Of a stretch of 64,000 nt of DNA, positions 1 through 64,000 are shown one piece after another. The notes beneath the pieces are model-generated. The model searched no databases. It was not told where the DNA came from and saw only the letters and a list, made by a program, of their open reading frames with translations. Source of the stretch: Blattabacterium cuenoti (GTDB lineage Bacteria > Bacteroidota > Bacteroidia > Flavobacteriales > Blattabacteriaceae); NCBI RefSeq assembly GCF_014252435.1, contig NZ_CP059220.1, positions 372,001-436,000 on the forward strand. The letters are read 5' to 3'. Positions within the stretch are counted from its first letter, which is position 1. Every line of letters starts with the position of its first letter. The position numbers and the translations under genes are program-made.

Positions 1-533
1 AAAAATTCTAAAAGTTTTTTAGATTCTGATTTATTTTTTGTAGAAGTTACAAATGTAATATTCATTCCCATATTTTTTCTAATTTTATCAATATCTATTT
101 CTGGAAAAATTACTTGTTCTTTAATACCCATATTATAATTACCAAAATCATCAAAACTACTACTCTTTATCCCCGAAAAATCTCTTACTCTTGGCAAAGA
201 AATTAAAATCAATCTTTCTAAAAATTCATACATTTTATTTTTTCGTAATGTTACTTTAACTCCTATTGGAACTCCTTTTCTAAGTTTAAAATTAGATTCA
301 TCATGTTTAGAATAACAAAAAACTGCTTTTTGACCTGTTATACTTGTAATTTCGTTGATAGAATAATCTAATATTTTTTTATCTAAAATCGAATAAGCAC
401 CAATACCTTGATGAATTACTATTTTAATTAATTTAGGAGCTTGCATAATAGAAGAAAAATGAAAAATTTTAGATAAATTATATACTATTTTTTCTTTATA
501 AAGTTGGTATAATTTAGGTTTATAATTTTTCAT
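1..533 (-). CDS. rplE: 50S ribosomal protein L5 (partial, 3' end outside window)
   Basis: L5 binds 5S rRNA in the central protuberance of the large subunit. Translation from the ATG at 533 begins MKNYKPKLYQLYKEKIV and stays open for 177 codons to the window edge. L5-like segments follow in order: an N-terminal Tyr-Lys rich stretch, PKLIKIVIHQGIGAYS, ITGQKAV, KLRKGVPIGVKVTLR, FLERLILISLPRVRDF and a C-terminal MGMNITFVTST. Only a few residues and the stop should be missing at the left edge. It lies 12 bp downstream of rplX in the S10/spc operon. Identity is secure. Its true end cannot be seen here. Confidence 0.95.
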   Translation of the reverse strand, partial: MKNYKPKLYQLYKEKIVYNLSKIFHFSSIMQAPKLIKIVIHQGIGAYSILDKKILDYSINEITSITGQKAVFCYSKHDESNFKLRKGVPIGVKVTLRKNKMYEFLERLILISLPRVRDFSGIKSSSFDDFGNYNMGIKEQVIFPEIDIDKIRKNMGMNITFVTSTKNKSESKKLLEF

Positions 534-545
534 ATACAATTTTTA

Positions 546-767
546 CTATTTTACGATTGTCAAATTAGATATATGAATAGAAGCTTCTTTTTTAAGAATC
601 TCTCCTTTTGGATTTTTAGCATTTGGTTTCCTATGTTTTGTTACCATATTTATTTTGTCTATAATAACTCTATTTTTTTTTGGATATACTCTCAATACAA
701 TGCCTGTATGACCTTTATAATCTCCATTCAAAATTAAAACCTTATCTTTTTTTTTTATTCTTTTCAT
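546..767 (-). CDS. rplX: 50S ribosomal protein L24, C-terminally short
   Basis: L24 is an assembly-initiating protein of the large subunit. The 73-residue product has the N-terminal KOW/SH3-like core ([18 protein letters not shown], then VTKHRKPN and [15 protein letters not shown]). It ends right after the segment equivalent to VSNVAIF in E. coli L24, which has 104 residues, so the usual C-terminal tail of about 30 residues is absent. The TAG stop is followed 12 bp later by the rplE start, leaving no room for a longer product. The start overlaps the rplN stop by 4 bp. Either this is a natural trimmed form or a sequencing error created the stop. Confidence 0.93.
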
Positions 768-1135
768 ATAACTTCTTGTGCTAAAGATATTATTTTCATA
801 TACAATTTATCTCTTAATTCTCTTGCTACTGGACCAAATACTCTTGTACCTAACATATCTCCAGAAGGATTAATTAAAACACAAGCATTGTCATCAAAAC
901 TTATATAAGATCCATCTTTTCTTCTAGTTTTTCTTTTGATCCTGATTATTACTGCTTTAGATATCTGACCTTTTTTAACTAATTTATTTTTAGATGAAGA
1001 CTCCTTTATAGTAACTACCACAGAATCTCCTAAAAAAGCATATTTCTTTTTAGAACCACCTAAAACTCTAATAATTAATGCTTTTTTAGCTCCTGTATTA
1101 TCTGATACTCTACAAATAGATTCTTGTTGTAACAT
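764..1135 (-). CDS. rplN: 50S ribosomal protein L14
   Basis: L14 sits at the subunit interface and contacts 16S rRNA through bridge B8. The 123-residue product has the normal family length and begins [19 protein letters not shown], with the typical [22 protein letters not shown] and carboxy-terminal [11 protein letters not shown] segments. It overlaps rplX by 4 bp, which suggests coupled translation. L14 is also the binding partner of the silencing factor RsfS encoded at 18593-18916. Confidence 0.98.
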
Positions 1136-1146
1136 GATAAATAATA

Positions 1147-1422
1147 TTATTTACATTTTTTTACAATTGAAACTAATCTCCAACATTTTCGTTTACTTAT
1201 AGGTTTCGTTTCCATAATATTAACTGTATCTCCTTTTTTAGAAACATTTTTTTCATCATGTACCATATATTTTTTTTTTCTTAAAATGCTTTTACTATAA
1301 TACTTATGCTTTACTTTTTTTACTTCAGTTACTATAATAGTTTTATTCATTTTATTACTTGTAACTAAACCTTGTCTTTGTTTTCTATTGTTAATTCTAA
1401 TAGCATTTTTACTTTTTAGCAT
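1147..1422 (-). CDS. rpsQ: 30S ribosomal protein S17
   Basis: S17 is a primary 16S rRNA binding protein of the small-subunit body. The 91-residue OB-fold protein contains the family pattern [16 protein letters not shown], then [10 protein letters not shown] and [20 protein letters not shown]. Its start lies inside the 3' end of rpmC (14-bp overlap). It is followed by rplN after 11 bp. Start chosen at the ATG at 1422, giving a typical basic N-terminus. Confidence 0.97.
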
Positions 1423-1606
1423 TTAACTTTTTATTTAATTCAGTTTTTAATTTTGCAATATTTTTTCTTAAATATTTAAAATTGATAGGATTTTTTTCCA
1501 ATTTCATAGAATGATTCAATTTCATATTTTGATAGTCTTTTTTACTAATTTTGATTTTTTCAATCAAATCTTCAATCGATAATATTTTAATATCTATTTT
1601 TTTCAT
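1409..1606 (-). CDS. rpmC: 50S ribosomal protein L29
   Basis: L29 lies near the peptide exit tunnel next to L23 and helps form the docking site for SRP and trigger factor. The 65-residue protein is mostly alpha-helical and Lys-rich, with the expected order [22 protein letters not shown] and a C-terminal [12 protein letters not shown] helix. It overlaps rplP by 4 bp and rpsQ by 14 bp, in the standard L16-L29-S17 order. Confidence 0.95.
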
Positions 1607-2022
1607 AATATCAAATTATTAGTAAATATAAACTTCATTTTAATAGGTAATTTTTGTGATGCTAGTCTTAAAGCTTCTTTAGCTACATCTAAACTCACTC
1701 CATCTATTTCAAATAGAATTCTTCCTGGTTTAACTACAGACACCCAAAACTCTACTGGACCTTTTCCTTTTCCCATACGTACTTCTTGTGGTTTTTTAGT
1801 AGCCGGTTTATCTGGAAATATATTAATCCATAACTGGCCTTCTCTTTTCATATATCGAGTAGCAGCTACACGTGCAGCTTCTATTTGTCTAGAAGAAATC
1901 CAAGCTCTTTCTAATGCTTTTATCCCAAATACCCCTCTTGATAAAAGAAATCCCTTTTTAGAAAAACCTCGTATTCTCCCTTTTTGTTTTTTTTTATATT
2001 TTGTTTTTTTTGGTTGTAACAT
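1603..2022 (-). CDS. rplP: 50S ribosomal protein L16
   Basis: L16 helps shape the A-site tRNA corridor of the large subunit. The 139-residue product starts [16 protein letters not shown] and carries the family segments [37 protein letters not shown] and [19 protein letters not shown]. Length and motifs are normal. It is preceded by rpsC with a 20-bp gap and overlaps rpmC by 4 bp. Confidence 0.98.
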
Positions 2023-2042
2023 ATTAAAAAATATAAATATTA

Positions 2043-2732
2043 CTATTTTTTTCTTTTTCCAAAAAAACCTCTTTGTTTTTTATATAAACCTATTAACGGA
2101 GATAATTCTCTTTTACCATAAACTTCTCCTTTCATTATCCAAACTTTAATTCCTATACTACCATATACTGTATGTGCTTCAGCCATATGATAATCAACAT
2201 CAGCACGAAAAGTCCCTAAAGAAATCCTTCCTTCTTTATAAATTTCACATCTAGCCATTTCAGATCCATTTAATCTTCCAGATATTTGAATTCTTATTCC
2301 TTGAGCATTCATTCTCATAGCAGAAATAATAGATAATTTAACCGATTTTCTATAAGAAATCCTATTTTCTAACTGCTTTACTAAATTTTTCGCTACTAAT
2401 GGAGCATCTAATTCAGGACGTTTTACTTCTACAATATTAATTTGAATTTCTTTTTTAGTAATCTTTTTCAACTCTTTTCTTACAGTATCCACTTCTTCTC
2501 CTCTTTTTCCTATCACAAGAGCCGGTCTAGAAGTCCGTATTGTTATAGTAATAAATTTTAAAGTTCTTTCTATAAAAATGCGTGAAATAATTCCTTTTGG
2601 AAATCTAGCTTCAATATACATTCTAACCTTAAAATCTTCTTGTATTCTATCTTTATAATTATTACACCAACTTGATTGCCAACCTGTTATAATACCTAGC
2701 CTATTTACAATTGGATTAGTTTTTTGTCCCAT
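2043..2732 (-). CDS. rpsC: 30S ribosomal protein S3
   Basis: S3 forms part of the mRNA entry channel and has helicase activity on structured mRNA. I place the start at the ATG at 2732, giving [14 protein letters not shown] as in the family (229 residues). An in-frame ATG 13 codons upstream would add a Phe/Lys-rich tail not seen in S3. The KH domain ([17 protein letters not shown]) and C-terminal domain ([17 protein letters not shown]) are present. With this start the gene overlaps the rplV 3' end by 17 bp. Confidence 0.97.
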
Positions 2733-3117
2733 ATAATTTATTTTCTTTTTTTTGTAAAAAAACGATAACACTACTAAATTTTTTTCTTATTCTGTGTCCT
2801 CTACCTTGTGGTACTGGTCTTATTCGTTTCAATGTTTTTCCTTGATTTACTCTTATATCAGATATATAAAGAAAAAAATTATTTGTTTTTGCAAAATAAG
2901 AATCATGATTTTTAATCTCCCAATTAGATAAAACAGAATAAAGTAGTTTTTTCAAGATAATAGATTTTTTTTTTCTCTTACAATAAGATAAAATATCTAA
3001 GGCTTCTTCTATTTTTTTATTTCGTATTAAATCTACTATTATCCTCATTTTTCTTGGAGAACTCCGAATATTATGCAAAGAAGCGGAAACTATATTTTTT
3101 GTTTTATCCATTTTCAT
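2716..3117 (-). CDS. rplV: 50S ribosomal protein L22
   Basis: L22 lines the peptide exit tunnel with a long beta-hairpin. The 133-residue product has the N-terminal [20 protein letters not shown] helix and the C-terminal hairpin [20 protein letters not shown], both diagnostic. Position between rpsS and rpsC is standard. A second ATG two codons downstream (3111) is an equally possible start. Confidence 0.97.
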
Positions 3118-3129
3118 TTTACTTTATCC

Positions 3130-3429
3130 TTATTTCAATGATTTGGTTTTTTTAACTTTTATTTTACTTCTCGATCCAGAATGAGCACGAAATATTCGTG
3201 TAGGGGCAAATTCTCCTAATTTTCTACCTATCATATTTTCTGTAATATAAACATTGATAAATTGTTTTCCATTATGAACTGCAAAAGTTTGTCCTACAAA
3301 ATCCGGTAAAATAGTAGATGGTCTAGACCATGTTTTAATAATTCTCTTTTTATCAGATTTTATATTTTTTAAAACTTTTTTATATAATTTATAAGAAACA
3401 AATGGACCTTTTTTGATAGATCTTGGCAT
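3130..3429 (-). CDS. rpsS: 30S ribosomal protein S19
   Basis: S19 sits on the head of the small subunit and contacts S13 and the intersubunit bridges. The 99-residue protein begins [18 protein letters not shown] and contains [38 protein letters not shown] and a basic C-terminus. All are conserved in the family. It is 12 bp downstream of rplB. Confidence 0.98.
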
Positions 3430-3441
3430 AATTAAAAAAAT

Positions 3442-4266
3442 TTATTTTTTTCTTTTCTGTATAATATATTTATTAGAATATTTTCGTTTAAAACGAGTTT
3501 TAAAACCTTTAGAAGGTATACCCTTTCTACTTCTCGGAATACCACCTGAAGCTTTACCTTCTCCTCCCCCCATCGGATGATCAACAGGATTCATAGCAAC
3601 ACCTCTAGTCCTAGGTCTTCTACCTAAATGACGATTTTTTCCCGCTTTACCATATTTTTCTAACTTATGATCAGAATTTGATACTGAACCAATAGTAGCC
3701 ATACAGGTGTTTATTATCATTTTAATTTCTCCAGATGGAAATTTAATTGTTGCATATTTTTCATCTTTAGCGAATAATTGAGCAAAAGTACCAGCACTTC
3801 TTGCAATTTTAGCTCCTTGTCCTGGTCTAATTTCTATACAAGAAATAGTAGTTCCTATAGGAATTTCATTTAAAAATGTAGAATTACCTATATTGAATGG
3901 AATATTTTTTCCTGATATAATTTTTTGTCCAATTTTAAACCCATTTATAGTAATAATATATTTTTTATCACCATCTTTATAATGAACTAATGAAATAAAA
4001 GAATTTCTATTTGGATCATATTCTATAGATTTTATTATAGCAGGAATACCGAATTTTTTTCTTTTAAAATCAATAATTCTATATTTTTTTTTATGGCCTC
4101 CTCCAAAATAACGTATAGTCATTTTTCCATAATTATTTCTTCCTCCTGTTTTACATTTTCCTTTTGTTAATTTTTTCTCAGGATATTGTTTTGTTATTCT
4201 TTTAAAAGAATTTTTTACTTTAAATCGTTGTCCTGGTGTAACTGGTTTCAGTTTATTTATTGCCAT
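3442..4266 (-). CDS. rplB: 50S ribosomal protein L2
   Basis: L2 is a core rRNA-binding protein needed for subunit association and peptidyl transfer. The 274-residue product has the N-terminal RNA-binding domain ([20 protein letters not shown]), the central [16 protein letters not shown] segment and the C-terminal [18 protein letters not shown] loop, which contains the conserved His next to the peptidyl-transferase centre. Length is normal. Its start overlaps rplW by 14 bp. Confidence 0.98.
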
Positions 4267-4558
4267 TTGTTATTATTTTTTGATTTAATGATTCAATTTT
4301 TTGATTTTTTTTAAATTGAATAATTGCTTTTTTCATTCTACTTCTTTTTCCATACATAAATCCTTTTTTAGTAATCTTAGATTTATCTTTTCTATAATAA
4401 TTAATTACTCTCACATTTTTCACAGAATATCCAAATGTTTCATAAATTTTCTTTTTCACTTGATTTTTGTTGCAACGTACATCTACAAAAAATGCACAAA
4501 AGTTATTTTTTTTATTATCATATAACTTATCTGTCAAAATAGGTTTAATTAAAATCAT
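4253..4558 (-). CDS. rplW: 50S ribosomal protein L23
   Basis: L23 forms the exit-tunnel docking site for SRP and trigger factor. The 101-residue product begins [18 protein letters not shown] and contains [27 protein letters not shown], equivalent to the family segment that follows the N-terminal strand. The C-terminal tail is Lys-rich. It lies between rplD and rplB as expected and overlaps rplB by 14 bp. Confidence 0.95.
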
Positions 4559-4565
4559 AACTTTT

Positions 4566-5195
4566 TTATATAGATAAAAAATTAAGAATATGTTTTATAG
4601 AATTCTCACAAACAATAATGTACGAAAAATGTAACAATGAAAAAGAATCTAATTCATTCAACTGAATCAATTTAAATTTTTTTATATTTCTAGATGATAA
4701 ATATAAATTTCTATTGAATTTATCGATAATCATCATTGATTTTATATTATTCAATTTTAATGAAAGTAATAATTTTGAAAAAAACTTTGTTTTTGGATTA
4801 TCCAATGCTATATTTTCTATTATTTTTATTCTATTTTTCATTATTTTATATTCAAGAATAAATCTTTTTACCTTATTTTTTATTTTTTTATTCAATTTTA
4901 TTGAATAATTTCTCGGTTTGGGACCAAAAACACGACCCCCTCCTCGAAAGATTGGATTTTTAATTGTTCCTTTTCTAGAACTTCCAGTTCCTTTTTGTCT
5001 ATGAATCTTTCTATTACTTCCAGTTACTTCCCCTCGTTCTTTAGATTTATGGGTACCTTGTCTTTGAGAATGAAGATATCTTTTTATTTCTAAATAAAGA
5101 GAATAATGATAAGATTTTTTTAAAAATTTATCCTCATTTATTTTTATTATCTTATCCGTATAATTTCCATGAATATCTAAAATTGTTATTTTCAT
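4566..5195 (-). CDS. rplD: 50S ribosomal protein L4
   Basis: L4 extends a loop into the exit tunnel, opposite L22. The 209-residue product carries the loop region [39 protein letters not shown] and [16 protein letters not shown], all diagnostic. In E. coli L4 also represses its own S10 operon. Whether that holds here cannot be read from the sequence. It overlaps rplC by 4 bp. Confidence 0.97.
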
Positions 5196-5827
5196 TGTTT
5201 TTTCTTAATCATTAAATATGAACCTTTATTCCCCGGTACTGATCCTTTTAAAATTAATAAATGTTGATTGAAATCAATTTTTAATATTTCTATATTTTTA
5301 ATTGTCACATTTTTTTTTCCCATTTTACCAGCCATTTTTGTTCCTTTAAAAACACGAGAAGGATCTGATCCTGCACCTATTGAACCAGGAGATCTCAATC
5401 TATTATGTTGCCCATGACTTCTTTCTCCTACTCCAGAAAAATTATGTCTTTTTACTACACCTTGGAATCCTTTTCCTTTAGAAATACCTCTAACATCTAT
5501 TAATTCTCCTATTGAGAATATACCAATGTCTACAATATCCCCTATATTTTGATTATATATCAATTTATTTCTTTCTATTCTAAATTCTAACAATTTTTTT
5601 TTAGGTGATAATCCACATTTTTTAAAATGACCTAATAATGGTTTATTTACTTTTTTTATTTTTTTTTCATCTAATCCTAATTGAAATGATTGATATCCAT
5701 CTTTTTCTATTGTTTTAACTTGAATTATATAACAAGGTGTTGTTTTTACAATAGTACATGCAATATATTCATTTGTATGTAAATAAATACTAGTCATTCC
5801 TATATTTTTTCCTATTAATCCTATCAT
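5192..5827 (-). CDS. rplC: 50S ribosomal protein L3
   Basis: L3 is an assembly-initiating protein reaching towards the peptidyl-transferase centre. The 211-residue product begins [15 protein letters not shown]. It contains [39 protein letters not shown] and [18 protein letters not shown], the conserved loop containing the methylated Gln region. It follows rpsJ with a 2-bp gap. Confidence 0.98.
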
Positions 5828-5829
5828 TT

Positions 5830-6135
5830 TTATACTTTTATTTCTGCTTCTACTCCACTTGGTAATTCTAATTTCATTAATGCATCAACTGTCTTGGATG
5901 AAGCATTATGAATTTGTAAAAGTCTTTTATGTGTAGGAAGATAAAATTGTTCTCTAGATTTTTTATTCACGTGTGGAGAACGTAAAACTGTAAAAATCCT
6001 TTTTTTAGTAGGAAGAGGAATTGGTCCATTTAAAACGACACCTGTAGGAAGAACTGATTTGACAATTCTTTCAGCTGATTTATCTAATAAATTAGAATCA
6101 TAAGATTTTAATTTTATTTTTATATTATGACCCAT
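5830..6135 (-). CDS. rpsJ: 30S ribosomal protein S10
   Basis: S10 is a small-subunit head protein and, with NusB (encoded here at 38556-39473), forms the antitermination complex. The 101-residue product has [20 protein letters not shown], the [14 protein letters not shown] loop and a C-terminal [16 protein letters not shown]. Only 5 bp separate it from fusA upstream. An elongation factor Tu gene does not lie between them, unlike in the E. coli str operon. Confidence 0.98.
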
Positions 6136-6140
6136 AAAAA

Positions 6141-8249
6141 TTATTGTTTTATTTTTTTATTATTATATTTATTCATTACAATATTATCTATAATAGATTC
6201 TGGAACAACATCATAATGAGAATATTCCATGGTTGTAGTCCCTCTTCCAGAGGATAAAGTTCGTAACGATGTTACATATCCAAACATTTCAGAAAGTGGT
6301 GCTAACGCTTGAATAATTTTTATATTGTTTCGATCATTCATATTTTGTATTAAACCTCTTCTTCTATTTAAATCTCCTATTACATCACCCATATTTTCTT
6401 CTGGAACCAATACTTCTAATTTCATAATCGGTTCTAATAAAACAGGTTTTGCTTTTTTAGCTGCCTCTCTAAATCCTAATTTTCCTGCCAATTCAAAAGA
6501 AAGTTGATCTGAATCAACAGGATGATGAGATCCATCTAAAATAGTAACTTTAGCACTATCAATTTCATATCCAGATAAAGGTCCATTTTTCATCATTTCT
6601 TTAAATCCTTTTTCTACAGAAGGAATATATTCTTTAGGAATACTACCTCCTTTTATATTATTAATAAATATTAGACCTGGTTTTCCAATATCTCCAGGTT
6701 CTAATACAAATAATATATCTGCATATTTACCCTTTCCACCTGTCTGTTTTTTATATATTTCTCTATGTTCTATAGACGATGTAAGAGCTTCTTTGTATTC
6801 TACTTGTGGCTTTCCTTGATTAACTTCTACTCTAAACTCTCTTTTCATACGATCTAAAATAATTTCTAAATGTAATTCTCCCATTCCAGATATAATAGTT
6901 TGTCCTGTGTAACTATCTGTTCTAACTTGTAAAGATGGATCTTCCTCCATTAATTTAGATAAAGCTAAACTCATTTTATCAATATCAGATTTATATTTAG
7001 GTTCAATGGCTAAACCAATAACAGGCTCTGGAAATGATATATTTTCTAACAAAATAGGATAATTCTCATCACATAATGTATCTCCGGTCTTAATATTTTT
7101 AAATCCTACTACTGCAGCTATATCTCCAGCTCCTATTTTCTTAATAGGATTTTGTTTATTTGCATGCATTTGATATATTCTAGAAATACGTTCCCTATTT
7201 TTTGATCTAGAATTTAAACTATACGTACCAGTTTCTATTTTTCCAGAATACACTCTAAAAAATGCTAATCTTCCTACAAAAGGATCACTCGATATTTTAA
7301 ATACTAATGCAGAAAATGGCTCATTTTCATCAGATTTTCTTATTTCTTCTTTTTGTGTGACAGGATTTATCCCTACAACATTTTTAATCTCCAATGGAGA
7401 AGGTAAATATCTACATATTGCATCTAATATTGTTTGCACTCCTTTATTCTTAAAAGAAGAACCACATAAAATAGGTATAATTTTCATTTGAATCGTATTC
7501 TTTTGCAAAGAACGAATAATTTCTTCTTCTGATATAGAAGAATAATTATACAAAAATTTTTCCATTATTACATCATCATATTCAGATAATTTTTCAAGAA
7601 TATTATTTTTATATTTTTTTGCAACTTTTTTCATATCATATGGAATAGGGATTTTTTGATAAGTCATACCATAGTTATCTTCATCCCATATAATAGCTTG
7701 ATTAGAAATTAAATCTATTACACCTTTAAATTTTTCTCCATAACCAATAGGTATTTGTATGGGGACTGAATTAGCTCCTAAAATATTTTTTATTTGAAAA
7801 CAAACATCTAAAAAATCGGCTCCTTGTCTATCCATTTTATTAACAAAAGCAATTCTAGGTATAGAATATTTATCTGCTTGTCTCCATACCGTTTCTGATT
7901 GAGGTTCTACACCATCTACTGCACTAAATAACACAACCATTCCATCTAATATTCTCATCGATCTTTCTACTTCTACTGTAAAATCTACATGTCCGGGTGT
8001 ATCTATAATATTAATTTGATATTTTTTGTTATTATAAATCCATTCACAGCATGTAGCAGCAGATGTTATTGTAATACCTCTTTCTTGCTCTTGTAGCATC
8101 CAATCCATAGTAGCAGTTCCATTATGAACTTCTCCAAGTTTATGATTAATACCTGTGTAGAATAAAATCCTTTCTGTTGTGGTTGTTTTTCCTGCATCTA
8201 TATGTGCTACAATACCTATATTTCTTGTATATCTTAAATTTTTTTTCAT
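6141..8249 (-). CDS. fusA: elongation factor G
   Basis: EF-G is the GTPase that drives ribosomal translocation and, with ribosome recycling factor, subunit splitting. The 702-residue product has the full GTP-binding set: AHIDAGKT at about 15-22, RGIT at 58-61, DTPGH at 83-87 and NKMD at 137-140. These are followed by domains II-V, ending in the typical [21 protein letters not shown] region. It is the longest gene of the left-hand ribosomal cluster, placed between rpsG (16-bp gap) and rpsJ (5-bp gap). Confidence 0.99.
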
Positions 8250-8265
8250 AGAAAATTGGATAATA

Positions 8266-8742
8266 TTAAAATCTAAAATGAGAAAAAGCTTTATTAGCTT
8301 CTGCCATTTTATGAATATTATCTTTTCTTTTTACAGACTCTCCTTGACCTTGAAAAGCTTCCCATATTTCAAAAGCTAACTTGTTTGACATAGATTTTTC
8401 TTTTCTTAAAATAGAACATTTTATTAAAAGTTTCATAGCCTTTGTCACTCTATTCTTAGATGAAATGGAAATAGGAATTTGAATATTAGCACCTCCCATT
8501 CTTCTACTTTTGACTTCTACATAAGGAGTAACATTTTTCAGCCCTTCTTTCCATATGTCTAACGATGATTTTTTTTCTTTATTTTTAATTTCATCAATTT
8601 TATTCATAGCATTATAAAATATTCTATAAGCCAAATTTTTTTTTCCATTTTTCATTAAATGATTAACAAATCGTGTTACAAAAGGATCATTAAATTTAGG
8701 ATCAGGTGCGTACTTTTTCTGTTTTTTATATTTTTTCTTCAT
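8266..8742 (-). CDS. rpsG: 30S ribosomal protein S7
   Basis: S7 nucleates assembly of the 16S rRNA 3' domain and lies at the E site. The 158-residue product has [40 protein letters not shown] and a C-terminal [14 protein letters not shown], with family length. It follows rpsL after 10 bp in the standard S12-S7-EF-G order. Confidence 0.98.
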
Positions 8743-8752
8743 TTATCAATAT

Positions 8753-9130
8753 TTATTTTTTTTTATCCATTTTTGTACCATATTTACTTCTACTTTTTTT
8801 CCTTCCATTTACACCAGCTGTATCACGAGCTCCACGAACTATTTTATATTTTACCCCAGGTAAATCTTTTACTCTTCCACCTTTTACTAAAACAATAGAA
8901 TGTTCTTGTAAATTATGTCCTTCACCTGTAATATAACTAATTACTTCTTTTCCATTAGTAAAACGAACTCGAGCTACTTTTCGCATTGCAGAATTAGGTT
9001 TTTTAGGTGTAGTAGTGTACACTCTAGTACATACACCTCTTTTTTGAGGACAATAATCTAAAGCAATAGATTTTCTTTTTTTTGGGGTAGAGGTACGTCC
9101 TTTTCTAATTAATTGTTGTATAGTTGGCAT
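8753..9130 (-). CDS. rpsL: 30S ribosomal protein S12
   Basis: S12 is the decoding-centre protein of the small subunit. The 125-residue product carries both functional loops: [18 protein letters not shown], with the Lys region linked to streptomycin response, and [18 protein letters not shown], with the Asp that is methylthiolated in many bacteria. The 89 bp upstream to map is AT-rich and holds no tRNA. An internal promoter there is possible, but I could not pin one down. Confidence 0.98.
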
Positions 9131-9219
9131 AACTTATATAATATATGAAATATAAATTATGCTATTTAATAAAAAATTATGATTAAATCAAAAAAACAAA
9201 TAAAAATTCTAATGGATAT

Positions 9220-10041
9220 TCATATATTTTGAATTTTATCATTGTTAAATGGATCTTCTTCCAATGATTTTATATTAAGTTCTTTATAAATGTAATGAAA
9301 AGTAGATAATAAACAAGGATTTCCATCTACAATAGCTACGTTATGTTCATAATGAGAAGAATTTTTTTTATCTAATGTAGTAATTGTCCATCCATCTTTA
9401 TGAAAAACAACATCGGGAACTCCAAAATTAACCATAGGTTCTATTGAAAGAACAAATCCTTCTTCTAATTTGATTCCTTCTCCTTTTTTTCCAAAATTAG
9501 GAATTTGTGGTTCTTCATGCATTTTTTTTCCAATACCATGTCCTACTAAATCTCTTACAACAGAATATCCGTTTTTTTCAACAAAAGATTGTATAGAATA
9601 TCCGATATCTCCAATTTTATTTCCAAATTTGCATTTTTCAATTCCAATATAAAGAGATTTTTTAGCACAACTAAGAAAACGTTTCATTTCTTTAGATACA
9701 CTTCCTACTTCAAATGTATAAGCATGTTCTCCATAAAATCCATTCATATAAACACCACAATCTACGGAAAGAATATCTCCATCAGATAATAATTTTTTAG
9801 TAGGAACTCCATGTACTATTTGATAATTTGGAGATGTACATATAGTATTTGGAAAATTATATAAACCTAGAAATGCAGGTACCCCACCATGATCTTTTAT
9901 AAAATTTTCTGATAATTTATCTAAATAAAGTGTATTTACACCAGGTTTAATTTCTTTAGCCAACATTCCTAATGTTTTAGAAGCTAATATTGCACTTTTT
10001 TTTATCAATATAATTTCATCAATAGTTTTTATTTGTATCAA
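9220..10041 (-). CDS. map: methionine aminopeptidase type I
   Basis: Removes the N-terminal methionine from nascent proteins as a dinuclear metal enzyme. The 273-residue product aligns to E. coli MetAP with a constant offset of 3. Metal ligands are D94, H168, E201 and E232, and H77 and H175 match the catalytic/substrate His residues. The ligand equivalent to E. coli D108 is E105 (in NGFYGEHAYTF), an Asp-to-Glu change that keeps charge but lengthens the side chain. It sits 3 bp downstream of gpmI and 89 bp before rpsL, inside the ribosomal gene run. Confidence 0.96.
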   Translation of the reverse strand: MIQIKTIDEIILIKKSAILASKTLGMLAKEIKPGVNTLYLDKLSENFIKDHGGVPAFLGLYNFPNTICTSPNYQIVHGVPTKKLLSDGDILSVDCGVYMNGFYGEHAYTFEVGSVSKEMKRFLSCAKKSLYIGIEKCKFGNKIGDIGYSIQSFVEKNGYSVVRDLVGHGIGKKMHEEPQIPNFGKKGEGIKLEEGFVLSIEPMVNFGVPDVVFHKDGWTITTLDKKNSSHYEHNVAIVDGNPCLLSTFHYIYKELNIKSLEEDPFNNDKIQNI

Positions 10042-10044
10042 GGC

Positions 10045-11604
10045 TTAATTTATTTTATAATTTTCAATTATAGGTATTCCTGTCATAGCATTCGGTATTG
10101 GTAAATTCATGAGTTTCAAAATAGTTGGAGCAACATCGGATAAAGAATTTTTCTTTTTTAATAAAATATTCTGTTTTTTTATATTTTTTTTTAAAAAAAC
10201 AAATGGTACCATAGAGGTAGTATGAGATGTATTCATAGATCCATCCTTGTTTATCATATATTCTGCATTTCCATGATCTCCTACTATAATAACCATATAT
10301 GAATTTTTTACAGCTTCTTCAATACATATTTTTGTACATTTATCAACAATTTCACAAGCTTGTATTGTTTTTATCATATTACCTGTATGACCTACCATAT
10401 CTGGATTTGCAAAATTTAAACAAATAAAATCAGCGTATTTTTTTTTTAATTCAGGTATCAATTTTTTTAAAATATTCCATGAACTCATTTCAGGTTTTAA
10501 ATCATAAGTAGCAACTTTAGGTGATGGACACATAATTCGAGTTTCTTTTTTAAAAGGCTTTTCTCTTCCACCAGAGAAAAAAAAAGTAACATGTGGATAT
10601 TTTTCTGTTTCAGCAATTCGAATTTGTTTTTTTCCTTTTTTTGATAAAATTTCACCTAAAGTATTTAATAATTTTTCATTTTTAAAAACAAATTCAACAT
10701 TTTTATATGATTCCTTAAAACACGTCATTGTTATATATTTAGACAAATTTATATTTTTAATTCCTTTGTTTATACAAAAATTTTTATTATCATTTATAAA
10801 AAATTCTGTTATTTGTCTAGAACGATCTGGTCTAAAATTAAAACAAAATACAACATCTTTATTTTCTATTCTAGAAATTGGATCTCCTTTCTTATCAACC
10901 ATTATAATAGGTTTCAAAAATTCGTCTGTTATCCCTTTTTCATAGGATACTTTCATGGAATTATAAATATTTTCAGATAAATCTCCATTTAAATTAGTCA
11001 TTGAATCATATGCTATTTTAGTTCTTTCCCATCTACGATCACGATCCATAGCATAATATCTTCCAATAATAGTTGATAATTTTCCTACATATTTATTTGA
11101 TATTTTGATCAGTTTATTAATATATTCAATGCCATTTTTTGGATTAGAATCTCTTCCATCTGTAAATACATGAATAAATATATTTTTTATTTTTTTTTCA
11201 TGAAATATTTTTAAAAGATAAAAAAGATGATCCATATGAGAATGAACTCCTCCATCAGATAATAATCCTATAAGATGAATATTTTTATTGTGTAAATAAT
11301 TTTGATCAAAAATATTATATATTAATTTTCTAAAATCATTATTTTGAATAGATAAATTAATTTTTTCTAAAGTTTGAATAACCTTTCTACCAGATCCTAA
11401 ATTTATATGACCTACTTCAGAATTGCCCATTTGTCCCTTTGGCAATCCAACTTCTTCACCTGATGCAAATAATTCACTATAAGGATAATTATTAAAACAA
11501 AAATCCAAAAATGGAGTATGTGCTTGTGAAATAGCAGAATATTTTAAATTTTCAAATGAAGTAATACCCCAACCATCTAAAATTATTAATATTAATTTTT
11601 TCAT
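10045..11604 (-). CDS. gpmI: 2,3-bisphosphoglycerate-independent phosphoglycerate mutase
   Basis: Interconverts 3- and 2-phosphoglycerate in glycolysis/gluconeogenesis using two Mn ions and a phosphoserine. The 519-residue product shows the N-terminal LIILDGWG metal site, the GQMGNSEVGHINLGSGR loop with the nucleophile at S62, and late metal-binding segments NPDMVGHTGN, VIIVGDHGNAE and TSHTTSMVPF. Length is normal. It is embedded between tsf (14 bp) and map (3 bp), so this glycolytic gene is probably co-transcribed with translation genes. Confidence 0.97.
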   Translation of the reverse strand: MKKLILIILDGWGITSFENLKYSAISQAHTPFLDFCFNNYPYSELFASGEEVGLPKGQMGNSEVGHINLGSGRKVIQTLEKINLSIQNNDFRKLIYNIFDQNYLHNKNIHLIGLLSDGGVHSHMDHLFYLLKIFHEKKIKNIFIHVFTDGRDSNPKNGIEYINKLIKISNKYVGKLSTIIGRYYAMDRDRRWERTKIAYDSMTNLNGDLSENIYNSMKVSYEKGITDEFLKPIIMVDKKGDPISRIENKDVVFCFNFRPDRSRQITEFFINDNKNFCINKGIKNINLSKYITMTCFKESYKNVEFVFKNEKLLNTLGEILSKKGKKQIRIAETEKYPHVTFFFSGGREKPFKKETRIMCPSPKVATYDLKPEMSSWNILKKLIPELKKKYADFICLNFANPDMVGHTGNMIKTIQACEIVDKCTKICIEEAVKNSYMVIIVGDHGNAEYMINKDGSMNTSHTTSMVPFVFLKKNIKKQNILLKKKNSLSDVAPTILKLMNLPIPNAMTGIPIIENYKIN

Positions 11605-11618
11605 TAAAAATATTTACA

Positions 11619-12446
11619 TTAAATTTTTATCCTTTTAAAAAATCTAATCAATACATTTTTATCATGATTTCTTAAATAATCTTTTATAGTAATTTTATGA
11701 TTTTTGATAAAATATTGATGAATTAAACTATTAGAAATTAAAAATTTTTTTAACTTTCCTCGTATTATTTTATTTAATATATTTTCCGGTTTTTTTTCTT
11801 TTTTTATTTGACTTTTTATAATTTCTAATTCATTTTTTATTAAAATTTTAGAAGCATGTTTTTCTTTGATAAATAAAGGGTCCATGGCTGTAACATGCAT
11901 TGCTATATCTCTAGCTATGTTATGATTTAATTTAGAAGAAAAACCTAATAAAGTTGCAATTTTATAATTATGTGTGTAATTTGCTATGAATCGTCCTTCT
12001 CTTTTTTCAAAAATTTTCAATTCAATTTTTTCTTTAAAAATAGATAAATAATCATGAATCATATCTTGAATACTATGATGACTATTTCCATTTTTACATT
12101 TACTTTTTAAAAATTCAGTTTTATCTTTCCCTTTAAAATATAAGGACTCTTGTGATACTTTATTTAATAATTTTAAAAAATCTACACTTCGAGACAAAAA
12201 ATCTGTTTCACAACTAATACCTACTATTGTTCCTATAGAACAATCTGAATTAACAGATGATAAAATAGATCCTTCTTTTATTTCGGTATTAGATTTAACA
12301 TGAAAAATTTTTTTTCCCTTTTTTCTCAAAAAAATAATAGCTTTTTCTATATCTCCACAAGAATGAATTAATGCATTTTTACAATCTATCACCCCAACTC
12401 CGGTTTTTTTTCTAAGTAAATTTATCTGAGAAATAGAAATATTCAT
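11619..12446 (-). CDS. tsf: elongation factor Ts
   Basis: EF-Ts is the nucleotide exchange factor for EF-Tu. The 275-residue product has the N-terminal UBA-like domain (LRKKTGVGVIDCKNALIHSC), the EF-Tu contact segment CETDFLSRSVDF and a helical C-terminal domain. Conservation is lower than in most genes here, with many Lys/Ile/Asn changes typical of AT-driven drift, but the fold landmarks are intact. It overlaps rpsB by 4 bp in the universal rpsB-tsf pair. Confidence 0.95.
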   Translation of the reverse strand: MNISISQINLLRKKTGVGVIDCKNALIHSCGDIEKAIIFLRKKGKKIFHVKSNTEIKEGSILSSVNSDCSIGTIVGISCETDFLSRSVDFLKLLNKVSQESLYFKGKDKTEFLKSKCKNGNSHHSIQDMIHDYLSIFKEKIELKIFEKREGRFIANYTHNYKIATLLGFSSKLNHNIARDIAMHVTAMDPLFIKEKHASKILIKNELEIIKSQIKKEKKPENILNKIIRGKLKKFLISNSLIHQYFIKNHKITIKDYLRNHDKNVLIRFFKRIKI

Positions 12447-13165
12447 ATTTTTTTTTTATTTTTTTTATGCACATAATGATTCTTCATGATAGATAAACCA
12501 GATCGAATCGCTTCTGATACAAATTTTAATATAATATCGATAGATTTAGATGAGTCATCATTAGATGGTATGGGATATTGTATAAATTTTGGATCAGTAT
12601 TAGTATCCACCATTGCAAATATGGGTATTTTCAATTTCCTTGCTTCTTCTAAAGCAATTTTTTCTTTATTGGGATCTACTAAAAAAATGCCACCTGGTAT
12701 CCGATTCATATTCGAAATACTTCCTAAATTTTTATATAATTTACCATATAATCTATTAATTAATAACCTTTCTTTTTTAGATAATGTATCAAAAGTTCCA
12801 TTTTTTTTCATTCTCTCTATATTATTCATTTTTTTGATAGATTTCCGAATAGTAATAAAGTTTGTAAGAAGACCTCCTAACCATCTTTCTGTTACACATG
12901 GCATATTTACACTTTTAGCATACAAATAAACTTTATTTTTTGCTTGATATTTAGTACCAACTAATAAAATTTTTCTTCCATTACTTACTATTTTTTTTAA
13001 TTCATTACATGCTTCTTTTAATTTAAAAATAGTTTTCGACAAATCTATAATATGAATTCCTCCTTTTTTCATAAAAATAAATTGTCGCATATTTGGATTC
13101 CATTTTCTTGAAACATGTCCAAAATGAACACCTGCCATTAATAAATCCTGAGCATTAATTTTCAT
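12443..13165 (-). CDS. rpsB: 30S ribosomal protein S2
   Basis: S2 is one of the last proteins to join the small subunit and is needed with S1 for mRNA binding. The 240-residue product contains GVHFGHVSRKWNPNM, TKYQAKNKVY, RWLGGLLTNFITIRKSI and GIFLVDPNKEKIALEEA, in family order. It sits 42 bp downstream of rpsI. Confidence 0.97.
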   Translation of the reverse strand: MKINAQDLLMAGVHFGHVSRKWNPNMRQFIFMKKGGIHIIDLSKTIFKLKEACNELKKIVSNGRKILLVGTKYQAKNKVYLYAKSVNMPCVTERWLGGLLTNFITIRKSIKKMNNIERMKKNGTFDTLSKKERLLINRLYGKLYKNLGSISNMNRIPGGIFLVDPNKEKIALEEARKLKIPIFAMVDTNTDPKFIQYPIPSNDDSSKSIDIILKFVSEAIRSGLSIMKNHYVHKKNKKKI

Positions 13166-13207
13166 TTTTTTGTTATTTTTTTATTTATCAAATTTAATTT
13201 ATAAGTA

Positions 13208-13588
13208 TCAACGTTTTGAAAATTGATATCTTTTCCTAGCCTTTTTCTGTCCAAACTTTTTTCTTTCTACCTTTCTAGAATCTCTTGTTAATAATCCCTC
13301 ATTTTTTAATTTTTTTCGAAAATGTATATCAATTTTAGAAAGAATTCGAGATATAGCAAGGCGTATTGCTTCTGCTTGTCCATTAAAACCTCCTCCAGAT
13401 ACTTTAACAGTTATATCAAATTGATTAAATTTATCTACTGTTTTAATAGGTGCAAAAATTTTATGGAAAACATATTTTGAAAAATAATTTCCTATTTTTT
13501 TAGAATTGATAATGATCGATCCTACTCCGGATTTTAAATAAACACGAGCTAAAGAAGTTTTTCTTCTCCCTATGGAATGATATACCAT
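13208..13588 (-). CDS. rpsI: 30S ribosomal protein S9
   Basis: S9 reaches with its basic C-terminal tail towards P-site tRNA. The 126-residue product has SIGRRKTSLARVYLKSG, VSGGGFNGQAEAIRLAISR and the C-terminal LLTRDSRKVERKKFGQKKAR, ending in the expected ...QFSKR tail. Its start overlaps the rplM 3' end by 19 bp, in the conserved L13-S9 pair. Confidence 0.98.
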   Translation of the reverse strand: MVYHSIGRRKTSLARVYLKSGVGSIIINSKKIGNYFSKYVFHKIFAPIKTVDKFNQFDITVKVSGGGFNGQAEAIRLAISRILSKIDIHFRKKLKNEGLLTRDSRKVERKKFGQKKARKRYQFSKR

Positions 13589-14043
13589 TTTTTATAATTC
13601 AATTTTAACAAAGTTGGATTTTGAGCCTTATGTTCATGATGTGATCGAGGATAAATATGTAAATTATTTTTTAAGATTAAACGACTCAAACGATTTTTCG
13701 GTAACATACCCTTCACTGATTTATAAATAATCATCGCTGAATTTTTTTTCAATAAATCCTTAAAATATATTTCTTTTTTTCCTCCAGGATATCCTGTATA
13801 ACGAATATACTTTTTATTATATTTTTTTTTCCCATTAACTTTAATATTATTAGAATTAATTACAATAACATGATCTCCACATATTACATGATGTGAAAAA
13901 ATAGGTTTATGTTTCCCCATTATGATAAAAGCTATACTGGAGGATAGTCGTCCAAGTATTTGATCTTTTGCATCTAAAAGTATCCATGATTTAATTACAG
14001 AATTTTTTTTAGGAAAAATAGTTTTAAAACTAAATGGATCCAT
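13570..14043 (-). CDS. rplM: 50S ribosomal protein L13
   Basis: L13 is an early large-subunit assembly protein. The 157-residue product has SWILLDAKDQILGRLSSSIA, GKHKPIFSHHVICGDHVIVIN, YTGYPGGKKEIYFKDLL and GMLPKNRLSRLILKNN, as in the family. It is the first gene of the minus-strand run of 23 genes ending beyond the left edge. The 162-bp spacer upstream is shared with divergent dnaK. Confidence 0.98.
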   Translation of the reverse strand: MDPFSFKTIFPKKNSVIKSWILLDAKDQILGRLSSSIAFIIMGKHKPIFSHHVICGDHVIVINSNNIKVNGKKKYNKKYIRYTGYPGGKKEIYFKDLLKKNSAMIIYKSVKGMLPKNRLSRLILKNNLHIYPRSHHEHKAQNPTLLKLNYKKWYIIP

Positions 14044-14095
14044 ATTTATTATTTTTCTCTAATATAAGATTTTTTAAAAAATTATCAATTTTAAA

Positions 14096-14110
14096 ATGAC
14101 TTTTTGTCAT
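14096..14110. promoter_or_regulatory. Dyad ATGAC-N5-GTCAT upstream of dnaK, candidate activator site
   Basis: Two 5-bp half-sites, ATGAC and GTCAT, form a perfect inverted repeat around five Ts. The centre (14103) is 50 bp upstream of the first G of the sigma-54-like -24 element at 14153. A dyad built from the same GTCAT half-site lies 51 bp before the equivalent element of groES. Sequence and distance are seen directly. The role as an activator-binding site is inference, and the half-sites face the opposite way to those at groES. The dyad could equally act on rplM. Confidence 0.35.
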
Positions 14111-14151
14111 ATAAAAAATATAGTTCACTAAAAAATCTTTGATTTTCAAAA

Positions 14152-14167
14152 TGGCATAATGATTGGA
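14152..14167 (+). promoter_or_regulatory. Sigma-54-like -24/-12 promoter of dnaK
   Basis: TGGCATAATGATTGGA matches the sigma-54 consensus TGGCAC-N5-TTGCW with exact spacing: 12 bases separate the GG at 14153 and the second G element at 14165. The deviation is TTGG for TTGC in the -12 box. Transcription would begin near 14178, leaving a leader of about 28 nt before the dnaK ATG. Confidence 0.5.
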
Positions 14168-14205
14168 ATAGTATTTTCAATGTTATAAAAATAAAATATA
14201 TAAAA

Positions 14206-16107
14206 ATGAGTAAAATTATAGGAATAGATTTAGGTACTACAAATTCTTGTGTTTCTGTAATGGAAATTAATGATCCACTGGTAATTCCAAATTCTGAAGG
14301 AAAAAGAACAACTCCTTCTATAGTAGCTTTTGTAGATGGAGGTGAAAGAAAAATTGGAGATCCAGCTAAAAGACAGTCAGTTACAAATCCATTGAAAACT
14401 ATTTTTTCTATAAAAAGATTTATGGGAAGAATGTATTCAGAAATTTCTGAAGAATTGAAACATGTTCCTTATAAAGTTATCAAAGGAAGTAATAATACTC
14501 CTCGAGTCAGTATAGATAATCGATTATATGCTCCTCAAGAAATATCAGCAATGATTTTACAAAAAATGAAAAAAACATCTGAAGATTATTTAGGACAAGA
14601 AATCAAAAGAGCAGTGATTACTGTTCCTGCTTATTTTAATGATGCACAAAGACAGGCAACAAAAGAAGCTGGAGAGATAGCTGGATTAAATGTTGAACGA
14701 ATTATCAATGAGCCAACAGCAGCTGCTTTAGCTTATGGATTAGATAAAAATAATCAAAATAAAAAAATAGTTGTATATGATTTAGGAGGAGGAACCTTTG
14801 ATGTTTCTATCCTAGAATTAGGAGATGGTGTTTTTGAAGTGTTATCTACAAACGGTGATACTCATTTAGGAGGAGATAATTTTGATCAAGTTATAATTGA
14901 TTACTTTTCTGACACTTTTAAATCTCAAGAAGGAATAGATTTAAGAAAAGATCCAATGGCTTTACAACGTTTAAAAGAAGCTTCCGAAAAAGCAAAAATA
15001 GAATTATCATCTTCTAATCAAACAGAAATAAATCTTCCATATATTACAGCTACAGATTCAGGGCCAAAACATTTAGTAATAACCTTGACTCGATCAAAAT
15101 TTGAACAATTATCAGAAAAATTAATTCAAAGATCAATTTCTCCTTGTTCGAAAGCATTAAAAGATGCTAAATTGAATACAGAAAATATTGATGATGTAAT
15201 TTTAGTAGGAGGTTCGACTCGTATACCAAAAGTACAAAAAGAGGTTGAAAAATTTTTCAATAAAAAACCATCTAAAGGTGTTAATCCAGATGAAGTTGTT
15301 GCCATTGGAGCAGCAATACAAGGTGGAGTATTAACTGGAGATGTTCAAGATGTTTTATTATTAGATGTAACTCCTTTATCTTTAGGAATTGAAACATTAG
15401 GAGGTGTTTTTACTAAATTAATTGATTCAAATACGACTATTCCTACTAAAAAATCGGAAGTATTTTCAACAGCATCAGATAATCAACCCGCGGTAACAAT
15501 ACGAGTAGGACAAGGAGATAGACCTATGTTTAATGATAATAAAGAAATAGGAAGATTTGATTTAGTAGACATTCCTCCAGCTCTTAGAGGTGTTCCACAA
15601 ATAGAAGTAACTTTTGATATAGATGCAAATGGAATTTTAAATGTATCGGCAAAAGATAAAGGAACAGGAAAAAAACAATCAATACGAATTGAAACATCTT
15701 CAGGTTTGAGCCAAGAAGAAATTGAAAAAATGAAAAAAGAAGCAATAAAAAATGCTCAAAAAGATGAAATAATTAAAAAAGAAATTGAAAAATTAAATAA
15801 AGCAGATAACTTAATATTTCAATCAGAAAAACAATTAAAAGATTATGATAAAAAATTATCAGATAATAATAAAAAAAATATTCAAAATGCTTTAAAAGAA
15901 TTAAAAAATGCTTATTCTAAAAAAGACATTGTTTCTATTGAAAAATATATTCAAACATTAAATGATGCTTGGAGCAATGCTTCTAAAGAAATGTATTCCA
16001 ATGTACCAAACAATGAAAATAATAAACCAAGAAAAAAAGAAAATTCTAATAAAAATGCAAAAGAAAATGATAATGTACAGGATGTAGACTATGAAGAAGT
16101 AAAATAA
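14206..16107 (+). CDS. dnaK: Chaperone DnaK (Hsp70)
   Basis: DnaK is the ATP-dependent Hsp70 that binds unfolded segments with DnaJ and GrpE. The 633-residue product has the ATPase motifs [14 protein letters not shown], the phosphate loop [14 protein letters not shown] and [11 protein letters not shown], then the substrate-binding domain and the acidic tail ending DVDYEEVK. Length is typical. It stands alone on the plus strand: no grpE or dnaJ is adjacent. A sigma-54-like promoter lies about 50 bp upstream and a hairpin 22 bp after the stop. Codon choice looks more conserved than in its neighbours, as expected for an abundant protein. Confidence 0.99.
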
Positions 16108-16128
16108 CATTTATTATAAAAAGGAAAA

Positions 16129-16157
16129 TACCAAGGAAATATATAATTTTCTTAGTA
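16129..16157 (+). terminator. Hairpin after dnaK, candidate terminator
   Basis: A 12-nt stem (TACCAAGGAAAT / ATTTTCTTAGTA) with one mismatch and one G-U pair encloses a 5-nt AU loop, 22 bp after the dnaK stop. It is followed by an A-rich rather than a T-rich run, so it may act as a 3' end stabiliser rather than a classical intrinsic terminator. Confidence 0.45.
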
Positions 16158-16599
16158 TAAAAAAATAAATATTTTCAATACTATTTAAATAATTTTATCC
16201 GCCTTACTTTTGTTTATTATGAAATTTATTTCTATTAAATACAATAGAATATCAATCCCTAATATTATATATTTCTATATAGATGATGTATAGAATATAA
16301 TAAAAAAAACTATACTACTTAATCCAAAATATTCATTCTGAATATTTTGGATTTTATGTTTATGAAAATTAATTTTGTAAAAAAAAAGAGTAAAAATAGA
16401 TCAAACAGCCCATTTTTCTGAAAACAATTTGTCATTATACAAATAATCAAGAATAATCCAATAAATTTTTATCACATTGATATAAATATAATACACCCAA
16501 TATACAAAAACAAATATCATTATTATTCAAGACAATATACCTTCTTAATATAAAATAGAAAATCATCGAACATAAAAAATATTAATAAAAAATTAATTA
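16158..16599. other. Gene-free spacer between dnaK and ftsH
   Basis: No tRNA, rRNA or credible open frame is visible on either strand. The longest ATG frame noticed is about 24 codons. The one structured element is a perfect inverted repeat at 16321-16353 with 15-bp arms (AATCCAAAATATTCA and its complement) and a 3-nt loop. Since dnaK and ftsH converge here, it may serve as a two-way transcription stop. The rest may be decayed gene sequence, but nothing in it is recognisable. Confidence 0.5.
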
Positions 16600-18549
16600 T
16601 TAAGAAGAAATTGGTTCAATTGGATTATTTAACATATTTTCTACTTCATCGGGAAAAGTTCTTTCTCCAAATATTTTTTTGACATCTTCTCTAAAAATCA
16701 CCTCTTTTTCTAATAATTCATTAGCTAACATAGATAATTTTATTTCATTATTCTTTAATATTTTTTTAGATCTTTCATATTGTTCTGAAATTATTTTTGA
16801 TATTTCTTCATCTATAATTTGAGCAGTTTTTTCGCTATAGGGTTTAGAAAAGAAAAAATCGTTTTGTCCTGTAGAATCATAATAAGAAATATTTCCAATT
16901 TTTTTATTTAATCCAAAAATTACAACCATAGATTGAGCTTGTTTGGTTACTCTTTCCAAATCATTTAAAGCTCCAGTCGAAATGGATCTAAAAATGATTT
17001 CTTCTGCTGATCTACCTCCTAATAAAGCACATATTTCATCTTTCATTTGGTCTAAAGTGGTCAACTGTCTCTCCTCTGGAAGATACCAAGCTGAACCTAA
17101 AGATCTACCCCTAGGAACTATTGTTATTTTTACTAAAGGAGAAGCGTATTTTAGTAACCAACTTACAGTAGCATGACCTGCTTCATGATATGCTATTCTT
17201 TTTTTTTCTTCTGGTTTTATCACCTTATTCTTTTTTTCTAAACCTCCTATAATTCGATCTATAGCATCTAAAAAATCTTCATGATTTATTTCATTTCTAT
17301 CTTTTCTTGCAGCAATAAGTGCAGATTCATTACATATATTTGCTATATCAGCTCCACTAAATCCTGGAGTTTGTTTAGCAAGAAAGTCTACATCTACATC
17401 ATCGGATAAAATCAAGTTTTTTAAATGAACATCAAATATTTCTTTTCTTTCATTTAATTCTGGTGGATCGACTAATATAGTGCGGTCAAAACGTCCAGGA
17501 CGAAGTAATGCGTTATCTAAAATATCAGATCTATTAGTAGCAGCTAAAACAATAACATTAGTATACGTATCAAATCCATCCATTTCAGTTAAAAGCTGAT
17601 TTAATGTGTTTTCTCTTTCATCATTTGATCCTGCTATACTACTTTTTCCTCTAGTTCTTCCTATAGCATCAATTTCATCAATAAATATAATACATGGAGA
17701 TTTTTCTTTTGCTTTTTCGAAAAGATCTCTAACTCTAGACGCACCTACACCTACAAACATTTCTACAAAATCAGATCCTGATAAAGAAAAAAATGGAACT
17801 TTTGCTTCTCCAGCAACAGCTTTAGCCAATAAAGTTTTTCCCGTACCTGGTTGACCTATTAATAGAGCTCCTTTTGGAATTTTTCCTCCAAGTTTAGTAT
17901 ATTTTTGTGGACTCTTTAAAAATTCTACTATTTCTTGAACTTCTTCTTTTGCTCCCTCTAGTCCAGCTACATCTTTAAATGTTGTTTTTACATCATCATT
18001 TTCATTAAATAATTTTGCTCTAGATTTTCCAATATTAAATATCTGACTTCCTGGCCCTCCTCCTGTAGAACCAATTCTTTTAAATAAAAAAATCCAAAAA
18101 ATTATTAGTAATATAAAGAAAATTCCATAATCAAGAAAAAATTTTGTTAATGTATATTCTTGTTGATTTTTGAATTCAATAAGAGTATCTAAATTATACT
18201 TTTCTTTAAATTTTTCAAATTTTTTCTGAAAAAATTGGAGATCTCCAATTTCAAATTCGTATTGTAACGGTTGAGAAATAAAATATCTTCCATTTATTAT
18301 ATGTTGACCATTTTTTATTCCATTTATTGATGATAAATTTCTTTTTAAATAAACATATACAATTTCCTTATGTTTGACTACAATTTTTTGAACTTCACCT
18401 CTTGATAAAATTTCAAAAAAAGTATCTTGATCAATTTTTTTAGGCCTGGAAAAAGAGGATTTAAAAAAAAATATTCCAAGGAATATAGAAAATATCGCTG
18501 CATATATCCAAAAAAAATTATTTCTATTTCTAGCCTTTTTATTTGTCAT
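16600..18549 (-). CDS. ftsH: ATP-dependent zinc metalloprotease FtsH
   Basis: Membrane-anchored AAA protease that degrades misassembled membrane proteins and some cytosolic regulators. The 649-residue product has an N-terminal membrane segment (about 12-29), a periplasmic domain, a second membrane segment (about 141-157), Walker A GQPGTGKT at 232-239, Walker B IIFIDEID near 287-294, the second region of homology with RPGRFDR, and the zinc site HEAGH at 455-459. Family length is normal. It follows rsfS by 43 bp, and the two are probably co-transcribed, an arrangement I recall from other Flavobacteriia. Confidence 0.98.
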
Positions 18550-18592
18550 ATATTAATTTTTCTCCGTTAATTATTAATGTATTTGAAGTTAA

Positions 18593-18916
18593 TTATAAAT
18601 TATTATGATTCCATACATTTTCTATGTTATAATATAATCTTACTTCTTTTTGAAAAATATGAACAACAATACTTTCATAATCTATTAAGATCCACTTTTT
18701 ATTCTTTAAACCCTCTATATGATAAGGTTTTATATTTAATTTCTTCATGATGAATTTTTCTATATGTTGAAATATCGAAAAAACTTGATTACAAGAATTT
18801 CCATTACAAATAACAAAATAATCACAAATAAAATTACTTCTTGTTTTAAAATCTAGGATAGATATATCATATCCTTTGACTAATTTAATTCCTTGTACAA
18901 TTTCTTTTAATAACAA
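18593..18916 (-). CDS. rsfS: Ribosomal silencing factor RsfS
   Basis: RsfS binds L14 and blocks subunit joining when nutrients are scarce. The 107-residue product fits the family: KGYDISILDFKTRSNFICDYFVICNGNS near the N-terminus, then YHIEGLKNKKWILIDYESIVVHIF near the C-terminus, corresponding to the usual GxxxxxWxLIDxGDVVVHIF pattern. The normally acidic GD before VVVHIF is ES here. It lies directly upstream of ftsH. Confidence 0.9.
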   Translation of the reverse strand: MLLKEIVQGIKLVKGYDISILDFKTRSNFICDYFVICNGNSCNQVFSIFQHIEKFIMKKLNIKPYHIEGLKNKKWILIDYESIVVHIFQKEVRLYYNIENVWNHNNL

Positions 18917-19024
18917 AATAAAAATTATTTTTCTATTTATTATATATATTCTATCTTTTTATTTTAAAAACAAAAATAAGGTTTTCGATTAAAAGAAATT
19001 AAATTTTTTAATATCAAATGAACA

Positions 19025-19795
19025 TTGAAGAAATTTATTTGGCCTGTAAAAGTTTTTTTTATAAAAAAAATAACTTCAACAAACTATTTTGCTAAATTAC
19101 ATTCTTTTTCTGGTAACAAAAATTGGACAATTGTTTGGTCGCAAAATCAAACTCAAGGAAAAGGAAAAGGAAAAAATTATTGGTATTCAGAAAAACAAAA
19201 AAATTTAACTTTTAGTATTACATTTAATCCAATTTTATCATTTTTTTCAAAACATTTATATGTTATCAATTATATTGTCAGTAATGCTATTCACAAATTT
19301 TTAACAAAAACATTTAATCATAATGGATTTTATATTAAATGGCCTAATGATATATTAATCAATCATAAAAAAATATCGGGAATATTAATAGAAAATAATA
19401 TTTTTTTACATAAAATTAATAATGTTATTATAGGAATAGGATTAAATGTTCATCAAACAAAATTTCGAAAAGAATGGAATGCTACATCTATAAAAAAAGA
19501 ATTTAATACAAATTGTAACTTATATAATATACTTGAAGAAATAATTTTTGCTATACAAAAAGAATATTTTTTTTTTATAAAAAATGGGGAAAAGAAAATA
19601 TACCAATATTACATTAAAAATTTGTATATGAAAGATCAAATTTCATATTTTTTTCTTTGCAAAAAAAATATTTTTGTAAAGGGAATTATTCGATTCATTT
19701 CTAAAAAAGGTGATTTAATTATTGAAATTCATAACAAATTATATTCTTTTTTCCAAAAAGAAATTCAATATATAAATATTAATAAAATATTTTAA
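19025..19795 (+). CDS. birA: Biotin-[acetyl-CoA-carboxylase] ligase, catalytic domain only
   Basis: Attaches biotin to carboxyl carrier protein via biotinyl-AMP. The 256-residue protein has ITSTNYFAK (biotin site), SQNQTQGKGKGKNYWYSE, matching the family QTaGRGRxGrxW loop with G-K-G-K-G-K replacing Arg residues, and FYIKWPNDILINHKKISGILIE. It lacks an N-terminal DNA-binding domain, so it would not be a repressor. Start is the TTG at 19025: an in-frame stop (TGA at 19019) closes the frame upstream and no ATG precedes STN. Confidence 0.92.
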   Translation: MKKFIWPVKVFFIKKITSTNYFAKLHSFSGNKNWTIVWSQNQTQGKGKGKNYWYSEKQKNLTFSITFNPILSFFSKHLYVINYIVSNAIHKFLTKTFNHNGFYIKWPNDILINHKKISGILIENNIFLHKINNVIIGIGLNVHQTKFRKEWNATSIKKEFNTNCNLYNILEEIIFAIQKEYFFFIKNGEKKIYQYYIKNLYMKDQISYFFLCKKNIFVKGIIRFISKKGDLIIEIHNKLYSFFQKEIQYININKIF

Positions 19796-19844
19796 TATTA
19801 AAAATAATTAATAAAAAATATTAGTTTTTTTGCATGAAAATATT

Positions 19845-21515
19845 TTACGTTGTTATTTTGACAAACTTCTTAATAAAGAATAAAAATATAATATTGATCA
19901 CATTAGATGTAAAATAATATAAAGATAATGCAGAGGCGTAATTATTAATAAATAATAACATAATAAATGGCATAATATATAACATCCAATCCATATTTGG
20001 ATATGAATCATCTTGAAATCCATCTTGTTTTCCATTATTAGTTAATTTCGTATAAACAAATAAAACTAAAGAATACAAAATAGTTAATAAACTTACATGA
20101 TTTCCATAAAATGGAATATGAAAAGGTAATTTAACAATTGAATCATAAGAAGTTAAATCATCTACCCATAAAAATGATTTTCCTCTTAAATTAATTATAG
20201 TTGGAAAAAATTTGAATAATGAATAAAAAATAGGAATTTGAAATAATGTAGAAATACATCCAGACATAGGATTAATTCCTGCCTCTCGATATAATTTCAT
20301 CATTTCCTTTTGTTTCATTAGTATATCTGAATTTTTATATTTATTATTAAGTTCTTCTATTTTAGGTCGAATTAATTTCATTATAGAACTCAATTTATAT
20401 TGTTTATAAGTTATTGGAAATAAAATCATTTTCACAACTATAGTCATTAATATAACAATAATTCCATAATTTAATTTTGTTTTTTCTAGTAATTGAAAAA
20501 TTGTTAAGAAAAAATATTTATTAATCCATTTTAAAAAACCCCATCCAAATGGAATCATATTTTCAAAACCACTTTCATATTTTTTTAATAAATTAAAATC
20601 TAAAGGACTAAAATAAAAACGAAAGGAATAATTAAATTCTTTATTTTTTTCTGTATATGAAAAAATATAATGCATTTTCATACCTTTTAAGGAATAACCT
20701 GAAAAAAAATGTTTTGAATAAATAAAAACATGATCCAAAATTTTATTTGGAACAATAATAGTTGTAAAAAATTGTTGTTTATGAGCAATCCAATTTACAT
20801 CATAAATATTTTTTGCATCTGTTTTTTTTTCTGATAAACATTTTATTGATGAATGAATCATATCAGAATTATTAGAAAAAGAAGAATAATAAGTTTGAGT
20901 ATAAGAATTTTCCCAATTTCTATCCTTTTCTAATGGAAGAATTTTTTGTTCTAAATTCAAAGAAATTAATTTATTAAAAGATTTTAATTTTTTTGTTTTT
21001 ATAGAAAAATCAATAATATATTGGTCTTGATTTCCTAATTTATATATATGATATATAAATCCTTTTTCATAAGGATTTCTAGCTCTCATTATAATAATTT
21101 GATAATATTTTTTCTTTTTATTTACTATAGGATAAAAATTTAAATCTTGAGTATCAAAATGATAATCTTTTTTATTGGAAAATGATATATTATATAAAAA
21201 ACTCGAATTAGATACTAAAAAAAGATTTTTTACATGGGATGACAAATTAGAATTATACGATTTGTATTTTTTTAATAAAATTTCATTTATCATTCCTCCT
21301 TTATTAGAAATTTTTACTCTTAAAACATTATTTTCTAAATATGAAAAGTTTTGTTTCTGATTTTGTCTCTTATTTTGAAAAAAATGTATTGTTTTCCGAT
21401 TTTTTAAATGATGTTCAATATTTTGATTTTCGGAAATAAAAGTAAATATTATTAAAATCAAGAATATAAGAAACATTCCTATAATAGAATTATAATCTAA
21501 TTTTTGATTCTTCAT
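19845..21515 (-). CDS. yidC: Membrane protein insertase YidC
   Basis: YidC inserts and folds inner-membrane proteins with or without SecYEG. The 556-residue product has an N-terminal membrane segment at about 10-27, a large periplasmic domain, and the C-terminal 60-kDa IMP domain beginning WGFLKWINKYFFLTIFQLLEK, with MSGCISTLFQIPIFYSLFKF and MPFIMLLFINNYASALSLYYF. The two-domain form is standard for Gram-negatives. It is 11 bp downstream of pyrG. Confidence 0.96.
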   Translation of the reverse strand: MKNQKLDYNSIIGMFLIFLILIIFTFISENQNIEHHLKNRKTIHFFQNKRQNQKQNFSYLENNVLRVKISNKGGMINEILLKKYKSYNSNLSSHVKNLFLVSNSSFLYNISFSNKKDYHFDTQDLNFYPIVNKKKKYYQIIIMRARNPYEKGFIYHIYKLGNQDQYIIDFSIKTKKLKSFNKLISLNLEQKILPLEKDRNWENSYTQTYYSSFSNNSDMIHSSIKCLSEKKTDAKNIYDVNWIAHKQQFFTTIIVPNKILDHVFIYSKHFFSGYSLKGMKMHYIFSYTEKNKEFNYSFRFYFSPLDFNLLKKYESGFENMIPFGWGFLKWINKYFFLTIFQLLEKTKLNYGIIVILMTIVVKMILFPITYKQYKLSSIMKLIRPKIEELNNKYKNSDILMKQKEMMKLYREAGINPMSGCISTLFQIPIFYSLFKFFPTIINLRGKSFLWVDDLTSYDSIVKLPFHIPFYGNHVSLLTILYSLVLFVYTKLTNNGKQDGFQDDSYPNMDWMLYIMPFIMLLFINNYASALSLYYFTSNVINIIFLFFIKKFVKITT

Positions 21516-21526
21516 GTATAAGAAAA

Positions 21527-23149
21527 TTACTGAATATTAAAATATTTATAATTTTTGGAAACTTTGATAAAATAATTAAATAAAGGATGAGGTTTTGAAA
21601 CCGTGCTTTGATATTCTGGATGAAATTGAACTCCTAAAAAAAATAAATGATTTTCCAATTCTATCGCTTCTACTAATCCAGTATCGGGATTAAATCCTAC
21701 AAATTTCATACCTGCATTAGAAAAACATTTTAAATAATCATTGTTAAATTCATATCTATGACGATGTCTTTCAAAAACTTCTTTTATACCGCCATAAATA
21801 GAATATATTTTTGAACCTTTTTTCAAAGAACATTTCCAATTACCTAATCTCATGGTTCCACCTTTATCTTTTATTTCTTTTTGTGTTTTCATTAAATTTA
21901 CAACTGGATGTATTGTAGTAGGATTATTTTCATGACTTGCAGCATTTTTTAACCCTAAAACATTTCTAGCAAATTCTACTATAGCTATTTGCATTCCTAA
22001 ACATATTCCAAAAAATGGAATTTTGTTTTCTCTAGCATATTTTGCAGCTAATATTTTACCTTCTATGCCTCTATTTCCAAAACCTGGAGCTATTAAAATT
22101 CCGGATATTCCATTAAAAAATATTTTAATATTTTCTTTTTTAATTGCATCAGAACATATCCATTTTATATCAACGAATATTTCATTTTCTGTTCCAGAAT
22201 GTATTAATGCTTCTTTTATAGATTTATAAGAATCATGTAATGAAATATATTTTCCAACTAAAGCTAATTCAATTTTATATTTCGGATTTTTATATTTATT
22301 TATAAAAATATTCCATTTTTTGAGATTCGGAGTAGATATATTTTTTACATTTAAATGATTTAAAACAGACTTATCAAAATTTTGAAAGTGTAATAAAAAA
22401 GGAATTTCGTATATAATATTAGTATCAATAGATTCAATAACATTTTGAATATCTACATTACAGAATAATGCAAGTTTTTGTTTAACATTGTCGTCTATAT
22501 GTTTTTTTGTTCTACATACGATAATATCTGCTTGAATTCCACTTTCCATTAATTTTTGAATAGAATGTTGTGTTGGCTTCGTTTTTATTTCGCCAGTAAC
22601 TGAAATATATGGTAACAACGTTAAATGAACAACTAATACATTATGTTTTCCTAATTTCCATTTTAATTGTCGTAACGATTCAATGTAAGGCAATACTTCT
22701 ATATCTCCAACTGTTCCTCCAATTTCTATAATAACTATATCATAATTTTTAGATTTTCCTAAAAATTGGATACGTCTTTTTATTTCATCAGTAATATGAG
22801 GTATTACTTGAACCGTCTTCCCCAAATAATTACCTTTCCTTTCATTATCTATCACTGTTTTATAAATTAATCCAGATGTAATATTATTGTCTTTTGAAGT
22901 AGTTTGATTTAAAAATCGTTCATAATGACCTAAGTCTAGGTCTGTTTCTGCACCATCTTTAGTTACAAAACATTCTCCATGTTCATATGGATTTAGAGTT
23001 CCTGGATCTACATTAAAATAAGGATCAAATTTTAATATAGTAATCTTATATCCTCTAGATTTTAATAACATTCCTAATGAAGCAGATACAATTCCTTTTC
23101 CTAAAGAAGACGTTACACCACCTGTAACAAAAATATATTTTGTCTTCAT
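21527..23149 (-). CDS. pyrG: CTP synthase
   Basis: Makes CTP from UTP, ATP and glutamine. The 540-residue product has the synthase domain (TGGVTSSLGKGIVSASLG, then KFDPYFNVDPGTLNPYEHGE) and the C-terminal glutamine amidotransferase domain with the nucleophile Cys in FFGICLGMQIAIVEFARN and the His-Glu pair in GVQFHPEYQS. Length is normal. The 91 bp upstream are shared with the divergent SRP RNA promoter. Confidence 0.98.
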   Translation of the reverse strand: MKTKYIFVTGGVTSSLGKGIVSASLGMLLKSRGYKITILKFDPYFNVDPGTLNPYEHGECFVTKDGAETDLDLGHYERFLNQTTSKDNNITSGLIYKTVIDNERKGNYLGKTVQVIPHITDEIKRRIQFLGKSKNYDIVIIEIGGTVGDIEVLPYIESLRQLKWKLGKHNVLVVHLTLLPYISVTGEIKTKPTQHSIQKLMESGIQADIIVCRTKKHIDDNVKQKLALFCNVDIQNVIESIDTNIIYEIPFLLHFQNFDKSVLNHLNVKNISTPNLKKWNIFINKYKNPKYKIELALVGKYISLHDSYKSIKEALIHSGTENEIFVDIKWICSDAIKKENIKIFFNGISGILIAPGFGNRGIEGKILAAKYARENKIPFFGICLGMQIAIVEFARNVLGLKNAASHENNPTTIHPVVNLMKTQKEIKDKGGTMRLGNWKCSLKKGSKIYSIYGGIKEVFERHRHRYEFNNDYLKCFSNAGMKFVGFNPDTGLVEAIELENHLFFLGVQFHPEYQSTVSKPHPLFNYFIKVSKNYKYFNIQ

Positions 23150-23197
23150 TATTATTTTTATAAATAAAAATATCGAAATAATGAAATTTTTATTTTT

Positions 23198-23231
23198 TTG
23201 AATGAAAATTTATGTTTTTTTTTTATATTTA
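23198..23231 (+). promoter_or_regulatory. Bacteroidota-type promoter of the SRP RNA gene
   Basis: TTG at 23198-23200 and TATATTTA at 23224-23231, 23 bp apart, match the Flavobacterium pattern TTG-N17-23-TAnnTTTG with one change. The -7 box ends 9 bp before the predicted 5' end of the SRP RNA at 23241. That position supports both calls. Confidence 0.5.
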
Positions 23232-23240
23232 CCAAGATTT

Positions 23241-23345
23241 GGAGCAAGTCCTACACCAATCAGCTCCCCGTTAAATCCCCCAGATCGGGAACGAAACAAG
23301 GGTAATCGTGGTTGTAGCGATGTGATGTAGTAAGGCTTGCTCCTT
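23241..23345 (+). ncRNA. ffs: Signal recognition particle 4.5S RNA
   Basis: RNA scaffold for Ffh that targets membrane proteins co-translationally. The ends pair perfectly (GGAGCAAG at 23241-23248 with CTTGCTCC at 23336-23343). The apex carries the universal Ffh-binding hairpin: ATCG-GGAA-CGA with the asymmetric AACA/AGG side (23283-23302 region), matching the domain IV consensus of a GGAA tetraloop and an A-C rich asymmetric loop. The region is markedly richer in G+C than the surroundings, as expected for a structural RNA. It sits between pyrG and clpX. Exact 3' end is uncertain by a few bases. Confidence 0.92.
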
Positions 23346-23378
23346 TTACGTTAAAACATTTTTTAAGAAAAAAAATAT

Positions 23379-24575
23379 ATGGATGATTTTTTACAATGCA
23401 ATTTTTGTGGAAAAAAAAAAAATGATATTACTATTTTAGTTTCAGGAATCAATAGCCATATTTGTGACTTATGCATAATAAAAACTTATTCAATCATTCA
23501 TAATAATCATGAGCATAAAACGATAAATAATAAAAATTATATAAGAAATTATAAACCTAAAAAAATTTTATCTTTATTAGATGAATATGTAGTAGGACAA
23601 GAAAAAACTAAAAAAATTTTATCTGTTTCTTTATATAATCATTATAAAAGAATTTTTGATGATTCATTTTCTTCATCTTCATATAAAAATGAAAATATCA
23701 AACTAGAAAAATCTAATGTTTTATTAATTGGAAAAACAGGTACTGGTAAAACATTACTTGCTAAAAGTATGGCTAAAATACTAGATATTCCTTTTTCTAT
23801 TTCTGATGCCACTTCTCTTACAGAAGCCGGATACGTAGGAGAAGATGTTGAATCTATTTTAACAAGACTACTACAATCTGCAAATTATAATGTAAATCAA
23901 GCCGAAAAAGGAATTATATTTTTAGATGAAATAGATAAAATATCTAGAAAAAAAAATAACCCATCTATTACTAGAGATGTTTCTGGAGAAGGTGTTCAAC
24001 AAGCATTACTGAAAATTTTAGAAAGCTCTATAGTTTATGTTCCACCACAAGGAGGAAGAAAACATCCTGAACAGAAAATGATTCCTATTAATACTGAAAA
24101 TATATTATTTATAGCTGGTGGAACTTTTGACGGTATTCAAAATATTATTTCAAAAAGAAAGAATGAAACTCCTATAGGTTTTTATCCTAAAAAAAAAACA
24201 AACAATACAGATGAAATTTTATCTGTTGATTTAAAAGAATTTGGATTAATTCCAGAATTAATAGGAAGATTTCCTATTGTTACTTGTTTACATTCAATTA
24301 ATCGTATTTTTTTAAAAAAAATATTAATAGAACCAAAAAATTCTTTGATTAAACAATACAAAAAATTATTCCATTCAGAAAAAATATCTTTAAGCATAAC
24401 AAATGAAGCACTAGATATTATTGTTGATAAAACCATGGAATCTGGAATTGGAGCAAGAGGATTACGAACTTTTTGTGAAAAAATATTTATGAAATATATA
24501 TTTGATATTGATAATATATCTCCAATTTTGAATATAGACCATAAAATGGTTTCACAAATTTTGTGTCATTCATAA
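23379..24575 (+). CDS. clpX: ATP-dependent Clp protease ATP-binding subunit ClpX
   Basis: Hexameric AAA+ unfoldase feeding ClpP. The 398-residue product has the N-terminal zinc-binding domain (C7, C10, C29, C32), Walker A GKTGTGKT at 118-125, LDEIDK Walker B, the pore loop GYVGEDVES and the IGF-loop region with IGFYPKKKTNN. Sensor 2 lies in SGIGARGLR. clpP is not adjacent in the window. Its 3' end overlaps the convergent obgE end by 10 bp. Confidence 0.97.
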   Translation: MDDFLQCNFCGKKKNDITILVSGINSHICDLCIIKTYSIIHNNHEHKTINNKNYIRNYKPKKILSLLDEYVVGQEKTKKILSVSLYNHYKRIFDDSFSSSSYKNENIKLEKSNVLLIGKTGTGKTLLAKSMAKILDIPFSISDATSLTEAGYVGEDVESILTRLLQSANYNVNQAEKGIIFLDEIDKISRKKNNPSITRDVSGEGVQQALLKILESSIVYVPPQGGRKHPEQKMIPINTENILFIAGGTFDGIQNIISKRKNETPIGFYPKKKTNNTDEILSVDLKEFGLIPELIGRFPIVTCLHSINRIFLKKILIEPKNSLIKQYKKLFHSEKISLSITNEALDIIVDKTMESGIGARGLRTFCEKIFMKYIFDIDNISPILNIDHKMVSQILCHS

Positions 24576-25543
24576 ACTAATTTCCATAATTTTTCTTTTA
24601 ATATTTTTAGACCTTCTTTTGTAAATGAAGAAATAAAAATAATATTTTGATTTAAAAATTCTTGAATAATCTTTTTTTTTGTATCATAATTTATTAAATC
24701 TGATTTAGATATAACTAAAAGATGTTTTTTATTCAATAAAATTGGATTAAATTTTTTCAATTCATTTATTAAATCTAAATATCTTTTTTTTTTATTATTA
24801 AATTCTGAAGAAATTAAAAATAGTAAAATTGAATTTCTTTCAATATGTCTTAAAAAATGTAATCCTAATCCTTTTCCTTTTGATGCATTTTTAACAATAC
24901 CAGGAATATCTGCTATAGACAAAGAATCAAAATTATATTTTATTACACCTAAATAGGGTATTTTATTACTAAAGGGATAATTTCCAATTTTAGGTTTTGC
25001 TTTTGTAAGAACAGAAAGAAGAGTCGATTTTCCAACATTTGGTTCTCCAATTAATCCGATATCAGATAACATTTTAAGTTCTAAAAAAATCCATTTTCCT
25101 GTAGTTTTAGTACCAATGTTTGAATAAAATTCATATTTTGATTTCTTTATAAATGCATTTCCTTTTCCTCCTTTACCTCCTCTAAACAATATTTTTTTTT
25201 GAAAATTTTTAGTTATTTCCGTTAGTATATTATTATTACTATCTCTTATTATAGTACCCAAAGGTACTTCAATTAATAAATTAGATCCATTTGCCCCAGT
25301 TTTTTTATTTTTTCCACCTGAAAATCCAGTTTTAGCTATCCAATGTTTCTGATATCTTAAATGAAATAAAGTTCGAAACTGAGAATTTCCTATAATAATA
25401 ATATCACCTCCTTTTCCTCCTGAACCTCCATTAGGTATAGTTTTAGTTGCATTTCTAATTTTAGAAAAATGATAACTACCATTACCTCCATTTCCACTTT
25501 TACAAAAAATTTTTATAAAATCTATAAAAGAATATTTCATCAT
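24566..25543 (-). CDS. obgE: GTPase ObgE
   Basis: Essential GTPase in large-subunit assembly and stress signalling. The 325-residue product has the glycine-rich Obg fold (GNGGNGSYHF, GGSGGKGGDI, GGKGGKGNAF) and the G domain with GEPNVGKS at 167-174, IADIPGIVKNASKGKGLG (switch II) and SKSD. No C-terminal extension is present, as in short Obg forms. It follows adk by 17 bp, and adk-obgE are likely one transcript. Confidence 0.96.
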   Translation of the reverse strand: MMKYSFIDFIKIFCKSGNGGNGSYHFSKIRNATKTIPNGGSGGKGGDIIIIGNSQFRTLFHLRYQKHWIAKTGFSGGKNKKTGANGSNLLIEVPLGTIIRDSNNNILTEITKNFQKKILFRGGKGGKGNAFIKKSKYEFYSNIGTKTTGKWIFLELKMLSDIGLIGEPNVGKSTLLSVLTKAKPKIGNYPFSNKIPYLGVIKYNFDSLSIADIPGIVKNASKGKGLGLHFLRHIERNSILLFLISSEFNNKKKRYLDLINELKKFNPILLNKKHLLVISKSDLINYDTKKKIIQEFLNQNIIFISSFTKEGLKILKEKLWKLVYE

Positions 25544-25560
25544 GATAACATAAATATGTC

Positions 25561-26148
25561 TTATTTATTTTTTACAAAATTTAAAATTTTTTTTTCTACA
25601 AAAATAGATATTTCTTTTATAGAATAATTTGCTTTGATTTCTACTAAATGATTTTTCCATTTTTGATTTTTCCAAATTAATGAAGTTTTTTTATTATATT
25701 CTTCAATTCTCTTTTCTACAGTATTTATATTTATATCATCTTTTCGAAAACTAGTTTTTCCTCTATTTAATAATCTATAAATTATTACTTCTTTTTGAAT
25801 TTTAAAATGAAAAATTATATTTATTTTTCCTAAAGAAAAATATTTCAATGTTTTTTCCAATGATAAAATTTGTTTTTCAGTTCTAGGATATCCATCATAA
25901 ATAATACCTTTATAATGAAAGCATTTTTTCATTTCTTCTATAAAAATATTTGTAGTAATCAAATCAGGAACTAACTTTCCTCTATTAATATAATAGCTAA
26001 CTTTTTTTCCTATACTAGTTTTTTTTTCTATGTGTTTTCTGAACATTATTCCAGTAGATAAATGAACAAAACCAAATTGATTTTTTATAAATTTAGCTTG
26101 AGTTCCTTTACCACATCCTGGAGGTCCAAATAATATAATATGAATCAT
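25561..26148 (-). CDS. adk: Adenylate kinase, short-lid form
   Basis: Interconverts ATP+AMP with 2 ADP. The 195-residue product has the P-loop GPPGCGKGT at 8-16, the AMP-binding STGIMFRKHI and YDGYPRTEKQ segments. The lid is short, as in cytosolic-type adenylate kinases, with no zinc-binding Cys pattern. Upstream, 150 bp of AT-rich sequence separates it from lpdA without visible features. Confidence 0.96.
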   Translation of the reverse strand: MIHIILFGPPGCGKGTQAKFIKNQFGFVHLSTGIMFRKHIEKKTSIGKKVSYYINRGKLVPDLITTNIFIEEMKKCFHYKGIIYDGYPRTEKQILSLEKTLKYFSLGKINIIFHFKIQKEVIIYRLLNRGKTSFRKDDININTVEKRIEEYNKKTSLIWKNQKWKNHLVEIKANYSIKEISIFVEKKILNFVKNK

Positions 26149-26300
26149 AAAATATCAATTATAAATATCATCTATAAAAAACAGGAAAAAAATTAGAAAA
26201 TAATTTTCCAATTATAATTATTTTAATATTATAATTATATAACAGTAAAAAAACGATAAAAATCTTTGATGTTTTTAATAACAATATTTAATATTATTCA

Positions 26301-27692
26301 TTAGAAATGAATAGCTTTTCCATAAGCCATGGCTATAGATTCTATAATAGATTCACTTAAAGAAGGATGAGGATGAATACTTGATAACATTTCATAACTA
26401 GTTGTTTCTAATTTTCTTGCAACTACAACTTCAGATATGAGATCGGTCACGTGATGCCCAATCATATGACATCCAATCCATTCGTCATATTTTGAATCAA
26501 AAATGACTTTTACAAATCCATCCGTATTTCCATCAGAAATTGATTTTCCTAAAGAACTAAAAGGAAATTTAGATATTTTAACTTTAATTCCTTTATCTTT
26601 AGATTGCTTCTCTGTATATCCTACTGAAGCTATTTCTGGAAAAGAATAAACACATTTTGGAATATTATTATAATCTATTTTTAAATAGTCTAGTCCTTTT
26701 ATATTTTCAACACAACTTATAGCTTCATATGAGGCTACATGAGCTAATGAAGGGGTATTGATGACATCTCCTATAGCGTAATAACCATCTATATTTGTTT
26801 GATAATTATTTCCGACTACTATAAATTTGTTTTCAGTTTGAATTCCTATTTCCTCTAATTCAAGACATTGAGTATTAGGAACAACTCCTGTTGCATAAAG
26901 AACTATATCGGATTCTAAAGAAAACTCTTTTTCATGTATATCTTTAATAGTAACTATTACTCTATTTTCCTTTCTAATAATTTTTTTTATATAAGAAGAT
27001 GTATATATTTTTATACCCATTTTTTCAAATGAAATTTTTAAGTAATCGGATATTTCATCATCTCCATTTGGAAATAGTTTTTCACACATTTCTATAATCA
27101 TAATATTAACACCCATACTATGATAAAAATAAGAAAATTCTAAACCAACAGAACCTGATCCAATAATTATCATATTTTTAGGAGCTTGAGATAAAGTTAG
27201 AGCTTCTTTATATGTAATTATTGTTTTTCTATCATATATATTCTTATCAATTTTAGGTAATGAACCAGTTGCTATAATAATATTAGAAGCAGAATGTATT
27301 TCTACACTTTTATTTTCTCGAAAAATTTCAATTTTTTTTCCTTTTTTTAACTTTGCTGATCCATAAATAAGATGAATTCCATTTTTTTTCATTAAAAATA
27401 AAATTCCTTTTTTCACCCTTTCTACAGATTTTCTACTATTAGAAATAATTTTCGAAAAATCGATTTTTAATGAATCAGGGTTAATCCCAAATAATGTTCC
27501 ATTTTTTTTTATAGATTGCAAGATATTTGCACTTTTTATCAATGATTTTGTTGGAATACAACCCCAATTTAAACAAATTCCTCCAATAGAATCCTTTTCT
27601 ATGATTGCTGTTTTTAATCCAAGTTTTGAAGAACGTATAGCAGCAACATAACCTCCTGGGCCACTTCCTAAAACGATGACATCAAAATGCAT
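26301..27692 (-). CDS. lpdA: Dihydrolipoyl dehydrogenase (E3)
   Basis: Flavoprotein that reoxidises lipoamide in pyruvate or 2-oxoglutarate dehydrogenase and in glycine cleavage (the gcvT gene is at 45237). The 463-residue product has the N-terminal FAD loop GSGPGGYVAAI, the redox disulfide C40/C45 in GGICLNWGCIPTKS, the NAD loop GSGSVGLEFSY, the FAD-binding YAIGDV and the C-terminal catalytic HPHPSLSE. Length and all active-site residues are normal. Confidence 0.97.
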   Translation of the reverse strand: MHFDVIVLGSGPGGYVAAIRSSKLGLKTAIIEKDSIGGICLNWGCIPTKSLIKSANILQSIKKNGTLFGINPDSLKIDFSKIISNSRKSVERVKKGILFLMKKNGIHLIYGSAKLKKGKKIEIFRENKSVEIHSASNIIIATGSLPKIDKNIYDRKTIITYKEALTLSQAPKNMIIIGSGSVGLEFSYFYHSMGVNIMIIEMCEKLFPNGDDEISDYLKISFEKMGIKIYTSSYIKKIIRKENRVIVTIKDIHEKEFSLESDIVLYATGVVPNTQCLELEEIGIQTENKFIVVGNNYQTNIDGYYAIGDVINTPSLAHVASYEAISCVENIKGLDYLKIDYNNIPKCVYSFPEIASVGYTEKQSKDKGIKVKISKFPFSSLGKSISDGNTDGFVKVIFDSKYDEWIGCHMIGHHVTDLISEVVVARKLETTSYEMLSSIHPHPSLSESIIESIAMAYGKAIHF

Positions 27693-27817
27693 GATTTTTT
27701 TCCAAGTAATTAATTTCCGATAAAATTACAGAATTTTCTCATCATTGATAAATAAAAAGTATTTTGATATCGAAAAATATTATAAATTGCAATTGTAATA
27801 TTAAAATATTATTCATC

Positions 27818-28480
27818 ATGAAATTTTTTTTAGATACAGCAAATCTAAAAGAGCTAACCGAAGCTAAATCCATAGGGATATTAGATGGTGTAACAACTAA
27901 TCCTACTTTAATTTCAAAAGAAAATGTATTCTCGAAAAATGATATTTATAATCATTATCAATCAATATGTAATATAATAGGAGATACATGTGACTTAAGT
28001 GCAGAAATTATAAGTAAAAATTATAATGATATTATTCAAGAAGGAAAAATATTATCTAGTCTTCATAAAAATATTGTATTAAAAATTCCTATGACGCAAG
28101 ATGGATTAAAAGCTATTAATTTTTTCTCTGAAAGAAATATTAGAACTAATTGTACTCTTGTTTTTTCATCTGCACAAGCAATTTTAGCAGCTAAATCTGG
28201 AGCTTATTATGTTTCTCCATTTATAGGAAGATTAGATGATATATCATATAATGGAATACATTTAATTGAAGAAATGAATTATATATATAATAATTATCAA
28301 TTCAATACTAGAATATTAGCTGCTTCTATTAGAAATCCTATACATATTATAGAATGTTCTAAACTAGGAATATATGCTATAACATCTCCATTAAATGTTA
28401 TATATTCTTTATTTAATCATCCACTTACAAATATAGGAATAACAAAATTTATCCAAGATTATAAAAATAAAATTAAATAA
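27818..28480 (+). CDS. Transaldolase, small TalC/FSA-type
   Basis: Class I aldolase of the TalC/MipB group, likely the transaldolase of the non-oxidative pentose phosphate pathway. The Schiff-base Lys is K89 in NIVLKIPMT, matching K85 of E. coli FsaA. LDGVTTNPTLIS and TNCTLVFSSAQAILAAKSGA fit the family. I start at the ATG at 27818 (220 residues, MKFFLDTANLKE). The longer frame from 27764 adds 18 hydrophobic residues with no family counterpart. Transaldolase versus fructose-6-phosphate aldolase activity cannot be decided from sequence. Only 7 bp separate it from convergent rpoZ. Confidence 0.92.
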   Translation: MKFFLDTANLKELTEAKSIGILDGVTTNPTLISKENVFSKNDIYNHYQSICNIIGDTCDLSAEIISKNYNDIIQEGKILSSLHKNIVLKIPMTQDGLKAINFFSERNIRTNCTLVFSSAQAILAAKSGAYYVSPFIGRLDDISYNGIHLIEEMNYIYNNYQFNTRILAASIRNPIHIIECSKLGIYAITSPLNVIYSLFNHPLTNIGITKFIQDYKNKIK

Positions 28481-28487
28481 ATATTTT

Positions 28488-28799
28488 TTATATTAGTTTT
28501 ACTTTATGTTTTAATAAATATTGAATTGATAATGAAGTAGGTTTAGGTAATTTTTCATAAGACTTTGAAATACGAATTTGTTCTTTATTTTCGAATATTT
28601 CATCTAAATTATTTTTATTGATCGATTCAAATTGCTCTAATTTATTATCTAAATCTATTTTTATTTTACTATGTATTTTATTGCTAATTTTTTCTAAAAT
28701 ACATATAGTATGATATATATTTTTTCCAGATTTTTCTTGTAAATTGACACAATCTACTGTTTCTGTATTTATCGGCGCATTGATATCTATATTGATCAT
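28488..28799 (-). CDS. rpoZ: RNA polymerase subunit omega, Bacteroidota form
   Basis: Small accessory subunit that assists assembly of beta' into the polymerase. The 103-residue product is unlike proteobacterial omega but fits the Bacteroidota RpoZ pattern I recall: an N-terminal INTET(V)DCVNLQ, then GKNIYHTICILEKISNKI, then LDEIFENKEQIRISKSYEKLPKP near the C-terminus. The conserved LPKPT and FEN-EQIxIS strings decide the call. It lies downstream of ferritin with a 73-bp spacer and converges on the transaldolase gene. Confidence 0.88.
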   Translation of the reverse strand: MINIDINAPINTETVDCVNLQEKSGKNIYHTICILEKISNKIHSKIKIDLDNKLEQFESINKNNLDEIFENKEQIRISKSYEKLPKPTSLSIQYLLKHKVKLI

Positions 28800-28872
28800 A
28801 ATATTTTTATTTTTTATTGAAAAAGTAAAACCAATATTTTCTATTATATTGTTTGTATATTACATAAATAAT

Positions 28873-29376
28873 TTATTTTCTATTTTTATAAAAATTTTTA
28901 ATATCTTGATCAAATAAATACAATCCTATTTGATCTTTTTCTATCAATTTAATTTTATGTAAAATTTCATTAATTAATGTTTCTTCCTCTAATTGCTCTT
29001 CTACATACCATTGCAAAAAATTTTGTGTAAAAATATCTTTCTCTTGAGAAGAAAATTGTATCAACTTACTAATTTCTTTGGATATTTTTTTTTCATGTTC
29101 AAATAATTCTTGAAATAATTCTTTTAAAGATGTATACTGTTTATTGGATATAACGATATTTTTTTTTATTCTAGCAAAACCACCTCTTTTATTAATATAT
29201 CTCATTAATTTTAACATATGTTTTTTTTCTTCATTTGAATGATCATATAAAAATTCACAAATTCCTCCTAAACCTGTTGTTTCAACCCATGAAGCCATCG
29301 ATAAATATAAAAGAGAAGATTCTAATTCTCTAGTGGTCTGTTTAATTAATTCTATTTCTATTTTTTCATTCATCAT
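28873..29376 (-). CDS. ftn: Non-heme ferritin
   Basis: Iron-storage cage protein with a ferroxidase centre. The 167-residue product has E17 in ELESSLLYLSMASW, then E50 and H53 in HSNEEKKHMLKL, and late Glu residues in WYVEEQLEEE that complete the di-iron site. A four-helix bundle length is kept. The start codon overlaps dapA by 11 bp, so the two are co-transcribed. A second Met directly follows the first, and either could be the start. Bacterioferritin is unlikely: no heme Met position is evident. Confidence 0.95.
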   Translation of the reverse strand: MMNEKIEIELIKQTTRELESSLLYLSMASWVETTGLGGICEFLYDHSNEEKKHMLKLMRYINKRGGFARIKKNIVISNKQYTSLKELFQELFEHEKKISKEISKLIQFSSQEKDIFTQNFLQWYVEEQLEEETLINEILHKIKLIEKDQIGLYLFDQDIKNFYKNRK

Positions 29377-30256
29377 TTTCTGTTTTTTTTAAGAAATATT
29401 CCATTTTTCTTTTTAAAGAAATGGATCCAGATGATAAAGGTAAACGTACATATGATTCACATATCCCCATTATTTTTAATAAAATTTTTATTCCCACTGG
29501 ATTCCCTTCTTCATAAATCAAATTAATCATATCAAAAATTTTATAAAAAATAGAAAAAGATTCTTTTACTTTATTTTCCATTGCCAAAAGAATCATGTTG
29601 GATATTTCATAAGGAAATCCTTGAGCTATGACTGAAATTATACTATCTCCACCTCCTAAAATAATAGGTAAGGATATGAAGTCATCTCCAGATATTAAAC
29701 TAAAATCTTTTGATTTTTTTTCTATAATCTTGTAAGAAGAAAGTATATTTCCTGATGCTTCTTTAATTCCTATTATATTCTTATATTTTTTTTCTAATTG
29801 TAATATAGTATGAGTTTCTATATTACATCCAGTTCTTTTTGGTACATTATAGATAATGATTTTTGCTTTCGTATAGTTAGATATTGATTTAAAATGTTGA
29901 TATATTCCATTTTGTGATGGTCTATTATAATAAGGTGTAACAGATAAAATCGCATAAAAATCTGATAAATTCTTCATACTATTTATTCGTTTAATAACTA
30001 AATCAGTATTATTTCCACCAATTCCTATAACAACCGGTATTTTTTTATGATTTGATGATAAAATACATTCTATAATATCTCTTTGTTCTTCTTCTATTAG
30101 GGTGGAAGTTTCTGCAGTTGTTCCTAATGCAACTAAATAATTTACTCCATTATTTATAACATATTTAACAAGATTATTAAGTCCATTAAAATCAATTTCT
30201 CTATTTTTTTTAAACGGGGTAACTAACGCTACACCTGTTCCATATAATTTTTTCAT
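29366..30256 (-). CDS. dapA: 4-hydroxy-tetrahydrodipicolinate synthase
   Basis: Condenses pyruvate with aspartate semialdehyde, the first step of the lysine/diaminopimelate branch, needed for peptidoglycan and for lysine supply to the host. The 296-residue TIM-barrel protein has GTTAETSTL (T47/T48), Y136 in IIYNVPKRTG and the Schiff-base K165 in IIGIKEASGN. All catalytic residues are present. It overlaps ferritin by 11 bp. Confidence 0.97.
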   Translation of the reverse strand: MKKLYGTGVALVTPFKKNREIDFNGLNNLVKYVINNGVNYLVALGTTAETSTLIEEEQRDIIECILSSNHKKIPVVIGIGGNNTDLVIKRINSMKNLSDFYAILSVTPYYNRPSQNGIYQHFKSISNYTKAKIIIYNVPKRTGCNIETHTILQLEKKYKNIIGIKEASGNILSSYKIIEKKSKDFSLISGDDFISLPIILGGGDSIISVIAQGFPYEISNMILLAMENKVKESFSIFYKIFDMINLIYEEGNPVGIKILLKIMGICESYVRLPLSSGSISLKRKMEYFLKKTENDE

Positions 30257-30325
30257 AGATTAAATAAATTACTATAATTTGATATATGATAAAAAATGCA
30301 TTATTAATATCATTTTTTGTTTGTT

Positions 30326-30349
30326 TAAACACAGATGTAAGCGTGTTTA
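30326..30349 (-). terminator. Hairpin between the RRM gene and dapA
   Basis: A 7-bp perfect inverted repeat, TAAACAC with GTGTTTA, encloses a 10-nt loop, 25 bp after the stop of the minus-strand RRM gene. On that strand it is followed by an A-rich run, not a U tract. A terminator or a dapA leader structure are both possible. Confidence 0.35.
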
Positions 30350-30373
30350 TTTAAAAAAAATTAAATAAATCAA

Positions 30374-30652
30374 TTAGTTATATTTTTTTGTTCTTGGTTT
30401 AGCTGTAGAAACAATAATATTTCTACCCATAAACTCTTTTCCATTTAATGTATCTATAGCTTTTTTTGCTTCTTTTTCATTAGACATTTCTATGAACCCA
30501 AATCCTTTACTCTTTTTTTTACTTGATGTATACTCATCAAATATAATTTTTGCATGAATCACTTTTCCTATAGATTCAAAATATTTCTTTAATTCTTGTT
30601 CGGTTATATCATATGATAAATTTCCTACATATAATTTTGTATTATTGTCCAT
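30374..30652 (-). CDS. RRM-type RNA-binding protein
   Basis: Single RNA-recognition-motif protein like those abundant in cyanobacteria and Bacteroidota, thought to act as an RNA chaperone. Start taken at the ATG at 30652 (92 residues, MDNNTKLYVGNLSY). The longer frame from 30718 adds 22 hydrophobic residues without family match. RNP2 is LYVGNL (7-12) and RNP1 is KGFGFIEM (49-56), with the aromatic RNA-stacking residues kept. The C-terminus is short and basic (TAKPRTKKYN). Targets cannot be inferred. Confidence 0.92.
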   Translation of the reverse strand: MDNNTKLYVGNLSYDITEQELKKYFESIGKVIHAKIIFDEYTSSKKKSKGFGFIEMSNEKEAKKAIDTLNGKEFMGRNIIVSTAKPRTKKYN

Positions 30653-30797
30653 AATAAAAATAAATTGTTTTGAAAGCAAATTTAGATAAATATTTTTTTT
30701 AATAAAGGAAAATGTCAAATTTGAAAGTAAATAGATGTCAAAAATAGAATATTTTCTAATTTTTTTATCTTAAATAAATGATTAAAGGACATTTTTC

Positions 30798-31970
30798 ATG
30801 AATAATTTATGTATAGTTTCATCCTTATTAGATAATGATTTTTATAAGTTTACTATGCAAAATGCTGTTATTAAACTATTTCCATTTGCAAAAGCTAAAT
30901 ATGAATTTATCAATCGTGGAAATCATTTTTTTCCAAAAAATTTTGGAAAAATTTTGAAAGAAAATTTAAATAATATGGCTTATTTAAAACTTTCAAAAAA
31001 AGAAAAACATTTTTTGAAAAAATATTGTCCTTATTTAGATTCTTCTTATCTAAATTTTTTAGATAAATACAAGTATAATCCAGAAGAAGTCAATATAGAT
31101 CAAAAAGGAAAAATTATTAAAATGAATATAGAAGGACTATGGAGTAGAACGATATTATGGGAAGTTCCTTTGTTAGCTATTATATCTGAACTGTATTATA
31201 AATTAACTAAAACTAATTGTTTATCAGACAATAAAATTGTAAATATTATTAAAAATAAAATAAAAAAGTATAAAGAATTAAAAGTCAAGGTTGGAGAATA
31301 TGGTACTAGACGAAGATTTTCATATAAAGTACATAGATTAATATTAAAAATTTTAATAGAAGAAGGTTATCCATTTTTTATGGGCAGTAGTAATGTACAT
31401 TTATCTCAAAACTTTTCAATCAAACCAATAGGAACTCAAGGCCATGAATGGATTATGTTTCATGCAGCTAAATATGGATTTAATATAGCAGATAAAATAG
31501 CAATGAGAAATTGGTTAAATATTTATAACGGAAATTTAAGTATAGCATTATCCGATACATATACATCTTCTATTTTTTTCAAAAATTTTGATAAATACTT
31601 ATCTAATACATTTCATGGAATTAGACACGATAGTGGAGATCCAATATTTTTTATAAAAGAAACAATTAAACACTATAAAAAATTAAAAATAAATCCTATA
31701 AAAAAAAAAATAGTATTTTCGGACAATTTAAATCCAAATAAAGTAGCTTATATATCTTCTGTTTGTAAAAATCAAATTACTCCTTATTTTGGGATCGGAA
31801 CTAATTTCACTAATGATGTAGGTCCTCCTTCTATGAACATAGTTATAAAAATGACTCAAGCTAATCCAGAAAAAAAATGGATATCAGTAGTTAAACTTTC
31901 TAATACAAATAATAAATCCACTGGAGAAAAAGGAACCATTCTTTTTGCAAAAAAACAACTACAATTATAG
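30798..31970 (+). CDS. pncB: Nicotinate phosphoribosyltransferase
   Basis: Makes nicotinate mononucleotide from nicotinate and PRPP, a salvage route to NAD. The 390-residue product has the N-terminal LLDNDFYKFTMQNAV, EYGTRRRFSYKVH, the SSNVHLSQNF and GTQGHEWIMFHAAKYG segments, HGIRHDSGDP and the late GIGTNFTND loop, which matches PncB rather than the NAMPT branch. Family length is kept. Its presence suggests NAD is made from imported nicotinate, though a de novo route elsewhere is not excluded. Confidence 0.95.
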   Translation: MNNLCIVSSLLDNDFYKFTMQNAVIKLFPFAKAKYEFINRGNHFFPKNFGKILKENLNNMAYLKLSKKEKHFLKKYCPYLDSSYLNFLDKYKYNPEEVNIDQKGKIIKMNIEGLWSRTILWEVPLLAIISELYYKLTKTNCLSDNKIVNIIKNKIKKYKELKVKVGEYGTRRRFSYKVHRLILKILIEEGYPFFMGSSNVHLSQNFSIKPIGTQGHEWIMFHAAKYGFNIADKIAMRNWLNIYNGNLSIALSDTYTSSIFFKNFDKYLSNTFHGIRHDSGDPIFFIKETIKHYKKLKINPIKKKIVFSDNLNPNKVAYISSVCKNQITPYFGIGTNFTNDVGPPSMNIVIKMTQANPEKKWISVVKLSNTNNKSTGEKGTILFAKKQLQL

Positions 31971-32012
31971 TTTATATTTCGTCATATTAAAAGACATTAA
32001 TTATTTTTAATT

Positions 32013-33377
32013 ATGAAAAATGATAAAAAACATTTAGCTAACGTTAAAAAAACTTTTTATATAAAAAATTTCGGATGTCAAATGAATACATCTGATAGTG
32101 AAATAGTAACATCAATATTATTAAATAATAATTTTGATTTATCTCCAAAAATAGAAAAAGCAAATATCATTTTATTAAATTCTTGTTCTATACGAGAAAA
32201 AGCAGAAATAACCTTAAAAAATAAAATTAAAGAATTAAAAAATTTTAGAAAAAAAAACAATATAATAGGTGTTATAGGATGTATTTCTAAAATAATGTTA
32301 AAAAATTTGATAAAAAACCATCAAATTGATTTTTTCTCTAATCCAACTTATTATAAAGAATTACCTCATATTATTCAATCCTCAATCAAAGGTTATAAAA
32401 TTTATTCTTTTCCAAAAAAAAAAGAAACATATGAGGATGTTATTCCATTTAAAAAACCATTACCACATAAAAAAAAAGTAACGACTATTATGAGTATTAC
32501 TAGAGGTTGTAATAATATGTGTACATTTTGTATAGTTCCTTTTACACGAGGAAGAGAAATTAGTCGAAATCCATTTTCTATTATTAATGAATGTAAAAAT
32601 TTGTTTAAAAATGGATATAAAGAAATCACTTTGTTAGGACAAAATGTAGATTCATATTTATGGAATTCAAGTCATATTGATAAATCAAAATATATAAATT
32701 TTTCAAAACTTTTAAATATTTTAGCAACAGAAATTCCACATATGAGAATAAGATTTACAACATCTAATCCTCATGATATGTCTGATGATGTTTTAAAAAC
32801 AATTTCTCAACATGAAAATATATGTAAACATATTCATTTACCAGTTCAATCAGGAAGTAATAAAATATTAAAATTAATGAACAGAAAATATTCTCGTGAA
32901 GAATATTTATCTTTAATAAAACGAATAAGAAATATTATTCCAGATTGTTCCATATCTCATGATATCATGACAGGTTTTTGTAATGAAGAAGAATATGATC
33001 ATTTAGAAACGATTAACCTTATGAAAAAGGTAAAATATAATTATGGTTATATGTTTGCTTATTCTCCAAGACCCGGAACATACGCATATAAAACACTTGA
33101 AGATAATGTTCCATATTCTATTAAAAAAAAAAGATTATCCGAAATCATATCCCTCCAAAGAAAGCATTCATTTTTTAGAATGAAAGAATATATAGGAAAA
33201 ATACAACAAGTATTAATAGAAGGTGAATCTAAAAAAAGCCCTAAATATTGGTATGGAAGAAATACACAAAATATTGTAGTTGTTTTTTTAAAAAACAAGT
33301 TTAAAATAGGAGACATTATTAATGTGAAAATTATAGATATTACATCATCTACTTTAATAGGAGAAGATTGTCTATAA
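32013..33377 (+). CDS. miaB: tRNA-2-methylthio-N6-dimethylallyladenosine synthase MiaB
   Basis: Radical-SAM methylthiotransferase that modifies A37 of UNN-decoding tRNAs after MiaA (gene at 50480-51406). The 454-residue product keeps all six cluster cysteines: C22, C58 and C90 in the N-terminal domain, and C166, C170, C173 in the radical-SAM TRGCNNMCTFC motif. A TRAM domain follows at the C-terminus (KIQQVLIEGESKKS). It stands 24 bp upstream of the sigma-54 activator gene. Confidence 0.97.
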   Translation: MKNDKKHLANVKKTFYIKNFGCQMNTSDSEIVTSILLNNNFDLSPKIEKANIILLNSCSIREKAEITLKNKIKELKNFRKKNNIIGVIGCISKIMLKNLIKNHQIDFFSNPTYYKELPHIIQSSIKGYKIYSFPKKKETYEDVIPFKKPLPHKKKVTTIMSITRGCNNMCTFCIVPFTRGREISRNPFSIINECKNLFKNGYKEITLLGQNVDSYLWNSSHIDKSKYINFSKLLNILATEIPHMRIRFTTSNPHDMSDDVLKTISQHENICKHIHLPVQSGSNKILKLMNRKYSREEYLSLIKRIRNIIPDCSISHDIMTGFCNEEEYDHLETINLMKKVKYNYGYMFAYSPRPGTYAYKTLEDNVPYSIKKKRLSEIISLQRKHSFFRMKEYIGKIQQVLIEGESKKSPKYWYGRNTQNIVVVFLKNKFKIGDIINVKIIDITSSTLIGEDCL

Positions 33378-33401
33378 AATACATATAAATATAATATCAA
33401 A

Positions 33402-34682
33402 ATGAAATCTATTCAAAATATAAAACAAAAATTTGGAATAATTGGATATGATTATACTCTTCAAAGATCTTTAGAGAAAGCAATACAAGTAGCTCCTACC
33501 GATATATCGGTATTAGTTTTAGGTGAAAGTGGTGTTGGTAAAGAATTTATTCCAAAAATAATACATCAATTTTCTTGTAGAAAACATTATTCTTATATTG
33601 CTGTAAATTGTGGTGCTATACCAGAAGGTACTATTGATAGTGAACTTTTTGGTCATGAAAAAGGATCATTTACTGGAGCTACTAATATGCGAAAAGGATA
33701 TTTTGAAGTAGCGAATAAAGGAACTATATTTTTGGATGAAGTGGGAGAATTACCATTAACAACACAAGTTCGTTTATTAAGAATATTAGAATCTGGTGAT
33801 TTTATTAAAGTTGGATCTTCAAAAACTCAAAAAACTGATATACGAATCGTTGCAGCTACAAATTTAAATATTACAGAATCTATTCAAAAAGAAAAATTTA
33901 GAGAAGATTTATATTATCGTCTTAATACGGTACAAATTACTATTCCTCCTTTACGTTCTCGTAAAAATGATATTAAATTTTTATTTAAAAAATTTTCTAA
34001 TGATTTTGCCGAAAAATATCATATGCCTCCAATTATTTTAAATAAACATTCTTTAAAATATTTAGAAAATTATTCTTGGCCTGGTAATATTAGACAATTA
34101 AAAAATTTAATTGAACAAATATCAGTAGTAGAAACTAAAAGAGAAATAACTATTGAAAAATTACAAGAATATATTCCAGATAATATTCCATCATTATCTG
34201 TTTCTAGAATTCATAATTGCAATCGATCCGATAAGGAGTACTTTTTTCACGATTTTTCTAAAGAAAGAGATTTTATTTATCAAATATTATTTGATATAAA
34301 AAAAAAATTCGATGATTTAAAAAATATTACTTATCGATTGATTAAAAATAATACCAATAATAAGTTTATTATCAAAAATCAAGAATTAATATATAAGGTA
34401 TTTGGAAAACAAATAATTTATCCTTATAATGAAAAAAATAATTCTATTTTTCAAATAAGAAATTCAATAAAATCCTCTATAAAAAAAAAATTTGAATTCA
34501 AAGAAATAGAAATAAATTCATCCCAAAAAAATCATATTTCTTGTTTTTCTTTAGAAAAACAAGAAATTGATTTTATACAAAAAGCTTTAAAAAAAAATAA
34601 TGGAAAAAGAAAAAAAACAGCTAAAGATTTAGGAATTTCAGAAAGAACATTATATAGAAAAATTAAACAATATGGATTATAA
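33402..34682 (+). CDS. Sigma-54-dependent transcriptional activator (EBP), no sensory domain
   Basis: Bacterial enhancer-binding protein: an AAA+ ATPase that remodels sigma-54 polymerase. In the 426-residue product Walker A is GESGVGKE (41-48), the sigma-54 contact loop is GSFTGA (88-93, for the usual GAFTGA), Walker B is IFLDEVGE (109-116), and an arginine-finger region is FREDLYYRLN. A roughly 130-residue Lys-rich linker leads to a Fis-type helix-turn-helix (KKTAKDLGISERTLYRKIKQYGL). There are only about 20 residues before the AAA+ domain, so no receiver, GAF or PAS sensor: activity may be constitutive or set by abundance. It sits between miaB and secG-groES-groEL. I recall the same neighbourhood in free-living Flavobacteriia, with lptE between. 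Targets are inferred. Confidence 0.93.
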   Translation: MKSIQNIKQKFGIIGYDYTLQRSLEKAIQVAPTDISVLVLGESGVGKEFIPKIIHQFSCRKHYSYIAVNCGAIPEGTIDSELFGHEKGSFTGATNMRKGYFEVANKGTIFLDEVGELPLTTQVRLLRILESGDFIKVGSSKTQKTDIRIVAATNLNITESIQKEKFREDLYYRLNTVQITIPPLRSRKNDIKFLFKKFSNDFAEKYHMPPIILNKHSLKYLENYSWPGNIRQLKNLIEQISVVETKREITIEKLQEYIPDNIPSLSVSRIHNCNRSDKEYFFHDFSKERDFIYQILFDIKKKFDDLKNITYRLIKNNTNNKFIIKNQELIYKVFGKQIIYPYNEKNNSIFQIRNSIKSSIKKKFEFKEIEINSSQKNHISCFSLEKQEIDFIQKALKKNNGKRKKTAKDLGISERTLYRKIKQYGL

Positions 34683-34757
34683 ATTCTCATTGTTTATCAA
34701 TCATAATTCCTACACAAAAAAATATATAAATGAAAAAAAAAATATAAATTTAATCCA

Positions 34758-35006
34758 ATGTCAGAAACAACTTATATAACTATACTTGGATTTTTCATTG
34801 CAATAACATGTATTTTATTAATACTAATCATTTTAGTTCAAAATCCTAAAAAAGGAAGTATTAATCAATCTTTTATGGATAAAAATTTTAGATTTTTTGG
34901 AATTAAAAGAACAAATACATTTTTAGAAAATATTACATGGATTTTATCTATTATGATATTTTTTTTAACTTTAATTTTTAATTTTTTTTTAAAACTAACC
35001 AAATAA
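34758..35006 (+). CDS. secG: Preprotein translocase subunit SecG
   Basis: Small SecYEG partner that assists export. The 82-residue product has two membrane segments (about 6-27 and 58-77) separated by a loop containing VQNPKKGSINQSF, the SecG signature-like QNPKKG. A 75-bp gap after the activator gene may mark a lost lptE, inferred from gene order in relatives. It ends 114 bp before groES. Confidence 0.9.
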   Translation: MSETTYITILGFFIAITCILLILIILVQNPKKGSINQSFMDKNFRFFGIKRTNTFLENITWILSIMIFFLTLIFNFFLKLTK

Positions 35007-35009
35007 ATC

Positions 35010-35022
35010 TGTCATTATGACA
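35010..35022. promoter_or_regulatory. Perfect dyad TGTCAT-T-ATGACA upstream of groES
   Basis: A 13-bp perfect palindrome, TGTCATTATGACA, starts 3 bp after the secG stop. Its centre at 35016 is 51 bp upstream of the first G of the sigma-54-like -24 box (35067), almost exactly the spacing seen upstream of dnaK (50 bp). It could be the binding site of the Fis-type activator encoded at 33402-34682. That is an inference from position and shared GTCAT half-sites. Confidence 0.45.
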
Positions 35023-35065
35023 TTTTACATTACCTCCAATAAATAAATTTTATATTTTTTTTATT

Positions 35066-35081
35066 TGGCATGTTTTTGGCT
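35066..35081 (+). promoter_or_regulatory. Sigma-54-like -24/-12 promoter of groESL
   Basis: TGGCATGTTTTTGGCT matches the sigma-54 consensus TGGCAC-N5-TTGCW. The GG (35067-35068) and GC (35079-35080) elements have the invariant 12-base spacing. Deviations are T for the sixth base and TGGC for TTGC. Predicted start near 35092 leaves about 29 nt before the groES ATG at 35121. Confidence 0.6.
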
Positions 35082-35120
35082 TAGAATCAATATTGTTATA
35101 AATTTTAAATTTATTGAAAT

Positions 35121-35399
35121 ATGGTAGAAGTAAAGATCAAACCTTTAGCAGATCGTGTACTTGTAAAACCTGATCCTGCTGAAACAAAAACATCTTCAGG
35201 AATAATTATTCCTGATACTGCCAAGGAAAAACCACAAAAAGGGACTGTAATAGCAGTAGGTAAAGGTAAAAAAAACGAACCTATGATCCTAAAGGAAGGA
35301 GATAAAGTCTTATATGGAAAATATTCTGGGACAGAATTGAAATGGGAAGGAGATGAGTATCTGATAATGAGAGAATCAGATGTAATTGCTATTGTATAA
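35121..35399 (+). CDS. groES: Co-chaperonin GroES
   Basis: Heptameric lid of the GroEL folding cage. The 92-residue product begins [17 protein letters not shown] and has the mobile loop [20 protein letters not shown] and the C-terminal [22 protein letters not shown]. Length is typical. It precedes groEL by 75 bp and follows the candidate sigma-54 promoter. Confidence 0.99.
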
Positions 35400-35468
35400 C
35401 GGTAAATATCATTCTATTACTGTCATTTTTGTTGTTTATATTATGACTAAAAAATTTATTAAAATTAA

Positions 35469-37121
<1,653 letters not shown>

Positions 37122-37130
37122 ATGTAAGCC

Positions 37131-37179
37131 AAAAAAAAAATAGTGTCTTTTATTTATTAAAAGACACTATTTTTTTTTT
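37131..37179. terminator. Bidirectional intrinsic terminator between groEL and kdsC
   Basis: Perfect 11-bp stem TAGTGTCTTTT/AAAAGACACTA with a 7-nt loop, flanked by a 10-A run on the left and a T run on the right. It reads as a rho-independent terminator for groEL on the plus strand and kdsC on the minus strand. It is the clearest terminator in the window. Confidence 0.9.
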
Positions 37180-37678
37180 AAAACCAATTATTTTGTATTT
37201 TCAATGTTTTTTCGATCACGTCTCTTACACATCCTTTTCCTCCTTTTTTAGGAGAAATATATATAGATACATCTTTTACTTCTTGAACTGCATTGATTGG
37301 ACAACATGGAAATGCAACAGACTTCATTATTTCAATATCAGGTATATCATCACCCATATAAAGTACTTTTTTCTTAGAAATATTTAAAATCTTACAATAA
37401 TGATCTAAACATCTCTTTTTATTAAAAACTTTGTGATAAATATAACGTATATTTAATTCTCTTAAACGACGAAATACCATTAAATCATTTCCTCTTGTAA
37501 TAACACATAAATTATATCCTTTTTTTCTTGTTAATTCTAATGCATATCCATCTTTAACAGACATACGACGAATTAAACTTCCATCTGGAAATAAATTTAA
37601 AGTACAATCGGTTAATACTCCATCAACATCAAATATAAAAGTATCAATATTACTCATTATATTCATGTAACTATCCAT
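37178..37678 (-). CDS. kdsC: 3-deoxy-D-manno-octulosonate 8-phosphate phosphatase
   Basis: HAD-superfamily phosphatase that releases KDO for lipopolysaccharide inner core synthesis. The 166-residue capless C0-type protein has DVDGVLTD at 17-24 (nucleophile D17, acid/base D19), the ITRGN segment with motif II, and GDDIPDIEIM as motif IV. Length fits tetrameric KdsC. Retention suggests at least a KDO-containing outer membrane glycolipid. No other LPS gene is in the window. It ends in a terminator shared with groEL. Confidence 0.93.
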   Translation of the reverse strand: MDSYMNIMSNIDTFIFDVDGVLTDCTLNLFPDGSLIRRMSVKDGYALELTRKKGYNLCVITRGNDLMVFRRLRELNIRYIYHKVFNKKRCLDHYCKILNISKKKVLYMGDDIPDIEIMKSVAFPCCPINAVQEVKDVSIYISPKKGGKGCVRDVIEKTLKIQNNWF

Positions 37679-37736
37679 AAACGAAAATTCATTTTTTTAA
37701 AAAACATTATACATTTTTAACAAAAATTAACATTTT

Positions 37737-38093
37737 TCAATTTTGATGATTTTTTTTAATATCTTTCATCTCTTGATTATAAGATAAATGATTTTTAAAA
37801 TCTTTTTGATGTCGTTCTGAAATCACTTCTACACCTTTTTCATTTATAATAAATCGAATCATATCATCAAGTATACTCTGAAATTTAGAAAAATCTTCTT
37901 TATATAAATAAATCTTATGTTTCTTATAAGAAATGTCTCCCGTTTCGGTAAACTGTTTCTTACTTTCAGTTATAGTCAAATAATAATCACCTGCTCTTGT
38001 TTCTCGCGCATCAAAAAAATAAGTACGACTTCCTGTTTTTAAAGTACGTGAACAAATTTCATTTCTTTCTTTAATTTTTTCTTTTTCGTCCAT
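37737..38093 (-). CDS. PUR-alpha-like nucleic-acid-binding protein (DUF3276)
   Basis: The 118-residue product matches the Bacteroidota DUF3276/PUR family: SRTLKTGSRTYFFDARETRAGDYYLTITES, then GDISYKKHKIYLYKEDFSKFQSILDDM. The PUR-alpha domain binds single-stranded DNA or RNA. Cellular role is not established in bacteria. It begins a divergent 460-bp spacer shared with nusB. It is 58 bp upstream of kdsC on the same strand and could share its transcript. Confidence 0.88.
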   Translation of the reverse strand: MDEKEKIKERNEICSRTLKTGSRTYFFDARETRAGDYYLTITESKKQFTETGDISYKKHKIYLYKEDFSKFQSILDDMIRFIINEKGVEVISERHQKDFKNHLSYNQEMKDIKKNHQN

Positions 38094-38555
38094 TTCAAAG
38101 TATATTATATAAATTTTAACATTAATAAGACAAATCTAAATAAAAAAAATGGTCTATACTATTTTCAATAAAATAAAAAATGTTTTAATTCATTTAATTT
38201 TGATATTTTTTTTACTTTGTTTTATAATAAATAATTAAAAATCATATATATAAAAGAATATTACGATCAACAATTATAAAATAATTTTATTATTAATATT
38301 TTTGAATTGGTGATTCAAAAATTCATTAAATTTTTATTTTATTGATAATATTAAATTTAATATAGATTTCACTCAAACAAGTATAAAAACAATTTTTCGA
38401 AAACAAATAAAATATAATTCATATTTAGATGAAAAAAAATCTCTATTTTATCAAAAAATAAAATATTATAATTTTATCAATATTTGTTATTTCAACTAAT
38501 TGTCATTTCAAATTAAAAAATAATTTTTTCTATATTTTTAAGCAAAAACATAATA
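38094..38555. other. Gene-free spacer with probable decayed gene remnants
   Basis: No intact gene or RNA is recognised. Seen in it: a 29-codon plus-strand frame at 38149-38238 encoding a mostly hydrophobic peptide (MVYTIFNKIKNV..., one membrane helix). A start-less 61-codon open frame lies at 38314-38499 (contains DFTQTSIKTIFRK and YLDEKKSLFYQKI). An 8-bp-arm perfect hairpin is at 38300-38320. The open frame has codon use like its neighbours and may be the 3' remnant of a lost gene upstream of nusB. I could not identify it. Confidence 0.45.
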
Positions 38556-39473
38556 ATGTCAATAAGACGACATTTTCGAATAAGAAGTTTACAATATTTA
38601 TATTCTTTACATTTATCAAAAATGGATTCAAAACAAGTAGAAAAATTTCTACTTCAAAATATTGAAGAATTAAACAAATTATATATACTTCTACTTTGTA
38701 TGATTTTAAAAATGAAAGAAAAAGCTGTAAAATTATATCAAAAAATTTCTAGTTTAAATAAAAATAGTCAAATAAATTATACGATAAAAAATCTTGCTTA
38801 TAATTCTATTATAGAAATATTATCTAATAATAAATATTTATTACAAAATTCTTATTTTCAAAATATTTTATGGAAAAAAAATGATCAACATGTTTTTCTT
38901 CTTTTTAAAAAAATTATAAATTTCATTCCTATTCAACAAAGTATTGATCAAGAACAACATTGTGCTTCTTTCAAAGAAGAGAAAAAATTTTTAATGAATT
39001 ACTATAAAATTTATTTCATTCAAAATAAAAAATTAATGAAATATATAGATGATGTATATATAAATGGAAAAGAAGATTTGTTAATAGCTCATAGGATGGT
39101 ATATAAAACATTACATTTTATCAACGATACTACTCCATCTAATTTCAGACTATATAATATATATTTTAATGAAAATAAAAAATTTATTATCAATCTATAT
39201 AGAAATACTATTTCTCATAAAAAAGAATTTAATAATTTGATCAATAAAGTATCTAATAATTGGGATATAAAAAGAATAGGAATGGTTGATTTAATTATAT
39301 TACAAATGGCTATTTGTGAATTTTTATATTTTCCAAATATTCCACCAAAAGCTACTATAAACGAATATATAGAAATTTCAAAAATATTTTGTATGGACAA
39401 AAGTAAAATTTTTGTTAATGGAATATTAGATCGAATATTAAAAATTTTATATAAAGAAAATAAAATTTATTAA
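38556..39473 (+). CDS. nusB: Transcription antitermination factor NusB, long form
   Basis: NusB with S10 promotes antitermination on rRNA operons. The 305-residue product is about twice the length of E. coli NusB. The NusB fold proper occupies the C-terminal 140 residues (NNWDIKRIGMVDLIILQMAI, then PKATINEYIEISKIFCMDKS and FVNGILDRILK). The N-terminal half, beginning MSIRRHFRIRSLQYLYSLHL, also looks like a NusB-type helix start, as in other Flavobacteriia. Start at the ATG at 38556 is supported by the RRxxRIxxLQ motif. Confidence 0.93.
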   Translation: MSIRRHFRIRSLQYLYSLHLSKMDSKQVEKFLLQNIEELNKLYILLLCMILKMKEKAVKLYQKISSLNKNSQINYTIKNLAYNSIIEILSNNKYLLQNSYFQNILWKKNDQHVFLLFKKIINFIPIQQSIDQEQHCASFKEEKKFLMNYYKIYFIQNKKLMKYIDDVYINGKEDLLIAHRMVYKTLHFINDTTPSNFRLYNIYFNENKKFIINLYRNTISHKKEFNNLINKVSNNWDIKRIGMVDLIILQMAICEFLYFPNIPPKATINEYIEISKIFCMDKSKIFVNGILDRILKILYKENKIY

Positions 39474-39558
39474 ATCAATAAAAATATATTATAAACTCAT
39501 GAATCTAAAAAATAATAATAATTTTTATTTATCTTATTTTTTTTAAACATGAAAATAT

Positions 39559-39897
39559 ATGATTTATCCATTATTACAAATAAATTCCATCTCGAATAAT
39601 CTTTGGATGTTTGCAATTATTTTTATTATATTCTATTTTTTTATGATTCGACCTCAAGTTCGAAAACAAAAAAATGAAAAAATATTTCAGGATAATTTAC
39701 AAAAAGGTCGTTATATTGTAACAAATTCAGGAATACATGGAAAAATACTAGATATAACAAACAATATTTGTATATTAGAAACTATATCAGGAAAAATAAA
39801 ATTTGAAAAAAATGTTATATCTAAAGAATTAACACAAATTCGATATGGAAGTAATAATTTTTATTTGGAAAAAAAAGATAAAAAAAAACAAAAATGA
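39559..39897 (+). CDS. yajC: Preprotein translocase subunit YajC
   Basis: Single-pass inner-membrane protein of the Sec-DF-YajC complex. The 112-residue product has a membrane segment at about 15-31 (LWMFAIIFIIFYFFMIRP), ending in the family hallmark MIRPQVRKQK, then a cytosolic domain with GRYIVTNSGIHGKILDI. It overlaps coaE by 4 bp. I recall DUF1573 and CdaR-like genes between nusB, yajC and coaE in free-living relatives. These appear lost here. Confidence 0.95.
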   Translation: MIYPLLQINSISNNLWMFAIIFIIFYFFMIRPQVRKQKNEKIFQDNLQKGRYIVTNSGIHGKILDITNNICILETISGKIKFEKNVISKELTQIRYGSNNFYLEKKDKKKQK

Positions 39898-40493
39898 TAA
39901 TAGGTATAACAGGAAATATGGGATCAGGAAAAAGTCTTTTTTCTTCATTTTTAAAAAAAAAAGGAATTCCCATTTATTCATCAGATGAAAGATGTAAAAT
40001 ATTAATGAATCAAATACAAATTATAAAAATTAATATTTTAAAAATTTTTGGAAATAATTCTTATCAAAACGAAAAAATCAACAAAAATTATTTATCCAAT
40101 ATCATATTTCAAAATGATAAAGCATATAAATTAATAAGCAATATTGTTCATCCATGGATAAAAATAGATTTTAGAAAATGGATGTTTTTACAAACAAAAA
40201 ATTCTTATCTTGTAAAAGAATCTTCACTTTTATTTGAACGTGGAAATTATAAAGAATGTCATATCATAATTAACATATCTTCTTCTCTACAAAATAGTTT
40301 AGAAAGAGTTATGAATAGGGATTATTTAAATGAAATTCAAATTTTCAATCGATTAAAATATCAAATTCCTAATAAAATAAAAAATCAAAAATCTAATATT
40401 ATTATTGATAATAACTCTTCAATTGATTCATTAAAACAACAATCATACAAAATACATAATAAAATAATACAAAAAATAAAAAAATATGGGTAA
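39894..40493 (+). CDS. coaE: Dephospho-CoA kinase
   Basis: Last step of coenzyme A synthesis. The 199-residue P-loop kinase has ITGNMGSGKSLFSSFL (GNMGSGKS at 7-14), SSDERCKILM (normally DAD at the substrate site), NIVHPWIKIDFRKWM and a mobile lid with ERVMNRDYLN. The usual Asp pair after the P-loop reads SDERC, which keeps one Asp. It overlaps yajC by 4 bp and thx by 8 bp. Confidence 0.92.
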   Translation: MIIGITGNMGSGKSLFSSFLKKKGIPIYSSDERCKILMNQIQIIKINILKIFGNNSYQNEKINKNYLSNIIFQNDKAYKLISNIVHPWIKIDFRKWMFLQTKNSYLVKESSLLFERGNYKECHIIINISSSLQNSLERVMNRDYLNEIQIFNRLKYQIPNKIKNQKSNIIIDNNSSIDSLKQQSYKIHNKIIQKIKKYG

Positions 40494-40593
40494 AGGCGAT
40501 CAAAAAACTAGACGTGGAAAAATAATAAATAAATCTTATGGTAAAAAACGTCCTAGTCCTAGGACTATTAGAAAAAAGAAAAAAATGAAATGA
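40486..40593 (+). CDS. 30S ribosomal protein Thx
   Basis: A 35-residue basic protein, MGKGDQKTRRGKIINKSYG followed by KKRPSPRT and a Lys tail. The MGKGDxKTxRGKIxxxSYGxxRP pattern is that of the Bacteroidota Thx protein, which sits at the top of the small-subunit head. It is too short for most gene finders. It begins 8 bp inside coaE and ends 2 bp before the stop of the convergent protease gene. Start is certain because the conserved protein begins at this ATG. Confidence 0.9.
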   Translation: MGKGDQKTRRGKIINKSYGKKRPSPRTIRKKKKMK

Positions 40594-40595
40594 AA

Positions 40596-41315
40596 TTAAT
40601 CATCTCTTCCATATTCATTAGTATCTAATGTATTTTTGAAAATAGAAATGAAATACATTAATTGAGATAAATAACCTATTGTAGATATAACATAAGTTAA
40701 AGAAGCCCATCTTAATCCACATTCTATTTTAGAAATATCATTGTATTTTACAATATGATTATTTTTTTTTACCCAATCTAATGCCCTCTTACTAGCATCA
40801 AATTCTACAGGTAAAGTAATTAAAGAGAAAAGAAACATTAAAAAAAAACCAAAAATACCTAATTGAAGAACAATTGTACTTCTTCCTCCAGAAATATAAA
40901 ACAAAGTAATTCCTAACATAATCAATATATTAGTCCATTTAGAACTGAAATTTAAAATAGGAACCATGTTATTTCTCAATTTTAACAAATTATATCCATA
41001 CTGGTGTTGTATAGCATGAGCACTTTCATGTGTTGCAATTGAAACAGATGTTATATTTGTTTGATAAAAAACTTCTTCACTTAAATGTATAGTTCTATTT
41101 ATAGGATCATAATAATTATTGCAAGGATCACCTTTTGTCGTTATAATATTAAGGTTATAGATACCATGATCTTCTAACATTTTTTTAGCAATTTCCTCTC
41201 CATTTATATTTAATTTTAATTTTACTTTTGAATATTTTCTCAATTTTTTTTTCAATATCATATTTATAACAATACTGATTAAGAAAATTACACCTACAAT
41301 TAAATAGTAATTCAT
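40596..41315 (-). CDS. Membrane zinc metallopeptidase (YugP family)
   Basis: The 239-residue product has a membrane helix at about 3-20, the zinc motif HESAH (96-100, in VSIATHESAHAIQHQ) and three further hydrophobic segments towards the C-terminus, as in the YugP/Zn_peptidase_2 family. CNNYYDPINRTIHLSE precedes the motif, as is common in this family. Substrate and role are unknown. It converges on thx with a 2-bp gap. Confidence 0.9.
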   Translation of the reverse strand: MNYYLIVGVIFLISIVINMILKKKLRKYSKVKLKLNINGEEIAKKMLEDHGIYNLNIITTKGDPCNNYYDPINRTIHLSEEVFYQTNITSVSIATHESAHAIQHQYGYNLLKLRNNMVPILNFSSKWTNILIMLGITLFYISGGRSTIVLQLGIFGFFLMFLFSLITLPVEFDASKRALDWVKKNNHIVKYNDISKIECGLRWASLTYVISTIGYLSQLMYFISIFKNTLDTNEYGRDD

Positions 41316-41396
41316 AAAAAAACATATTTTCAGACAAAAATATTAATTTATCATTAAAAATAAAAATATATATAAATTAGACTGGGTATCAAATTT

Positions 41397-42698
41397 TTGA
41401 ATATGAATATTCTCACAATAAAAAAGTTAAAAAGAATTGTTATTATTGGAGCAGGTTTTGCAGGATTGCAAGTAGCAAAAAAATTAAGAAGAGATAAATT
41501 TCAAGTAGTACTTATAGATAAAAATAATTACCATACTTTTCAACCTTTATTATATCAAGTAGCTACAGCTGGTTTAGAACCAGATTCTATTGCTCATTCT
41601 ATTAGAAATATTGTAAAGAAAAAAAAAAATTTTTTTTTCAGACTAGCATCTGTACATTATATAAATACAAATAAAAAAGAAATTATTACAAATATTGGAA
41701 ATTTATCTTACGATTATTTAATAGTGGCTACAGGTTCTGTTACAAATTATTTTGGAAATAAAAATATTGAATCACATGCTTTACCTATGAAATCTATTCC
41801 CGAAGCTTTGAACTTAAGAAGTTTAATTTTACAAAATTTTGAACAAGCCATTCTGACAAAGGATACACAAAAAAAAAAAAAATTAATGACTTTTGTTATC
41901 GTAGGAGGTGGACCTACTGGAGTAGAACTTGCTGGAGCTTTGGCTGAAATGAAAAATTATGTTTTACCACATGATTATCCAAATTTAGATATTCAAAACA
42001 TGGAAATTCATTTATTACAAGCATCTACACGATTACTTGATGGTATGTCAGAACAATCGGCAAAACAAGCTTATAAAAATTTAGAAAATCTAGGTGTGAT
42101 TATATGGTTAAATTGTTTAGTAAAAGATTATAATGGAGATGTTGTTTTTATAAAAGAGAATAAAAAAATACAAACAGAAAATGTTATATGGACTGCAGGA
42201 GTAAAGGGTGCAATTATTAAAGGGTTCTTAAAAGAAGATATAGAGGGAAATAGAATTTTAGTTAATCAATATCTTCAAACTATAAGATATAAACATATTT
42301 TTGCTATAGGAGATGTAGCCTTAATGAAAATAAATCGGTATTATCCTAATGGACATCCTATGACTGCTCAACCAGCAATACAACAAGGTAATTATTTAGC
42401 AAATAAATTTAATATTAATTGTTTTTTCGATAATAACCAAGCAATTAAACCATTTATTTATAAAAATTCAGGATCAATGGCTACTATTGGTCGAAATAAA
42501 GCTGTTTGTGATTTTTCATTCTTTAAATTAAAAGGATTTTTAGCTTGGATTATATGGATGTTTGTTCACTTAGTAAGTTTAGTTGGATTTCGAAATCGAG
42601 TCATAGCATTGATGAACTGGATTATTCAATATTTTCAATATAACAAGAGCGTTCGTTTAATTATACGTCCTTTTCATAAGAAAAAGAAAGTCATATAA
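41397..42698 (+). CDS. ndh: Type II NADH dehydrogenase (NDH-2)
   Basis: Single-subunit NADH:quinone oxidoreductase that feeds electrons to (mena)quinone without pumping protons. The 433-residue product has the FAD loop IVIIGAGFAGLQVAKKL, the NAD loop FVIVGGGPTGVELAG, the FAD-binding IFAIGDVAL and a C-terminal membrane anchor (about 378-405, GFLAWIIWMFVHLVSLVGF). A 14-A run at 41869-41882 lies in frame inside it. Its 3' end overlaps menF by 8 bp. Quinone supply fits with menF and the thioesterase next door. Confidence 0.94.
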   Translation: MNMNILTIKKLKRIVIIGAGFAGLQVAKKLRRDKFQVVLIDKNNYHTFQPLLYQVATAGLEPDSIAHSIRNIVKKKKNFFFRLASVHYINTNKKEIITNIGNLSYDYLIVATGSVTNYFGNKNIESHALPMKSIPEALNLRSLILQNFEQAILTKDTQKKKKLMTFVIVGGGPTGVELAGALAEMKNYVLPHDYPNLDIQNMEIHLLQASTRLLDGMSEQSAKQAYKNLENLGVIIWLNCLVKDYNGDVVFIKENKKIQTENVIWTAGVKGAIIKGFLKEDIEGNRILVNQYLQTIRYKHIFAIGDVALMKINRYYPNGHPMTAQPAIQQGNYLANKFNINCFFDNNQAIKPFIYKNSGSMATIGRNKAVCDFSFFKLKGFLAWIIWMFVHLVSLVGFRNRVIALMNWIIQYFQYNKSVRLIIRPFHKKKKVI

Positions 42699-43743
42699 AA
42701 ATTAATTTAGAAAGGATACTTGTTATTTTTTTTTCTGTTTCTAAATATTCATCATAAGAATGACTATGAATTGTTATTCCACTTCCTGCATATAATATTA
42801 TTTGTTTATTTTGAATTTTTGCACATCTTAAATTAAGATATAATTCAACGTTAGATTTATGTACAAATCCAATAATTCCTGTATAAAAATCTCTTTGATA
42901 TCCTTCATTTTTTTTAATAAAATCTAAAGATTTTATTTTAGGATATCCACAAATAGAAGGAGTAGGATATAATCGATTTAATATTTCATAAAAATTATAA
43001 TGTTCTTTTATAAAAGAAAAATGAATTGTAGTTTTTAAATGTTTTATAAAACCCAATTTAATTATTTTCATTTTTTCTAAAAAAAAAGTACCATAATAAT
43101 ATTTCTTTAATAAATGAACAATATATTTTACAACAATTTGATGTTCGATTATTTCTTTTTTTGTCCATACAGAATATGGATTCCACATAGTTCCAGCTAA
43201 CGCATCTATTCTTAATTTTTTATGATTATATTTCATTAATAATTCTGGAGTAGATCCAATCCAAAATCCATGATACAAATCATACCAAATGCTAATAAAA
43301 GTATTGGGATAAGAATATATCAATCTTTGAAAAGATTCTTTTAAAAAGAATCTTTTCAAAGATATTTTTATCTGTCTAGACACAACTACTTTTTTAAAAA
43401 ATCCTTTTTTAATATTTTGAATCGCTTTGTCAAGCAAATTTTTATATTTAATAGATTCATTTAAAAAAACATTTTGATGAATTATATTTTTAGAAAGAAA
43501 ATTATATTGTTTTTTTTTAATTTCTATGAAAAAAATTTTTTTTGGTTTGATTTTAATAGTGTAATTCTGATAAAAATCCTGAATTAGAAAAAATTTTTTT
43601 TCTCCATAATTATTATCCTCATTATGAGAGTAAAAATATATTTTTTGCTCATATGGTCTTTTGAAAATAACAAATCGGTTTTTACTAAAATAATTTTCTA
43701 AAATTTTTTTATATAAAGAAAAAACACTTATTTTTATTGACAT
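42691..43743 (-). CDS. menF: Isochorismate synthase
   Basis: Converts chorismate (made by aroC at 49398-50483) to isochorismate for menaquinone. The 350-residue product has the chorismate-binding fold: KVVVSRQIKISL, FWIGSTPELLMK, RIDALAGT, PTPSICGYPK and a C-terminal YAGSGITIHSHSYDEYLETEKK. It is shorter at the N-terminus than typical MenF. Salicylate or anthranilate synthase are less likely given the thioesterase neighbour. A perfect 20-bp-arm palindrome lies inside the gene (43323-43363) without changing its length. Overlaps the thioesterase start region by 10 bp. Confidence 0.88.
   Translation of the reverse strand: MSIKISVFSLYKKILENYFSKNRFVIFKRPYEQKIYFYSHNEDNNYGEKKFFLIQDFYQNYTIKIKPKKIFFIEIKKKQYNFLSKNIIHQNVFLNESIKYKNLLDKAIQNIKKGFFKKVVVSRQIKISLKRFFLKESFQRLIYSYPNTFISIWYDLYHGFWIGSTPELLMKYNHKKLRIDALAGTMWNPYSVWTKKEIIEHQIVVKYIVHLLKKYYYGTFFLEKMKIIKLGFIKHLKTTIHFSFIKEHYNFYEILNRLYPTPSICGYPKIKSLDFIKKNEGYQRDFYTGIIGFVHKSNVELYLNLRCAKIQNKQIILYAGSGITIHSHSYDEYLETEKKITSILSKLIFI
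43323..43363. repeat. Perfect inverted repeat inside menF
   Basis: Two exact 20-bp arms (ATCTTTGAAAAGATTCTTTT and its reverse complement) are separated by a single A. On the coding (minus) strand it encodes ISLKRFFLKESFQR, whose length matches the homologous VPL...SFxRL stretch of isochorismate synthases, so nothing was inserted. It would fold into a very stable hairpin in the mRNA or extrude as a cruciform. Confidence 0.97.
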
Positions 43744-44174
43744 ATTTTTTTTAATATATTAGTCATTTTACAAAAACTAATTAAACTTTTTGTTTCATTA
43801 AAAATATTGACTCGAATAAAATGAATAGTATTTCCCTTATGAAATATTTTTGCTTTAGCAATTAAAACACCTTTTGTTACATATTTTAAATGATTTACAG
43901 ATAATTCAATATTAAAAATATTGTAATTATTTTTTCTATATTTTTTTAAATTTAAAAAGGATAATGAACTACCAACACTTTCCGCTAAAGTTATAGTCGC
44001 CCCTCCATGAAGAAAACCAAAAGGTTGAAGCATATTTTGATTTATTTGCATTTTTGCAACTAACAAATCTATTTTTGGAGATAAAAAAATAAATTTTATC
44101 TTCATTTTTTCTAAAAAAGAATTTTTAATCAAATTATTCAATTTGATTAAAATATTACGATTTGTATTTTCCAT
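43734..44174 (-). CDS. Hotdog-fold thioesterase, probable DHNA-CoA thioesterase
   Basis: The 146-residue product is a single hotdog domain with QPFGFLHGGATITLAESVGSS (H56, catalytic E65), the PaaI/YdiI/MenI signature. Adjacent to menF and probably co-transcribed, it is most likely the 1,4-dihydroxy-2-naphthoyl-CoA thioesterase (MenI) of menaquinone synthesis. A general acyl-CoA thioesterase role is the alternative. No other men genes are in the window. Confidence 0.85.
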   Translation of the reverse strand: MENTNRNILIKLNNLIKNSFLEKMKIKFIFLSPKIDLLVAKMQINQNMLQPFGFLHGGATITLAESVGSSLSFLNLKKYRKNNYNIFNIELSVNHLKYVTKGVLIAKAKIFHKGNTIHFIRVNIFNETKSLISFCKMTNILKKICQ

Positions 44175-44282
44175 TGTTGATTAGAAAAATTCTAATAATT
44201 TATGTAGATATTTGTTGTTAAAATTACGTTATAATTTTATCTATTGAAATATTTTTTATAAATAATTTTTTTTTAGAAAAAA

Positions 44283-44831
44283 ATGAATAAAATTGATAAA
44301 AAACAAAAAATTAATAACGATCTCATTCCTCTTATAGGAAAAAAAAAAGAAATTATAGGATTTGAAGAAAAAAATACGATTCATGAAAAAGGAATATTGC
44401 ATAGTGCAGTTTCAGTATTCATTTTTAATATGAAAAATGATTTAATGATACAAAAAAGATCTTTTAATAAATATCATTCTTCTTTACTATGGACAAATAC
44501 ATGTTGTAGTCATCCTAAAAAACATGAATCTCTTTTAGATGCAGCTCATCGTTGTTTAATAAATGAAATGGGATTTGATTGTTTTTTAAAGAAAAAATTT
44601 TGTTTTATTTATAATGAACTATTAAATAATGGATTAATTGAAAATGAATTAGATCATGTATTTGTAGGATATTATGAAAAAAATCCAAATATTAATTATA
44701 AAGAAGTCAATAATTGGGATTGGATTTCCGTAAAAAAATTAATTCAAAATATTCAAGTTAATCCAAAATCATATACTATATGGTTAAAAATTATTATTAA
44801 TAAATATATCAATAAGTTACTCAAAAAATAA
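44283..44831 (+). CDS. idi: Isopentenyl-diphosphate delta-isomerase type I
   Basis: Interconverts IPP and DMAPP, precursors of the menaquinone side chain, undecaprenyl carrier and the dimethylallyl group used by MiaA. The 182-residue Nudix-fold enzyme has NTCCSHP (Cys 75 matches the E. coli catalytic Cys), LDAAHRCLINEMGF (Nudix box) and NGLIENELDHVF (E120/E122). Length matches E. coli Idi. It is 5 bp upstream of the queD-like gene. Confidence 0.95.
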   Translation: MNKIDKKQKINNDLIPLIGKKKEIIGFEEKNTIHEKGILHSAVSVFIFNMKNDLMIQKRSFNKYHSSLLWTNTCCSHPKKHESLLDAAHRCLINEMGFDCFLKKKFCFIYNELLNNGLIENELDHVFVGYYEKNPNINYKEVNNWDWISVKKLIQNIQVNPKSYTIWLKIIINKYINKLLKK

Positions 44832-44836
44832 AATAT

Positions 44837-45250
44837 ATGAAAGCGACTATAAATAAAGTAGGATATTTTAGTGCAGCACATAGACTTTTTAATAATTGTT
44901 GGAATGATAAAAAAAACGAAAAAATTTTTGGTAAATGTGCACATAAAAATTATCACGGACATAATTATAAATATATTGTAAGTATTACAGGTGAAATTAA
45001 TACGGAAACAGGTTTTATTTATAGTTTACAAAAATTGAAAAATCTTCTTTCAAATGAGATAGATAAATATTTTGATCACAAAAATATTAATTTAGATTTA
45101 AAAGAATTTTTTTCTATTAATCCAACAATAGAAAATATTTCTGTTTTTATATGGAATCGAATTAGAAAAAAATTATCATATGAATTAGATTTGAAAATCA
45201 TTTTATACGAAACAAAAAATAATTTTGTTGAATACGATGGCAAAGAATAA
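44837..45250 (+). CDS. 6-pyruvoyl/6-carboxy-tetrahydropterin synthase family (QueD/PTPS)
   Basis: The 137-residue protein has the zinc ligands H15 (SAAHRL), H40 and H42 (YHGHNY), and the nucleophile C34. The motif is C-x5-HGH, the spacing I associate with PTPS-II rather than the C-x3-HGH of classical QueD. It may make 6-carboxy-tetrahydropterin for queuosine, or a pterin for folate. The pathway cannot be decided from this window. It overlaps gcvT by 14 bp. Confidence 0.88.
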   Translation: MKATINKVGYFSAAHRLFNNCWNDKKNEKIFGKCAHKNYHGHNYKYIVSITGEINTETGFIYSLQKLKNLLSNEIDKYFDHKNINLDLKEFFSINPTIENISVFIWNRIRKKLSYELDLKIILYETKNNFVEYDGKE

Positions 45251-46346
45251 TATAAAAAAAACAATTTTATACGAACATCATATCAAACTAGGAGCAAAAA
45301 TGTGTATTTTTTCCGGATTTTATATGCCATTATTATATCAATCTTCTTTAAAAGAACATATGCATGTAAGAAATTATTCTGGAATTTTTGATGTAAGTCA
45401 TATGGGAAAATTTATTGTAAAAGGAATGCATTCTAAATCTTTAATTCAATATTTAACAACAAATAATATATATATATTGAAAAATGGACAAGCTCAATAT
45501 ACTTGTTTAATTAATGATAAAGGGGGAATTATAGATGATTTAGTTATTTATCAAATTTCAGAATATAAATTTTTATTAATAGTCAATGCCATTAATATTG
45601 AAAAAAATAAAAAATGGATTAAAAAATATATAAAAAAATGGGGGTATGCTATAGAACTATTAGATATGTCTCAAGAATATTCTTTACTTTCAATACAAGG
45701 ACCTTCTACTCTATCAAACATACAAAAATTTACAAATATATCTTTATTAAATATTCCTTTTTATCACTTTGTTATTGGAGATTTTTTAAATATAAAAAAT
45801 GTGTTAATATCTCGTACAGGATATACTGGTTCAAAAGGTATAGAGATTTATGTATCTAATGAACATACAGAAAAAATATGGAATAGTATTTTAGAAATAA
45901 AAAATCATGAAATAATACCTTGTGGTATTTCCAGTAGAGATTCTCTTAGATTAGAAATGGGGTATAGATTATATGGAAAAGATATAAATGAAAATATTAC
46001 TCCTATAGAATCTGGTTTGTCTTGGATTGTAAAATTTGATAAAAAATTTATATCGAAAAAAATATTAGAAAATCAAAAAAAAACAAAAAATCATAAAATA
46101 TTTTTTCCTTTTTATGTGGAAAAAACAAGTTTTTGCATTCCTAGAAGTGGAACAATTTTAATAGATAAAAATGAAACCCAAGTTGGATATGTTACTTCTG
46201 GAACATTTTCTCCATTATTGAAAAAAGGAATAGGATTAGGATATTTATATAAAAAAAATATATTGACTCATCCTATTTATTTATCAATAAGAAATCATAA
46301 AGTTTTAGTTACAAAAACTAATATTCCTTTTATTAAGAATAAATAA
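45237..46346 (+). CDS. gcvT: Aminomethyltransferase (glycine cleavage T protein)
   Basis: Transfers the one-carbon unit of glycine from lipoyl-H protein to tetrahydrofolate. The chosen ATG at 45237 gives MAKNNIKKTILYEHHIK (369 residues). An upstream TTG-TTG would add four residues. Folate-binding segments: GIFDVSHMGKFIV, YTCLINDKGGIIDDLVIY, SRTGYTGSKGIEIYV and CGISSRDSLRLEMGYRLYG. The E3 partner lpdA is at 26301. gcvH and gcvP are not in the window. Confidence 0.95.
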   Translation: MAKNNIKKTILYEHHIKLGAKMCIFSGFYMPLLYQSSLKEHMHVRNYSGIFDVSHMGKFIVKGMHSKSLIQYLTTNNIYILKNGQAQYTCLINDKGGIIDDLVIYQISEYKFLLIVNAINIEKNKKWIKKYIKKWGYAIELLDMSQEYSLLSIQGPSTLSNIQKFTNISLLNIPFYHFVIGDFLNIKNVLISRTGYTGSKGIEIYVSNEHTEKIWNSILEIKNHEIIPCGISSRDSLRLEMGYRLYGKDINENITPIESGLSWIVKFDKKFISKKILENQKKTKNHKIFFPFYVEKTSFCIPRSGTILIDKNETQVGYVTSGTFSPLLKKGIGLGYLYKKNILTHPIYLSIRNHKVLVTKTNIPFIKNK

Positions 46347-46363
46347 AAAAATCATTAATAAAA

Positions 46364-47749
46364 TTGAGTGATAAAATTAATTTATCAATTGAATCAAATA
46401 AATTAATAATAAAATATTATTTACAACATTTTAAAAAAAATTTTTCATTAGCTTTTCCCGTTATTTTCACTCAATTAGGTGTAATATCTATTGGCTTGTT
46501 TGATAATATAATGGTCGGATCTTTAGGAAAAAAATCATTAGCTTCTATTTCATTGTCTAATTCAATTTTTTTTATACTCATTATTTTTGGATTAGGAATA
46601 TCAAATGCTATTTCTTCTTTAATATCATCTTTAGATCCTCAAAAGGAGTATCATAAAGGAATGATGATTTTTTTCCATGGATTAATATTAAATTTTATTT
46701 TTTCTTTATTAATGTATGGAATAATTCAAATTTTTTTTTATATTTTTCCATATTTAGGACAACCTATCGAAATTTTAATAGACACTATCTCTTTTTTAAA
46801 AATTACGGCCATATCTTTGATACCTTGGATGATTTTTGAAGTTTTTAGAAAATTTTCAGAAGGATTATCTATCATTTATCCAAGTCTTATTGTTACTTGG
46901 ATATCATCTATCACTAATATTTTTTTTAATTACATATTTATTAATGGATATTTAGGATTTTCAAAATTAGGCCTAATCGGAATCGCTTATTCTACTTTAA
47001 TATCCCGTATTATTATGCTATTAGGAATTATCCTACTTTTACATAAATGTAAAAAAATACACAAGTATTACAAATATTGTAAACATTTTTTTTTCAAAAA
47101 AAAATATATTCAAGATATTCTTCGAATAGGAATTCCATCTGGATTACATATGTTATTTGAAATGAGTGCCTTCTCTATATCTTCTTTTATATCTGGAAAA
47201 TATGGTGTAAAAGTATTAGCAGCACATCAAATTATTATTAGTCTAGTATCTTCTACATTTTTATTAAATGCAGCTTTTTCTGTTACTTCTACAATTAGAT
47301 TTGGAAATCAAATGGCCTTAAAAAGATATTGTGAATTAAAGAAAATTGGAAAATCTATTTTTATTATGGGGTTAATTTTCATGTCTATATGTAGTTTTCT
47401 ATTTTTATTTTTTATAGATTATATTCCTTTTATATATATAAATAATGATAAAGAAGTAATTTCTCTTACAAAAAATATGATCATCGTTGCTAGTATTTTT
47501 CAAATACCTGATGGATTCCAAAGTATCATTCTCGGAGCATTAAGAGGAATGCAAGATGTAAAAATTCCTATGTATATTAGTTTTTTTTCTTATTGGATTG
47601 TAGCTTTACCTGTATCTTGGTATTTATCAATCAAAATAAAAGGATTAGGAGTTTGGATTGGATTAGGATTTGGAATTATAATATCAGCAATATTGTTATA
47701 TATAAGATATAATTTATTAATTAATCATTTAATAAAAAATAAAAAATAA
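46364..47749 (+). CDS. MATE family efflux transporter
   Basis: The 461-residue polytopic protein has about 12 membrane segments and the MATE-type features PVIFTQLGVISIGLFDNIMVGSLG and AFSVTSTIRFGNQMALKR in the two halves. Cation-driven export of organic substrates is known for the family. The natural substrate here is unknown. Start is TTG at 46364, 17 bp after gcvT. No ATG lies nearby in frame. An AT hairpin follows 18 bp downstream. Confidence 0.92.
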   Translation: MSDKINLSIESNKLIIKYYLQHFKKNFSLAFPVIFTQLGVISIGLFDNIMVGSLGKKSLASISLSNSIFFILIIFGLGISNAISSLISSLDPQKEYHKGMMIFFHGLILNFIFSLLMYGIIQIFFYIFPYLGQPIEILIDTISFLKITAISLIPWMIFEVFRKFSEGLSIIYPSLIVTWISSITNIFFNYIFINGYLGFSKLGLIGIAYSTLISRIIMLLGIILLLHKCKKIHKYYKYCKHFFFKKKYIQDILRIGIPSGLHMLFEMSAFSISSFISGKYGVKVLAAHQIIISLVSSTFLLNAAFSVTSTIRFGNQMALKRYCELKKIGKSIFIMGLIFMSICSFLFLFFIDYIPFIYINNDKEVISLTKNMIIVASIFQIPDGFQSIILGALRGMQDVKIPMYISFFSYWIVALPVSWYLSIKIKGLGVWIGLGFGIIISAILLYIRYNLLINHLIKNKK

Positions 47750-47767
47750 TCATTTCTATTAATATGA

Positions 47768-47797
47768 AAAATTAAATATAATTTTATATTTAATTTT
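47768..47797 (+). terminator. Perfect AT-only hairpin after the MATE gene
   Basis: 12-bp arms AAAATTAAATAT/ATATTTAATTTT with a 6-nt loop lie 18 bp after the MATE stop. No long T run follows, and the stem is A/T only. A weak terminator or chance product of composition are both possible. Confidence 0.35.
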
Positions 47798-47872
47798 ACG
47801 GTTAAATATCTATATATTATATTTGTATTAAACATTCTCCATTTTTAATAGATTATTCTCATCACTTTTTTT

Positions 47873-49270
47873 ATGAAAAAATTTAAAGATTATCATTTTT
47901 TTAGCAAAAATATTCTCAAAGCTATAGAACATGTAGGATTTAAAAATCCCACACCTATTCAAGAAAAAGTGATCCCTTTTTTATTTCATTCTAAACAAGA
48001 TCTAATAGCCTTAGCTCATACAGGAACTGGAAAAACGGCTGCTTTTGGTCTACCAATTATTCAAAATATTAATATAAAAATCGAATATCCGCAAGCTTTA
48101 ATTTTATGTCCAACAAGAGAGCTTTCATTACAAATCACAAATGATTTACAAATTTTTTCAAAATTCATCAAGTTTATAAAAATTATTTCTCTATATGGAG
48201 GTACTAATATTATTAATCAATTAAAACATTTAAAAACTCGACATCATATTATAGTAGGAACTCCTGGAAGGATTTGGGATTTAATAAAAAGAAAAAAAAT
48301 ATTTCTTTCTCAAATTAGATATTTTGTACTTGATGAAGCAGATGAAATGATGAGTATGGGTTTTAAAGATATATTGGATTGTATTATCAAAAAATTACCA
48401 GATAAAAAACAAAATTTGTTATTTTCCGCAACAATGTCTAAATATATTCATTTAATAACAAATAATTATCTAAAAAATCCCAAAAAAATAATCACTACAA
48501 CACATAATAATATTTCTTTCAATAAAACGAAACATATATATTATGTTGTTAATAATGTAAAAAAAAAATATTTAGTTTTAAAAAGAATTTTAGATGTAAA
48601 TCCTAATATATATGGAATTATATTTTGCAGTACCAAAAAAGAAACCAAAAAAGTAGCAGAATTACTGATAAAAGATTCATATAATGCTGATTTTTTATCT
48701 GGAGATTTACCTCAAACACAAAGAGAAAACGTTTTGAATAAATTTAGAAATAAAAATTTGCAATGTTTAGTTGCAACAGATATAGCATCTCGTGGTTTAG
48801 ATATCAATAACGTAACTCATGTCATACACTATGACTTACCTAAAATCAGTGAAATATATATCCATAGAAGTGGACGAACTGGCAGAGCTGGAAATGGTGG
48901 AACATCTATTTGTATTATCCATCATAATGAAAAAAAAGTTTTAAAAAAAATTGAAAAAAAAATCGGAACAAATTTCAATTATATTTTAATTCCTATAAAA
49001 AAAGAAATTGTACACAAACAAATTCTTTATTTTATCAAAAAAATAAAAAACATGATAATAGATGAGAAAAGTATGATAGATTTTATGCCTGAACTGCAAA
49101 AAAAATTATCTTTTCTTGATAAAAATGAATTAATAAAACGTTTTTCATGGATTGAATTTCATCGTTTAATTAACTTTTATAAAAATTCTAAAGATCTAAA
49201 TCATAAGTTTACTTTTAATCAATCAAAACGAAAAAAAAAAAAAAATTTTTATCCTAAATACAAAACATAA
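47873..49270 (+). CDS. DEAD-box RNA helicase
   Basis: The 465-residue ATP-dependent RNA helicase has the Q motif (GFKNPTPIQ), AHTGTGKT at 48-55, PTREL, VGTPGRI, DEAD at 154-157, SAT, and HRSGRTGRAG. A basic C-terminal tail follows with a 15-A run encoding RKKKKN. Similar to CsdA/RhlE-type helicases that act in ribosome assembly and RNA decay at low temperature. Subtype not decided. Confidence 0.93.
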   Translation: MKKFKDYHFFSKNILKAIEHVGFKNPTPIQEKVIPFLFHSKQDLIALAHTGTGKTAAFGLPIIQNINIKIEYPQALILCPTRELSLQITNDLQIFSKFIKFIKIISLYGGTNIINQLKHLKTRHHIIVGTPGRIWDLIKRKKIFLSQIRYFVLDEADEMMSMGFKDILDCIIKKLPDKKQNLLFSATMSKYIHLITNNYLKNPKKIITTTHNNISFNKTKHIYYVVNNVKKKYLVLKRILDVNPNIYGIIFCSTKKETKKVAELLIKDSYNADFLSGDLPQTQRENVLNKFRNKNLQCLVATDIASRGLDINNVTHVIHYDLPKISEIYIHRSGRTGRAGNGGTSICIIHHNEKKVLKKIEKKIGTNFNYILIPIKKEIVHKQILYFIKKIKNMIIDEKSMIDFMPELQKKLSFLDKNELIKRFSWIEFHRLINFYKNSKDLNHKFTFNQSKRKKKKNFYPKYKT

Positions 49271-49397
49271 ATCCAATTAAAAATTCAATAACAAAGAATA
49301 TAATTAATTCAATTATTATATAATGACAATATTAATATGAGTTGAATTTTTTTTCATCAACCAATTATTACTATTAAACTTAAAACATTTTACTATT

Positions 49398-50483
49398 ATG
49401 GGAGGTAATATTTTTGGAAGCCTTTTTAGGGTAAGTACTTTTGGAGAAAGTCATGGATGCGCTATGGGTGGTGTAATCGATGGATGTCCATCAAAAATAA
49501 CATTAGATATCAAAGAAATTCAATATGAATTAAATAGGAGAAAGCCAGGTCAGTCATCTATTGTAACTCAACGTAAAGAACCTGACCAAGTAATTTTTTT
49601 ATCTGGAATTATAAACAATCAAACAACAGGTACTCCTATTGGTTTTATTATTTATAATAAGGATCATAATACTAAAGACTATAAACATATTAAAAATGTT
49701 TATCGTCCTTCTCATTCTGATTTTACTTATGAAAAAAAATATGGAATCAGAGATTATAGAGGAGGAGGTCGTTCATCAGCACGAGAAACAATATGTAGAG
49801 TAGTAGCTGGAGCTATAGCTAAACAATTCCTAAAAAAAGTTCAAATAACATCTTATGTTTCAAGTGTTGGTCCTATATCTACAAAAAAATCGTATCAAAA
49901 ATTAGATTTATCTAGAGAATCCATAGAAAAAAGTACGATAAGATGTCCTGAATATAAAACTTCTGAAAAAATGATATCTTTTATTCATAAAATTAAAAAA
50001 GAAGGAGACACAATCGGTGGAATTATTACCTGTGTAATCAAAAATTTACCCATTGGTATAGGAGAACCAATTTTTAATAAATTACATGCCGAATTGGGGA
50101 AAGCAATGCTTTCAATCAACGCAGTAAAAGGATTTGAATATGGAAGTGGATTTGATGGAACCAAATTAAAAGGATCTCAACATAATGATTTATTTTATTC
50201 AAATGGAAAAACCAAAACAAATCATTCCGGTGGTATACAAGGGGGCATATCCAATGGAATGGATATTTATTTTAAAGTAGCTTTTAAACCAGTAGCAACA
50301 ATAATGAAAGAACAAAAAACTATAGATGAAAATGGAAATTATGTTTTTATAGATGGAAAAGGTAGACATGATCCTTGTGTTTTACCTAGAGCTGTTCCTA
50401 TAGTAGAAGCAATGACTGCTTTAGTTTTAATGGAATACCATATGTATGCAAAATTATCTAATTCTTCATCAATTTTCAATTGA
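49398..50483 (+). CDS. aroC: Chorismate synthase
   Basis: Last shikimate-pathway enzyme, making chorismate for aromatic amino acids and for menF. The 361-residue product has [55 protein letters not shown] and [19 protein letters not shown], plus [14 protein letters not shown]. It lacks no recognisable motif. It overlaps miaA by 4 bp. The 127 bp upstream hold no recognisable element. Confidence 0.97.
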
Positions 50484-51406
50484 AAAAAAAAATCATCTTA
50501 TTTATATTAGGACCTACATGTGTTGGAAAAACCAATTTATCTATTTATTTAGCTAAAAAATTCAAAACAGAAATTTTATCTATTGATTCTAGACAATTCT
50601 ATAAAGAATTGAAAATAGGGACATCGATGCCAGATGAAAAAGCATTAAATACAGTACCTCATCATTTTATAGGACATTTACATTTTTATCAAAATTATAA
50701 TGCAAAATTATTTGAAACAGATTTTTTAAAAAAAACGTCTAAACTATTTCATAAATATTCTATCTTAATAGCAGTAGGAGGATCAAGTTTATATGAAAAA
50801 TCTATAACAGAAGGACTATGTCATATCCCAGACATTGATCCAAAAATTCATAATGAATTAATTGTTCATTATAAAAAAAAAGGAATTCAATATTTACAAA
50901 AAGAATTTTTAAATATTAAAAATCAAAACGATGTAATGGATATACATAATCCTAGACGTTTAATACGATATATAGAAATATTTAAATCAACAGGAAAAAC
51001 TCCTTTATTTTTTTGGAAAAAAAATAAAAAAAAAAGAAATTTTATAACTTTAAAAGTTGGTCTTTTTTTACCAAAAAATGAAATTTTTAATCGTATACAC
51101 ATTCGTGTAAATTCTATGATCAAAAAAGGACTCCTTCATGAAGCAAAAAAATTTTATCCTTATAAAAATTTGAATAGTTTACAAACAATAGGGTACAAAG
51201 AAATATATTCTTTTTTGGAAAAAAAAGAAAAAATTTGTATAAAAAACGTTATAAAAAACATAGAAATAAATACTAGAAAATATGTGAAAAAACAGATAAC
51301 TTGGTATAAAAAATATCAAGATATCACATGGTTTGATCCAAAAAATCAAGTAGATATATTGAATTTTATATCAAGAAAATGGGCGATACTGGATTTGAAC
51401 CAGTGA
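50480..51406 (+). CDS. miaA: tRNA dimethylallyltransferase MiaA
   Basis: Adds a dimethylallyl group from DMAPP (made via idi) to A37 of tRNAs reading UNN codons, later methylthiolated by MiaB. The 308-residue product has the P-loop GPTCVGKT (11-18), [15 protein letters not shown], the [11 protein letters not shown] segment and the C-terminal [13 protein letters not shown]. Start is the TTG at 50480 overlapping the aroC stop. The last eight residues and stop (51380-51406) are written in the antisense of tRNA-Val. Confidence 0.94.
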
Positions 51407-51455
51407 CCTTCTGTTTGTAAAACAGATGCTCTGAACCATACTGAGCTAATCACCC
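51380..51455 (-). tRNA. tRNA-Val (anticodon UAC)
   Basis: Reverse complement reads GGGTGAT, D arm GCTC/GAGC, anticodon stem TCTGT/ACAGA with loop TTTACAA (anticodon TAC), variable AGGTC, T arm ACTGG/CCAGT with TTCAAAT, acceptor ATCGCCC and discriminator A: 76 nt, CCA not encoded. All stems pair, with one G-U in the acceptor. The UAC anticodon with U34 can read all Val codons. The 3' 27 nt overlap the end of miaA on the other strand. Confidence 0.97.
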
Positions 51456-51511
51456 TATAATTTTTACGGAAATGAATTATTTTCAAATGTAAGAAAAAAA
51501 ATTGACTACAA

Positions 51512-52759
51512 TTAATTCAATACTTCAGATACGACAAATGTACTTCCGCTTATAATAATTAAATCATTTTGATCTGACTTTTTTTTTGCATAAGAAAAAG
51601 CTTCTTTTACAGAATGAAAAAATTTGATATTTTTATGGTTTTGAAAACAATTTTTCACTATATTTTTTAAATCATTGATTGGATATTTTCTATCTATATT
51701 AGGTTGACAAAAATAATACAAGGATTGTTTAGGAAAATATTTTAATAAATTTTTCACTTTTTTTTCTTTGACAAATCCTAAAACTAAATGTAGTTTTTCA
51801 TACAATTCTTTTTTTATCTGAGAATTAACCATATATATACCATTTTCATTATGTGCTATATCACAAATAATTTTTGGTTTTTCTTGCTGAATAATATGCC
51901 AACGTCCTTGAAAATTTGTGTTTTCTATTACATTTTTTAATCCTCTTTTTATCGACCTTTCGGATATAAATATATTTTTTCTCTTATTTAAAATTTCAAT
52001 AGTTTTTAACACTGTACACTTATTAAAGTGTTGATAATCTGCTTGAAGTGGAGATATATATTTATAACTTTCTTTTTTTCTACCAGAAAAGTAAATTGGT
52101 GCATTCTTTTTTAATGCTTCTTTAAAAAAAAATAATCGTATATTTTTTGATGTTTTTCTTCCTATTACTATAGGTATTTGTTCTTTGATAATTCCTGCTT
52201 TTTCAAAAGCAATATTCAAAATACTTTTTCCAAAAACATTCGTATGATCTTTACTTATATTAGTAATTACAGATATCTCCGGATTAATTATATTGGTTGA
52301 ATCTAATCGACCACCCATTCCTACTTCAATAATAGCTATATTTACTTTTTTTTCTTTAAAATATTGAAAAGCTAAAGCTGTATTCATTTCAAAAAATGAA
52401 ATATTTTCCTTTTCTATAAAATATCTATTTTTCTGAATAAAGTCTACAATAAATTCTTTTTCAATTAATGATCCATTATAAGTAATTCTTTCCCTAAAAT
52501 CTTTGATATGAGGAGATATAAATAACCCTATTTTATATTTTTCTTCTTGTAAAATAGAAGATAACATATGAACAGTAGAACCTTTTCCATTTGTCCCTCC
52601 AACATGAATACTCTTAAAAAAATTTTGTGGATTACCTAAATGAAAACAAAAATTATTGATTCTTTTTAATCCTGATTTATATGATTTTAATCCTTCCTTT
52701 TGATACAATGGAAGACGATTGAATATCCATTGAATAATTTCTGAATATGAATCTTTCAA
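51512..52759 (-). CDS. folC: Folylpolyglutamate synthase / dihydrofolate synthase
   Basis: Adds glutamate to dihydropteroate and extends folate polyglutamates. The 415-residue Mur-ligase-type protein has the P-loop GGTNGKGSTVH (GTNGKGST at 55-62), GLFISPHIKDFRERI, ITNISKDHTNVFG and the C-terminal CDIAHNENGIYMV domain. Length is normal. Divergent from glnS, with only 83 bp between their predicted starts. Confidence 0.95.
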   Translation of the reverse strand: MKDSYSEIIQWIFNRLPLYQKEGLKSYKSGLKRINNFCFHLGNPQNFFKSIHVGGTNGKGSTVHMLSSILQEEKYKIGLFISPHIKDFRERITYNGSLIEKEFIVDFIQKNRYFIEKENISFFEMNTALAFQYFKEKKVNIAIIEVGMGGRLDSTNIINPEISVITNISKDHTNVFGKSILNIAFEKAGIIKEQIPIVIGRKTSKNIRLFFFKEALKKNAPIYFSGRKKESYKYISPLQADYQHFNKCTVLKTIEILNKRKNIFISERSIKRGLKNVIENTNFQGRWHIIQQEKPKIICDIAHNENGIYMVNSQIKKELYEKLHLVLGFVKEKKVKNLLKYFPKQSLYYFCQPNIDRKYPINDLKNIVKNCFQNHKNIKFFHSVKEAFSYAKKKSDQNDLIIISGSTFVVSEVLN

Positions 52760-52842
52760 ATTTTTATTTTTTTTAAAAAAAAATATTTTATAAATTAAAA
52801 ATTTTAACTTATATTATATTTGAACTTAAAATAAATTATAGA

Positions 52843-54507
52843 ATAAAATCTAATTTACATTTTATTGAAAAGATTATAGAAGAAGATATAAAAAATGGAC
52901 TTCCAATAGAAAAAATAAAATTTCGATTTCCTCCAGAACCAAATGGTTATTTACATATTGGACATGTAAAATCTATATATCTGAATTTTCAACTTGGAAT
53001 AAAATATCAGGCTCCAGTTATTTTGCGATTTGATGACACAAATCCCATAGGAGAAAATGAACAATTTATAGAATCTATCAAACAAGATATTACATTTTTA
53101 GGATTTAAATGGAATAAAGTAAGCTATGCTTCAGATTATTTTCAAACACTTTATGAATGGGCTATAAAATTAATACAAAATAATCAAGCTTATGTAGATA
53201 ACCAATCTAAAAAAAATATCAAAATTCAAAGAAAAAATTCTTATACAATTGGAATTAATAGTAAACATAGAAATAGATCGATTCTTGAAAATATAAATCT
53301 TTTTCAAAAGATGAAAAATGGATTTTTTCAAGAAGGATCTTGTGTTTTAAGAGCAAAAATAAATATGGAATCTCCTAATATGAACATGAGAGATCCTATC
53401 ATGTATAGAATTTTATATAAAAAACATCATCGAACTGGAAATAAGTGGTGTATATATCCTACTTACGATTGGACTCATGGACAATGTGATTATATTGAAG
53501 AAATATCTCATTCTTTATGTTCATTAGAATTTGAAAATAAAAAACCATTATATAATTGGTTTTTAAATAAAATATTTGATAAAAAAAAAATCATACCTAA
53601 ACAAATAGAATTTTCAAGATTACATGTTAGTCATTCAATAACTAGTAAAAGAAAAATTAATTTTTTAATACAAAAAAATATCATTCGTTCTTGGAGTGAT
53701 CCACGAATATTAACAATATCTGGTCTACGTAATAAAGGATATACTTCATCATCATTGAAAAATTTTATTCAAAAAATTGGAATTACAAAAAGAAATAATA
53801 ATATTGATATATCTTTTTTAGAATTTTGTATTAGAAATCATTTAAATAAAATAGCTCCTAGAGTGATGGTTGTTTTATCTCCATTAAAATTAATTATCGA
53901 TAATTATATAGAAAATAAAACAGAATGGATAAATACTCAAAATAACCCAGAAGATCTATCTTTTGGAAAAAGAAAAATTCCTTTTTCTAGATATCTTTAT
54001 ATTGAAAAAAACGATTTTTCAGAAAAAAACAAAAAAAATTTTTTTCGATTACAAATCGGAAAAAAAATTAGATTAAAAAGTGCTTATATCATTCAAGCAA
54101 ATTTTTTTACCAAAAAAAAAAATGGAGACATTGATGAAATTCATTGTACTTATGATCCAGAAAGTCAATATAACAAAAAAAACAGAACTCATCATAAAAA
54201 TACAATGAAAACATTACATTGGGTTTCTATCAAGCATTCTATTCCAATAAAAATAAATTTATATCAAACTTTGTTTTTAAAAAAAAAACCAGAAGAAGAT
54301 GAAGACTTTTATAATTATATCAATCCAAAATCAAAAAATGAAATTATAGGTCAAGCAGAACCATCTTTGAAACAATCTCAAATAGGAACTCATTTTCAAT
54401 TTCAAAGAATTGGATATTTTTATATTGTAAAAAATAATCATAATAATGATATTACTGCAAACAAAATAGTATCTATTAAAAATCAATGGAAAAAAAAAAT
54501 TTTATAA
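52843..54507 (+). CDS. glnS: Glutaminyl-tRNA synthetase, no canonical start codon
   Basis: Class I synthetase charging tRNA-Gln. Homology begins with [13 protein letters not shown] (from 52861) and continues through [27 protein letters not shown], the tRNA-interacting [26 protein letters not shown] and ITSKRK (for KMSKS). The frame is open back to the stop at 52774, but no ATG, GTG or TTG occurs before the HIGH motif. I mark the ATA at 52843, which gives [10 protein letters not shown] and 554 residues, as provisional. ATT at 52813 or 52801 are alternatives, or a sequencing change of the original ATG. The TAA at 54505 also abuts rpoC. Confidence 0.9.
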
Positions 54508-57500
54508 AATTTCTGTATCTACATCATCATATTCCTTTAAACCTGTACCTGCTGGTATTTTGTGTCCTACAATTACGTTTTCTTTTAATCCATATAAATA
54601 ATCTGTTTTTCCACTTATAGCTGCTTCACTTAATACTTTCGTTGTTTCTTGAAATGAAGCCGCTGATATGAAAGATTTAGTTTGTAATGCAGATCTAGTT
54701 ATTCCTTGTAATATAGGTCTACCCGTAGCTGGAATTGCATTCCTTACTTTCATCAATTGTTTCTTTTGGTATTTTAATACTGTATTCTCATTTCTAAAAT
54801 CTCTATAACTAATCAGACTTCCTTTATCAAAAATTTTTGAATCTCCGGAACATTCAACTACTTTCATTTGAGAAATTTTATCATTTTCTTCTATAAAATC
54901 ATCTTTATACTCAATACTTCCTTCTAAAAACTTAGAATCTCCTATATTTAAAACCTCAATTTTCCTCATCATTTGTAAAACAATTATTTCAAAATGTTTA
55001 TCATTAATCTTTACACCTTGTAAACGATATACTTCTTGTATCTCTTCAATCAGATATTCTTGTACAGCTCGCGGACCTTTAATATTCAAAATATCATTAG
55101 GAGTCACTGCTCCATCTGAAATAGGCATTCCTGCTTTTATATAATCATTTTCTTGAACCAGAATCTGATTTGATAATTTGATTAAATATTTTTTCACTTC
55201 TCCATTTTTAGATTCTACAATAATCTCTCTATTTCCCCTTTTAATTTTACCATGACTCACTATTCCATCCATTTCTGAAACAACTGCTGGATTGGATGGA
55301 TTTCTTGCTTCAAATAATTCAGATAATCTAGGTAATCCTCCTGTAATATCTCCAGATTTAGCTGATTTTCTAGGAACTTTGACTAAGATTTTTCCCTGTT
55401 TTATTTGTTCTCCATCTTTTACCATTAAATGGCCTCCTAATGGTAAATTATATATTTTTAATTCTTCATTTTTTTCATTCACAATTTTTAATGTCGGAAT
55501 TAAACTTCTATTTCTTCCTTCTGTTACTACTTTTTCTTGAAATCCAGTTTGTTCATCTACTTCTAATTGAAATGTTACCCCCTGCTCTAAATGTTGATAT
55601 AATACAGTTCCTGAATATTCTGAAATCATTACAGCATTATATAAATCCCATTTACAAATTAAATCTCCTTCTTTAAGAAAATCCCCATTTTGAACAAATA
55701 GAGAAGATCCATAAGGAATATTATTGGTCATTAAAATAGATGATTTCTTTGTATTAAATAATTTCATTTCTGATGTTCTAGATACCACTATTCCTAGTTC
55801 CTCATTTTTTTCATTCGTTTTTACCAATTTTAAATCTTCAAATTCTATATATCCATTATATTTCGCTATTATTTGTGAAGATTCAGTTATAGTACCAGCA
55901 GTTCCACCAACATGAAAAGTTCTTAATGTTAATTGAGTTCCAGGTTCTCCAATAGATTGTGCTGCAATAACTCCTACAGCTTCTCCTTTTTGAACTATTT
56001 TCCCTGTAGATAAATTTCTTCCATAACATTTTGCACAAATCCCCATTTTTGCTTCACATGTTAATGGAGATCTTACTTCTACTACTTCAATTCCATATTC
56101 TTCTATCATCCTAGCTATTTTTTCATCAATCATAGATCCAGAATGAATAATAACTATTGGATCATCATTATTTCTATTATAAACAACATCATTTAAAGAT
56201 ATTCTACCTAAAATTCTATCAAATAATGTTTCAACTATTTCTTCATTTTTTTTTAATGCATGCATTTCTAACCCACGTAAAGTATTACAATCTTCCATTT
56301 TTATTATAACATCTTGAGCTGCATCTACTAATCTTCTTGTAAGATAACCAGCATCTGCTGTTTTTAAAGCAGTATCAGCTAAACCTTTACGTGCTCCATG
56401 AGTAGAAATAAAATATTCTAAAATAGATAATCCTTCTTTAAAATTAGATAAAATAGGATTTTCAATAATTTCTCCTCCAGAAGATCCGGTTTTTTGAGGT
56501 TTTGCCATTAAACCTCTCATTCCAGAAAGTTGACGAATTTGTTCTTTAGAACCTCTCGCTCCAGAATCTAACATCATATACACAGGATTAAATCCTTTTT
56601 TATCTTCTCGCATATGTTTCATTACTTTTTCGGTAAGCATCGAATTAGTATTAGTCCATATATCAATTGTTTGATTATAACGTTCATTATTAGTAACCAA
56701 TCCCATGTTATAATTCATTTTGACGTGGTCTACTTTTTTTATAGCATCATTTACCATATTTCCTTTATCATTAGGAACAAGAATGTCCCCTAAACCAAAT
56801 GAAAGACCTCCTTTAAATGCATTATAGAAACCTAAATTCTTAATATCATCTAAAAATTTAGACGTAGTTGGTACATTTGTATAAAATAGTATCTTTCCTA
56901 TTATTTCCCTTAATGATTTTTTAGTTAACGATTTATTAATATATCCAACATTTTTAGGTATTACTTGATTAAATAATACTCTTCCTACAGTTGTTTCTAT
57001 AATCTTTTTCAAAAAATTATTATTATTATCACGAATCGTCACTTTTACTTTAATTAAAGCATGTAAATCCACAGCTTTTTGATTATATGCAATCTGCACT
57101 TCTTCTGAAGAATAAAATATATTTCCTTCTCCTTTTACTATTGAATTCGTATCAGATAATCGTATTTTCGTCATATAATAAAGACCTAAAACCATATCTT
57201 GTGATGGAACTGTAATTGGAATTCCATTTGCAGGATTTAAAATATTTTGAGAAGCTAACATTAATAACTGAGCTTCTAATATTGCTGCATTAGAAAGAGG
57301 AAGATGAACAGCCATTTGATCTCCATCAAAATCTGCATTAAAAGCTGAACAAACTAATGGATGTAATTGAATAGCTTTACCTTCAATTAATTTCGGTTGA
57401 AATGCTTGTATTCCTAACCTGTGTAAAGTAGGAGCTCTATTTAATAAAATAGGATGACCCCTTAAAACATTTTCTAAAATGTCCCATATCATAGATGTTC

Positions 57501-58749
57501 TTTTATCAATAATTCGTTTTGCAGATTTAACGGTTTTGACAATACCTCTTTCAATTAATTTTCTTATAATAAACGGTTTATATAATTCTGCCGCCATTTC
57601 TTTTGGTAAGCCACATTCATGTAATTTTAAATGAGGTCCAACCACAATGACTGATCTAGCTGAATAATCTACTCTTTTGCCAAGAAGATTCTGTCTAAAA
57701 CGACCCTGTTTTCCTTTTAAAGAATCAGATAATGATTTTAAAGGACGATTTGCTTCTGATTTTACAGCAGATACTTTTCTAGAATTATCAAATAAAGAAT
57801 CTACTGACTCTTGTAACATTCTTTTTTCATTTCGAAGAATCACTTCAGGAGCTTTAATTTCTATCAACCTTTTCAATCGATTATTTCTAATTAAAACACG
57901 ACGATAAAGATCGGTCATGTCTGATGAAGCATATCTACCTCCATCTAAAGGAACTAAAGGACGTAATTCTGGTGGAATAACCGATAACACTCGTATTATC
58001 ATCCATGATGGATTCCCTCCATTTTTTTTTCCTTCTCTAAATGATTCTACAACTTGTAAACGTTTTAATGCTTCTGTTCTTCTTTGTTTCGAAGTTTCAT
58101 TGCAAACTTGATTTCTTAAATTAATATATAAAGAATCTAAATCAATACGATTTAACAAATCTTCTATACATTCAGCTCCCATTTTTGCTATAAACTTATC
58201 TGAATCAGAATCATCTAAATTTTGATTTCCTTTTGGAAGTTGATTTAAAATATGTAAATATTCCTCTTCTGTTAAAAATTCTCCTTTTCGAATTTTATTC
58301 TTTTTATCTAAAAAAGAAGCCACCCCACTTTGAACAACTACATATCGTTCATAATATATAATCATATCTAGTTTTTTCGATGGTAATCCTAATAAATACC
58401 CAATTTTATTAGGAGATGTACGAAAACACCAAATATGAACTACGGGAACAATAAGACTAATATGACCCATTCGTTCTCTTCTCACTCTTTTTTCAGTGAC
58501 TTCCACTCCACATCTATCACATACTATTCCTTTATAACGAATTCTTTTGTATTTTCCACAAGCACATTCATAATCTTTTATAGGACCAAAAATACGTTCA
58601 CAAAAAAGTCCGTCTCTTTCCGGTTTATGAGTTCGATAATTAATTGTCTCTGGTTTTAAAACTTCACCATAAGATTCTTTTAAAATTACTTCTGGTGAAG
58701 ATAATCTAATAATAATTTTACTAAATTTTGTATTTCTTTTTTTATACAT
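54502..58749 (-). CDS. rpoC: RNA polymerase subunit beta'
   Basis: Catalytic subunit of RNA polymerase. The 1415-residue product has the N-terminal zinc ribbon (C62, C64, C77, C80), the lid/rudder region, the catalytic [10 protein letters not shown] (471-480) with three Asp residues for Mg, the second zinc site [15 protein letters not shown], and the bridge and trigger elements ([16 protein letters not shown]). Length is near the E. coli protein. It follows rpoB by 20 bp and ends in a hexamer shared with glnS. Confidence 0.99.
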
Positions 58750-58769
58750 TTTTTATTATAAAGCTAATT

Positions 58770-61700
58770 TCATTCTTCTAAACTTATATTTAACCCTAAT
58801 CCTTTCAATTCATAACGAAGAACGTTAAAAGATTCAGGATTATTAGGTTCTGGCATTTCTATTCCTTTTACTATCGATTCATATGTTTTAGCTCTTCCTA
58901 CCACATCATCCGATTTTACTGTTAAAATCTCACGTAAAATGTTAGATGCACCAAAAGCTTCTAAAGCCCAAACTTCCATTTCGCCAAAACGTTGTCCTCC
59001 AAATTGAGCTTTTCCACCCAATGGTTGTTGAGTAATTAAAGAATAGGGACCTATTGAACGAGAATGCATTTTATCATCAACCATATGACCTAATTTCAAC
59101 ATATATATCACACCAACTGTTGCTCGTTGATCAAATCTTTCACCAGTTTCACCATCAAATAAATAAGTAGTTCCAAATTTTGGAATTCCAGATTTAGAAG
59201 TATATTCAGTTATTTGTTCAATAGTAGCTCCATCAAATATAGGTGTTGAAAATTTTACATTCAAATTTTGACCAGCCCAACCTAATACTGTTTCGTATAT
59301 TTGTCCAATATTCATTCTAGAAGGAACTCCTAGTGGATTTAAAACAATATCTACAGTGCTCCCATCTTCTAAAAACGGCATATCTTCTTCTCGAAGAATA
59401 CGAGCTACTACTCCTTTATTGCCATGTCGACCTGCCATTTTATCGCCAACTTTTAATTTCCTTTTTTTTGCAATATAGACTTTTGCCATTTTTACAATTC
59501 CAGATGGAAGTTCATCTCCAATTGTAATTGAAAATTTTTTATGTTTAAAATTACTTATTAAATCATTGACTGACATTTTATAATTATGTATTATTTCTGA
59601 TGACAATTCGTCGTTTTCATCATTATTAGTCCAATTATCAATTCGAATTTTGATATAATCTGAAATATTCATCAATAATTTTTCATCAAAAATAGTACCT
59701 TCCGATACAACTTGATTTCCATTTTCATCTATTATTCCATTCACACATACTTTACCAGATAATACATGTACTAATTTTTTCAAAAGAGAATTTCGAATAT
59801 TCAATAAGTTTTTTTTGTGTTCTTTTTCTAATTTTTCAATTTCAATCTTATCACGAATTCTAGTATTTTTATCTTTTATACTTTTACTAAATAATTTTGT
59901 ATCAATGACAACACCAAATAAAGAAGGATCAGCTCTTAACGATGCATCTTTGACATTTCCTGCTTTTTCTCCAAAAATAGCTCTCAACAATTTTTCTTCT
60001 GGAGTTGGATCTGATTCTCCTTTTGGAGTTATTTTTCCAATCAAAATATCACCTGGTCTTACTTCAGCACCTACACGAATGATTCCATTTTCATCTAAAT
60101 CTTTAGTTGCATCTTCACTAACATTTGGAATATCATTTGTTAATTCTTCCATTCCCAATTTTGTATCACGTACTTCTAAAGAATATTCGTCTATGTGAAT
60201 AGATGTAAACCAATCTTCTCGCACTACTCTTTCTGAAATTAAAACCGCATCTTCAAAATTATATCCATTACAAGGAATAAATGCTGCTTTTAAATTCCTT
60301 CCTAAAGATAATTCTCCATTTTCTGTAGCATATCCTTCACATAACATTTGTCCTTTTTTAATACTCATTCCTTTTTTAACGATAGGTCTTAAATTAATAC
60401 ATGTATTTTGATTTGTTTTTCTAAATTTAATTAAATTATAAACTTTTATGTCAGATTCAAAACTAACTAAAGATTCCTGATCATTTCTATAATAACGAAT
60501 TTTGATTTGATTTGCATCTACATATTCTATCAATCCTTCATATTCTGCATGAATTAAGATTCTAGAATCTATTGCTATTTGTTTCTCCATACCAGTACCT
60601 ACTATAGGTGATTCTGGTTTTAATAAAGGAACAGCTTGACGCATCATATTTGATCCCATAAGAGCTCTATTTGCATCATCATGTTCTAAAAATGGAATGA
60701 GAGATGCAGATATAGATGAAATTTGATTTGGCGCAATATCAATATAATCTACTTGACTAGGTGTTACAACTGGAAAATCTCCATCTTCACGAGCTATAAT
60801 TCGATTAGAATGAAAAGATCCATTGTTATTAATAGCATTTGATTGTACAATTACCTTCCCTTCTTCTTCTTCTGCACTTAAATATTTTATATCCATATTC
60901 ATATATACTACTCCATTATGAACTGTTCTATAAGGAGTTTCAATAAAACCCATTTTATTTATTTTAGCAAAAACAGAAAGAGAAGATATTAATCCTATAT
61001 TAGGACCTTCAGGCGTTTCTATTGGACATAATCTACCATAATGAGAATAATTAACATCTCTTACTTCAAAACCAGCTCTCTCTCTCGATAAACCACCAGG
61101 ACCTAATGCAGACATCCTTCTTTTATGTGTAATTTCAGAAAGAGGATTAGTTTGATCCATAAATTGAGACAATTGGTTGGTACCAAAAAAAGTATTGATA
61201 ACGGAAGAAAGAGTTTTCGCATTAATCAAATCTGAAGGAGTAAAAACTTCATTATCTCGAACATTCATTCGTTCTTTTATTGTTCTAGCCATTCTAGATA
61301 AACCAATACTAAACTGAGTATATAATTGTTCTCCTACTGTTCTGACTCTTCTATTGGATAAATGATCGATATCATCTACTTCTCTTTTAGAATTAAACAG
61401 AGCATTTAAATGTTCAATTATAGCAATAATATCTTGTTTTGTTAAAACTAAATGATTTGAATGGATTTTTAATCCCAAACGTTTATTTAAACGATACCTA
61501 CCTACTGGTCCTAAACTATATCTTGCATCTGAGAAAAAAAGTTTATCTATAATACCTCTAGCAGTTTCTTCATCTGGTGGTTCCGTATTTCTTATTTGTT
61601 TATAAATATATTCCACTGCTTCTTTTTCAGAATTCGTAGGATCCTTTTGAAGAGTATTATATATAATAGAATAATCATTTTTTCTACCATATGCTTTATG

Positions 61701-62585
61701 TAATAAAATTGTTTTTATTTCATGATCATTGATAATATTTATATGCTCTTCTTTTAAAAGAATATCTCTATCAATAAGCACTTCATTTCTTTCTATAGAA
61801 ACTACTTCTCCTGTATCTTCATCTACAAAATCTTCATGCCATATTTTTAAAACTCTTGCAGCTAATGTCCTTCCTAAAATTTTATCTTTTGAATCATCTT
61901 GTACTTTTACTTCTTCAGATAAATCAAATATATTCAATATATCCTTATCTCTTTCATATCCTATAGCACGAAGTAAAGTCGTCATTGGTAGTTTTTTCTT
62001 TCGATCAATGTAAGCATACATAATATTATTAATATCCGTAGCAAATTCTATCCATGAACCCTTAAATGGAATAATTCGAGCAGAATAAAGTTTAGTACCA
62101 TTAGCATGATGAGATTGTCCGAAGAACACTCCAGGAGATCGATGTAATTGCGATACAATAACCCTTTCCGAACCATTGAAAATAAAAGAACCAGAAGGAG
62201 TCATATATGGACATGTTCCTAAATAAACATCTTGAATTACAGTTTCAAAATCTTCATGTTCAGGATCCGTACAATACAATTTTAATTTCGCTTTTAAAGG
62301 AACACTATAAGTTAATCCTCTTTCTATACATTCTTCTATTGAATATCTAGGTGAATCAATAGAATAACCTTTGAATTCCAAAACAAAAGAATTTCTTGCA
62401 TCAGAAATTGGAAAATTTTCCATAAAGGCCTTAAAAAGACCTTCATTTTTTATATTATTTCGTTTTGTATCTAATTGAAAAAATTCTTTAAATGATTTAA
62501 TTTGAATTTCTAAAAAATCCGGATATTTCTCCGGTTGTTTGGATGAAGAGAATGTAATCCTTTCTGTTATATTATCTGTCTTCAC
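58770..62585 (-). CDS. rpoB: RNA polymerase subunit beta
   Basis: The 1271-residue product carries the beta lobes, the rifampicin-binding cluster ([24 protein letters not shown], then [18 protein letters not shown]), the flap, the [14 protein letters not shown] catalytic-face motif and the C-terminal clamp [15 protein letters not shown]. It begins [14 protein letters not shown], upstream of which 45 bp lead back to rplL. Length is like other Bacteroidota beta subunits. Confidence 0.99.
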
Positions 62586-62630
62586 TAATTTTATATAATT
62601 AATGGATGATATAAAAAAATATATTTATGT

Positions 62631-63002
62631 TTATTTTAGTTCTACTTTAGCTCCTAATTCTTCAAATCTATTTTTCATATTATTTGCTTCTTTTTTATTT
62701 ACAGATTCTTTAATAATACTAGGAACATTATCAGCTAAATCTTTAGATTCTTTTAGCCCTTTCCCCGTTATTTCTTTAATTAATTTTACTATTGATAATT
62801 TAGAACTTCCAACGGAAGTTAAAGTTATGTTAAAAACACTTTTTGTCACTTCTTTGGAAGATTCATTTAATTTATCAGAATGATTATCCAGTTTTTCTAC
62901 ATTTTTCGGGTTTATTCCATATTTTTCTTTTAAAATAATAATTAATTCACTCACTTCTTTTACTGTTAAACTCACTAATTGTTCCGCTAATTTTTCTATC
63001 AT
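62631..63002 (-). CDS. rplL: 50S ribosomal protein L7/L12
   Basis: Flexible stalk protein that recruits translational GTPases. The 123-residue product has the N-terminal dimerisation domain (IEKLAEQLVSLTVKEVSELI), a hinge and the C-terminal globular domain with ITGKGLKESKDLADNVPSII. Its start lies 7 bp after the rplJ stop. No alternative start. Confidence 0.97.
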   Translation of the reverse strand: MIEKLAEQLVSLTVKEVSELIIILKEKYGINPKNVEKLDNHSDKLNESSKEVTKSVFNITLTSVGSSKLSIVKLIKEITGKGLKESKDLADNVPSIIKESVNKKEANNMKNRFEELGAKVELK

Positions 63003-63009
63003 GTTATTT

Positions 63010-63573
63010 TTATTTTTTATTTTCTACTTTTTTTTCACTTTCATTATATGAAAAAAATTTTAAAATCTGATATATTTGATCTATTGATGATCGATGTAAA
63101 TCTAAAATAAGTTCTCTTATTGAAAATTGAAGAATATATAAAACATCTATAATCAGATCTTCTTTAGATTTAATATTAATAAGAATATCTAAATTTTCAT
63201 TTCCAAAATAAAAAGATTTTTGTACATAAGCGGATTTTAAATAAGGTTTTTGAATATGTTCCTTAATATGAAATTTTTTAATAATATTTGGTATTATATT
63301 TTCTACATTTTTATTTGAATATAATATCGTTGTATTTCCATTTAAAACAGGAAAAAAAGGATTGAGCTCTTGATCTTTACTATTTTCAATAGTTTTTTTC
63401 AAAAGAGTATTCTTCACTATTTTCATTCGAATTCCAAAATCATTAAAATTTTTCCTTAAAAAAGTTATTTGATTAGAATTTAAATAAGAAATGTCGATCA
63501 AATATATTACTTTATTATTAGATATTAAATTTGATAAATTCAATAGTTCCTTTCTCTTTTTTATTTTATTCAT
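63010..63573 (-). CDS. rplJ: 50S ribosomal protein L10
   Basis: Base of the L7/L12 stalk. The 187-residue product begins MNKIKKRKELLNLSNLISNN, has FNDFGIRMKIVKNTLLKKTI near 50-65 and the C-terminal L12-binding helix IDQIYQILKFFSYNESEKKV. It is somewhat longer than the E. coli protein (165 residues) because of C-terminal Lys/Glu residues. It overlaps rplA by 4 bp. Confidence 0.94.
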   Translation of the reverse strand: MNKIKKRKELLNLSNLISNNKVIYLIDISYLNSNQITFLRKNFNDFGIRMKIVKNTLLKKTIENSKDQELNPFFPVLNGNTTILYSNKNVENIIPNIIKKFHIKEHIQKPYLKSAYVQKSFYFGNENLDILINIKSKEDLIIDVLYILQFSIRELILDLHRSSIDQIYQILKFFSYNESEKKVENKK

Positions 63574-64000
63574 TTTTTTACAAAAATTTGATGGTCTACT
63601 GAAATAGAATTACTCATAGTAGTAGATAAAAAAATACTCTTTATATAATCTCCTTTAGAAGAAGGAGGCTTACTATGAATCAATTTTTTCATAAATTCTT
63701 TTACATTCTCCAATAAATGTTTACATGAAAAAGAAATTTTTCCTACTGATGAATGAATAATTCCATAACGATCTGACTTAAAAAAAATTCTTCCACATTT
63801 TATTTCTTTCACCAGTTTTTCTGGATTGACAGATACAGTCCCCATATTTAAACTTGGCATTAATCCTTTAGGTCCTAAAATTTTAGAAATAGATCGTATC
63901 TGATTCATTACATTAGGCATAGATATTACTACATCTATATTTGTCCATCCATTTTTTATTTTTTCAATATAATCTAGTCCTACATAATCAGCTCCATATT
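63570..64000 (-). CDS. rplA: 50S ribosomal protein L1 (partial, 5' end outside window)
   Basis: L1 forms the mobile stalk near the E site. The frame is open to the window edge, giving the C-terminal part: YGADYVGLDYIEKIKNGWTN, then VVISMPNVMNQIRSISKILG, PKGLMPSLNMGTVSVNPEKL and SSVGKISFSCKHLLENVKEFM. The Met at 63920 is internal, since homology continues upstream of it. First gene visible of the L1-L10-L12-beta-beta' operon. nusG and rplK are expected just beyond the edge. Confidence 0.96.
   Translation of the reverse strand, partial: YGADYVGLDYIEKIKNGWTNIDVVISMPNVMNQIRSISKILGPKGLMPSLNMGTVSVNPEKLVKEIKCGRIFFKSDRYGIIHSSVGKISFSCKHLLENVKEFMKKLIHSKPPSSKGDYIKSIFLSTTMSNSISVDHQIFVKK

Follow-up and report, generated by a model that had tools for sequence, protein, structure and literature searches.

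A highly conserved sigma-54-type promoter element upstream of groESL in Blattabacterium, with a candidate enhancer and an apparently reduced chaperone regulon

In the accessible part of a study of Flavobacterium psychrophilum, mapped transcription starts with a -24/-12 motif are given for groES-groEL, grpE-dnaJ, dnaK, lon, htpG and clpB (SM4), and a 'probable sigma-54-dependent transcriptional regulator' is listed together with LptE near groES (PMC9723704). The same part of that source contains neither mutants of individual chaperone promoters nor a named palindromic enhancer, features to be borne in mind when comparing it with Blattabacterium, with which it has the groESL target and the class of -24/-12 box in common. 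A second study predicted groES, groEL, grpE, dnaJ and dnaK to be sigma-54 targets enriched in Flavobacteriia and called groES of Bacteroides thetaiotaomicron sigma-54-dependent (PMC12316311). The chaperone cluster in that paper is a genome-scale prediction, it cites a Blattabacterium nutrition paper (its ref. 80) for the chaperone claim, and no statement about Blattabacterium was found in its text. Blattabacterium is unusual among insect endosymbionts in having kept RpoN, for which a link to nitrogen is described in a relative (PMC3971599). Our literature search found no description of the Blattabacterium groES promoter.

The window analysed here is a stretch of 64,000 nucleotides from Blattabacterium cuenoti, which encodes groES (35121-35399, PF00166) and groEL (35475-37121, PF00118) on the forward strand. 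A sigma-54 box in its textbook form reads TGGCAY-N5-TTGCW, with GG and GC 10 bases apart. The initial annotation had proposed a promoter of this type upstream of groESL, from TGGCA at 35066 and TGGCT at 35077. The reading proved exact: GG lies at 35067-35068 and GC at 35079-35080, with 10 bases between them and 12 from start to start, and the groES ATG at 35121 follows 35081 after a gap of 39 bases, matching the distance of about 40 bp that had been given. The core element TGGCATGTTTTTGGCT occupies 35066-35081 on the forward strand, within the 18-mer TTTGGCATGTTTTTGGCT (35064-35081), and its GG/GC spacing is that of a sigma-54 box in the window as in the 49 Blattabacterium genomes described below. 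The -12 half reads TGGCT where the textbook has TTGCW, a G replacing the second T, which counts against our interpretation. If transcription starts 12 bases past the C of GC, the predicted 5' untranslated region of groES would cover 35092-35120 on the forward strand. A hairpin in this leader (AACGATTAGTATCGTT in some strains) was set aside as unconvincing, its mean stem being 5.4 compared with 4.8 in shuffles.

Taken alone, the skeleton GG-N10-GC says little: it matches 97 times in the window, both strands counted, where a first-order Markov simulation gives about 38, although about 0.03 matches are expected in one 114-bp intergenic region on one strand. More complete forms are much rarer: TTGGCA-N8-GC has one match in the window (0.33 expected), and in a genome pattern search TTGGCAYNNTTTTNGCW has a single match in the 586-kb genome, which is the groES site, with no match in the control. 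When one mismatch was allowed, a relaxed scan of the same genome gave 10 matches compared with 5 in the control; the nine further matches are close to background, and both of the two that were examined sit within open reading frames.

The decisive evidence for the groES element is its conservation rather than the skeleton. In an alignment anchored on the box, GG-N10-GC is kept upstream of groES in all 49 Blattabacterium genomes, and the 18-mer is identical in 44 of them, amid fast-drifting AT-rich DNA. None of its bases falls below 96% conservation, while the flanks, AT-runs excepted, typically show 40-70% modal base. The five exceptions to the 18-mer (G011, G015, G019, G026 and G040) all keep GG and GC, and in G009 an intact box is displaced to 180 bp from the ATG. 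The box of G015 is weakened and has no palindrome of the kind described below, which is a point against our interpretation. Chance, or shared ancestry without function, could appeal to the commonness of the bare skeleton, but 18 bases have stayed frozen while their flanks diverged, and this conservation already refutes it; the occurrence of the box in free-living relatives, given below, likewise speaks against this explanation, whose probability we regard as practically negligible. It is also very improbable that the block is conserved as a tiny leader reading frame (ATGTTTTTGGCTTAG) or as an RNA element. The 18-mer does hold an ATG, followed in many strains by a few open codons, but G019 loses that ATG (TGGCATATTTTTAGCT) and retains GG and GC, the frame runs on for varying lengths past the block, third positions are no less invariant than the others, and an Rfam search returned no match.

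It is unlikely but still plausible that groESL owes most of its transcription to the housekeeping sigma factor, whether at a promoter that escaped recognition or through transcripts running on from secG, with the -24/-12 element as an auxiliary. Chaperonins are generally highly expressed in endosymbionts, as this explanation would have it, and AT-rich DNA readily offers sigma-70-like matches (6 found, 4.5 expected). Against it, no complete Bacteroidota sigma-A motif (TTTG...TAnnTTTG) occurs within 150 bp of groES in any of the 49 genomes, and the -24/-12 box is the only strongly conserved block of the intergenic region.

The element is also found well beyond the genus. Among 40 free-living Flavobacteriales, drawn from 13 further families of that order, [TC]GGCA-N8-G lies 44-85 bp before groES in every genome, with a mean of 0.18 in shuffles and three matches on the opposite strand, which indicates that the promoter is ancestral. 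Chaperone boxes are found both at groES throughout this free-living set and at grpE in 42 of the 49 genomes of the genus. The initial annotation had also stated that groESL in Bacteroidota is not commonly described as sigma-54 controlled; this needs correction because of the starts mapped in F. psychrophilum, the prediction in PMC12316311 and the boxes in all 40 free-living relatives. Within the family, genomes of sister genera that encode rpoN have a recognisable groES box in four of six cases, compared with none of the 11 that lack rpoN (p=0.006). The two rpoN-bearing genomes in which no groES box is recognisable (L090 and L093) are a point against our interpretation. The activator described below follows the same distribution, being present in the genomes with rpoN and absent from those without it, save for one match in G052 (L198), a sister genome bin lacking rpoN. 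This activator-like reading frame has an NSFTGA loop, a ligase-like reading frame adjoining it and no visible Fis-type helix-turn-helix (HTH); we regard it as unrelated, and it possibly lies on a phage contig.

The initial annotation had made rpoN and the conservation of the element two of the three checks on its proposal, and both support it: rpoN is present in this genome and in all 49 genomes of the genus, alongside the 49 conserved boxes. The RpoN protein of this genome scores 370 bits against TIGR02395 (cut-off 277) and contains the activator-interacting, core-binding and DNA-binding domains; an RpoN box can be recognised in 30 of 30 aligned proteins, and rpoN is under purifying selection (median dN/dS 0.21). 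Further features not covered by that annotation are a nearby activator gene, a palindromic candidate enhancer and a site at grpE. The activator gene (33402-34682, forward strand; PF00158 7e-65, HTH_8 7e-12) lies two genes upstream of groES, with secG (34758-35006, forward strand, PF03840) between the two. LptE, listed with the regulator in the accessible part of the F. psychrophilum study, is apparently missing here between the activator and secG (33402-35006). The activator, secG and groES are still found together in many free-living Flavobacteriales.

The activator consists of an AAA+ domain with a GSFTGA loop and a Fis-type C-terminal HTH, and has no N-terminal sensory domain. Every one of the 49 genomes has one strong PF00158 match, full-length; weaker matches lie in other long reading frames and look like other AAA+ proteins. 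Walker A and GSFTGA are present in 30 of 30 aligned activators, this variant of the GAFTGA loop also being found in 8 of 27 loops from free-living relatives. The HTH sequence ISERTLYRKIKQ is nearly constant, and the gene is under purifying selection (median dN/dS about 0.19). With PspF-type activators, and PspF is among its PDB matches, the protein shares the order of AAA+ domain and Fis-type HTH and the lack of receiver or PAS/GAF domains. Unlike PspF, it has about 120 poorly conserved residues between the AAA+ lid and the HTH, and at 268 bits it falls far under the 443-bit cut-off of the pspF equivalog.

A candidate enhancer, the palindrome TGTCATTATGACA, lies at 35010-35022, 56 bp upstream of the -24 TGG from start to start, and is the sole exact match in the window. 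The exact palindrome recurs across the genus at three types of site, upstream of groES, grpE and miaB. With at most one mismatch, TGWCA-N3-TGWCA is found upstream of groES in 45 of 49 Blattabacterium genomes (0.23 in shuffles) and in 29 of 40 free-living Flavobacteriales (0.42 in shuffles). The distances from palindrome to TGG in the free-living set fall at about 25, 35, 46, 57, 67, 78 and 89 bp, with a Rayleigh R of 0.84 at a period of 10.5 bp (n=29 unique, p about 1e-9); when words resembling terminator stems were removed, 19 were left and p was about 1e-5, both values being optimistic because the species are related. In a period scan none of 2000 random sets equalled this phasing. The Blattabacterium distances (55-59, 45-48 and 25) have nearly the same phase, and the fact that genera differ by whole turns points to selection on the face of the helix. 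Judged from these sequence patterns, the palindrome is likely an enhancer spaced to the -24 element by the helical repeat of DNA across Flavobacteriales, and the position of the activator gene, its co-occurrence with the site and its nearly constant recognition helix suggest that the activator binds there.

In several strains (L212-L217, L225 and L228) the palindrome also occurs just ahead of miaB, the first gene of the miaB-activator-secG-groES cluster, with no adjacent -24/-12 box; in this genome the site (window about 31978-32000) is degenerate. Autoregulation of the activator is a possible role for it. A distinctly unlikely alternative accepts the box as a real sigma-54 promoter but assigns the palindrome to another regulator, for instance a repressor, with the activator acting from solution or elsewhere. 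Its operator-like occurrence ahead of miaB, activator and secG in the strains examined would suit such a role; the whole-turn spacing of palindrome and -24 box among free-living relatives, the same palindrome beside another -24/-12 box at grpE and the near constancy of the activator HTH would not.

The strict pattern TTGGCANNNNTTTNGCW, which would miss sites deviating from it, was used to search the 49 genomes (about 29 Mb), and recovered groES in 46, grpE in 13 and four scattered others, with no recurrent further site; dnaK, htpG, clpB and lon were covered by this pattern search. Direct reading of the regions upstream of grpE shows GG and GC both kept in the 42 genomes counted above, and most grpE promoters in the genus carry the palindrome, mostly 23-25 bp ahead of the box. 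A classical enhancer would be expected farther away than its position there, about -52 to -40, which is a further point against our interpretation. The grpE box has been lost in seven genomes (G000, which is this genome, G009, G010, G014, G015, G023 and G039), all smaller than 600 kb (7 of 11 small genomes compared with 0 of 38 larger ones, Fisher p 4e-6, kinship ignored). The decayed box and palindrome of this genome read AGTCATATTGATA and TTTGGAAAAAATCAGTAAA (G000:C1 about 77950-78061, L211). Since GG and GC at groES are kept in all 49 genomes, groES is the target that was never lost. In one strain (L227, G033:C1:87000-89000) the grpE promoter and palindrome occur twice, about 630 bp apart, within near-identical coding repeats with an N at the join, reflecting either duplication or an assembly artefact.

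The regulon of F. psychrophilum, as given in the accessible part of its source, is wider than the groESL and grpE targets recovered by the strict pattern in Blattabacterium (PMC9723704). On this pattern the Blattabacterium regulon looks to have shrunk to groESL and grpE, which is apparently new, and making chaperones appears to be almost all that the genus uses its sigma-54 machinery for. Some strains, including this one, could have kept RpoN and a single activator for groESL alone, a sigma regulon of one promoter, although we propose this tentatively and lean slightly against it; such a regulon might form the endpoint of the shrinkage, a suggestion we hold with the same reserve.

From the comparative evidence, the groES element is very probably a real and active sigma-54-type promoter, inherited from free-living flavobacteria and kept by strong purifying selection. 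The fullest explanation joins this promoter, RpoN, the activator at the palindrome and a remnant regulon, and we assign it a probability of roughly 0.88. The element at 35066-35081 would be the core promoter of the groES-groEL operon, onto which RpoN, encoded elsewhere, would load RNA polymerase as a closed complex, as established sigma-54 biology predicts. The Fis-type HTH of the activator would bind the palindrome, placing the activator on the same face of the helix as the polymerase, and the GSFTGA loop together with ATP hydrolysis would open the promoter, with a predicted start near 35092. As the activator has no sensory domain, its activity would probably be set by its own level or by a partner protein; control through chaperone occupancy is speculative. 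The whole unit would be what is left of a protein-quality-control regulon of the flavobacterial ancestors, which dwindled as the genome was reduced until groESL remained, plus grpE in most strains. The kind of promoter is already known; what looks new is that it is conserved almost without exception in the genus, that its candidate enhancer is helically phased and that the regulon has apparently shrunk.

The prevailing view of insect endosymbionts is that most of their transcriptional control is gone and that they overproduce GroEL. The groES locus of Blattabacterium is the opposite case, in which a sigma factor and its activator are held under purifying selection, apparently for the control of chaperones. 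The palindrome provides a candidate operator for the chaperone activator of Bacteroidota, and the locus suggests a reason, other than nitrogen, for the persistence of RpoN, which is unusual in such genomes (PMC3971599).
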